Position numbers and translations under genes: made by a program
Assembly: GCA_030038125.1 (NCBI GenBank)
Contig: JASHPL010000122.1
Location: forward strand, 1-39,286
Source: Candidatus Sulfotelmatobacter sp.
Lineage (GTDB): Bacteria; Acidobacteriota; Terriglobia; Terriglobales; Acidobacteriaceae
Length of the DNA: 39,286 nt
Reading direction: 5' to 3'
The notes under the pieces: generated by a model
Database searches by the model: none
Told to the model about the DNA's origin: nothing
Seen by the model: the letters and a program-made list of their open reading frames with translations, nothing else
Shown here: positions 1 through 39,286 of the stretch, in pieces
Layout: each line of letters starts with the position of its first letter
How positions within the stretch are numbered: position 1 is the stretch's first letter

Positions 1-1084
1 GCCGCTCATGCAGAACACCGGCCAGCATAAACAGAGCGCCGGTTGAGACTCCGTGAGCGAGCATCACAAACATCGCGCCATTCAATCCGGCCTGCGTGAA
101 GCTAAAAATGCCCAGGACCACAAATCCAAGATGGCTCACCGAAGAATAAGCGATCAGCTTCTTCAGATTAGGCTGCACCATCGCCACCAATGCGCCATAA
201 ATGATGCCGATCAGTGCGAGGCCGATGATCCAGGGTGCGTTGCGGCGCGATAACTCTGGGAAGAGGCCAAGGTTGAAGCGCAGCATGCCGTAGGTTCCCA
301 TTTTCAGCAGAACGCCAGCCAGCAGCACGGAGCCTGCGGTCGGTGCTTCCACGTGTGCGTCGGGCAGCCACGTGTGAAACGGGAAAAGCGGAACCTTGAC
401 CGCGAATGCGATGAAAAATCCCAGAAAGAGCCACTGCGCTGCGGCGAGAAAATTCGGAACGCCATTTGCGCGAATCTCTCGCTGTATTTCCACGAAATCG
501 AAGCTGCCAGTGTGAGCATAGAGCCACAAGATCGCAGCCAGCATGAACACTGACGCGATCATCGTGTACATGAAAAACTTCACAGCAGCGTAAACCTTGC
601 GCTCGTGCCCAAACATTCCGATCAGTAAAGCCATCGGGATCAGCGTGGCTTCCCAAAAGAAGTAAAACAGGAAAAGATCGAGCGAAACAAAAACACCAAT
701 CAGCGAGGTCTCAAGAATCAGCAGAATAATGAAAAATTCCTTGACCCGATCGTGCACGGATTTCCACGAGATGAGCACGCATAACGGGCTGAGGAAAGTG
801 GTCAGAACGACCAGCCATAGTGAAATCCCGTCGATCCCCATGTGGTAATGAATGTTGGGGCTGGAAATCCATGCCTTGTCGATCTCGTAATGGAAGGCCG
901 AGTATTCACGATGGAAATAAACCGGAAGGTGAAGCGATAAGACGAACGTCAGCAATGAAACAACCAGCGAAAAAATCCGGATATCGCGATCTCGGCGTGG
1001 CAGGAAAATAAGCAAGAGGGACCCGGCGAGCGGCACAAACGTGACTAGTGTCAGGATGTACGGGCTGAGACTGTCGCCGTTCAT
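1..1084 (-). CDS. nuoM: NADH-quinone oxidoreductase subunit M (5' part only)
   Basis: This is a proton-pumping antiporter-like membrane subunit of complex I. I translated the minus strand from the ATG at 1084 and it stays open for about 361 codons to the window edge, so the C-terminal part is missing. Family hallmarks are visible: the FYFFWEATLIPM segment with the conserved membrane glutamate, the KVPLFPFHTWLPDAHVEAPT segment (conserved lysine), and KKLIAYSSVSHLGFV. The start codon overlaps the nuoL stop as ATGA, which suggests translational coupling. nuoN would be expected just beyond position 1. Identification is firm. Confidence 0.95.
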   Translation of the reverse strand, partial: MNGDSLSPYILTLVTFVPLAGSLLLIFLPRRDRDIRIFSLVVSLLTFVLSLHLPVYFHREYSAFHYEIDKAWISSPNIHYHMGIDGISLWLVVLTTFLSPLCVLISWKSVHDRVKEFFIILLILETSLIGVFVSLDLFLFYFFWEATLIPMALLIGMFGHERKVYAAVKFFMYTMIASVFMLAAILWLYAHTGSFDFVEIQREIRANGVPNFLAAAQWLFLGFFIAFAVKVPLFPFHTWLPDAHVEAPTAGSVLLAGVLLKMGTYGMLRFNLGLFPELSRRNAPWIIGLALIGIIYGALVAMVQPNLKKLIAYSSVSHLGFVVLGIFSFTQAGLNGAMFVMLAHGVSTGALFMLAGVLHER

Positions 1085-3027
1085 CGAGCCACCCCTACCC
1101 AGATCATGTATGCGATTAAAACTGCCGCTCCGGCGGCGATCCATCCGGCGTAGGAGCGCAGATTGCCGGATTGCATGTGGCGTACTTCGTCGGAAAGGTA
1201 GCGCGCTCCGTCGGCCGCATCATTCACTGTGTCATCGATCACTTTCCGGTCTACCCCTTGCCACAGAATACGACTGGAACTGTTGATCAGCGGTTCGACG
1301 AAAACCGCACGATAGAGCTCATCCACGTAGTACTTACTCAGAACGGCTTCGTAGAGCCTCCCCGATGCCAGAGCAATTTTCTTCGGCAAGTCAGGCCTGC
1401 TGACATACAGAATGTAGGCGAGAATTGCGCCCGCGAAGGCGAAAAGAACGGAGACTCCCATCAGGAGAAGTTCGGTATTGCCGGAGCCTTGTGCAAGAGC
1501 TGTCGGATATTCCAACCCGAAAACCGGAGCCAGAAAGTGTTCGAAGCGGTTGCCGATCCCCACTAGACCCCCGACAGTCGACAGCAATGCAAGAATCATC
1601 AGTGGAACCAGCATGACCATGGGGCTCTCATGCGGTTCGCCGTGCCCGTGGCCATGATCAGCTTGAACGCGCCCGTGAGCATCGACCTGAGCGCCTCGAT
1701 AATCGCCAAAGAAGGTCATAAAGAGCAAGCGGAACATATAAAAAGACGTGAGGAGCGCGGTAATCACTCCTACGGCCCAATACACGGGACTCGTTTCATA
1801 CGCCTTCCACAAAATTTCGTCCTTACTCCAGAAGCCGGCGAAAGGTGGGATCCCGGAAATAGCAAGCGTTGCAATACCCATCGTCAGGAATGTCCAGGGA
1901 ATGTAAGAGCGCAGGCCTCCCATTTTGCGCATATCCTGCTCGCCACCGATAGAATGAATCACAGAACCCGCGGCCAGAAACAGCAGGCCCTTAAAGAATG
2001 CATGTGTCATCAGGTGAAAGATACCGGCAGAGAAGGCTCCCACCCCGCAAGCCATGAACATGTAGCCCAGTTGCGAGACTGTCGAGTAGGCAAGAACTTT
2101 CTTGATGTCATTCTGAACGATGCCAATTGTTGCCGCAAAAAATGCCGTCAGCGTACCGATGATCGCCACGATCATCAAGGCGATCGGCGCGCGCTCGAAG
2201 ATCACGTGCGAACGCGCCACCATGTAGACCCCAGCGGTGACCATGGTTGCAGCGTGAATCAGGGCTGAAACTGGAGTCGGACCCTCCATGGCATCCGGCA
2301 GCCAGACATAAAGAGGAATTTGCGCCGATTTTCCGCAGGCGCCCACCATCAGGAGAATTCCGATCGCATTGAGCAGTCCTGCCCCTGCGTTTTCTACCGA
2401 CATTGGCCGGATTTGATCGAAGACCTGAGCGAAGTTCAAGGAGCCGAAATGCTCAATCATCAAGAACAGGCCGATCAGAAAGCCAAAGTCACCGATGCGG
2501 TTCACGATGAACGCTTTTTTGCCTGCAGAGGCCGCCGAATCCTTGGTGAACCAAAACCCGATCAACAGATACGATGCGAGGCCGACGCCTTCCCAGCCGA
2601 TAAACATCAGCAGGTAATTGTTGGCCAATACCAGCGTCAGCATGAAAAACATGAAAAGGTTCAGATACGAGAAGAAGCGGTAATAGCCGGGATCCTCCCA
2701 CATGTAGCCGATGGAGTAGATGTGGATCAAAAATCCGACTCCGGTGACGACGAGCACCATGACCACAGAAAGACGGTCGAGATAAAACGCAAAGTCGGCG
2801 CTGAAGCTGCCCGAACGAATCCAATGCGCCAGGTATTCTTGATACGGCGCGTCTCCCGGCCAGAACCGAACCACCGCAATTAATGCCCAGACGAATGCTG
2901 CCCCGGAGAACACCAGCGCAATCGTACTGACCGCCGTTCTCGAAGACTTCTTCCCGAGAAAGCCATTGATGGCGGCTCCCGCTAGCGGCAGGATCGGGAT
3001 CAGCCACAGATTCAGATTCGGTGTCAT
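1081..3027 (-). CDS. nuoL: NADH-quinone oxidoreductase subunit L
   Basis: This 648-residue polytopic membrane subunit is the distal antiporter-like proton channel of complex I, and its length is typical of NuoL. Visible hallmarks are [19 protein letters not shown] (conserved glutamate), the [20 protein letters not shown] segment, and [16 protein letters not shown]. The C-terminal region matches the expected lateral-helix extension and ends in a last transmembrane segment. A His-rich loop ([10 protein letters not shown]) lies around residue 465. The start overlaps the nuoK stop by ATGA, and the end overlaps the nuoM start in the same way, so K, L and M are a coupled block. Confidence 0.97.
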
Positions 3028-3326
3028 AGCTTAAGCAGGTTCAACTGATCGGCATTCAAGGTTTCACGGGCACGGAAAACGGCGATGATGATAGCCAGTC
3101 CGACAGCCGACTCGGCCGCAGCCACCACCATCACAAAAAAGACGAACACCTGTCCAGCCAGCGCGTGCCAATGCGCAGCAAAAGCGACGAACGAGAGATT
3201 GACGCCGTTGAGCATCAACTCAATCGACATGAAAATCGTGATAATGTTGCGCTTGATCAGAAATCCCGTGACTCCACAGGCAAACAGGATTCCGCTCAGC
3301 ACGAGGTAATATGAGAGTGGAACCAA
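3024..3326 (-). CDS. nuoK: NADH-quinone oxidoreductase subunit K
   Basis: This 100-residue protein has three predicted membrane helices and is a membrane-arm subunit of complex I. Its length and the [19 protein letters not shown] segment, with the conserved membrane glutamate, are typical of NuoK. A second glutamate ([11 protein letters not shown]) is also present. The start appears to be TTG, placed directly after the nuoJ stop, with an AAGGAG Shine-Dalgarno sequence about seven bases upstream inside the nuoJ end. The next ATG lies too far downstream to keep the first helix. The gene ends by overlapping the nuoL start. Confidence 0.95.
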
Positions 3327-3845
3327 TCAGTGCTCCTTTCTTTTCTGCACGGCTTGCGGCTTGCTGGCCAGCACGACGGCTCCCATGATGGCAATCAAAA
3401 TCAGAATTGAGGTAATTTCAAAGGGCAATAAGAACTCATGAAATAGCAAATTCGCGATCTCGGCAGGAGGACCCGGCAAAGCGCCGATCGCAACTTGTTC
3501 TCCGCCGGACGACCGCAGAACCGCCCAGGCCACGAGCACGCCCCCAATCAACATTCCAGGAATACCAAACACAATGGCTACGCGACTGCCATTTGTTCGT
3601 TCCTCCACCCCGGCATTAAGCAGCATGATTACAAATACGAACAAGACCATGATTGCGCCCGCATAGACGATTACCTGAATGGCGGCAACGAACTCCGCCC
3701 CGAGCAGCAGGTATTCACCTGCAAGCGCAGCCATGACCGCTATCAGCGAAAGCGCGCTGTTGATCGGATGCCGCTGTGCCAGCAGATTGACCGCTCCCGC
3801 AACCGCAACTACCGCGAACGCCAGAAATAATGTGAGGTGAAGCAT
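3327..3845 (-). CDS. nuoJ: NADH-quinone oxidoreductase subunit J
   Basis: This 172-residue membrane subunit of complex I has about five hydrophobic segments. The segment EFVAAIQVIVYAGAIMVLFVFVIMLL matches the conserved third helix of NuoJ, which contains the pi-bulge region that rearranges during turnover. It lies between nuoH and nuoK, where nuoI would normally precede it. Only 83 bases separate its ATG from the nuoH stop, which is too little for nuoI. Its stop codon abuts the TTG start of nuoK. Confidence 0.95.
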   Translation of the reverse strand: MLHLTLFLAFAVVAVAGAVNLLAQRHPINSALSLIAVMAALAGEYLLLGAEFVAAIQVIVYAGAIMVLFVFVIMLLNAGVEERTNGSRVAIVFGIPGMLIGGVLVAWAVLRSSGGEQVAIGALPGPPAEIANLLFHEFLLPFEITSILILIAIMGAVVLASKPQAVQKRKEH

Positions 3846-3928
3846 TCAGATCTTTCTCAATTCCGGACAAGAAATCGGCAAGAGCTTAAATCTCGTGCAC
3901 TGGTCTCTGATGCTTAAATCCCGCTTCC

Positions 3929-4960
3929 TCACCAAGCCACTGCCACTGCGGTTCCGATGAGATTGAGGATCGCCAGCGGCAATAGAAATTTCCAACCGAA
4001 TGCCATCAATTGATCGTAACGGAAGCGGGGTAGAGTTCCGCGTACCCATATGTACACAAACATGAAACAGAAAACCTTCACGAAAAACCAGAACACGGGC
4101 AAGATCGCCTGCAGAATAGGCGGACCGAACACTGGCCCACGCCAGCCTCCGAGAAACAAAAGCGTTGCCAGGCATGCGACCGTAATCATGTTCGCGTACT
4201 CGGCCATGAAAAACATGGCAAACTTCATGGCGCTGTATTCGGTGTGGTAGCCGGCGACGAGCTCGGTTTCCGCCTCCGGCAAATCAAAAGGGACCCGATT
4301 GGTCTCGGCATACGCCGCGATCAGATAACAAAAAAATCCGATAATCTGTCCGTGGAAAATATTCCAGCGCGGAATGAAACCCCAAAAATGTCCCGCTTGC
4401 GCGTCTACAATTTGCCGCAGGCTGAAGCTTCCTGCCATGATCAGCACGCCGACTAGTGATAATCCAAGCGAAATCTCATAGCTCACCATCTGCGCGCTGG
4501 CCCGGAGTCCGCCGAGAAGAGAATATTTGTTGTTCGAGGACCAGCCCGCTAGAGCAACTCCATACACGCCAATGGAAGTAACTCCGAGGATCAGGAGCAG
4601 CCCCGTATTCACATCGGTGACTTGAAATGGAATGCTATAACCGCCGATCGTAACCGAGTTGCCGAAGGGAATGACTGAAATCGAGGTCAATGCAAAAACT
4701 ACCGCGATCATCGGCGCCGCTATATAAAGCGGCTTATAGACGTGCGGCGGGGTCAGATCTTCCTTGAACAAAAACTTCAAACCGTCCGCAGCCGGCTGCA
4801 ATAGTCCGAATGGCCCCACTCGCGTCGGGCCCCAACGATTCTGCATGTGCCCGACAACCTTGCGCTCCAGCCAAACGCTGTAAGCCACCGCAGTGAGCAA
4901 GATGAAGAGAAGAATAATTGACTTGATCACCGAAACAACAATGAAGAGCCAGATCGGCAA
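3929..4960 (-). CDS. nuoH: NADH-quinone oxidoreductase subunit H
   Basis: This 343-residue membrane subunit forms much of the quinone-binding site at the junction between the two arms of complex I. Diagnostic stretches are ERKVVGHMQNRWGPTRVGP near the N terminus, the AETNRVPFDLPEAETELVAG quinone-site loop in the middle, and RGTLPRFRYDQLMAFGWKFLLP near the C terminus. The start is TTG at 4960 with an AAGGA sequence about ten bases upstream; no ATG gives a full N-terminal helix. A 62-base gap without hairpins separates it from nuoG. NuoI, its usual downstream partner, is missing here. Confidence 0.96.
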   Translation of the reverse strand: MPIWLFIVVSVIKSIILLFILLTAVAYSVWLERKVVGHMQNRWGPTRVGPFGLLQPAADGLKFLFKEDLTPPHVYKPLYIAAPMIAVVFALTSISVIPFGNSVTIGGYSIPFQVTDVNTGLLLILGVTSIGVYGVALAGWSSNNKYSLLGGLRASAQMVSYEISLGLSLVGVLIMAGSFSLRQIVDAQAGHFWGFIPRWNIFHGQIIGFFCYLIAAYAETNRVPFDLPEAETELVAGYHTEYSAMKFAMFFMAEYANMITVACLATLLFLGGWRGPVFGPPILQAILPVFWFFVKVFCFMFVYIWVRGTLPRFRYDQLMAFGWKFLLPLAILNLIGTAVAVAW

Positions 4961-5022
4961 AACGTCCGTTCCTTAATGATGAATTTGAAAAAATCTCGAC
5001 CGTAGCACTTCTTATCAAACAA

Positions 5023-7389
5023 CTAATCCGCCGCGACCTCAGCGGGCTTGATTTCATGACTTTCCAGGACTGACTTCAACGCCCGAGAATAACGTCCCAG
5101 GGTGCCCGACGTGAACAGATTGTCGTTCGCCGGAATGATTAATTCGGGATTCTGCTGCGTGCTCGGTCCCGCTTTGCTCAGCGATGTGTGCTGGCTATTG
5201 CCTGCCACGAGATTGGCGCGCGACACGTCGTATCCGGGGACCAAGCGCTGAATTTCGTCCAGTATGGCGATGGGATCAAACGGGCTTAGCTTCGGCTCCA
5301 AGCCCTGCATCTCCAGCCACACGGCATGGCGGTCTGCCTCGCCGGACTGAGCTCCTCGCGAGAATCCCACATCGGCGCGCTCTCCGCCGCCGAATGGCAC
5401 CAGTTTGTGAATGTCATGACCCATGGCATCGGCGATGCGCACCATCATTTCGAAATCGCTCTTCAGTTCGGAGATGTCGCCGGCTTTCTTCAGCAATTGC
5501 ACATCGCCACAAGTGTTTGTGATCGTCCCCGACTTCTCGTAGGCATTGTCTGCGGGGAGTACGACGTCGGCGATCACCGCAGTTTCCGTGAGGAACATCT
5601 CCTGCACCACGACGAAGCTCTTCGAGAAAACAAACGGATCAATATTCAATCTTCCGATCGGATTCGAGCCGACCACATGTAGCGCTTTTAGCTTACTGGC
5701 TCTTGCGGCCTCAACCATGCCCGGCAAGTCCAATCCCACATCGTGCGGAATATCGCCCCATTCGTCACGGAACGGGCTGCTGCTGATAGGGACAGGATGA
5801 TAGCCCGGCAGCAAATCCGGATAGAGACCCATGTCGGCTGCACCGCGCGAGTTGGAATAATCGGCGAGAGCGATGAATTTCGCTCCCCCAATGCTGGAGC
5901 CGAATTTCACTAAGCTGGTGATGGCTCTCCCGCGAATCTCCGATCCAAAAATAATGACGAGGTTTTGTTCGCTGCGGAGTTGCGCGCGCAAGCCGATCCA
6001 CGCCTCTTTATCGTTATTAGTTCCGGAACCGGACAGGGCATCGCTGGCTGCATCATCCCCGGCCAGGAAGCTAGCAAGCTTGCCTTCGGCCCGAGGCGCA
6101 ATCTGCGTGAAACTCGTAGCCTGACGCCGAAGCTTGATCGGTCCGGAATTTATGACATACAGCTTTGCTCTATGCAGGCGAACGTTGTTTCGGATCTGCC
6201 AGGCAAGCAGCGGATGTTGCTCGGTTGGATCGTTGCCGATAAGCAGAATCGCAGGCGCGGTGAATACGTCCGCCATGCTGACCGTTGCTTCCGGCTTGCC
6301 GCGAAGCGCAGCCGCCAGGGCAGGGAAGTCGGCCGTTCGATGATGATCGATGTTGTTGGTTTTGAGCACAGTTCGGGCGAACTTCGAAAGCAGGTAAGCT
6401 TCTTCGTTTGTGGTACGGGTAGAGCCGATGACGCCGATGGAAGCTCCTCCATCCTTGTCGCGAATCTCGGTGAACTTCTTGCCCACCAGTTCGAACGCCT
6501 CCTCCCAAGTCGACGGAGTCAGGCGTCCATTTTTGCGAATCAGCGGCTGTTTTAGACGCTCCTCCGAACCGGCGAAATCGAAGCCGTAACGCCCCTTGAT
6601 GCAAAGGAAGTCGCCATTCGTTCCACTCTTGTCGCGATTGTCGCCGCGGACGATCTCCAATCCCGTCTGGGAGCGGCGTGCACCCAGGGTTGTCTTGCAG
6701 CCATCGCCACAATGTGTGCAAATGGTGCCGACGTGCTTCATTTCCCACGGCCGTGTTTTGTAGCGGTACGCGCCCGAAGTCAGTGCTCCTACCGGGCAGA
6801 TATCGATGCACATCCCACATTCTTCGCACTCGAGATGGTCGCCTTTGTTAGGCGCAATGATCGAAGTGACTCCGCGATTCTGGACGCCAAGCGCCCACAC
6901 ATCCATGCCTTCGCCACAGACGCGTACGCAGCGATAACAAAGAATGCATCGCGGCCGGTCGAAGTACACCACCGGCGACCATTGCTGCTCGTCACGATGG
7001 TTCTTCGCCTCCATGAACTTCGACTCGGCGGCGCCATAGCTGAAAGTCATATCTTGCAGCTCGCACTCGCCGCCTGCGTCGCAAACCGGACAATCCAGCG
7101 GATGATTCCCGAGCAAGAGCTCGAGCATTCCCTTGCGCGCCTGCTTGACCTCCGCGCTGTCACTCGTAACGGCCATGCCCTCGGAGATCACCGTGGTGCA
7201 GGCAGTCTGCAGCTTGGGCATCTTCTCGATCTTTACCAGGCACATGCGACAAGCGCCCTGCAGAGAAAAATTGGGGTAGTAGCAAAACGATGGCACTTCG
7301 ATGCCCACGCTCTTGCAGGCTTCAATCAGCAGGGTGCCTGCGGGAGCCGTGACCTTCTTGCCGTCGACAGTGAGAGTTACATCAGGCAT
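5023..7389 (-). CDS. nuoG: NADH-quinone oxidoreductase subunit G
   Basis: This 788-residue iron-sulfur subunit carries electrons through the peripheral arm of complex I. The N-terminal ferredoxin-like domain shows the 2Fe-2S cysteines (SFCYYP, GACRMCLV, TACTT). It is followed by the His-Cys 4Fe-4S site (HPLDCPVCDAGGECELQD) and two ferredoxin-type motifs (CILCYRCVRVC, CEECGMCIDICP). A CTHCGDGC motif with a later cysteine (FLCIKGR) suggests the extra N7-type cluster found in some bacteria. The remainder is a molybdopterin-oxidoreductase-like domain that binds no cofactor in this family. The ATG at 7389 (MPDVTLTV) fits the family better than an in-frame upstream start inside nuoF. No Shine-Dalgarno sequence is clear. 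Confidence 0.96.
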   Translation of the reverse strand: MPDVTLTVDGKKVTAPAGTLLIEACKSVGIEVPSFCYYPNFSLQGACRMCLVKIEKMPKLQTACTTVISEGMAVTSDSAEVKQARKGMLELLLGNHPLDCPVCDAGGECELQDMTFSYGAAESKFMEAKNHRDEQQWSPVVYFDRPRCILCYRCVRVCGEGMDVWALGVQNRGVTSIIAPNKGDHLECEECGMCIDICPVGALTSGAYRYKTRPWEMKHVGTICTHCGDGCKTTLGARRSQTGLEIVRGDNRDKSGTNGDFLCIKGRYGFDFAGSEERLKQPLIRKNGRLTPSTWEEAFELVGKKFTEIRDKDGGASIGVIGSTRTTNEEAYLLSKFARTVLKTNNIDHHRTADFPALAAALRGKPEATVSMADVFTAPAILLIGNDPTEQHPLLAWQIRNNVRLHRAKLYVINSGPIKLRRQATSFTQIAPRAEGKLASFLAGDDAASDALSGSGTNNDKEAWIGLRAQLRSEQNLVIIFGSEIRGRAITSLVKFGSSIGGAKFIALADYSNSRGAADMGLYPDLLPGYHPVPISSSPFRDEWGDIPHDVGLDLPGMVEAARASKLKALHVVGSNPIGRLNIDPFVFSKSFVVVQEMFLTETAVIADVVLPADNAYEKSGTITNTCGDVQLLKKAGDISELKSDFEMMVRIADAMGHDIHKLVPFGGGERADVGFSRGAQSGEADRHAVWLEMQGLEPKLSPFDPIAILDEIQRLVPGYDVSRANLVAGNSQHTSLSKAGPSTQQNPELIIPANDNLFTSGTLGRYSRALKSVLESHEIKPAEVAAD

Positions 7390-7406
7390 GGGAAAATCTT
7401 GATCCG

Positions 7407-8759
7407 CTAGTCTGCGAACACCGGAAGTTGCTCGACCGCGCCTTCCTTCTCGAACGGGCACGGCCGGCCTTCCAGATGATCCTCAAATTCTCTTCGGAAT
7501 TTCTGCACGAATGCGATCGTCGGCATGGCCGCCGCATCGCCCAACGGACAAAATGTCCGGCCCAGCATGTTTTCCGAAAGGTACTGCACGTTATCGATAT
7601 CCTTCTTCAATCCACCGCCGGCATGAAACCGGATGAGTGTCTTTTTCAACCAATCGGTGCCCTCGCGGCAGGGGATGCACCAGCCGCAGCTTTCGTGCTG
7701 ATAGAACTTCATCGTCCGCAGAGCGAACTTCACCATACACTGCGCATCGTCGATCACAACCACGCCGCCAGACCCCAACATCGATCCCGCTTTGGCCACG
7801 GAGTCAAAATCCATCGCGACATCGATCTCGTCGGCGGTGAGGCATGGCGTGGAAGATCCACCCGGAACGACCGCCTTCAAGTTGCGCCCGTTCGGGATGC
7901 CGCCACCCACATCATAAATCATTTGCTTTAAGTTATAGCCCATGGGCAGTTCGTAAACGCCGGGTTTCGCCAGATTCCCACTCAGGCAAAACAGCCGCGT
8001 ACCGCCGTTTTTCGGCGTGCCGATCTTCGCGTACCAATCCGCGCCGCCAAGAATAATGGGGGGGACGCTAGCCAGAGTCTCGGCATTATTGATGACTGTT
8101 GGTCCGCCCCACAAACCAACCACCGCGGGGAACGGCGGCCGGATACGCGGGATGCCGCGCTTGCCTTCAAGCGATTCCATGAGCGCCGATTCCTCGCCCA
8201 CCTCGTACGCCCCGGCCCCACCGTGCCAATAGATATCGAAATCGCGTCCACTGCCGAAGATGTTTCTGCCCAGAAATCCTTTGGCATAGGCATCCCGGAT
8301 CGCCTTTTGCATGATCACCGAAAGATAGCGATATTCGCCGCGAATATAGATGTATCCGCTTCGGGCTCCCACAGCCAAGCCCGCAATCATCACGCCCTCG
8401 ATCACCGAGTGCGGATCGTGTTCGAAGATGAGCCGATCCTTGCAGGTTCCTGGTTCGCTTTCATCGCCGTTGCAGAGAACGTATTTCGGCTTGGCCGACT
8501 GCTTGGGCACGAACGACCATTTCATCCCGGTAGAAAATCCCGCGCCTCCGCGTCCGCGCAGTCCGGAGTTCTTCACCTCAGTAATGATGGCATCGGGCTC
8601 CATCGAGAGCGCCTTCCGTACCGCCTTGTAGCCATCAAGTTCGAGATAGCGCTCGAGGTTGGTCGCGCCCTGGCCAAAGCGCCGCGAGACTACTCGCACT
8701 TCATCGGGATGGGAAACCAGAAAAGCCATGCAGACTGAATCATTGAGAGATTTGGTCAT
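7407..8759 (-). CDS. nuoF: NADH-quinone oxidoreductase subunit F (NADH-binding)
   Basis: This 450-residue flavoprotein oxidises NADH at the tip of complex I. The FMN/NADH fold is shown by GLRGRGGAGFSTGMKW, by GAGAYEVGEESALMESLEG, and by RPPFPAVVGLWGGPTVINN. The C-terminal N3 4Fe-4S cysteines are ESCGWCIPCREGT and the later TFCPLGD. The start is ambiguous: the longer start at 8759 reads through a hairpin element, while the ATG at 8729 (MAFLVSHPDEV) gives a more family-like N terminus. The gene lies between nuoE and nuoG in the standard order. Confidence 0.96.
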   Translation of the reverse strand: MTKSLNDSVCMAFLVSHPDEVRVVSRRFGQGATNLERYLELDGYKAVRKALSMEPDAIITEVKNSGLRGRGGAGFSTGMKWSFVPKQSAKPKYVLCNGDESEPGTCKDRLIFEHDPHSVIEGVMIAGLAVGARSGYIYIRGEYRYLSVIMQKAIRDAYAKGFLGRNIFGSGRDFDIYWHGGAGAYEVGEESALMESLEGKRGIPRIRPPFPAVVGLWGGPTVINNAETLASVPPIILGGADWYAKIGTPKNGGTRLFCLSGNLAKPGVYELPMGYNLKQMIYDVGGGIPNGRNLKAVVPGGSSTPCLTADEIDVAMDFDSVAKAGSMLGSGGVVVIDDAQCMVKFALRTMKFYQHESCGWCIPCREGTDWLKKTLIRFHAGGGLKKDIDNVQYLSENMLGRTFCPLGDAAAMPTIAFVQKFRREFEDHLEGRPCPFEKEGAVEQLPVFAD

Positions 8760-8799
8760 TGAGTCAACGGAAAGACTTCAAATGAACGAATGACTCAAT
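8758..8799 (-). repeat. Inverted repeat in the nuoE/nuoF junction
   Basis: Perfect 9-bp arms ATTGAGTCA (8758-8766) and TGACTCAAT (8791-8799) flank a 24-base loop. The octamer TCATTGAG also occurs twice, at 8740-8747 and 8756-8763, so the element reaches into the annotated 5' end of nuoF. It lies in the transcribed strand just upstream of, or across, the nuoF start. Its sequence differs from the 22-nt-core repeat family elsewhere in the window. Confidence 0.6.
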
Positions 8800-8820
8800 C
8801 CCCCAAATGGGCAAATTTGT

Positions 8821-9303
8821 TTATTGCGTTCCCTTGTTCTTGTACTCATCGAGAACTCTATCGATTTTTTCGGCCGTCAGATTCTCGTGAAAGTCGTAAT
8901 TCACTTGCGCAGCCGGCGCCCAGCTGCAAGCGCCAATGCATTCCACCTCTTCCAAAGAAAACAGTCCATCGGGAGTTGTACCTTTATTACCGATGCCGAG
9001 CTTTTTCTTGCAGTGATCCAGAATGTCTTCTCCGCCTCGGACCATGCAGCTGATGTTCGTACAAACCTGCACATTGAATTTGCCACGCGGCTTTGTGGTC
9101 AGCATCGAGTAATAGCTGATCACGTTGCGCACGTCGAGTTCGGTTAGATCGAGACGCGATGCGATCTCCGCGATGACTTCGTCCGACAAAAATCCCGTCT
9201 CGTCCTGGACGTACAGCAACGTCGGAACCAACACCGATCGTTTGATCGGGTAGTGAGTCACCATCTCCGCAAAGCGTGCTTCGAATTCCTCAGAAAATTT
9301 CAT
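8821..9303 (-). CDS. nuoE: NADH-quinone oxidoreductase subunit E
   Basis: This 160-residue thioredoxin-fold subunit binds the 2Fe-2S cluster N1a of complex I. The four ligands are visible as CTNISC and, about 36 residues later, CIGAC. The ATG at 9303 (MKFSEEF) is chosen because the longer in-frame ORF starting at 9375 would translate the hairpin repeat upstream. No Shine-Dalgarno sequence precedes the ATG; the bases where it should lie belong to the repeat at 9312-9395. Initiation may therefore depend on the RNA structure or on coupling to nuoD. Confidence 0.95.
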   Translation of the reverse strand: MKFSEEFEARFAEMVTHYPIKRSVLVPTLLYVQDETGFLSDEVIAEIASRLDLTELDVRNVISYYSMLTTKPRGKFNVQVCTNISCMVRGGEDILDHCKKKLGIGNKGTTPDGLFSLEEVECIGACSWAPAAQVNYDFHENLTAEKIDRVLDEYKNKGTQ

Positions 9304-9311
9304 GATTGCAT

Positions 9312-9395
9312 AATTTGGTAACCGGATAATTTGGGAATTTTTCCAACAACTCCTAGATGGTTCTTGAAATTCCAAAATTACCCGATTACCAAATT
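9312..9395 (-). repeat. Dispersed inverted repeat, copy 1 (nuoD/nuoE gap)
   Basis: Arms at 9312-9340 and 9367-9395 match at 26 of 29 positions around a 26-base loop. In the minus-strand transcript two of the three mismatches become G-U pairs. The minus strand carries the 22-nt core ATTTGGTAATC-G-GGTAATTTTG at 9394-9373. The element begins one base after the nuoD stop and ends eight bases before the nuoE ATG, so it makes up almost the whole gap. Confidence 0.85.
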
Positions 9396-9396
9396 C

Positions 9397-10593
9397 CTAA
9401 CGGTCGATTTCCCCGAGCACAATGTCAATGCTCCCAATCGCCGCCACAACATCTGCGATCAATCGTCCCTCGCACATCGTAGGAAGTGTTTGCAGATTGG
9501 CCAGACACGCGGCTCGCATGTGGACGCGATAAGGTTTGGCCGTCCCGTCACTCACAATGTAATATCCCATCTCGCCTCGCGGCGATTCCACCGCCTGATA
9601 AACTTCACCTGCCGGAACCGCAAAGCCTTCCGTGATGATCTTAAAGTGGTAGATGAGCGATTCCATCTGCGTTTTCATTTTTTCCCGGTCGGGCAGCACT
9701 ACGTGCGGCGCATTCGCCTTGATCGGGCCCTCGGGCATACCGTCGAGCGCCTGGCGCACGATTCCAATCGATTCTCGCAGTTCCTGCACCCGGCACATGT
9801 ATCGCGCGAAAACGTCGCCTTCCTGCGAGATCGGTACCTTGAACTGAAACTTGTCGTAGCTCGAGTACGGCATGTCTCGGCGGAAGTCAAAATCGACGCC
9901 GCTGCCGCGCAGCGTCGGCCCGCTTGTTCCCAGAGCGATCGCGTCTTGAGCAGTCATGCGAGCCACGCCCTTTGTCCGCATGGTCCAGATCGGATTTCCG
10001 GTCAGCAGGTTCTCGTATTCATCAACTTTCTCGGGGAAATATCCGGCGAAATCGCGAACGCGATCGAAAAATCCCAGCGGCGGCTCCAGCGCAATGCCTC
10101 CCACTCGGAAATATGACGTCATCATCCGCTGCCCGCTCACCATCTCAAACATGCGGAGGACTTCTTCCCGCTCGCGGAAGCAATACAAGAAGACCGTCAT
10201 CGCACCGATGTCCATGGCGTGTGTGCCCAACCACACCAGGTGGGAGTTAATCCTGGTCAACTCATTAAGCAAAACCCGCAGCCATTGTGCCTTTGGCGGG
10301 ATTTCCAGCCCCAGCAATTTTTCGACTGCGAGCACATAACAGAGATTGTTGGTCAGGGGGCAGAGATAATCGATGCGATCGGTCAGTGGGACGACCTGCT
10401 GGTAGAACTTCGCTTCGCAAGTCTTTTCAATCCCGGTGTGCAGGTAGCCGATATCCGGCATGATGCGCACTACAGTCTCCCCATCGATTTCGAGCAAAAC
10501 GCGCAGAACGCCGTGTGTTGACGGATGTTGCGGGCCCATGTTCAGGATCATGGTGCGATCCTGACCGGGTTCCAGCACCGGGCTGGCAGTCAT
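9397..10593 (-). CDS. nuoD: NADH-quinone oxidoreductase subunit D
   Basis: This 398-residue 49-kDa-type subunit lines the quinone cavity of complex I and descends from the large subunit of NiFe hydrogenase. Recognisable segments are MILNMGPQHPSTHGVLR with the quinone-site histidines, IGYLHTGIEKTCE, NSHLVWLGTHAMDIGAMT, and the C-terminal end IGSIDIVLGEIDR. The hydrogenase metal cysteines are absent, as usual. The ATG at 10593 is selected because the longer frame overlaps nuoC. Eight bases separate it from the nuoC stop. The stop is followed at once by the hairpin repeat. Confidence 0.97.
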   Translation of the reverse strand: MTASPVLEPGQDRTMILNMGPQHPSTHGVLRVLLEIDGETVVRIMPDIGYLHTGIEKTCEAKFYQQVVPLTDRIDYLCPLTNNLCYVLAVEKLLGLEIPPKAQWLRVLLNELTRINSHLVWLGTHAMDIGAMTVFLYCFREREEVLRMFEMVSGQRMMTSYFRVGGIALEPPLGFFDRVRDFAGYFPEKVDEYENLLTGNPIWTMRTKGVARMTAQDAIALGTSGPTLRGSGVDFDFRRDMPYSSYDKFQFKVPISQEGDVFARYMCRVQELRESIGIVRQALDGMPEGPIKANAPHVVLPDREKMKTQMESLIYHFKIITEGFAVPAGEVYQAVESPRGEMGYYIVSDGTAKPYRVHMRAACLANLQTLPTMCEGRLIADVVAAIGSIDIVLGEIDR

Positions 10594-10601
10594 GTGGGCC
10601 A

Positions 10602-11099
10602 CTAGCGATAACCCTCCACGGGGTAATCTTTGCGGAGAGGATGGCCTTCCCAATCCTCCGGCATGAGAATTCGCCGCAAGTACGGGTGACCAGTAAATCG
10701 AATGCCAAACAGGTCGAAAACTTCGCGCTCGAAATAGTTCGCGCCAGGCCACACCGCCGTGACGGAGTCAACCGCGGGACTGGAACTATGCAAACGAACC
10801 TTCAGACGCACCCGCTCTTTCTTCGCTATCGAGAGCACATGATAAACAACCTCAAAGCGCGGCTCCGATGGATACCAGTCTACGCAAGTGACGTCGGAGA
10901 GAAAATTAAAAGGGCAGGCCGGATCGTCCTTCAGCAACGCGCAGGCTTCACGGATGCTGCCGCGCTCGACATGGATGGTCATCTCGTCGCGGTCAAACTT
11001 CGTGCCCTGCACCGCAGCGGGATTCCAGGCAAGCAAGCGGGCCACCGCCGGATGATTCTTGAGTTGCGACAGATCTGTGATGGGGGCAACGAATGACAT
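10602..11099 (-). CDS. nuoC: NADH-quinone oxidoreductase subunit C
   Basis: This 165-residue 30-kDa-type subunit belongs to the quinone module of complex I. The family signature is the segment ANYFEREVFDLFGIRFTGHP followed by LRRILMPEDWEGHPLRKDYP at the C terminus. The ATG at 11099 overlaps the nuoA stop codon by one base (TGATG), suggesting termination-reinitiation. nuoB normally lies between nuoA and nuoC, but here the two genes are directly joined. It is not fused to nuoD, unlike in E. coli. Confidence 0.96.
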   Translation of the reverse strand: MSFVAPITDLSQLKNHPAVARLLAWNPAAVQGTKFDRDEMTIHVERGSIREACALLKDDPACPFNFLSDVTCVDWYPSEPRFEVVYHVLSIAKKERVRLKVRLHSSSPAVDSVTAVWPGANYFEREVFDLFGIRFTGHPYLRRILMPEDWEGHPLRKDYPVEGYR

Positions 11100-11485
11100 C
11101 AGGCCTTTCCTCGCGTTTCGCCCCAGTCGAGCACGCCCTTCTTCCAGATATAAAAGAAGCCGACGAGGAAAATCCCGATGTAAACCAGCATTTCCCACAA
11201 GCCGAAATGCTTGAGCTGCCGCAGGATTATTGCCCAGGGATAAATGAACACCGCTTCGACGTCGAACAAGATGAACAACATGGCGACCAGGTAGAACTTT
11301 ACCGAAAACGGCTGCCGCGAATCGCCTTGCGGCGTCATGCCGCATTCGTAAGGTGACAACTTGGCGCGTGTAGGCTTACGCTGACCGATCAGCCAGGAAA
11401 GCAGGATTATCGCAGTCGCAATCGCGCCCGCCAGCAGAATATGAATCAAGAACGGCAAGTAGCGAGCGAAATAATTGTCGGGCAT
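11099..11485 (-). CDS. nuoA: NADH-quinone oxidoreductase subunit A
   Basis: This 128-residue protein has three predicted membrane helices and is the first gene of the operon. The loop KLSPYECGMTPQGDSRQPFSVKFYLVA is the NuoA/ND3 signature, including the loop cysteine that marks active/deactive states in mitochondrial enzymes. FDVEAVFIYPWAI carries the conserved acidic pair. The start is the ATG at 11485. No Shine-Dalgarno sequence is visible, and the short upstream region is AT-rich, so the mRNA may have a very short leader. Confidence 0.96.
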   Translation of the reverse strand: MPDNYFARYLPFLIHILLAGAIATAIILLSWLIGQRKPTRAKLSPYECGMTPQGDSRQPFSVKFYLVAMLFILFDVEAVFIYPWAIILRQLKHFGLWEMLVYIGIFLVGFFYIWKKGVLDWGETRGKA

Positions 11486-11492
11486 AGCAGAA

Positions 11493-11504
11493 CGTATATA
11501 TAAT
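11493..11504 (-). promoter_or_regulatory. Possible -10 element for the nuo operon
   Basis: The minus strand reads ATTATATATACG eight bases before the nuoA ATG, an AT-rich island in otherwise GC-rich sequence. It resembles a -10 hexamer. No good -35 is seen at the proper distance; TTCGGC, 16 bases upstream, is a poor match. If used, the leader would be nearly absent. Confidence 0.3.
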
Positions 11505-11584
11505 TCGCGCCAAGCAGCGCCGAAACATTCTAGGTTATGGGCTTGGGTGCGAAGGTGTCAAGGGAAGGGCGGCCATTCCGCATG

Positions 11585-11674
11585 ATTTTGTGATTTGCAA
11601 GCGGGGAATTTTGTAATTTGAAAAATCGGCTCGTTTTCAGATCACAAAATTACCTGATTACCAAATTACAAAAT
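11585..11674. repeat. Dispersed inverted repeat, copy 2 (upstream of the 11673 gene)
   Basis: Left arm 11585-11617 and right arm 11641-11674 pair imperfectly, with about three quarters matching and one gap, around a 23-base loop. The minus strand carries the 22-nt core at 11666-11645 with one change: ATTTGGTAATC-A-GGTAATTTTG. The right arm ends on the start codon of the plus-strand gene at 11673. The element lies between divergent genes (nuoA and the unknown gene). Confidence 0.75.
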
Positions 11675-12257
11675 GATTTTTGGGTTCAATACCGATGTGA
11701 AGCACGGCGATACGATCTATCACGTGCAGAGCGAAGCGCGCGAGGGCGAGCATCTGCTCCAAACTCAGGTGTTCGTACGTGGCCGTTGTGTCGGTAAGCG
11801 TGCCAGGTCCTATGCCAACAGCGCGAGCGAAGCCCAGTCTGGGGACGCCCAGAAAGAGCACCAGCTTCGAGAACAGCACCGCCTTGTGCTGGACGCCATT
11901 CGGGAAGGCAAACTGGATTCCGTGCTGGATCGCGGCGAGCCCGAAGCTCTCGCCACCGTCAAAGAGCTGGAAGTGCTGTGGCTCAATGCCGATTCGGTGC
12001 TTTCCAACCGCAATCTGACGATGCAGTTGCGAGTGACCGAGGGCGGCGAAGCGGCGCCGGGCGCCCGGTTGACCTTCCGTTTCGCGCGTCCAGGTGCGGC
12101 GCCGTTCTACACACAAGCCGTGGCCGATTCGGTGGGATCCGCTGAAATTATGATCGAAGTCGAGGAAGCTGTGCTCCCCGATTCATCCCTGTTGGTGCAG
12201 GCGAACTACGAGGGGCGAACCGCAACTCGGAAGTTTGTTCTGCGCAAAGCCGACTAG
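11673..12257 (+). CDS. Conserved-looking protein of unknown function
   Basis: This 194-residue protein is soluble, with no signal peptide or membrane segment visible. I do not recognise a named family. The N-terminal third (MIFGFNTDVKHGDTIYHVQS) looks like beta strands. A charged helical stretch of about 40 residues follows, and the last 90 residues (TMQLRVTEGGEAAPGARLTF onward) read like a beta-sandwich, perhaps of the carboxypeptidase-regulatory or Ig type. The ATG overlaps the end of an inverted repeat and has no Shine-Dalgarno sequence. The stop codon abuts the next ATG, that of a ThiS-like gene, so the two are probably co-transcribed and may work together. The codon pattern looks like that of a real gene. 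Confidence 0.7.
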   Translation: MIFGFNTDVKHGDTIYHVQSEAREGEHLLQTQVFVRGRCVGKRARSYANSASEAQSGDAQKEHQLREQHRLVLDAIREGKLDSVLDRGEPEALATVKELEVLWLNADSVLSNRNLTMQLRVTEGGEAAPGARLTFRFARPGAAPFYTQAVADSVGSAEIMIEVEEAVLPDSSLLVQANYEGRTATRKFVLRKAD

Positions 12258-12515
12258 ATGACAAACCATTCTTCCATGAAACTTTACATCAACGGAGAGG
12301 AACGCGAGTTTGGCGCACCCGCCGATTCGCAGACTCTGGCGGTGCTCGTGGAAACTCTTGGCATGAAGGCAGACCGGGTCGCGGTGGAGCTAAACCGCAA
12401 CATCGCCCCGCGCGACCGCTGGGCCGACACGAAGCTGAAGGAAGGCGACCACCTCGAAATCGTACATTTCGTCGGTGGCGGCTCGGACTGTGAATCCCGC
12501 CAGGAACTCTCTTAG
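12258..12515 (+). CDS. thiS: ThiS/MoaD-like ubiquitin-fold sulfur carrier with C-terminal tail
   Basis: This small beta-grasp protein resembles ThiS, which carries a thiocarboxylate on its terminal glycine for thiazole synthesis. The core shows MKLYINGEERE, the TLAVLVETLGM helix, VAVELNRNIAPRDRWADTKL, and GDHLEIVHFVGGG. The start is either 12258, directly after the upstream stop, or the more family-like ATG at 12276 (79 residues). In ThiS the protein normally ends at Gly-Gly. Here ten further residues (SDCESRQELS) follow the glycines at about 67-69, so activation would need trimming or a different role. No thiG, thiF or thiE is adjacent. The fold assignment is good; the thiamine role is uncertain. 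Confidence 0.8.
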   Translation: MTNHSSMKLYINGEEREFGAPADSQTLAVLVETLGMKADRVAVELNRNIAPRDRWADTKLKEGDHLEIVHFVGGGSDCESRQELS

Positions 12516-12723
12516 TCACTCCCTCACGTTTCAATTCGCTAGCTGATTCACAGCGGATCATGCCTAAAATATGCGAAACATGCTCGTTGTGCGAATAACT
12601 TGAAGTAATTCGCCAGTATTTCGCAACCGCGTAAGCGAATACTTCGGTAACTTCGCCCGATGACGCCAGCCGTGCTAGAAAGGCTTTATAACAAAGCATT
12701 TCAGATCACAGAACCGGCAGCAT

Positions 12724-12731
12724 GGGGAGGA
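12724..12731 (+). promoter_or_regulatory. Ribosome binding site deciding the 12735 start
   Basis: GGGGAGGA lies three bases before the ATG at 12735, with the GGAGG core four to five bases away. This favours the internal start over the longer in-frame ATG at 12660, which has no such site. Confidence 0.7.
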
Positions 12732-12734
12732 GAC

Positions 12735-12998
12735 ATGGTCGGTGAACTGGACATCCTGAATGAGTGGATTCCGGAGCAAATGCAGCCAGGTACCGTCTTT
12801 GTGCTGGAGAACGCCGGCGAGATCGGAGAAAAGGAAGATCCTTATTGGGCCGTGCTCTCCTGTCCAGCTTGCGGCATGCTGGGCCTGATTACGCGGAAAC
12901 AGATCAACGGTTTAATTCCTGTGATTTGCGGATCAGAGCACTGTTCAGCGCAATTCTTTATCCGCGAGAGCGAAGTCGTAGCACGCAAGCCCTTCTGA
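12735..12998 (+). CDS. Small zinc-ribbon-like protein of unknown function
   Basis: This protein of 87 residues contains a CPAC pair (VLSCPACGMLG) and a second pair in CGSEHC about 24 residues later, a spacing that fits a single zinc ribbon. No membrane segment is present. I do not recognise a specific family. The start at 12735 is chosen for its strong Shine-Dalgarno sequence; a longer form from 12660 would add 25 residues. It stands alone, about 220 bases after the ThiS-like gene and 260 bases before the ATPase gene. The 12999-13259 stretch shows no convincing gene. Confidence 0.7.
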   Translation: MVGELDILNEWIPEQMQPGTVFVLENAGEIGEKEDPYWAVLSCPACGMLGLITRKQINGLIPVICGSEHCSAQFFIRESEVVARKPF

Positions 12999-13259
12999 CG
13001 TAGTCCTAAGGGTATTTTGTATTTCGAGCGGAGCAGAATTGCCAAGACCGGCTATTCTGCGGAGTCGAGAACCGCGCTTTTCCTCCCGCCGTGCCTCAAA
13101 GTTTCCTAAACCTCGACCATCCTTTCCGTCGGTCTCGGCCGGAAGGGCTCGGCTCAGCAGGGCCAAAAGCCACCCCTTCCTGACCGTGGTACGATGTTGG
13201 TCGACAAGTAACCGAAATTTCAGGCTGTCCCGCGCCCCGTCCCGCTCGTTGGCCTTCGT

Positions 13260-14192
13260 ATGTACAAGGAATTTTTTGGATTACGAGCCAATCCGTTTAA
13301 TGTTAACCCGGACCCGCGCTATCTATTCTTGACGCGGCATACCGAGGAGGCGCTGGCCTGCCTCACCTATGGAGTGCAAAGCCGAAAGGGCTTCGTACTG
13401 CTTACCGGTGAGGTGGGAACGGGAAAAACCACGCTCATCAACAAACTACTCGAGTGGTTGCGCCTGCAGCAGGTGGCGACAGCTTTCGTCTTCAACTCGC
13501 GTATGAACGTGCCGAACTTCCTCGACTACATGATGGCCGATTTCGGCATACGCTGTGAGTCAAGAGCCAAAAGCCAAGTCTTGTTACGACTGTACAACTG
13601 GTTGCTGGATCGCTATCGCGCTGGGGAAACTGCCGTTCTAATTGTCGATGAGGCGCAGAATCTGGCGGACGAAGTGCTTGAAGAGATCCGCATGTTGACC
13701 AATCTGGAAACTTTCACCGAGAAATTGTTGCAGATCGTGCTGGTCGGTCAGCCGGAACTGGAGCAGAAACTGAAGCAGCCGCACATGCGCCAGTTGCGCC
13801 AGCGTTTGACTCTGCGTGCCAAGACGTATCCCTTATCACTCGATGAAACCAAAGCGTACGTGCAGCAGCGGCTAAGGATTGCCGGCTCCAACGGGCAGCA
13901 GATCTTCAGCCCGGAAGCGTTGGTTTCCATCCATCGTTACGCTTCCGGGATTCCTCGTGTGATCAATCTCCTCTGCGAGCATTGTCTGGTTAGCGCATTC
14001 GTCGATCAGCAGAAGCTTATAGGACCCATGGTTGTCGACTCCGTGGCACGCGATTTCGATCTGGGGGACAGCTCGCCTTCTGCTGCTCTCGCCGCACTCA
14101 TCCCTCGGCCAAATGGCGACAAGTTCGATTTGACCGAAGCGTTACGGTCCCTGTCTACGCTCGCTGAACGTCTGCGAGATTCCGAACAGTAG
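13260..14192 (+). CDS. ExeA/GspA-type AAA ATPase
   Basis: This 310-residue AAA ATPase resembles ExeA/GspA, which in Gram-negative bacteria helps assemble type II secretion secretins. The N terminus (MYKEFFGLRANPFNVNPDPRY) is the typical family opening. Walker A is GEVGTGKTT at about residues 50-58, and Walker B is AVLIVDEAQNL with D130 and E131. A C-terminal winged-helix-like part includes ASGIPRVINLLCEHCL. The peptidoglycan-binding tail of longer ExeA proteins is missing, so this is the short form. Secretin and pseudopilin genes lie about 4 kb away on the other strand, which supports a link to that system. No Shine-Dalgarno sequence is clear. Confidence 0.85.
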   Translation: MYKEFFGLRANPFNVNPDPRYLFLTRHTEEALACLTYGVQSRKGFVLLTGEVGTGKTTLINKLLEWLRLQQVATAFVFNSRMNVPNFLDYMMADFGIRCESRAKSQVLLRLYNWLLDRYRAGETAVLIVDEAQNLADEVLEEIRMLTNLETFTEKLLQIVLVGQPELEQKLKQPHMRQLRQRLTLRAKTYPLSLDETKAYVQQRLRIAGSNGQQIFSPEALVSIHRYASGIPRVINLLCEHCLVSAFVDQQKLIGPMVVDSVARDFDLGDSSPSAALAALIPRPNGDKFDLTEALRSLSTLAERLRDSEQ

Positions 14193-14294
14193 CAACGTTT
14201 TACTCCGGGCTCTTAGGCAGATGCTCTCTTCGAGGCGAGTGGTGCTCGCTGCTGCCAAATCCAGTGACTGAGTTTCCGTCACGAAATTCGGGCA

Positions 14295-15104
14295 CTAGCG
14301 CTTGCCAGGCACGGTTGTTATCGATGGTTTCACCAATTTGAGGACAGGTTCTTTCAGTCCTGGTGTGGAGGCCAGCAGTCCACTCAACAACGGCTTAGGC
14401 TGATTGCAACGCAGCGGAGTGTTGTCCAACGTGGCGACGAATCCTCCGGCGCTTTCGACCAGTGCCACTCCCGCGGCGACATCCCATTCATGTTTCGGCG
14501 TCAGCGTGAAGGTAACATCTGCCTTCCCGGCTGCCACCAGGGCCAGCTTGTAGGCGACCGAACCCATCGGTCGAATCTCGAATTCACCACCCTCGAATTG
14601 TTGCCACTCACCACGCTTGACTTCACTCCGGCTGGCCAGAATCACAGCCCCCTTCAGGCTCGTCTTCGAGGTTGGATGAGCGGGTTCGCCGTTGTACCGA
14701 ACTCCGCAATCGACGGCGCCCGTAATGGTTTCCTGGGTTGCTGGATTGTAAATTCCTCCAGCAACCGCGCGCCCGTCTTCAACGAATGCAATGGAAACAG
14801 AGAACTCCGGCAGGCCCAGAACGAACTCTCGCGTGCCATCTAACGGATCGACCACCCAGACGTGTGATTTCCCGAGGCGCGACTGATCATCGATGCTTTC
14901 CTCAGAAAGCCAACCTTCGCCAGCGCGCAGAAGACTCTGGCGCAGAACGGCATCTACGGCACGATCGGCCTCCGTTACCGGATCGTGTCCGGCTTTGTAT
15001 TCAGCTTCGATTTCACCCGGCGTGAACCGAGCAAAAACAGTTCGCGCAGCATCGAGGGCGGACTGAATGCGTTCGAGAATGTCGTCGTAGGAAGATGTGG
15101 TCAT
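14295..15104 (-). CDS. cysQ: Inositol monophosphatase-family protein, CysQ-like 3'(2'),5'-bisphosphate nucleotidase
   Basis: This 269-residue enzyme belongs to the metal-dependent, lithium-sensitive phosphatase family. Motifs are SEESIDD at about residue 65, the metal-binding VVDPLDGTREF at about 81-91, and HEWDVAAGVALVESAGG near the C terminus. The GTREF form is closer to CysQ than to inositol monophosphatase. CysQ removes PAP, the by-product of PAPS use, which fits its position downstream of sat-cysC and a sulfate-type transporter. The ATG at 15104 is preferred because the longer frame runs into the upstream gene. Substrate specificity is inferred from motif and context. Confidence 0.85.
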   Translation of the reverse strand: MTTSSYDDILERIQSALDAARTVFARFTPGEIEAEYKAGHDPVTEADRAVDAVLRQSLLRAGEGWLSEESIDDQSRLGKSHVWVVDPLDGTREFVLGLPEFSVSIAFVEDGRAVAGGIYNPATQETITGAVDCGVRYNGEPAHPTSKTSLKGAVILASRSEVKRGEWQQFEGGEFEIRPMGSVAYKLALVAAGKADVTFTLTPKHEWDVAAGVALVESAGGFVATLDNTPLRCNQPKPLLSGLLASTPGLKEPVLKLVKPSITTVPGKR

Positions 15105-15130
15105 TTTAAGAGGCAGGTTCGATGCGGCAC

Positions 15131-15901
15131 TTACGCCCACAGCATGCGTGCTCCGGTGATCAGCAAGAGCGCACACAGAATTCGCCGCAGCCACAGCATC
15201 GGCATGCGTGTGCTCAAATGCGAGCCCAACAGCCCGCCGGGAATCGAGCCGATGAGCAGCGACACAACCAACCCGGGATCGACATTTCCCAGGCGAAAAT
15301 GGAGAAAGCTCGTGACGCCAGTCAAAATGATGGCATGGACAATGTCAGTGCCGACATTCACTTTGGGTGGGAAGCTGTAGAACAACAACAGCAGCATCAT
15401 GATGATGCTGCCCGAACCCACTGAGGTCATTCCCACGAGAAATCCTGCAATGAGTCCAATGCCTACCATTCCCGCAAATCCCTTCATGGTGGGAGGACGG
15501 TTTGCCACCCGCTCCTCGATCCGTCTTTGAAACAGCATCAATGTGGGAATGACGAGCAACAGAACGCCCACGGCGCTCTTGATAAAGCTGTTCACTCCGT
15601 CGCCATAAAGATGGCGGATGTGCATCAGCAGATTGACTCCAATAATCGAGCCGGGAACGCTTCCCAGGGCCAGCGCGATGACGACGTTGCGCCGCACGGT
15701 TCCTCGCTTCAGGTGCAGCAGGCTGGCGGGAATTTTGGTGAAGAAGTTGAACAGGGCGTCCGAGCCAACTGCAATGATCGCTGGCACCCTCAAACCGAAA
15801 ATCAGAACCGGCAACAGCAGAACACCGCCGCCGACGCCGGTCATGCCAATGAGGAGGCCAACGATAAAGCCAACGAAGATTTTTGCCGCCAACAGTTCCA
15901 T
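15131..15901 (-). CDS. TauE/SafE-family membrane transporter
   Basis: This 256-residue protein has about seven or eight hydrophobic segments. The TauE/SafE family moves sulfite, sulfonates or other anions across the inner membrane. Two similar halves are visible, each opening with a glycine-rich stretch (GLLIGMTGVGGGVLLLPVLI and GLIAGFLVGMTSVGSGSIIM), as usual for the family. It lies between sat-cysC and cysQ with short gaps (18 and 26 bases), so the three genes are probably one operon. Sulfate or sulfite transport is therefore likely, though the substrate cannot be read from the sequence. Confidence 0.88.
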   Translation of the reverse strand: MELLAAKIFVGFIVGLLIGMTGVGGGVLLLPVLIFGLRVPAIIAVGSDALFNFFTKIPASLLHLKRGTVRRNVVIALALGSVPGSIIGVNLLMHIRHLYGDGVNSFIKSAVGVLLLVIPTLMLFQRRIEERVANRPPTMKGFAGMVGIGLIAGFLVGMTSVGSGSIIMMLLLLFYSFPPKVNVGTDIVHAIILTGVTSFLHFRLGNVDPGLVVSLLIGSIPGGLLGSHLSTRMPMLWLRRILCALLLITGARMLWA

Positions 15902-15919
15902 GCTCGGTGCGCCTTCTGT

Positions 15920-17665
15920 TTATGCTGCCGCCCCGTTGACCCCGACAAATCCTTCGCGCTCCAAGTGCAAAATGATTTCCTGCGCCGCTTCCTCCGGTGA
16001 TAGCTCGCCAGTATCGATCGTGACCTCGGCATCGGTAGGAACTTCGTATGGATCCGAGACTCCGGTGAATTCCTTCAGAATTCCCGCACGCGCCTTGGCA
16101 TATAGCCCCTTGCGATCACGCTGTTCACAGACTTCGATCGAAGTGGCAATGTGCACCAGGATGAAGCCACCATGAGGCTCGATCAATTGCCGCACATGCC
16201 TCCGGGTCGCATCGTAGGGGGCGATCGGCGCACAAATCGCGATTCCGCCATTCTTGGTGATCTCGGAGGCGACATAGCCGATACGCCGAATATTGATGTC
16301 GCGGTGCTCTTTAGAGAATCCGAGCTCTGAAGACAGATGCTTGCGCACCAAGTCGCCATCGAGCAGTGTTACAGGCCTGCCTCCCACCTCCAAAAACTTC
16401 GTCATAAGCACGTTGGCGATTGTCGATTTACCCGATCCCGAGAGTCCAGTGAAGAAGATGGTTACACCCTGCTTTGCTCGCGGCGGGAAACTGCGCCGCA
16501 GTTCGTGCACTACTTCCGGATATGTGAACCAGCCGGGAATCTCGCGTCCCTCGTTCAAGCGCTTCCGTAATTCGGTGCCCGAAATGTTGAGCACGCGATC
16601 GCCATTTTTCACTTCATCGTCCGGCACATACCGGTCTTCAGCTTCCAGGTAGACCATCATATTGAAGGGAACCATGGTTACGCCGATGTCAGCTGCGTGC
16701 TTCCTAAATGTCTCCTGCGCTTCGTACGGCCCGTAGAAAGGCTTGTCGTCGACATCTTTCCCGGGTCCGGCATGATCGCGCCCCACGATGAAATGGGTGC
16801 AGCCATGATTCTTCCGGATCAGTGCATGCCAGATTGCTTCGCGCGGCCCGCCCATGCGCATGGCCAGCGGCAACAATGAGAGCTTTTGGGTCCCCTGTGG
16901 ATACTTCGAACTGAGTAACTGATAACAACGCACGCGGGTAAAGTAATCGACGTCGCCGGGCTTGGTCATGCCGACCGACGGATGAATGAGCAGATTCGCC
17001 TCAACCTGCCGGGCCGCGCGGAACGTGAGTTCCACATGGGCGCGGTGCATAGGATTGCGCGTCTGAAAAGCAACCACTCTCCGCCATCCCAGACGGGCGA
17101 ACTCCGCCCGCAATTCCGCCGGCGTGAAGCGCAGCGTGCGGAAGTCATAATGGGATGGAGCTTGCAGTCCCTCAACCCGCCCACCCACATACCATGGGTT
17201 GGATTTATTCATGGCATAGTCGGCCCCGGGATGCGCCTTGCTCGTGCTTTTGAATACAGCTTTGGCTTCCGCAGTGCGGTCGGGCTGCCAGACATCCTCC
17301 ACGTGCAACACGGCCAGCATCACACCCTCAGGATCGCGCAAGGCCACTTGGCTGCTGCCTGGGGTGAGTTTCCTGGCAAACTCTTCGGTCACATCCAGCG
17401 TGATCGGCATCGGCCATAGAATCCCGCAGGCCAGGCGCATGTTGTGGCAAACTCCCTCGTAGTCGGCGCGATTCATGAAGCCGTGCAGCGGCGAGAAGCC
17501 TCCGCTCATGAGCAGTTCGAGGTCGCAAAGTTGCCGCGCCGTCAGGTCCCACGAAGGCCATTCCCGCGAGTGCGCTTTCAGTTCTGCAGCTTTGTCCGGT
17601 CCGACGATGAGATTCACGAGTTCGTCGCCGTGGGGTGGAATCAAGTGGCTGGTCGTGTCGGTCAA
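15920..17665 (-). CDS. Bifunctional sulfate adenylyltransferase / adenylylsulfate kinase
   Basis: This 581-residue fusion makes APS from sulfate and ATP and then phosphorylates it to PAPS. The N-terminal ATP sulfurylase carries FQTRNPMHRAH at about residue 200 and the FIVGRDHAGPG motif. The C-terminal APS kinase has the P-loop FFTGLSGSGKST at about 405, then LDGDLVRKHLSSELGFSKEHRDINIRRIG and the APS-binding region GLYAKARAG. This domain order matches the Sat-CysC fusions known from Aquifex and others. I place the start at TTG 17665, because an AAGGAGC site lies ten bases upstream and the family-like sequence begins there; the longer ATG form at 17734 is less likely. No PAPS reductase is in the window. 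Confidence 0.93.
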   Translation of the reverse strand: MTDTTSHLIPPHGDELVNLIVGPDKAAELKAHSREWPSWDLTARQLCDLELLMSGGFSPLHGFMNRADYEGVCHNMRLACGILWPMPITLDVTEEFARKLTPGSSQVALRDPEGVMLAVLHVEDVWQPDRTAEAKAVFKSTSKAHPGADYAMNKSNPWYVGGRVEGLQAPSHYDFRTLRFTPAELRAEFARLGWRRVVAFQTRNPMHRAHVELTFRAARQVEANLLIHPSVGMTKPGDVDYFTRVRCYQLLSSKYPQGTQKLSLLPLAMRMGGPREAIWHALIRKNHGCTHFIVGRDHAGPGKDVDDKPFYGPYEAQETFRKHAADIGVTMVPFNMMVYLEAEDRYVPDDEVKNGDRVLNISGTELRKRLNEGREIPGWFTYPEVVHELRRSFPPRAKQGVTIFFTGLSGSGKSTIANVLMTKFLEVGGRPVTLLDGDLVRKHLSSELGFSKEHRDINIRRIGYVASEITKNGGIAICAPIAPYDATRRHVRQLIEPHGGFILVHIATSIEVCEQRDRKGLYAKARAGILKEFTGVSDPYEVPTDAEVTIDTGELSPEEAAQEIILHLEREGFVGVNGAAA

Positions 17666-17674
17666 GCCAAAAAA

Positions 17675-17681
17675 GCTCCTT
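17675..17681 (-). promoter_or_regulatory. Ribosome binding site for sat-cysC
   Basis: The minus strand reads AAGGAGC, followed by nine bases and TTG. It supports initiation at the non-ATG codon at 17665 rather than the upstream in-frame ATG. Confidence 0.65.
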
Positions 17682-18061
17682 CTTGAGAATTTAACAACTA
17701 ACTCTATAACCTTTATCTGGATTAGACCAGACAATTACGCATAGCTTGCGAACCCGTGAAAAGGGGGAATGAGGAGAACCTGCGAGTAACGTTAGGTTAT
17801 CATTTTTTCCCGTCGCTCGAAAGAGCGGCTCTCTGTGGGAATCAACAAAGTCGATGCAATTGCAGTTCCTTCGTAGAGGTTTTCCGGTCGTTTAAATGCT
17901 TACGCGTGAAGGGCTTATCCAGAGATGCTGCGCCCAGAGGCGGACGTTTCTCAGAAGTGTGAAAACTATTGCGTTCTTGATTCGATCACGCGTCGATAAA
18001 AGTTTGATGCCTAAGGGTGTCTGCAAATGGTTGGTCGAGACAGTCCGCGCGCCGCGCGCCG
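17682..18061. other. Intergenic region upstream of sat-cysC, no gene recognised
   Basis: About 380 bases lie between the sat-cysC ribosome binding site and the pseudopilin stop. Short frames on both strands look non-coding. A small palindrome, CTGG-N6-CCAG, lies at about 17717-17730. It precedes an AT-richer stretch that could contain the sat-cysC promoter, but I see no clean -35/-10 pair and no riboswitch class I can name. Confidence 0.5.
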
Positions 18062-18517
18062 TCACCAACTACTGTAGGCAGTCCCATCGCTGGCGGTCGC
18101 GTTCGAGGCGGAATGCACATCCGTAATACCGGGATCCTGCTGATCCACTGCCATCATTACGTCTTCCTGGGCGACCTCCCAATTTGCCTGGCGGGTCATG
18201 GGATCGATAGGAATCTGCCGCAGATATCCTGCAGTCACCAGGTCATCGAGCGACTGTGGCGCTTTCTGTTTGTCTAATGTGTATTGCGAGATGACGTTGC
18301 GCAAAGTGCTCAGGTTCGCCCGGAGCACCGATTCGCGCGCCTGAACAATGGACTGGTTGTATACGGGAACAGCGACCGCCATCAGAATCATGATGATGCT
18401 CATCACGATCATCAATTCCAGCAGCGTGAATCCGCGGGTGTGGCATGGAGTGCGCGGATTTCGTCCTTTTAACTCAAGAATGCCGGTACTCGCTCTTCGT
18501 CGTGGACCCGAAAGCAT
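18062..18517 (-). CDS. GspG-like type II secretion pseudopilin (second copy)
   Basis: This 151-residue protein has a prepilin signature: a basic leader ending in RG, cleavage before F in GFTLLELMIVMSIIMILMAV, then a hydrophobic helix. The later part (SQYTLDKQKAPQSLDDLVTA, IPIDPMT) is typical of GspG, the major pseudopilin. The C terminus (TASDGTAYSSW) resembles the GspG calcium-loop end but lacks the usual SWG. Its ATG directly follows the stop of the preceding pseudopilin gene. The leader of about 28 residues is long. It is the last gene of a secretin-pseudopilin-pseudopilin group. Confidence 0.88.
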   Translation of the reverse strand: MLSGPRRRASTGILELKGRNPRTPCHTRGFTLLELMIVMSIIMILMAVAVPVYNQSIVQARESVLRANLSTLRNVISQYTLDKQKAPQSLDDLVTAGYLRQIPIDPMTRQANWEVAQEDVMMAVDQQDPGITDVHSASNATASDGTAYSSW

Positions 18518-19075
18518 CTACCAATCCTTGTACTTCGTTCCATCCAACGCCGTGCCTTCCGACTTGGTGTACACATCAAAAACACTCTGTCCGCCCCAGG
18601 AATCGGAATCAGGGTCGTCTTGCATCGACCTCATACCCCACTCCTTGCTGTTGGTCATGGGGTCTGTAGGGATAGAACGCAAAAACCGGACTTTCTTGCC
18701 GCCTTGTATCTCTACGCCCTTGACCAGGTCGTCCAGCGCGGGAGGGTACCCCTGACTGTCTAATTTCGCCTGGAAAGCTCCGCGGTCCGCGGAGTCCTTG
18801 TACCGGTCAATGGCATCCCGCATCTCCCAAAGTGCTTGGCGGAGTTGCCGTTCCTTCTCCCGTTGGATCGTAACCCGCGCCAGCGGAAGCGCCATCATCG
18901 TAAGAATGGAGAGGATCATGGTCGCGACAATCAGCTCCATCAGCGTGAAACCCCGCTGGAGCCGCGACGTTCGATCCTTCCAGTTTCTATATTTGGTTCT
19001 GGAAAACGTACCGATACCTCTCACGCTCTGCCGAAGTTTCGCCGACTCGCTTTGCAGTCGTTGCTCGCGAAGCAA
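18518..19075 (-). CDS. GspG-like type II secretion pseudopilin (first copy)
   Basis: This protein of up to 185 residues has a prepilin cleavage motif (RGFTLMELIVATMILSILTMM) and a GspG-type body (AIDRYKDSADRGAF, YPPALDDLVKGV, FLRSIPTDPMTNSKEWG). Its C terminus contains DSDSWGGQSVFDVY and ends ALDGTKYKDW, close to the calcium-binding loop of GspG. The longest frame begins with TTG at 19075 inside a 7-bp hairpin (19059-19077). A GTG at codon 19 would give a shorter leader, and no ATG precedes the cleavage site, so the start is uncertain. It follows the secretin gene by 76 bases. Confidence 0.88.
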   Translation of the reverse strand: MLREQRLQSESAKLRQSVRGIGTFSRTKYRNWKDRTSRLQRGFTLMELIVATMILSILTMMALPLARVTIQREKERQLRQALWEMRDAIDRYKDSADRGAFQAKLDSQGYPPALDDLVKGVEIQGGKKVRFLRSIPTDPMTNSKEWGMRSMQDDPDSDSWGGQSVFDVYTKSEGTALDGTKYKDW

Positions 19076-19151
19076 CGGGAGTTAGCAAGCATTCGGCGGG
19101 AATCGAAAAACCTGTCCTTAGTCTGAACCAGAACTCCCAGATTTGTCGCCT

Positions 19152-21467
19152 CTATTGCACCGTGACAGCGGCTTGAGCTCCCGTCACCGCAATCGATTGT
19201 AAGCCTGGATCGCGCGCTCCTCCTCGTGTGATGGTCAAAGGGGACTGCCCGGTGGCTTTCGCCTGAAAAGTTAGGGTTACCACTGTACCTTGTCCGGTAA
19301 CCCCGCCTGAGCCTGGAGGTCGCGAGGCTGTAATGGTGACTTGTCCCAAGCCATCATCCTCGCGATGGACCAGTGCGACCGCCTGACCATCCTGCGAGAG
19401 GAAGCCGCCGTTGGAAACATTCAATATCTGAAGGACCTTCGGATCGTAGTTCAGCTGCACTGGCACGGAATATACGTTCTGTGCTCCAGAAATCAACAGG
19501 TTGACGGCAAAGGTATTGCCTTTGGTCGCCTGAATCGTTGCCGGGTCGAAAGCAAAGCTCGGTGTCGCTCCGGCAGACGAATTGCCCGGTGTGATTGCCG
19601 ATTGCGATTGCGGAGTCGCACTTCCCGGTTGCGCCATGCCGGACGGCGGTGCCGATTGATTCGGCTGGCGGCCTGGGGCGGCTGGAGCGACCGCTGCGGG
19701 TTGGCTGATGTGCCGCAACTCGATCGTATTAGCCGTGCCGATGTCGATCTGGCGTTGGTTCATTTCGTTAATGTCTGTGCCACGGATGATGTGCGGAGTG
19801 ATGGCGAATACCGTCTCATCCTGTTCGTTATCGGTTTGGGTCTGCCCGAACAGGTATTTCAAAATCGGAATGCTCGCCAGCCCGGGGATGCCGCTCAGCG
19901 ACCTGGTCTGGGAATCGTCCAGAATGCCGCCAATCAGACTGGTCTCGCCGTCCGCCAGACGGATTTCACCCAAATCGACTTTTTTCTGCCCAATGATGGG
20001 CTGCGTGATTCCGCCGATGCTGGCCTGCCCGATCTCCGAAGAAATCTCCATGGCAATCTTCATGGTTACGTCGCGATCGGTGTGGATGTGAGGCGTGACG
20101 TCAATATTCACGCCAACGTCAATGTACTGAAACTGCGTATTGACCAATGGATTGATGCCGACGCCGCCAATGCCGGGCTGAAACGATCCTGTCGCCACGG
20201 GCAGGCGTTCACCGATTTTGAGCGATGCTTTTTGATTGTCGAGCGCCCGAATCTGCGGGCTCTGAATCATCTTTGTGTCGCTGTTGCTCAACAACGCCGA
20301 TAAGTTCGCAGACCCGATCGAGACCTGGAAGTCGGTTGCGTTCAAGTTGCCCAAAGTATTGAGCTCGAGACCGTTACTGCCAGTGGTGGACGTCGGGGTT
20401 GTTCCCGTTGTGGTGGTCGTGCTGGTGGTCGTGCTGGTATTGATATTGCTCTGCAACGTCACCGTCGCGCTTGTGGGCGGACTCAAGCCAAGGGTCTTGG
20501 CCCGGTCCCGGCTGATCTGCATAACGTCAATATCGATCAGGACTTCGGGCCGCGCTTTGTCGAGGTCGTCCACCAGCTTTTGTGCCAGCGCGATCTGGTC
20601 CGGAGTCCCACGAACCACCAGCGCATTCTGTGACAGCAACTGTTGTACGCGCTGCACGTCGAGTACAGCACGGATCGCATTGACCACATCCTGCAGTTCC
20701 GTCGGCTGGGAGAGATTCGATAAATAGAAAGTCTTCAGAACGCTCTGTTCCAGCTCCTTGCGCTTGGCGGGATTATCCTGGGCCACGAAAATTGTATTCG
20801 GTGTGACTGGCCGCCAGAAGGTCTTCGATTCTAGAGCCACGATCTCCAGCGCCTGCGCCAAAGTGACTCCGTTTAATTCCACTTTGATCTGCTTGGGAAC
20901 GTAATCGGGATCGAACAAGACGTTAATTCCCGCCAGCTGTCCAATCGTGCGATAGACTACGTCGGACTTATCGGTCAGCTTGACGGTGATGGGTACGTTG
21001 GAAATCGACTCGAGCTCGACCGGTCCACCCGCGTCGCGCACCTCGCGCTCCAGAGCGTTCGGCGGTCCTGCGGCTTGCGGCTGCGGATTCTGCTGTTTGT
21101 TGATCATCTCCAGCGTGCGGTCAAGTTCCTGCTTGGCGATGAACAACGACGGGTCAATCTCCAGCGCTTTGCGAAACTGCTCCACAGCTTCGTCGAGCTT
21201 ACCGTCATCCCGCAATTTCTGGCCGCGGTGAACAATAGCCGCCGCTGCTTCAAACCGCGTACGCTGATATGCAGACCGATAGCGAAGATCCTTCGGTTTC
21301 AGGTCGTAAGCTTGCTTGAAGTATCCGTAGGCAGCTTCGTAATTCTGGCGTGCTTCGGCATCCTGTCCTTTCGCGTATAGAGACTTAGCCTTATCACCGG
21401 CCAAGGAGGGGAGCACTATAATCGCGACCAGCAACAGCAGTCCGGCTGGGCGCATCAACCGTTTCAT
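19152..21467 (-). CDS. Secretin (GspD/PilQ-like) with TPR repeats and C-terminal cohesin domain
   Basis: This 771-residue outer-membrane secretin has an unusual build. A signal peptide (MKRLMRPAGLLLLVAIIVLPSLAG) is followed by TPR-like repeats (residues about 25-125), an STN domain (about 155-225), a secretin N domain (about 245-310) and the secretin core to about 565. The core includes VPVATGSF-type and SGIPGLASIPILKYLFG motifs. A Thr/Ser-rich loop lies at about 342-365. A Pro/Gln/Ser linker then leads to a cohesin-type domain at about 637-771. GAGG lies in the upstream region before ATG 21467. It probably heads an operon with two pseudopilins; inner-membrane Gsp/Pil parts are not in the window. 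Confidence 0.93.
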   Translation of the reverse strand: MKRLMRPAGLLLLVAIIVLPSLAGDKAKSLYAKGQDAEARQNYEAAYGYFKQAYDLKPKDLRYRSAYQRTRFEAAAAIVHRGQKLRDDGKLDEAVEQFRKALEIDPSLFIAKQELDRTLEMINKQQNPQPQAAGPPNALEREVRDAGGPVELESISNVPITVKLTDKSDVVYRTIGQLAGINVLFDPDYVPKQIKVELNGVTLAQALEIVALESKTFWRPVTPNTIFVAQDNPAKRKELEQSVLKTFYLSNLSQPTELQDVVNAIRAVLDVQRVQQLLSQNALVVRGTPDQIALAQKLVDDLDKARPEVLIDIDVMQISRDRAKTLGLSPPTSATVTLQSNINTSTTTSTTTTTGTTPTSTTGSNGLELNTLGNLNATDFQVSIGSANLSALLSNSDTKMIQSPQIRALDNQKASLKIGERLPVATGSFQPGIGGVGINPLVNTQFQYIDVGVNIDVTPHIHTDRDVTMKIAMEISSEIGQASIGGITQPIIGQKKVDLGEIRLADGETSLIGGILDDSQTRSLSGIPGLASIPILKYLFGQTQTDNEQDETVFAITPHIIRGTDINEMNQRQIDIGTANTIELRHISQPAAVAPAAPGRQPNQSAPPSGMAQPGSATPQSQSAITPGNSSAGATPSFAFDPATIQATKGNTFAVNLLISGAQNVYSVPVQLNYDPKVLQILNVSNGGFLSQDGQAVALVHREDDGLGQVTITASRPPGSGGVTGQGTVVTLTFQAKATGQSPLTITRGGARDPGLQSIAVTGAQAAVTVQ

Positions 21468-21813
21468 TCGATGATCCTCATGAAAGAAGGTCCTTTAATG
21501 CGATTTAATGCGGTCTTTCGCTGGGAACTCTCGACCGTCCCGCCGACCGCTCTTCAAGATACATTTGCGCGGCGGGAGGTCCCGCATGATGCATATAAAG
21601 GCTTTGTACGGCGCGATTATAGCATCCGCTGTTTCAGTGCTCGAAGTGCTTGCGCAACCTGCATTTACAATCTTTGGTCGTAGGACTCCGGAATACCCCC
21701 GTTCGCTCCTCGGGACCTCCGACGTCGCACGCGGAACCTTTAAGCGTTGAAGGGAAGGCCTGAGGTCCGAAGACCGACTGCTGTTACCATGGAACTTACC
21801 GCAATTCGAGCCA
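21468..21813. other. Divergent intergenic region, secretin operon / smpB
   Basis: About 346 bases separate the two divergent genes. It must hold promoters in both directions, but I cannot place them with confidence. A near-repeat AATGCGATTT/AATGCGGTCT occurs at about 21498-21516, and a small GGTC-CGAA-GACC hairpin lies near 21764-21775. I looked for tmRNA because smpB is adjacent and saw no sign of it. Confidence 0.5.
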
Positions 21814-22344
21814 ATGCCACGCCAATCCACACATCAAACTAAGCCCAATGCAGAGAAATCTCCTCGCCGTGATCCCACAGCCAGCGGCCAGCGAGATGCT
21901 GCCTTCAATAGGATCGCTTCGCATAACTATTTCTTGCTGGAAAAATTTGAAGCCGGAGTGGCTCTCACCGGCACGGAGGTGAAATCGATTCGCGGCGGGA
22001 GGGCGAATCTCAAAGATGCTTATGGATTGGTCCAAAACGGGGAACTATGGTTGCTGAATTGCCATATAAGCCCTTATGAACACGGCAGTTATTCGAATCA
22101 TGCCGCGCTGCGTACCCGCAAACTCCTCATGCATCGCGACGAAATTCGCAAGCTCCTGGGCAAGACGCAACAAAAGGGACTGACGCTGATCCCCACGCGA
22201 ATGTACTTTAAGAACGGCAGAGTGAAGGTTGAACTCGCGCTCGCTAAGGGCAAACAGCTCTGGGATAAGCGCGAAACCGAACGTCGCCGTGCCGCCGATC
22301 GAGAAGCCAGAGAGGCGATCGCCCATGGGCGCAAGCACAAGTAG
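21814..22344 (+). CDS. smpB: SsrA-binding protein SmpB
   Basis: This protein of 176 residues binds tmRNA and is required for trans-translation, the rescue of stalled ribosomes. The core runs from AAFNRIASHNYFLLEKFEAGVALTGTEVKSIR through LKDAYGLVQNGELWLLNCHISPYEHG to the basic C-terminal tail (DKRETERRRAADREAREAIA, ending GRKHK). A basic extension of about 25 residues precedes the core, longer than in most SmpB proteins. A downstream gene begins within or just after its end. tmRNA itself is not in this window. Confidence 0.97.
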   Translation: MPRQSTHQTKPNAEKSPRRDPTASGQRDAAFNRIASHNYFLLEKFEAGVALTGTEVKSIRGGRANLKDAYGLVQNGELWLLNCHISPYEHGSYSNHAALRTRKLLMHRDEIRKLLGKTQQKGLTLIPTRMYFKNGRVKVELALAKGKQLWDKRETERRRAADREAREAIAHGRKHK

Positions 22345-22372
22345 ATACGGCCGAAGCCATTCGGGCGTGCCG

Positions 22373-22735
22373 ATGAAGACCGTAAACCTCAAGAACGACC
22401 TCCCGACTGTCCTGGAAGCGTTATCGCGGCTTGATCGGGAGCTGGCCGTGGCGCGAGCCGAGCGAATCTCAATCCTGAAGGTTATTCATGGATATGGTTC
22501 CAGCGGCACCGGCGGTGACATTCGCATCGCGGTGCAGAAGCGCCTTCACGCAATGGCAGAGGCAGGGGAAATCACCGCCTGTATTTTCGGGGAATATTGG
22601 TCCAAATCAGATGATGCAAGTTGGCGTTTGCTTCAGGCGATGCCCGATCTGAAGAATGATTCAGACCTGGGTCGTGGAAATAAGGGCGTCACCATCGTTT
22701 GGATCAGCACGGCTGAACGGTCTCAGCACGTTTAG
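22373..22735 (+). CDS. Smr-like (MutS2 C-terminal) domain protein
   Basis: This protein of about 120 residues shows an Smr-like signature, ILKVIHGYGSSGTGGDIRIAV, at about residues 34-54. In MutS2 and stand-alone Smr proteins this motif belongs to a nicking or RNA-cleaving domain. The rest is short and not distinctive, and the typical DLHG motif is not obvious, so nuclease activity is not established. I take the ATG at 22373 (MKTVNL); an in-frame ATG at 22325 would overlap the end of smpB by 20 bases. Close spacing to smpB and to the following gene suggests one transcript. Confidence 0.7.
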   Translation: MKTVNLKNDLPTVLEALSRLDRELAVARAERISILKVIHGYGSSGTGGDIRIAVQKRLHAMAEAGEITACIFGEYWSKSDDASWRLLQAMPDLKNDSDLGRGNKGVTIVWISTAERSQHV

Positions 22736-22737
22736 AT

Positions 22738-24495
22738 TTGGTAAGCGCTGCAGCGAAAAATCTCGAATCTAACCGGATAAATCCGAACATGGGCGGGACT
22801 CCGCCAGAATCGATACGCAACAGCAATAATGCTTCCGGGACACTTGCTGACAAACCCGAACGCCATCGCTGGCGCTGGATTCTTCTTACCCTCTTGCTGC
22901 TTGCGCTTGCTGGCGCGATTGGCATCAGCTATGTGATTTCGCATGCACTTCCTATCTTGCGCGCGCGAATTATCGAAACGCTCTCAACCCGGTTTAAGAG
23001 CAAAATCGAGCTACCGGACCTACACGTCTCTCTAGTCCAAGGTTTCGTCGTCGAGGGCAAAGACCTGAAGATCTTTCCTGAGACCGCCTCTGACGCTACG
23101 GCTTCTGCTGTTGAGCCGGTCATCGCAGTGCAGGAATTTCGTTTTCGAACTGGATTCCGCAATTTGTTTCATTCGCCCATGCACGTTGACATCGTGCACG
23201 TGAAAGGAATGATCGTTAATATCCCTCACCGGGAGCCCGCCGCGACCGCGGGTCAGCCCGTGCCATCCGCCAACCGTCCAAATTCCAGACCCGCGCAACC
23301 TCAGTCCGCCGACGCATTGAGCATCATCGTCGACACTCTCGTGTTCGATGACGTGCAGGTCGTAATCAAGACTCGCACTGCGGCAAAACCCCCGACCATC
23401 CTCGCGATTACCCACCTTGAAATGAAAAATGTCGGCCCAGGTCTGCCAATGCCCTTCAATGCAACGCTCATCAATCCCAGGCCGGTGGGAAATATTCATT
23501 CCCAAGGGCAGTTCGGGCCGTTCCAGGTGACGGAACCGCGAGATACGCCAGTCTCCGGAAATTATTCTTTTACCCACGCCGACCTCAGTACATTTAGGGG
23601 TATAAGCGGATTTCTTTCGTCGATCGGCAGTTATACCGGCACGCTGGGCAGGATCGCCGTCAATGGGGAGACGGACACCCCAGATTTTCGTTTGGAGAGA
23701 AGCGGGCACGCTGTCGCATTGCACACCGATTTTCATGCCATCGTCGACGGCACTGACGGCGATACATACCTCCAACCGGTCGCGGCTCGATTTTTGGAAT
23801 CATCTTTTACAGCGAGAGGAAAGATTATCCGAATCGCGAACCCGCACGGCCACGATCTCGAATTAGATGTTGTTATGGATCATGCTCGAATCCAGGACCT
23901 GCTCCGGTTGGGTGTAAAAACCGAGCCGCCGGTCATGACTGGATCCATTCTGATGAATGCGAAAGTAAGTCTGCCGCCGGGTCCACAAGATGTTGCCGAC
24001 CGACTCGATCTTTCAGGGAAATTCAGGATTACTGCGGGCCTGTTCTCCAACGATAAGATTCAGGATCGCGTCAATGATCTAAGCCTGCGGGCGCAGGGTA
24101 AGCCTCAACTCGTGAAGCAGCAGGGAGATGTGAACGTGCCCTCGGATCTGAGCGGCACCTTCCAACTCGACAAGGGAGTTATGACTTTCTCGCGATTGAA
24201 GTTTTTGGTTCCGGGTGTGGAATCCGACATCCACGGCCAGTACAGCCTGGATGGCAACATCTTCGATTTCCACGGGCTGCTGAAGTTACATGCCAGGCTT
24301 TCGCAGCTGACTACCGGTTGGAAATCAATTCTGTTGAAACCCATCGACCCGTTTTTCAGCAAAAATGGTGCGGGCACTGAGGTTCCATTTCGCGTAACGG
24401 GCACACGCTCGGAGCCACACTTCGGACTGGATTTTGGTCACAAAGACGAGGCAACCGAACCCAAGGCAGACCCGCAGTCTGCGACAACAAAATAA
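22738..24495 (+). CDS. AsmA-like membrane-anchored protein
   Basis: This 585-residue protein has a short cytoplasmic part, one N-terminal transmembrane helix (about residues 47-67, WRWILLTLLLLALAGAIGIS) and a long periplasmic beta-rich region. The order and composition, with repeated beta segments and the C-terminal stretch KLHARLSQLTTGWKSILLKP, resemble the AsmA/TamB-like group involved in outer-membrane lipid homeostasis. The start may be TTG 22738, three bases after the preceding stop, or ATG 22789. The family call is by overall pattern, not by a catalytic motif. Confidence 0.7.
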   Translation: MVSAAAKNLESNRINPNMGGTPPESIRNSNNASGTLADKPERHRWRWILLTLLLLALAGAIGISYVISHALPILRARIIETLSTRFKSKIELPDLHVSLVQGFVVEGKDLKIFPETASDATASAVEPVIAVQEFRFRTGFRNLFHSPMHVDIVHVKGMIVNIPHREPAATAGQPVPSANRPNSRPAQPQSADALSIIVDTLVFDDVQVVIKTRTAAKPPTILAITHLEMKNVGPGLPMPFNATLINPRPVGNIHSQGQFGPFQVTEPRDTPVSGNYSFTHADLSTFRGISGFLSSIGSYTGTLGRIAVNGETDTPDFRLERSGHAVALHTDFHAIVDGTDGDTYLQPVAARFLESSFTARGKIIRIANPHGHDLELDVVMDHARIQDLLRLGVKTEPPVMTGSILMNAKVSLPPGPQDVADRLDLSGKFRITAGLFSNDKIQDRVNDLSLRAQGKPQLVKQQGDVNVPSDLSGTFQLDKGVMTFSRLKFLVPGVESDIHGQYSLDGNIFDFHGLLKLHARLSQLTTGWKSILLKPIDPFFSKNGAGTEVPFRVTGTRSEPHFGLDFGHKDEATEPKADPQSATTK

Positions 24496-24561
24496 GGGCA
24501 CCGTCGAATCATCCGCGCGTCTTGGCTGCGGGTTCATTTTGATGAGGCGAGAGCGGCCGTT

Positions 24562-25539
24562 CTAATCCCCTGCCGTTGCTGGCGGCGTAGAAACGGCTGG
24601 ATCTGCTGATGGCGACGTCAAGGGTTCGGCGATCACTGGCGGCACCGCGACAACTGGAATGTCCATCTTTTCTTTCCAATAGGTCACCGCAACCCCGCGT
24701 TGCCAAAAGCGCGGAATCAACAGAAGGAAAAGGGTAAGTTGACTGACGACAACGGCGCCGATAATTCTTTGCGGAGAAACAAATCGAATCCAAATCCAAA
24801 GCCCGCCAACCAAAACCACGGCCGCAACGATTGCAATCAATACATAATTGCCGAGCAGGCTTCCCAGACTTCGGAACGTATGGCGGAAGCCGCTGGCAAT
24901 GGATTTTCTCACGGCAGGCTGATCGCTCAAGACCGTATTGGCCTCGGCGAGATCAAACCAGATTCGCAAGCTCGTCATCACCAGGAAGATGATCGCCAAT
25001 CCGGTCATACGCAACTCAAACGGTAGCACCTCGTACGTGCTTTCTCCCGCTTTCTTCACGATTGCCCCATTGGCGGCGAACAGAATTCCGGCGACAATTC
25101 CCATCACAATTCCAGCGATAACCAGGATGCGGATAAATCGCCACAAATTTCGTCCGCAGGCGCGAAAGAAATCTTCTCGTGGCAAGCGATAGTTGGAAGC
25201 GTATCCGGCAAAGACTCCGGGCAAAAACAGAGCGGTCAGCAGGAAAAACAGGAATGCGAAATGAGCCGACGCCATGCTCAGCGCCGAAAGCGAAGGAAAC
25301 TCCGGTCTCATGAACAACTCGATCAGGATGCTGATATCGAAACCGCGCACCAATCCGCCGGCATAAAGGCTGTGGTCGAGAATGGCATGAGCGCTGTCGC
25401 GAAACATGGCTGCTCCCAACCACGCCAGAACCAGATTCAGCAGCCAGAACCAGAAGATGTAGCGCTTGTTGTCTGCTACCATGCTCAAGCCGCTGCGCAG
25501 CAAACCTCGTTTCTTCTCATCCTGGAAAAGTGTCTGCAT
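24562..25539 (-). CDS. Polytopic membrane protein of unknown function
   Basis: This protein of 325 residues has about six hydrophobic segments (for example YIFWFWLLNLVLAWLGAAMF and ILVIAGIVMGIVAGILFAA) and a Pro/Ala-rich C-terminal tail that may be cytoplasmic. I do not recognise a named family. The ATG at 25539 (MQTLFQDEKKRG) is preferred because GGAAGGAAAC lies directly before it; the longer frame overlaps the upstream gene. It lies 11 bases after the M1 peptidase gene, so the two are probably co-transcribed. Confidence 0.8.
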   Translation of the reverse strand: MQTLFQDEKKRGLLRSGLSMVADNKRYIFWFWLLNLVLAWLGAAMFRDSAHAILDHSLYAGGLVRGFDISILIELFMRPEFPSLSALSMASAHFAFLFFLLTALFLPGVFAGYASNYRLPREDFFRACGRNLWRFIRILVIAGIVMGIVAGILFAANGAIVKKAGESTYEVLPFELRMTGLAIIFLVMTSLRIWFDLAEANTVLSDQPAVRKSIASGFRHTFRSLGSLLGNYVLIAIVAAVVLVGGLWIWIRFVSPQRIIGAVVVSQLTLFLLLIPRFWQRGVAVTYWKEKMDIPVVAVPPVIAEPLTSPSADPAVSTPPATAGD

Positions 25540-25550
25540 CGTTTCCTTCC

Positions 25551-27599
25551 TTACACGGCCCACCATGCCAGAAACTGACCGATCCACTGCGACAGAAACA
25601 GCCAATAGTTCGAGATCTTATAGGTTGGCCTGTTGCACGCCTTGACCACATAGCTGTTATCGAAATTATTGCGGTCGATCTGAATCGTGTGCTCCGCATC
25701 AATTTCTGCCGAAGCCACCTTGGCTTTTTTCTGATAACTGAATCTCGTCCAGCGGCTTTGGCCGTCCCAATGTTCGCGAACCCGCTCCCCGTTGTCGAAC
25801 ATGACTTCCAGGTCGACCGGCATCACAAAGGCTCCTTTGCGATGCACCGTCACGTACGATTGATAGACCGTATCCTTGGCTTTATTCTTCTCTTTGCTGC
25901 CTTTCTTTTCCTCGTACCAGTTCACTGGGAAGGATTCAACCTCGGGGACTTCGTAGTCCATTACCTGTGATCCGTAAATGGCTTGGTCGAAATACCAGCG
26001 CAAGTTCTTGCCCGACACTTCCTCAATCGTCTTAAGGAAATCTTCTTTTGTCGGATGCGTAAAGCGATACTTCATGAAATACACGTGCATCGCCTGGGTC
26101 ATCGTATCTTCGCCGATGATGCCCTCCAGCGTCAGAAGCACGCTGGCGGTCTTGCCGTAAGTGATGGCGCCATAGGAATTGGAACTGTAATAGTCGTAGG
26201 CTTTTTCCGCGATGGGATCGAAATCCGCAATGCCGATGTAAGAATCACGCTGTTCTTCGCGCTCCCCGACTGTACCGCCCATTACGTTCAGAATCGAAGT
26301 CCCCTTACCAAGAATGGAATCCAACACCTTCACTTCCGAGTAGCTGTTGATGCCCTCATCCATCCACGCATCCTCAAATTCGTTGGTGGCGACCATGCCA
26401 TACCAGTACTGATGGCCAAATTCGTGTTCGAGAACGAGCTCGGGAAAGTACAAGCCCTGCGGCATGAACCAGCTCGTATCGCCGGTGATGAACGTGGGGT
26501 ATTCCATTCCACCAGCGGCGGAATCGGGTTCGGGATCAACGACGGTCAGCGTTTTATAAGGGTACGGCCCGTACCATTTTTCGAAGCGATCCAGCGTCTC
26601 CCGGACAATGCGCTCGTGCCGTTCGGCTTGGCTCCAATGTGCCGGCTGCATCAAAAAGCGCAGCTTCACCGGTCCCATCTGTGCCTGGTATGTCGCCTCG
26701 CGCACTTTGAAGCGCGGGCTTACCGTCCATGCAAAGTCGTGAATGTCATCGCCGTGATAGGTGACGGTCTTCGTGCCATCAGAATTGTTCACGCTGCTGA
26801 CTTCCACTCCGCTGGCACCAATCTCTTCATTCTGAGGTACGGTGAGTTTTACGTCATAAACACCGAAATCGGCGAAGAACTCCGTCGTCGCGTGGTATTG
26901 ATGGCAGTTCCACGCTCCGTGCCACCACACCCCGACTTTCGGGAACCATTGCCCGCCGAGCAGAAAATCGCGCTTCCAGCCGGACCGGGCTTGCGTTTCC
27001 GGCATTTGATCGTGAAATGCAATCTTGAACTGCACATAAGCTCCGGCAGGAATCGGTTTGGGAACGTGCAGCATAATCACTGTCTTGTCATCTTTATTGC
27101 CGTCATCGGGTGAAATGTATTGCAGGTTTTGCGTGAGGTCTCCCTGGCCGACGACCTCAAGGTTCCTGATTTCTTCCGATCCGTAAGCTTTCGGGTCCCA
27201 TTCCTTGTAGCTGGTGTCGCGGCTGCCCTCGAGCTTCGCTTCCCGTATCCATGTCGCATTCGGCTGAAATGCATTCTGATAAAGGTGGAAAGGGAATTGA
27301 TCCAGGGACTGTCCGGTCAGGTTGTGATAGGTGAGCGTTTCAGTGGCGTCGATGGTATGGTTCTTCGCGTCATAGCGCGCTTCGATCTCGTAATGCACGA
27401 CCCGGTCCGATAGCGGAGTCGGTGAATTGATGGCGAGCGTCGTGTCAGGAATCGAAGGAGAACCCTGGGCCGCTGGCATGCGGGCTTTCATATTAGCCAT
27501 CGTTTGCGGACTGCCAGCCCACATCGGAGTCCTGGCGAATAATATGCACACGAATGCAGCAGACGCAGTGAAAAAAAAGCTTCTCCATCGAATCCGCAT
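25551..27599 (-). CDS. M1-family zinc metallopeptidase, secreted or membrane-associated
   Basis: This protein of 682 residues begins with a signal-like sequence (MRIRWRSFFFTASAAFVCIL). It has the gluzincin zinc site HEFGH at about residues 392-396 and the third ligand, a glutamate, at about 415 in WMDEGINSYSE. The segment GGMEYP at about 363-368 replaces the GAMEN motif of classic aminopeptidase N. A beta-sandwich N-terminal domain precedes the catalytic part. The C terminus is Trp-rich and hydrophobic. It probably acts in the periplasm or at the cell surface on peptides. The ATG at 27599 has a GAGGAA site upstream; the much longer frame is discarded. Confidence 0.93.
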   Translation of the reverse strand: MRIRWRSFFFTASAAFVCILFARTPMWAGSPQTMANMKARMPAAQGSPSIPDTTLAINSPTPLSDRVVHYEIEARYDAKNHTIDATETLTYHNLTGQSLDQFPFHLYQNAFQPNATWIREAKLEGSRDTSYKEWDPKAYGSEEIRNLEVVGQGDLTQNLQYISPDDGNKDDKTVIMLHVPKPIPAGAYVQFKIAFHDQMPETQARSGWKRDFLLGGQWFPKVGVWWHGAWNCHQYHATTEFFADFGVYDVKLTVPQNEEIGASGVEVSSVNNSDGTKTVTYHGDDIHDFAWTVSPRFKVREATYQAQMGPVKLRFLMQPAHWSQAERHERIVRETLDRFEKWYGPYPYKTLTVVDPEPDSAAGGMEYPTFITGDTSWFMPQGLYFPELVLEHEFGHQYWYGMVATNEFEDAWMDEGINSYSEVKVLDSILGKGTSILNVMGGTVGEREEQRDSYIGIADFDPIAEKAYDYYSSNSYGAITYGKTASVLLTLEGIIGEDTMTQAMHVYFMKYRFTHPTKEDFLKTIEEVSGKNLRWYFDQAIYGSQVMDYEVPEVESFPVNWYEEKKGSKEKNKAKDTVYQSYVTVHRKGAFVMPVDLEVMFDNGERVREHWDGQSRWTRFSYQKKAKVASAEIDAEHTIQIDRNNFDNSYVVKACNRPTYKISNYWLFLSQWIGQFLAWWAV

Positions 27600-27806
27600 G
27601 AAATTCCTCACGATCACCGAAGATGGAATTGGATCATACGCGTCGTGCGCCGATATCGCCAATCCGCACCGGGAACAATACGCACGAATGTGCGATTTGG
27701 TTCGCGTAATTTTCAGCCCCTGAAAGAGTACAATTCTTTCCCGGATCGTCAATGCTTCCGCAAGCTGCGCAGCAACAGCTGACGATTCCAGACCAAGGAG
27801 GAACCA

Positions 27807-28277
27807 ATGCAGCGCGTTGAGCAAGGTGACCTCGGGCTTCTGCAGCATCCCGCGGCGCAACAGCTTCTGCAGTCAAAAATTCCCGCGCGCCTCGCCTACG
27901 TTTGGACCGATGGCACGCCCCGCGTGATTCCCATCTGGTTTCATTGGAACGGGCGGGAGCTCGTCATGGCTACTCCACCCAAGGCGCCAAAGTTGAAGGC
28001 CTTGGCCAAAAATCCGAAAGTATCCCTCACCATCGACGACAACACTTTCCCGCACAAAGTGCTCCTGATCCGCGGCACGACACGCCTTGAACCGTTGGCC
28101 GGTATTGTTCCTGAGTATGTGTCTTCCGCTGAACGCTATTTTGGCGCGGAACAGGGCAAGGCTTGGGTGAATCAGCTTCGCGGCATGATTTCTTCGATGG
28201 TGCGGATTACCGTAACTCCAGAGTGGGTTGGACTCCTCGATTTTCAGACACGCTTTCCCAGCGCGCTGGCCAGCTGA
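27807..28277 (+). CDS. Pyridoxamine 5'-phosphate oxidase-fold (PPOX) family protein
   Basis: This protein of 156 residues has a split beta-barrel fold, seen in the order LAYVWTDGTPRVIPIWFHWNG, LKALAKNPKVSLTID, VLLIRGTTRLE. Members bind FMN, F420 or heme and often reduce or oxidise small molecules. I cannot tell which cofactor applies here. A strong AAGGAGGA site sits a few bases before the ATG. It diverges from the M1 peptidase gene; the 207-base gap between them must hold both promoters. Confidence 0.85.
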   Translation: MQRVEQGDLGLLQHPAAQQLLQSKIPARLAYVWTDGTPRVIPIWFHWNGRELVMATPPKAPKLKALAKNPKVSLTIDDNTFPHKVLLIRGTTRLEPLAGIVPEYVSSAERYFGAEQGKAWVNQLRGMISSMVRITVTPEWVGLLDFQTRFPSALAS

Positions 28278-28319
28278 TCTATGTCGAAACTTCGTGTCCT
28301 CTCTGGTAAATCCATGGAG

Positions 28320-28341
28320 GGACGGGCGCCCTCGCCCGTCC
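28320..28341. repeat. REP-like palindrome
   Basis: Perfect 9-bp arms GGACGGGCG (28320-28328) and CGCCCGTCC (28333-28341) flank a 4-base loop. It lies about 40 bases after the PPOX gene and 217 bases before pepA. It has no T-run, so it is not a typical intrinsic terminator. The form is that of a REP-type element, though a factor-dependent terminator or mRNA 3'-end stabiliser is also possible. Confidence 0.65.
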
Positions 28342-28557
28342 AGCCGAGCGAAGCTCGTCAGCCGCGCTATTTTCATTTCCGGTTGTGAGCGCCTGGCTCA
28401 AACGAAACCTCATGGTTCATACTTTTCTCTGCTTATCCGAAAATGCACCGAGGAATGACGGAACCGACCGAAGCATCCAATAGCGAAATTGACCCCATGC
28501 GCTCTCCAGCTTGCGTTTTTCCCACAGCGCAAACCATACTTAGCAATTGCGATCATT

Positions 28558-30063
28558 ATGAAGACGACAATTTCTCTTTCCTCTCCTTCCGCTCTCGAAA
28601 CCGAATCGCTCGTAACCGTAGTGCTTGACCATGCAGAACCTGCGATCAATGAAAAAGACAGGAAAGCACAACTCAAACTCGCGGCGGACGATCCTGCTCT
28701 GCAATCGGCGGTGGCGGATTTACTCTCAAGCGGCGAACTCGCCGGCAAGCCGTTTGAAACCAATCTCGTGCACAAACCGGCAGGGTTGAAAGCCAAACGG
28801 CTGCTGCTGGTTTCCGGCGGGAGCGCCAGGAAATTCTCGAGCTACGACTTGCGGCGTCTGGCGGGCGCAGCAGTTCGTACCCTGAAATCCCGTGGTATTC
28901 GTAGTCTTGCCTTTATTGCGCCGGAGAGTATCGCTGCTGAAGACGCCGTCCGCGCGATTGTCGAAGGCGCCCTTGTCGGGAATTTTGATCCTGACTACTA
29001 CCGCAGTGATCGCAAGGACCAGAAGATTGACGAAATCACCGTCGTCGCCTCCGGCGACAAAGGCAAACTCGAGAACGCCGCTCGCGAGGCGCAAGTCATC
29101 GGGGAATCGCAGAATTTCACGCGCGACCTCGTCAATGAGCCTTCGAATCGCATGACGCCCACCATGCTGGGTGAGCGGGCGAAAAAAATGTCGGCAGAAG
29201 TCGGATTGAAATGCGAAGTTTACGGTGCTGAAAAAATCAAGGAGCTCAAGATGGGGGCATTCTGGAGCGTGGCACAGGGCTCGGATGAGCCGCCAGCGCT
29301 GATCGTCATGAAATATGAGCCGGCGGATGCTCCTGAAACACCGGTTCTTGGACTGGTAGGCAAGGGAATCACGTTCGACACCGGAGGCATTTCGATCAAG
29401 CCCGCCGAGGGCATGGAAAAAATGAAGTACGACATGGCTGGAGGCGCGACCATGATCGGCGTTATGCGTGCGATCGCTCTGCTCAAACCAAGAATCAAAG
29501 TGATCGGCATCGTTTGCGCAACCGAGAACATGCCGTCAGGGAAAGCGCAGAAGCCGGGTGACGTTCAGATCGCGATGTCGGGCAAGTCGATCGAGGTCAT
29601 CAATACAGACGCGGAGGGGCGCCTCGTTCTCGCCGACGGCCTGCATTATGCAAAGCAGCTGGGCTGCACTCACCTGGTGGACGCAGCCACGCTCACCGGG
29701 GCCGTGGTCGTTGCGCTTGGTTATCACAATGCCGGTATTTTTACCAACGACGACCAGATGTATGAACGCATCCACCGCGCCAACGAAGAAGCCGGCGAAA
29801 AAATGTGGCGCTTGCCGGTGGACGATGAGTACAAAGAGCAGATTCGCAGTTCGATCGCCGACATCATGAATACCGGCGGCCGCTGGGGCGGCGCCATTAC
29901 CGCTGCCATGTTCCTGAAAGAGTTCGCCGAAGACACGCCGTGGATCCATCTCGATATCGCCGGTACGGCCTGGATGGAGGATCAAAAGCCGTGGATCGCA
30001 AAAGGCCCATCCGGGATCGCGGTGCGCAGCCTGGTGGAATTTGTGAAGGACTTCTCAGCATAA
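28558..30063 (+). CDS. pepA: Leucyl aminopeptidase (peptidase family M17)
   Basis: This 501-residue two-metal aminopeptidase removes N-terminal residues from peptides in the cytoplasm. The family signature NTDAEGRLVLADGL is at about residues 349-362. Other active-site parts are VGKGITFDTGGISIKP (metal-binding Asp and the conserved lysine) and the following KYDMAGGATMIG. The N-terminal domain is variable, as usual. The ATG at 28558 (MKTTISLSSPS) is taken as the start; an upstream in-frame ATG at 28489 adds 23 residues of poor quality. No Shine-Dalgarno sequence is clear. Confidence 0.95.
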   Translation: MKTTISLSSPSALETESLVTVVLDHAEPAINEKDRKAQLKLAADDPALQSAVADLLSSGELAGKPFETNLVHKPAGLKAKRLLLVSGGSARKFSSYDLRRLAGAAVRTLKSRGIRSLAFIAPESIAAEDAVRAIVEGALVGNFDPDYYRSDRKDQKIDEITVVASGDKGKLENAAREAQVIGESQNFTRDLVNEPSNRMTPTMLGERAKKMSAEVGLKCEVYGAEKIKELKMGAFWSVAQGSDEPPALIVMKYEPADAPETPVLGLVGKGITFDTGGISIKPAEGMEKMKYDMAGGATMIGVMRAIALLKPRIKVIGIVCATENMPSGKAQKPGDVQIAMSGKSIEVINTDAEGRLVLADGLHYAKQLGCTHLVDAATLTGAVVVALGYHNAGIFTNDDQMYERIHRANEEAGEKMWRLPVDDEYKEQIRSSIADIMNTGGRWGGAITAAMFLKEFAEDTPWIHLDIAGTAWMEDQKPWIAKGPSGIAVRSLVEFVKDFSA

Positions 30064-30150
30064 AAACTTTGAGTGTTTTCGCGCGGTTCCCACGACGGCA
30101 AAATTCTGTTCCGGATTCGCATGATTCCCGTCTCGCGAATGACCAATCAT

Positions 30151-30975
30151 TTACTGCTGCTGTAACATCCTATTTACTTCTTTGGAAGACACGGCATCGG
30201 CCGCGAAGGTAAATGTGCCTTTGTCCCGCATTTCGCCGGCGGCGCGAAGAAAAGTTCCTAGTGCGGCCCGATACAGGGAGCTTCCTACACTGATACGCTT
30301 GACCCCAAGCGATGTAAGCTCTGCCAGACTCAATTGCACGCCTTGCAGACCCATCACGACATTCACAGGGCGATCCACGGAACTGACCACGGCGGCGATG
30401 TCATCTCTTGAGGCCAGGCCCGGGGCATAGAGAACATCCGCTCCGGCCTCTTGATAAGCCTGCAGGCGCCGGATCGTGTCCTTGATATCTGGGTGGCCGT
30501 GCAGATAGTTCTCTGCTCTCGCAGTTAGAGTGAACGGAAACGGAAGAGACTGTGCCGCTTCGACGGCTGCTCGAATTCTTTCCGTAGCGCGGGCGATTTC
30601 GTAAATAGGATCATGCGTTCGCCCCGTGGAGTCTTCGATGGAGCCACCAACGACACCGGCGCTCGCGGCCATGCGAATTGTCTCCGCAACTGCCACTGGA
30701 TTGTCGCTAAACCCATTTTCCAGATCGGCGGTGACAGGTAGATTCGTTGCGGTAGCGATCTCCGCTGCATAAGCGAGCGTTTGCTCGCGTCCAAGGGTAT
30801 TGTCCAGCCGTCCTTGCGAGAACGCGTAACCCATACTCGTGGTCGCAAGGGCTTCAAAGCCGAGGCGCGCCAGCAGGCATGCACCGCCTACGTCCCAAGG
30901 GTTGGGAATGATGAACGCGCCGTCGCGCTGATGCAGTGCCTGAAAAGTCCTCGCTCGTTCTAACAAGTCATGCAT
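30151..30975 (-). CDS. Isocitrate lyase / PEP mutase-family enzyme
   Basis: This protein of 274 residues is a TIM-barrel enzyme of the PEP mutase/isocitrate lyase superfamily. Recognisable parts are FIIPNPWDVGGACLLARLGFEALATTS, LPVTADLENGFSD (metal-binding acidic residues), GGSIEDSTG and ITLTARAEN-like TLTARAENYLHG. It lacks the KKCGH loop of true isocitrate lyase, so C-C or P-C bond cleavage of another 2-oxo acid or phosphonate is more likely. The start at 30975 is chosen because GGGAG lies about six bases before it. Confidence 0.85.
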   Translation of the reverse strand: MHDLLERARTFQALHQRDGAFIIPNPWDVGGACLLARLGFEALATTSMGYAFSQGRLDNTLGREQTLAYAAEIATATNLPVTADLENGFSDNPVAVAETIRMAASAGVVGGSIEDSTGRTHDPIYEIARATERIRAAVEAAQSLPFPFTLTARAENYLHGHPDIKDTIRRLQAYQEAGADVLYAPGLASRDDIAAVVSSVDRPVNVVMGLQGVQLSLAELTSLGVKRISVGSSLYRAALGTFLRAAGEMRDKGTFTFAADAVSSKEVNRMLQQQ

Positions 30976-31176
30976 TTGTAGCTCCCATTTCGTCACTAAG
31001 GAATCTATGACTGGCCTTCCAACTAGCTTTCAGACCGCTGCACTGAAAACTGCTGTCTCGTGCAGCGTGCCGAACTGCACTGCTTTTTCGATGCTCTGGA
31101 TCAAAACTTTGGCGCACACTTCAAGGTCAATCAGTGGTTCAATGGGAGTAGATCATAGATGGAGGTGTGTCCCCCA

Positions 31177-31347
31177 ATGAAATCTGACTATCCTTTTTCC
31201 CCGCCACTCAAAGATGAGAAGGAAAATGAGCTCAGCGCCCCGCCTTCCCGTTTCATCGACGAAAAGATCTCGGATGATTCGGGTACGGAAAGCAACTCGG
31301 ACAGCGCGCTCAAGCCCGCGGGTCTCGATAATCCCTTCTGGAACTGA
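31177..31347 (+). CDS. Small acidic/polar ORF, possible protein
   Basis: This ORF encodes 56 residues rich in Ser, Asp, Glu and Pro and ends GLDNPFWN. It resembles no family I know. The only positive sign is a GGAGGT site at 31161-31166, ten bases before the ATG at 31177. It lies alone between two minus-strand genes. The 200 bases upstream, after the PEP mutase-family gene, show no other gene. Confidence 0.4.
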   Translation: MKSDYPFSPPLKDEKENELSAPPSRFIDEKISDDSGTESNSDSALKPAGLDNPFWN

Positions 31348-31464
31348 TCTCCTCGTAAGCGCCGATTTTCGTCAAACGGATGGAAATCGGCGCTAATTTT
31401 TTGCGAAAAGCGCGGCATCCGTGGCAGAACATGTCGCCGATATTGTTCGATTCGCAACAGATTG

Positions 31465-32778
31465 TTAGCGCAAGATCGGCAGGCAAAGACAGGGGCGGAT
31501 TGCAAAATCCAGCGACGACATTTTTTCCAGCGCCGGATGCAATTGCGAATCGTTGCACGGCTCCAATGTGATGACAAATGGCAGCGCTGCCTTGTCAAAG
31601 CCGGGTTTCTGGAGCAGAGAATCGATATTCAGACGATGCGCGGCCAGAATCTCCGCCAGCCGCGCCACAATTCCCGGTTGGTCGCGTACGAAAAATCGCA
31701 AATACCACGGGGTCTCAAAATCGCTGCTGACGTTCGGAGTCGTCACGTACGTAGCTGCGTCTCGCCTTCTTCTCGAAGAAAGACTCTGGGCTACGAACAT
31801 TAAATCTGAGACGACCGCGACCGCCGTGGGATCGCCGCCAGCTCCCGCTCCCAGAAATGCGATGTCGCCGCCGTACTGACCGGAAGTGAGAACCAGGTTG
31901 AGATTGCGTTGCACGCGTCCGAATGGCGAGTCGTTGGGCACGAGGCAGGGTCCAACTTCGGCGAGCAGGGTTCCATTTTTCAAGTCGGCGCGCGAGATTT
32001 GCCGGATCGTGCAGCCGAGCTCCGCGGCGTAATCGAAATCAATCGCATCGATGGCGCGAATCGTCCGGGCTCGAATGGATTCCGGGGCAACGTGCGATTT
32101 TAATCCCGCCAGAGCGAGAATCGAGAGCTTTGCCCGGGCGTCTCCGCCGTCCAAATCCTCCGACGCATCCGCTTCTGCATATCCCCGAGCTTGCGCCTCT
32201 TCCAGCGCTTCGCTGAAGGGAATGCGGGCATGCTCGATGCGGCTCAAAATGTAATTGCAGGTACCATTCAAAATCCCGGCGATGCCGTGAAGCTGGTCTC
32301 CGCACAGTCCGGTTCGAAGTGCGGGAAGGACCGGTACGCCCCCGGCTACCGATGCACCGAATTCCAACTGGCACCCGTGGCTCGCGGCCATTTGCAGCAG
32401 GTCTGGACCGTGGCGGGCAATGAGTTGTTTATTCGCGGTGACCACCGATTTGCCAGCTTCGAGCGCGCTGCGCACGATCTGATGTGCGGGATTCAGCCCG
32501 CCGATCAGTTCGACAACAATTTCGGCGTCGGAGTTCAGAATCGATTGCACATCGTCTGTCCAAACAACACTTGCTGGGACCCAAGGCTGCTTCTTGCTCT
32601 CTACGTTGCGATTGCAGATGTGCGTGAGGAGTAAGCCTGAATCGACGCTCTCGCACAGGATTTTCACCACAGCACGACCAACGGTTCCAAAGCCGATCAA
32701 AGCAACTCGGCACACCTGCCCCTCGCGGTCGCGTTGCGCATCCTGGTTGACTTTGGATTTGGATGGTGTCTCGAACAT
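31465..32778 (-). CDS. hom: Homoserine dehydrogenase
   Basis: This 437-residue enzyme reduces aspartate semialdehyde to homoserine for threonine, methionine and isoleucine synthesis. The NAD(P) site is GFGTVG at about residues 29-34. SVVTANKQLIA, GILNGTCNYIL and the catalytic EDLDGGDARAKLSILA follow. The C-terminal 80 or so residues (WYLRFFVRDQPGIVARLAEIL) form an ACT domain, which suggests feedback control by an amino acid such as threonine. It is a stand-alone gene, not fused to aspartokinase. Confidence 0.95.
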   Translation of the reverse strand: MFETPSKSKVNQDAQRDREGQVCRVALIGFGTVGRAVVKILCESVDSGLLLTHICNRNVESKKQPWVPASVVWTDDVQSILNSDAEIVVELIGGLNPAHQIVRSALEAGKSVVTANKQLIARHGPDLLQMAASHGCQLEFGASVAGGVPVLPALRTGLCGDQLHGIAGILNGTCNYILSRIEHARIPFSEALEEAQARGYAEADASEDLDGGDARAKLSILALAGLKSHVAPESIRARTIRAIDAIDFDYAAELGCTIRQISRADLKNGTLLAEVGPCLVPNDSPFGRVQRNLNLVLTSGQYGGDIAFLGAGAGGDPTAVAVVSDLMFVAQSLSSRRRRDAATYVTTPNVSSDFETPWYLRFFVRDQPGIVARLAEILAAHRLNIDSLLQKPGFDKAALPFVITLEPCNDSQLHPALEKMSSLDFAIRPCLCLPILR

Positions 32779-33062
32779 TATCGAAAAGAGAAGGAAATCA
32801 CTTCGAGTCAGAAAATGAATTTCCTATCATACGTTGATCGGCGATTCTCGTGAACTCTAAACCGCACAACTGGGCGGCGCAAGCGGCACAGTGCGCATCA
32901 AAGTTGCTAATATAGTGCCTTCCTGCCGCGAGTCGAATCGTGCGGGAGCCGCGGAGGTACTCGTTCCCAGGCGCCCGTACCGCATAGTTGCGGGCTGAGC
33001 AGAACATTCCGCAATCGCCAACCCGCTGCAGAACTCGAAGCTCGGCAGCCAGAGGAGAATGA

Positions 33063-33899
33063 ATGATTCGAAAGCTTACGGTGATCCCTGGATCCAGGGT
33101 CGTTCAGGCAGTGATTTTTTTTCTTACGATTCTGGCGGGATCTGCCGTGCTCGCTCAACAGGCTCCAGCGCAAGGAACATCCGATCAAACTTCAGCGCAA
33201 CAGCCTTCAGCGCAACAACCTCCTGCGCAACAACCTTCAGATCAACAGTCTCAAAGTCAATCCAGTAGTCAAGAAGCTTCGTCGGAAGAGGTGCCGGTGC
33301 ATCGGAGGATCAAGCCGAAGGAGTACAAAAATTGGAATTTCAACGTCGGCGGCGGCGCCAACCTCACCGGCGGGACCACCGAAAAGTTCGTGATTGGCGG
33401 AGGCGGAGCCGCAGCGGCCGGCGTCGCCCGTAATTACAACAAGTATCTCGGGCTTCGCCTCGACTTTCAATTTGATAATCTGCCTCTGCGCAATTCTGCT
33501 CTGCTCCAGGCGCAGGCTCCGGGCGCGAATAGTCACGTCTACATGCTGATGCTCGATCCCATCATCAACATTCCCGTCAATCGACTATGGAGCGCCTACA
33601 TCGTTTTTGGCCCTGTTTTTGACCACCGCACAGGAAAACTAAATTCCTCAACGGCAACGCCCGGTGAAGCCTGCAACCCCTTCTTTGCCTGGTGGGGCCG
33701 CTGCTATGCCAACAGCTTGCCCCTGAACGTCAATTTCCTGCGCGCCAGCGAGAATGAGTTCGGCTACAACGTGGGCGGGGGAGTTGCGCGCAAAGTTCAT
33801 AGCAACATCGAAATCTACGCCGAGGTCCGCATAACACACGGTACCCATAATGGCGTGACCACGGACGTTCGGCCGGTCACCATGGGTGTACGCTGGTGA
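33063..33899 (+). CDS. Outer-membrane beta-barrel protein with Gln/Pro/Ser-rich linker
   Basis: This 278-residue protein has a signal peptide (VIFFLTILAGSAVLAQQ), then a low-complexity stretch of Gln, Pro, Ser and Ala (about residues 35-75), then a region with repeating amphipathic beta strands ending in VTMGVRW, with a terminal aromatic residue typical of outer-membrane proteins. It resembles small OmpA/OmpW-like barrels, with function unknown. A GAGGAG site precedes the ATG. The linker is encoded by a 15-base tandem repeat. The stop lies 15 bases from the end of pqqE on the opposite strand. The 284 bases upstream, back to hom, hold a possible TAATAT -10 near 32919 but no gene. Confidence 0.85.
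   Translation: MIRKLTVIPGSRVVQAVIFFLTILAGSAVLAQQAPAQGTSDQTSAQQPSAQQPPAQQPSDQQSQSQSSSQEASSEEVPVHRRIKPKEYKNWNFNVGGGANLTGGTTEKFVIGGGGAAAAGVARNYNKYLGLRLDFQFDNLPLRNSALLQAQAPGANSHVYMLMLDPIINIPVNRLWSAYIVFGPVFDHRTGKLNSSTATPGEACNPFFAWWGRCYANSLPLNVNFLRASENEFGYNVGGGVARKVHSNIEIYAEVRITHGTHNGVTTDVRPVTMGVRW
33191..33250 (+). repeat. 15-base tandem repeat in the barrel-protein gene
   Basis: Four imperfect 15-base units (33191-33205, 33206-33220, 33221-33235, 33236-33250) of the type TTCAGCGCAACAACC encode SAQQP-like pentapeptides. In-frame repeats of this kind can change length by slippage without breaking the frame. Confidence 0.8.
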
Positions 33900-33914
33900 G
33901 GTTTGAAACCATTC

Positions 33915-35048
33915 TCACTTTGGATTGGTGCGATAGGTCCACAAATCCTGGTTCGTTTTTTGTAATTGGATAAAAGAATTCGTGGATTCATGCCTTGAGA
34001 TCGCGGACTGGGAACTGGCCTCGCGTATTGCGGACTCGATAATGGGATGCGCGGGAGCCAGCGAGCACGCAGGATCAGTTGCAGTCGCGTCACCCGCAAG
34101 AAGAAAGGCTTGGCAGCGGCATCCGCCGAAATCTTCGCTGCGGCGTTCGCAACTTCGGCACGGCTCCGGCATCCATTCTTCACCGCGAAAGCGTTGGAAG
34201 GAGGGCGATTCCTCCCAGATCCATTCCAGACTCCGTTCGCGGACATTCTCGAAGTTCATTCCCGGCAAAACTTCGGCTGCATGGCAGGGCAATACTTTCC
34301 CCGTTGGATTAATCAACATCAATCTGCGCCCCCATCCACCCATGCAGGCCTTGGGAAACTTCGCATAATAGTCTGGAACCACGGAATCGATGCGTATGCG
34401 CCCGGCGAGCCGTTTTTCGGCTTCGGCCACGACGTTGACGGCCTTCTCTACTTGTGCAGCCGTCGGCATGAGCGCTCCACGGTTGGCGAGTGCCCAGCCG
34501 TAGTACTGCGTGTGGGCGATTTCCATGCGATCCGGGGACAATTGCTCGAGGAAGGCAATCATTTCTTCCAGGTGATCGAGGTTCTGGCGATGCACGACCA
34601 GGTTCACCGTGAACGCGATGTTATGTCGACGGATTGCGCGCGAGAGTTCGAGTTTGTGCGCGTGGGCTTTTGATCCCGCGATCCAGTTCGCTGTGTCTTC
34701 TCGCGAATCCTGAAAGCTGATCTGAATGTGATCGAGTCCAGCATCGACAAGTGCTCGCAATCGCTGCTCGCTCAATCCAACACCCGAAGTGATGAGGTTG
34801 GTGTAAAGCCCGGATCCGCGAGCAGCAGAAATCAACTCTGTCAGGTCGGCGCGTGCCAGCGGTTCTCCGCCGGTGAAGTGCGCATGCAGCATTCCGAGTT
34901 TGCCGGCTTGCGCGAAAACGTGGTCCCACTCGCCCGTGGACAATTCCGAGTGCACATCCGCAAGCTGCATGGGATTGGAACAATAGACACAATGTAGCGG
35001 GCAGCGGTGCGTGATTTCGGCAATGAGGGCGAGAGGGTTGGACCGCAT
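33915..35048 (-). CDS. pqqE: PqqA peptide cyclase (radical SAM protein PqqE)
   Basis: This 377-residue radical SAM enzyme joins the Glu and Tyr side chains of PqqA in the first step of PQQ synthesis. The radical SAM cysteines are C16, C20 and C23 in HRCPLHCVYC, and FTGGEPLAR follows. The SPASM-type C-terminal clusters are KACMGGWGRRLMLINPTGKV, LPCHAAEV, and EPCRSCERRSEDFGGCRCQAF. The start is ATG 35048, which lies on the edge of an inverted repeat with no visible Shine-Dalgarno sequence. The last 25 residues or so after SAISRHE are unlike the family and may be an extension. Confidence 0.95.
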   Translation of the reverse strand: MRSNPLALIAEITHRCPLHCVYCSNPMQLADVHSELSTGEWDHVFAQAGKLGMLHAHFTGGEPLARADLTELISAARGSGLYTNLITSGVGLSEQRLRALVDAGLDHIQISFQDSREDTANWIAGSKAHAHKLELSRAIRRHNIAFTVNLVVHRQNLDHLEEMIAFLEQLSPDRMEIAHTQYYGWALANRGALMPTAAQVEKAVNVVAEAEKRLAGRIRIDSVVPDYYAKFPKACMGGWGRRLMLINPTGKVLPCHAAEVLPGMNFENVRERSLEWIWEESPSFQRFRGEEWMPEPCRSCERRSEDFGGCRCQAFLLAGDATATDPACSLAPAHPIIESAIREASSQSAISRHESTNSFIQLQKTNQDLWTYRTNPK

Positions 35049-35140
35049 TTGGTAATCGGGTAATTTTGCAATTGGCTAATTTGGGATAGCTGAATCACAT
35101 AAAACGCAATGCTGCACCATTCCCAAATTACTCAATTACA
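35047..35140. repeat. Dispersed inverted repeat, copy 3 (pqqD/pqqE gap)
   Basis: The 22-nt core ATTTGGTAATC-G-GGTAATTTTG is at 35047-35068 on the plus strand, identical to copy 1. Arms at 35067-35086 and 35121-35140 match at 17 of 20 positions around a 34-base loop. The element starts on the pqqE start codon and ends eight bases before the pqqD stop codon, so it fills most of the gap. Confidence 0.8.
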
Positions 35141-35148
35141 CGATTTCT

Positions 35149-35430
35149 TCAATAGTCGACGATGCGTTTCTTCTGCAGTTGCTCCAGAAAGGTGCCGATA
35201 TCCGATCGAATCTTCGCGGGATCGGTTTTTCCGAACTCCTTTTGCAATTGCTGAATGATATCGGCAAAAGTGCGCGTTCCATCGCACCGCTCCAGCACCT
35301 GTCTGCCTGTGCCTTGCAACTTGATTGCCCCCTCGGGAAACAAAATCACGCGATCTTGTTCGGTTCCACCCCAGCGGCAACCTGGGGCGAGCCGCGGCTG
35401 GCTTGTATCCGAAGGAGGCGCCACCATCAC
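35149..35430 (-). CDS. pqqD: PQQ biosynthesis peptide chaperone PqqD
   Basis: This 93-residue protein is a winged-helix peptide chaperone that presents PqqA to PqqE. The typical form is seen in DRVILFPEGAIKLQGTGRQVLERCDGTRTFADIIQQL, and the fold is completed by TFLEQLQKKRIVDY. The start overlaps the pqqC stop as ATGA, so the two are coupled. Although PqqD is fused to PqqC or PqqE in some bacteria, here it is separate. Confidence 0.93.
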   Translation of the reverse strand: MMVAPPSDTSQPRLAPGCRWGGTEQDRVILFPEGAIKLQGTGRQVLERCDGTRTFADIIQQLQKEFGKTDPAKIRSDIGTFLEQLQKKRIVDY

Positions 35431-36194
35431 TCCTCAAGCTCTCGCATGCGAAACGCACCCGGTGGAGGCCAGCCCGGTTGCACATACGCGAAGTAGAGAG
35501 CATCGAGCAGCGCCCATAGAATGTCGCATTTGTCGCGTAGCGCCTGGATTGCGAGTTCCTGCTCCGCACGGGTTTTGGCATTCGCGTATACGTAGTCGAC
35601 CGCGAACTTCGCATCGTCCGGCGCCTGGGTTAGTCGGGCTTCGAAATAATCCAATCCACCCGAAAGCCAGGGATAATGCTCGCGCAATTTTTCCATACGC
35701 AGCGAAATCAGGTCGCGGGAGAAAAGCTCGGTCAGCGAAGAAGCAACCGCTTCGAGCAGGCTGCGATTGCGAACGATATTCAGATATTCATTTACGGCAA
35801 AGCGCGTGGCGGGAAGAATTCCGGTTCCGGCGCGAACTTTGTCTGCATTCAACCCCGTTGCCTCGGCGAGCTTCAACCATCGCTGGATTCCGCCTTCGCG
35901 ATTCGCGTCTCCGTCATGATCGATGATGCGCTTGCGCCACGCGCGCCGGAAAGAGGGATCGAGTCCGTGCGAAAGGATGATCGAATCTTTGATCGGAATG
36001 ATGCTCTGGTAGTAATAGCGATTCAGCGCCCACGCCTGCAGTTGGCCACGCGTGAGCAGGCCCTCATGCATCATCAGATGAAAAGGATGCTTGTGATGAT
36101 AGCGTTCTTCACCGATGGCGCGTAGTTGCGCGCGCAGCTGTTCAAAGGAGAGCAGCGCCGCGGCCGAATCGAGCTCTATAGATCGAATTGCCAT
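35427..36194 (-). CDS. pqqC: Pyrroloquinoline-quinone synthase PqqC
   Basis: This protein of 255 residues catalyses the last oxidation and ring closure of PQQ without a metal or cofactor. Family stretches are YHHKHPFHLMMHEGLLTRGQLQAWALNRYYYQ, IPIKDSIILS, and LLEAVASSLTELFS. A GGAGG site lies about five bases before ATG 36194. The 5' end overlaps the pqqB 3' end by 19 bases, and the 3' end overlaps pqqD by four. The order B-C-D-E is the usual one. Confidence 0.95.
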   Translation of the reverse strand: MAIRSIELDSAAALLSFEQLRAQLRAIGEERYHHKHPFHLMMHEGLLTRGQLQAWALNRYYYQSIIPIKDSIILSHGLDPSFRRAWRKRIIDHDGDANREGGIQRWLKLAEATGLNADKVRAGTGILPATRFAVNEYLNIVRNRSLLEAVASSLTELFSRDLISLRMEKLREHYPWLSGGLDYFEARLTQAPDDAKFAVDYVYANAKTRAEQELAIQALRDKCDILWALLDALYFAYVQPGWPPPGAFRMRELEE

Positions 36195-37120
36195 CCATCC
36201 TCCGCGATTTCGCAGCCTGCCTCGGTCACTTCGCGATACTCGCGACTGGTCTCATTCAGCATGGGATTGGTGTTGTTGATATGTATATAGATTTTACGTG
36301 GATGGCGCACTTGCGCCAACTTGTTGAGGCTGCCATCGTCGGATGAAACAGGCACGTGACCCATTTGCCGCGCGGTATTGCTGCTGGCCTCCATGTGAAG
36401 CAGTTCGTCATCGCCCCAAAACGTTCCATCGAACAAAAGCACGTCGACAGAGCTCAGCTTTGCGAGCAGAACATCATCGATCTGCGGAACCGCAGGCAGG
36501 AACGCCAAGCGCTTCCCCGAAGCAGATTGGACGATCAGCCCTAGCGATGCCTCTCCGGGAATAAGCTCAGATTGGCTCGATGCAGAAACGTAGGCGGGAT
36601 AATGCCTGCCCAACGAAAAGACTTCACCGCTCATCCCGGAGTTCTCACCAGACGGACTCTGCAACGCAAATATGTTTCCAGGCGTGAGGTTTGTCCATCT
36701 CGATTGTTCAGGCGTGCGTTGGAGCATAGCGAACATGGAATTGTCTTCCATCAGAATCCAGCGGATGGATTGAGTGGCGTAAATCCGCAGCGGGTGCAAT
36801 TCGCGCATGAGCAGCAACCCAAGCACGTGGTCGATGTCGGCATTCAGCAGGATGACTCCGGCGATCGGAGAATGGCGCAGTGCTTTCTCGTGACACTGTC
36901 CGCCAGCATGCAGCTCGCCAGTGGCTTCGATCTGTGAGCGGAGATCCGGCGAAGCTCCGAGCAAGAACCAGGAACGAGAATCTTGGCTGACTGCAACCTG
37001 GGTCTGGGTCCGGGGCTTGCCGTGGAGCGTTCCAGCCCGCACAGCAACGCAGTTCGGACAGGCACAATTCCACTGGGGAAAACCACCGCCAGCAGCGGAG
37101 CCGAGGATTTTCACGCGCAT
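36176..37120 (-). CDS. pqqB: PQQ biosynthesis protein PqqB
   Basis: This 314-residue protein of the metallo-beta-lactamase fold acts in PQQ synthesis; it has been proposed as a tyrosine hydroxylase in this pathway. The N terminus MRVKILGSAAGGGFPQWNCACPNC is diagnostic, and LNADIDHVLGLLLMRE and IYIHINNTNPMLNE are the later metal-site regions. The ATG at 37120 is chosen on this basis; the longer frame adds an unlike leader. No pqqA lies in the 214 bases upstream. A hairpin lies in that gap. Confidence 0.95.
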   Translation of the reverse strand: MRVKILGSAAGGGFPQWNCACPNCVAVRAGTLHGKPRTQTQVAVSQDSRSWFLLGASPDLRSQIEATGELHAGGQCHEKALRHSPIAGVILLNADIDHVLGLLLMRELHPLRIYATQSIRWILMEDNSMFAMLQRTPEQSRWTNLTPGNIFALQSPSGENSGMSGEVFSLGRHYPAYVSASSQSELIPGEASLGLIVQSASGKRLAFLPAVPQIDDVLLAKLSSVDVLLFDGTFWGDDELLHMEASSNTARQMGHVPVSSDDGSLNKLAQVRHPRKIYIHINNTNPMLNETSREYREVTEAGCEIAEDGWQFDL

Positions 37121-37243
37121 GAGAGCGAGTGTATCGAACCCTGCGCATTTTAGTGGAGAGGCTGCAGTAAATGTGAAGCAGAATGCAATATCCGGCGATT
37201 CGGGCGACTGGAAGGGGCTTTTTGCTTGCCTTCGGCCACAATT

Positions 37244-37266
37244 CGGGCGATACTTCAAATCGCCCG
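37244..37266 (-). terminator. Hairpin between the PilZ gene and pqqB
   Basis: Perfect 8-bp arms CGGGCGAT (37244-37251) and ATCGCCCG (37259-37266) surround a 7-base loop. It lies 69 bases after the PilZ stop and 124 bases before the pqqB start, in the direction of transcription. There is no clear T-run after it on the minus strand, so it may be a weak terminator or a leader structure for pqqB. Confidence 0.4.
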
Positions 37267-37334
37267 TCTGGCACGGCTTTTCGGCCTTCCCTCTCCCTCC
37301 CTCAAGATCCCTTCACAAATCGATTTTGCCCTGA

Positions 37335-37664
37335 TTAGCCTTCGCCGACCGTGGCGGCGCAACGGAGAGGGTCTACATCCCAGAGCAAGACGTCTTTCGA
37401 GAGGTTTTCCACACCCACTTCACCTTGCAGTTCAGTGCCCGCCTTGCCCAGCCAAACCACGCGGAACTGAGCCTTCGAGCCCTGATATTGCAGATCCACC
37501 AATGACCCGGGCTTAAGTTGAGCGGTCACTCCTTGCAGCGTGGCGCCGCGGCCACTGATCGTGCGCAGACTAGCGGGCTGTGTGAAAGGACGCGAGTTCG
37601 CGTCCATACCCCAGATTTGCACCGGCAGTTCAACAAAAACGCGCGGCTCGCGGCGGCGATCCAT
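37335..37664 (-). CDS. PilZ-domain protein
   Basis: This protein of 109 residues is essentially one PilZ domain, the fold that binds cyclic di-GMP. The N-terminal arginine motif is MDRRREPRV (RxxxR). The second motif is usually DxSxxG but here reads RTISGRG, with Thr in place of the Asp, so binding may be altered. The ATG at 37664 follows a GAGG sequence; a longer frame to 37727 is less likely. It lies upstream of pqqB on the same strand, with 214 bases between them. Confidence 0.82.
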   Translation of the reverse strand: MDRRREPRVFVELPVQIWGMDANSRPFTQPASLRTISGRGATLQGVTAQLKPGSLVDLQYQGSKAQFRVVWLGKAGTELQGEVGVENLSKDVLLWDVDPLRCAATVGEG

Positions 37665-37835
37665 AAGTCGATATGCCTCGACAGCGTGGAATTTCCCACA
37701 TCGTAAGAAATCACCGTATGGAAACACAGGTCACGGGAGTCACTGAACCGAGGTGACCGAAGTTCCAGCAGCGGAACGCAAAAGTGTGCGGCCGGAACAG
37801 TTTAGTTGTACGGCCGCGTAGCTTGTAACGTTTGG

Positions 37836-38069
37836 TTAGTTCATCTCCCCGAGCGAGCAAGCGCCGGGACCACGAGGATCGCCGCAGCTTCCGCAAGGGC
37901 CTGAAGTGGATTGAGATGGCGAAGACCCCTTTGCCGAAACTGCAAACACCGAGAGCTGCGGCTCAAGTTTCGTCGTGTGGCACTTCGGACACTCTGCCTT
38001 TTCCTTGCCATAGACCAGCGCTTCGAATTGGTGGTGACATTCCTTGCAGATGTATTCGTAGATGGGCAT
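37836..38069 (-). CDS. FmdB-family zinc-ribbon protein
   Basis: This protein of 77 residues opens with MPIYEYICKECHHQFEALVYG and continues to CPKCHTTKLEPQLSVF. These two Cys pairs are the FmdB regulatory-domain zinc ribbon, whose function is generally unknown. A Ser/Gly-rich tail carries another Cys pair (PCGSCGDPRG). A GGAG sequence lies about six bases before the ATG. It is divergent from the hydrolase gene that follows. Confidence 0.9.
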   Translation of the reverse strand: MPIYEYICKECHHQFEALVYGKEKAECPKCHTTKLEPQLSVFAVSAKGSSPSQSTSGPCGSCGDPRGPGACSLGEMN

Positions 38070-38169
38070 GGACTGCTCCAGATCCAGTCTCTATTAAAAT
38101 TGATTTGTGGAGAGTTCGCAAATCGAGGACGGTGCTGGCACTTCGAGCCAGTCGCAGGGTCAGGCCTCA

Positions 38170-39159
38170 ATGCGGCCGGTTGCGTCCTTTCGGCCACATC
38201 CCCTGCTACGCGGTGGGCATCTGCAGACCGTCGCGAGCTTTTTGCTGCCGCGACGAGTTCATCTGCCTCCAGCGGAAGAACGTCTCGTGGAAGTTGCGCC
38301 GGGCGTCAAGGTGCGCTGCTGGGGACATTACCAGCAGGGCGACAACCGGAAGAAGGCGCTGACACTCATTGTTGTCCATGGCCTTGAGGGCTCGCATGAT
38401 TCGCAATACATGTTGGGCGTCGCGCGGAACGGACTGGCGGCAGGAATGAATGTAGTCCGAATGAATCAGCGCAACTGCGGCGGCATGGATCATTGTGCGC
38501 CGACTCTCTACAACTCGAGCTTGTCCGGAGATGTGGCCGCTGTGGCAAGAAGCGTGGTCGAAAACGATGGAGTTTCACATTTTGTCCTGATTGGATTTTC
38601 GATGGGAGGAAACCTGGTGTTGAAATTGGCCGGCGAGTGGGGACACAAAGGGCCGCCGGAATTTCGCGCGGTCGCAGCCGTTTGTCCCGCCATGGATTTG
38701 GCTGCTTCAGCCGATGCGCTCCACTCACCGGCCAACCGAATCTATGAATGGTACTTTCTTCTGCAGTTGTTTCGACGTTTTCGAACGAAAGCCAGATACT
38801 TCCCTCAGAGTTTCGACGTGGCGCGGTTGCGGGGCGTATCCAGCCTGCGCCTCTTCGACGATCGTGTGACCGCGCACTACTGCGGATTCGCTGGAGCCGA
38901 CGACTACTACGCGCGTGCGGCGGCGGCCAAGGTGATTGATCGCATCGCTGTGCCCGCACTGATTATTCATGCGGTAAACGATCCATTTATTCGTGTCCAG
39001 CCGGAGACGCGCGAGCGGATTCTAGCCAATTCCAGGATCACATATCTCGAAACAGAAGATGGCGGGCATTGTGCATTCATTGGCGAGCGCAATGGCGACG
39101 CCGGCGATGGCCGCTGGGCCGAGCGACAGGTCGTTGAGTTCGCCCAAAAATTCCAGTGA
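38170..39159 (+). CDS. YheT-type alpha/beta hydrolase
   Basis: This protein of 329 residues is an alpha/beta hydrolase of the YheT/ABHD1-3 group, of likely esterase type but without a known bacterial substrate. The N-terminal PHPLLRGGHLQTV is the group signature, and LIVVHGLEGS is the oxyanion-side region. The nucleophile elbow is GFSMGG, the acid lies in HAVNDPF, and the histidine is in EDGGHCAFIG. I take the ATG at 38170; an in-frame GTG at 38107 would add 21 residues. Confidence 0.9.
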   Translation: MRPVASFRPHPLLRGGHLQTVASFLLPRRVHLPPAEERLVEVAPGVKVRCWGHYQQGDNRKKALTLIVVHGLEGSHDSQYMLGVARNGLAAGMNVVRMNQRNCGGMDHCAPTLYNSSLSGDVAAVARSVVENDGVSHFVLIGFSMGGNLVLKLAGEWGHKGPPEFRAVAAVCPAMDLAASADALHSPANRIYEWYFLLQLFRRFRTKARYFPQSFDVARLRGVSSLRLFDDRVTAHYCGFAGADDYYARAAAAKVIDRIAVPALIIHAVNDPFIRVQPETRERILANSRITYLETEDGGHCAFIGERNGDAGDGRWAERQVVEFAQKFQ

Positions 39160-39191
39160 GAACGCAATGGCAGCCGCCGTAGGAGGGCTTC

Positions 39192-39286
39192 TTGGACATT
39201 ACCGAGATCAATCGACGCCTTGCCGATCAATTCAATGAAGCGTTCAATCGCGGCGACCTCGACGAGGCGGCAAGCTGTTTTGCCGA
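39192..39286 (+). CDS. Start of an NTF2/SnoaL-like protein (partial)
   Basis: About 31 codons are visible before the window ends. They begin with TTG at 39192 after an AGGAGG site six bases upstream. The reading LADQFNEAFNRGDLDEAASCFA matches the first helix of SnoaL/NTF2-like proteins. The rest of the gene lies outside the window. Confidence 0.6.
   Translation, partial: MDITEINRRLADQFNEAFNRGDLDEAASCFA

Follow-up and report, generated by a model that had tools for sequence, protein, structure and literature searches.

The hairpin between nuoD and nuoE

What is a strongly folding hairpin doing between two adjacent genes of one operon, in a gap that it almost fills? The question is posed by a 39,286-nt stretch of Candidatus Sulfotelmatobacter sp. 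DNA, which we analyzed as a whole and refer to as the window. On its minus strand, nuoD (9397–10602, with its start placed by our own codon model and its stop codon, TAG, at 9399–9397; TIGR01962, 565.6 bits against a cut-off of 459.35) is followed by nuoE (8821–9303, with its ATG at 9303–9301; TIGR01958, 161.6 bits against a cut-off of 142.4). In the sense of nuo transcription, the 5′ arm of the hairpin (9367–9395), which carries GTAATTTG/GTAATCGG-type units of 8 nt, precedes a 26-nt loop (9341–9366), where long relatives at the same site hold a PF05635 gene, and the 3′ arm (9312–9340), all on the minus strand. The first-pass annotation had described an inverted repeat with 29-nt arms and 26 matches, and we recovered it as such: the arms are 29 nt long, 90% complementary (26/29) and spaced by 26 nt, in a hairpin that takes up 84 of the 93 nt between the genes and leaves 1 nt to the nuoD stop codon and 8 nt to the nuoE start codon. 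In the minus-strand RNA, 28 of the 29 arm positions can pair, as the annotation had also stated, with the three mismatches becoming two G-U pairs and one U-C mismatch. Folding the 141-nt minus-strand segment 9420–9280 yielded −47.9 kcal/mol (z = −5.46), whereas 200 shuffles averaged −29.98 (sd 3.28) and none matched this energy.

Inspection by eye of the sequence 5′ of the nuoE ATG revealed no Shine-Dalgarno-like stretch, in agreement with the annotation. No Rfam family matched the window at its gathering score, and our scan for promoter-like and terminator-like patterns reported none on the hairpin. We rejected an intrinsic terminator as an explanation, as the sole terminator-like site between 9200 and 9500 lay at 9249–9234, within nuoE, in a scan that admitted loops of 3–8 only.

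We examined the orthologous site across the genus, where 42 of 45 genomes had a nuoE-like match (some of these being paralogues), 37 had a readable nuo neighbourhood and 35 had a readable nuoD/nuoE gap. In 13 of the 35 the site was empty, with a 4-nt stop/start overlap and no gap at all, whereas a short hairpin of 8-nt units was present in five (our own genome, G032, G061, G065 and G066), a long form of 442–482 nt in six (G001, G002, G012, G026, G027 and G031) and other sequence in the remaining 11. Two of the genomes, G016 (L219) and G023 (L231), carried in this gap an unlike palindrome of the CTGTG...CACAG type, which indicates that the junction takes several kinds of insert. The inserts of G029 (L230; 184 nt) and G036 (L237; 179 nt) resembled each other by eye and were not hairpins of 8-nt units. 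Occupancy of the site was patchy and insertion-like, with its states scattered over a nuoD–nuoE tree (31 rows), in which 10 of 28 inner branches were well supported; with support this weak, gains and losses at the site are not countable. Comparing empty with filled sites by eye suggested a possible short TGA duplication, yet the stop and start codons alone yield TGA.

The neighbouring nuoE/nuoF gap (8730–8820, minus strand) holds a weaker hairpin with the same type of 8-nt unit (arms at 8751–8766 and 8791–8806). A hairpin of 8-nt units was found in this gap in most genomes, with letters that differed between species, and 30 of the 31 that we scored exceeded all 20 of their own shuffles. (The 31 come from the 37 genomes after skipping G007, G066 and G014 [9–15 nt] and G003 [349 nt] by length and leaving G027 and G062 unparsed.) The median arm score was 23.0 for own pairs and 10.8 for pairs across genomes, of which 58 of 930 were equally good. 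Likewise, among 65 dispersed GTAATTTG hairpins described below, the own arm outscored the mean of the other copies in 51 (p = 1e-6). The arms are thus kept alike within each copy while their letters change. The near-ubiquity of the nuoE/nuoF hairpin suggests a vertically inherited feature whose letters turn over quickly more than it suggests hopping.

The first-pass annotation had gone further, reading the two G-U pairs as a sign that the repeat is kept as RNA structure and not as a DNA palindrome. Selection on a folded mRNA should favour G-U pairs on the sense strand. At the nuo sites, mismatches had no strand preference: G-U accounted for 63, A-C for 62 and other combinations for 144 (p = 1.0), counting only hairpins that beat their shuffles, including the unlike palindromes of G016 and G023, and skipping nuoD/nuoE gaps of >150 or <35 nt. 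Dispersed copies in tandem gaps similarly lacked a significant G-U excess (G-U 95, A-C 81, other 287; p = 0.33). With no such excess in either set, G-U pairs give no grounds for inferring a structure specific to RNA, and we reject RNA-only conservation on that basis; the absence of the expected bias points either to weak selection or to a process acting on the DNA that makes the palindromes or keeps them up.

Dispersed copies and a long form with a PF05635 gene

Relatives of the hairpin occur at loci unrelated to nuoD and nuoE. Within the window, one lies at about 11582–11677, in the divergent gap between nuoA (11099–11485, minus strand) and a plus-strand gene that starts at 11673, and another at 35040–35170, between pqqD and pqqE (bounds approximate, from the arm alignment). 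Both pqqE and the plus-strand gene have their start codon where an element arm ends (35040–35073 and 11660–11677, respectively), and that of nuoF is likewise at an arm edge in many relatives. A further copy in the same genome, at C135:10357-10437, is 78% identical to the window hairpin. Of 61 genomes searched, 17 had matches to the element; these were 17 of the 37 genomes that belong to the genus, compared with 0 of 24 outside it. Counting match rows, in which one palindrome may appear on both strands, five genomes had at least 10 each (G021, G024, G029, G030 and G032), with 17 apiece in G024 and G032 and none in 20 of the 37 genus genomes.

A search of a genome collection with the arm pattern returned 50 stretches, all from Acidobacteriota by record title. 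After setting aside 35 motif matches without a hairpin, the stretches examined contained 70 hairpins, of which 53 were in tandem gaps, 7 in convergent gaps, 5 in divergent gaps and 5 at stretch edges, such that 65 could be placed. None of the 70 lay inside a gene, as called by our own codon model, which was trained on 15 window ORFs and applied to other genera too. The arm edge typically abutted a stop codon (median −1 nt). A preference of the short form for tandem gaps was not clear by count (53/65 compared with 259/339 other gaps, p = 0.42); the same comparison by share of intergenic bases gave p = 0.012.

The long form at the nuoD/nuoE site contains a loop ORF of ~119 codons that matched PF05635 (23S_rRNA_IVP) at 60.1 bits (cut-off 33.8). 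Proteins of this nuo-site type were found in 24 of 45 genus genomes, at nuoD/nuoE or, in others, at nuoF/nuoG, whereas the genome of the window lacks one and has a single PF05635 gene of another type (on C246). The arms of the long and short forms are alike, most clearly at L067 in G021:C479, where a PF05635 ORF (48.1 bits) stands between GTAATTTG/GTAATCGG arms that resemble the arms of the window hairpin. At nuoF/nuoG in G003 and G068, we found partly deleted PF05635 ORFs next to arms. The family as a whole matched in 43 of 45 genus genomes, 0 of 14 control genomes and 144 of 297 genomes in a phylum-wide sample.

Six PF05635 copies at nuoD/nuoE had a mean pN of 0.076 and a mean pS of 0.75, with a median dN/dS of 0.037 (15 pairs, including those with the G031 ORF, which ends out of frame), and five copies at nuoF/nuoG had a median of 0.042 (10 pairs). 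Because pS is near saturation these values are approximate, and they clearly point to purifying selection on the nuo-site protein. A structure predicted for the L067 protein, with a pLDDT of 94, matched two S23-family structures, 2rld (E 1.1e-5) and the Xanthomonas protein 2gsc (E 0.009). A weaker match was to Avd of diversity-generating retroelements (4dwl; E 0.042, probability 1.00), and the G001 protein matched 2rld by sequence at E 2.4e-18. The loop protein is a four-helix bundle.

Inverted repeats and orientation at PF05635 loci

Inverted repeats proved to be a general feature of the PF05635 loci tested. When we scored reverse complementarity between the sequences upstream and downstream of the PF05635 core, within 200 nt and with the 99th percentile of shuffles as cut-off, 92 of 105 cores were flanked by inverted repeats, compared with 4 of 96 windows shifted outward by 450 nt. 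By group, these comprised 26 of 29 high-scoring genus loci, 26 of 28 genus nuo-site loci, 24 of 29 loci from the phylum sample (the best-scoring matches listed, in which L187 and L190 have identical arms) and 16 of 19 plasmid loci. The plasmid loci came from 19 of 33 matching records, mostly cyanobacterial together with Gemmatirosa and Azospirillum, and all 19 proteins exceeded the PF05635 cut-off. Their threshold was 19.5 in a first run (9/11) and 15.5 when the shuffles were redrawn over all 19; at 19.5, 14 of the 19 pass. A control set at nuoE, in which 7 of 29 passed the threshold, is not clean, since the elements themselves are part of it.

Pairing arms across loci mostly gave far lower scores (medians of 9.5–11.5, compared with 21–27 for own arms). 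Cross pairs over threshold numbered 55/279 and 99/270 in the two genus groups, where many pass because orthologous or like copies share letters, and 10/277 in the phylum sample. Of the 86 arms that we tested for periodicity (inverted-repeat score ≥15, length ≥22 nt), 80 were periodic (p < 0.05), and the best lag among 5–12 was 7 for 57 and 8 for 23. Most arms are composed of units of 7 or 8 nt in tandem, and the letters of the units vary from locus to locus.

The PF05635 genes also tended to follow the direction of transcription. At 82 Acidobacteriota loci (orthologous sites included), with neighbours called by the codon model described above, the gene was co-directional with both neighbours in 63, against both in 3, downstream of a co-directional gene and facing a convergent one in 13, and the reverse in 3. 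It thus ran in the direction of the upstream gene in 76 of 82, and in tandem contexts in that of both neighbours in 63 of 66. When we collapsed the loci to 40 site clusters the four counts became 25, 3, 9 and 3, and the difference between 25 and 3 was significant (p = 2.7e-5). Four plasmid copies that are antisense by annotation (L208, L209, L211 and L263) stood outside this test and run against the trend; one antisense example lies between two genes for ribonucleotide reductase and another between two toxin-secretion genes. The bias may reflect insertion in the direction of transcription or, if expression of the gene relies on a promoter upstream of the insert, the loss of antisense copies.

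The largest site cluster comprised 13 loci, among them L118, L126, L136, L181 and L194, at a junction that holds a PF05635 gene in many species, with L181 and L194 coming from other genera of the family. This junction is an old or repeatedly used site; judging from the peptides, we take its upstream neighbour to be the end of a DprA-like gene and its downstream neighbour to be the start of a topA-like gene. As a separate observation, a TGTGA-N6-TCACA palindrome (at most 1 mismatch), which we take to be a CRP-like motif, was present in 15 of 59 genus loci (including L128, L162, L166, L173–L175 and L177), at most 200 nt upstream of the PF05635 core, and in none of the shifted control windows, the 29 phylum loci or 11 plasmid loci.

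Explanations and known systems

We think that the window hairpin is probably (at a probability of about 0.7) a copy, stripped of its ORF, of a dispersed hairpin element whose complete form has a PF05635 gene in its loop. Because the family is dispersed and includes fuller copies with this gene, the hairpin looks more like the leftover of a mobile element than like a control switch for complex I, and our proposal is that hairpin elements resembling IVSs form a class that lives in operon gaps. A complete element consists of an inverted repeat with about four tandem 8-nt units per arm and a gene for the PF05635 four-helix bundle in the loop. The family settles in intergenic gaps, tight against stop codons, and it may move or be copied, with the PF05635 protein or something else acting in trans. 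Shared arms and truncated intermediates suggest that the short form arose through loss of the loop gene, although the reverse order is possible. An operon may tolerate the insert because the hairpin, once folded in the mRNA, would leave the nuoD stop and nuoE start adjacent; at an empty site, with its 4-nt overlap, translation is presumably coupled. RNase III may cut the hairpin, by analogy with the cutting of rRNA intervening sequences, and any effect on nuoE translation would be a side effect.

As for what moves the elements, their match counts per genome followed none of the candidate genes that we counted, PF05635 included, and no transposase was identified. Correlations with the number of PF05635 genes were not significant (Spearman 0.12 for all and 0.20 for the nuo-site type), which gives no help to the view that the protein spreads short copies. 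A reverse transcriptase, which we considered as mobiliser, was rejected, as counts were weakly inverse (Spearman −0.33, p = 0.044, n = 37); RVT_1 was found in 30 of 45 genus genomes, including G024 and G030 and none of the element-rich drafts G021, G029 and G032.

Three other explanations were weighed against this one. The annotation had suggested that the hairpin tunes the relative output of complex I subunits, and an RNA element dedicated to setting nuoE translation or mRNA stability in cis would fit the strong fold, the lack of a Shine-Dalgarno sequence and the pairing that is kept at nuoE/nuoF as letters change. These components of the suggestion stand, whereas its nuo-specific reading fails: the same family occurs at unrelated loci, 13 of the 35 readable relatives lack any nuoD/nuoE gap, 7 convergent and 5 divergent copies are among the 65 placed, and sense-strand G-U pairs are not in excess. 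We regard such a dedicated element as very improbable. An ordinary REP or MITE moved by a RAYT or an IS transposase would likewise be small, palindromic, dispersed and intergenic, and Y1_Tnp matches are found in 43 of 45 genus genomes (with one weak match, E 1.5e-5, in the genome of the window). REPs carry GTAG or CGTC tags next to a palindrome of 20–40 bp (tags as named in excerpts of PMC3733652), yet neither tag is present on either strand of 9304–9396. In addition, match counts are unrelated to Y1_Tnp counts (Spearman −0.04, p 0.80, n = 37) and the loop gene of the long form belongs to PF05635 rather than encoding a transposase, leaving this explanation very improbable.

An explanation that dispenses with mobility is a vertically inherited operon spacer, in which palindromes hold stop and start codons together for termination–reinitiation and the arms change in concert. 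It accounts for the nuoE/nuoF hairpin (30 of 31 scored genomes) better than mobility does, and it also agrees with the arms that abut stop codons (median −1 nt) and with the 4-nt overlaps at empty nuoD/nuoE sites. It is harder to reconcile with copies in convergent and divergent gaps, with numbers as uneven as 17 match rows in each of G024 and G032 and none in 20 of 37 genomes, and with the many copies that have a protein gene in the loop, and we therefore consider it unlikely. A concrete puzzle is what keeps the two inverted arrays of a copy alike when the letters differ among copies.

Among known systems, the closest to the long form is the rRNA IVS, which for Coxiella 23S rRNA is described, in excerpts of PMC4990558, as 428–444 nt long with an S23p/IVP gene. 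In both, complementary ends form a hairpin whose loop contains a PF05635/S23 gene, and their lengths are comparable (428–444 compared with 442–482 nt). In CPR bacteria, IVP genes are scattered over several rRNA sites, and insertions with and without an ORF share sites, which is said of LAGLIDADG forms (excerpts of PMC11270868). The complementary ends of the window hairpin form a stem, as in an IVS, but it lies between nuoD and nuoE rather than in the rRNA gene that defines an IVS by location, and its 26-nt loop lacks the PF05635/S23 gene, which is not in every IVS either and is present in 6 of 35 same-site relatives. Also unlike the rRNA IVS, most arms here are made of tandem 7- or 8-nt units.

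Older work exists on STRR sequences and on the repeats of the Nostoc tRNA-Leu intron. Cyanobacterial STRR hairpins lie between genes of an operon, for example between hupS and hupL (excerpts of PMC2670836 and PMC2408588), and their function is still not known according to PMC2670836, as excerpted. Like them, the short form consists of short tandem repeats in gaps within one operon; the window hairpin has such units in its arms and sits in a tandem operon gap, with a unit of 8 where the STRR unit is usually 7 bp, and the excerpted STRR descriptions make no link to PF05635. Facing arrays of inverted GGGAATC heptamers, mostly intergenic, were described in Xanthomonas, with 70 and 75 pairs in two genomes; they were studied as quadruplex formers, and S23 goes unmentioned in the excerpts of that paper (PMC4692102).

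PF05635 genes in cas loci, for example between cmr2 and cmr3, have been reported as CRISPR-associated (excerpts of PMC3936711 and PMC10910872), and they share with ours the family and the position within an operon. We found cyanobacterial plasmid examples (L210, L215 and L216) in cas6/cas4 gaps and in a gap between cas10 and a cmr3-family gene, and infer that these and other cas-locus copies may be insertions in operon gaps. This offers a simple reason for the presence of PF05635 genes beside cas genes and in other operons, and a caution for guilt-by-association studies. The resemblance of PF05635 to Avd is on record (excerpts of PMC10053308), and the predicted L067 fold is the same as that of Avd from diversity-generating retroelements (4dwl).

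Among the matches listed from titles and abstracts of open-licence PubMed Central papers, a set without bioRxiv preprints, we found none that connects PF05635 genes outside rRNA with inverted repeats of tandem units on their flanks. The comparison gives a common, uncharacterised family a testable genomic setting, the loop of a tandem-unit hairpin in operon gaps, and it may connect the cyanobacterial repeat hairpins of unknown function with a protein. We tentatively suggest, at a little short of even odds, that PF05635 proteins in general are the cargo of mobile elements that occur across phyla, are oriented with transcription and end in arrays of 7- or 8-nt units in inverted orientation. The letters would vary among copies and agree within each, and the Avd-like protein would act on the arms or on RNA made from them. 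In that case rRNA IVSs, the STRR hairpins of cyanobacteria, the heptamer pairs of Xanthomonas and the IVP genes called 'CRISPR-associated' would all be forms of a single thing.
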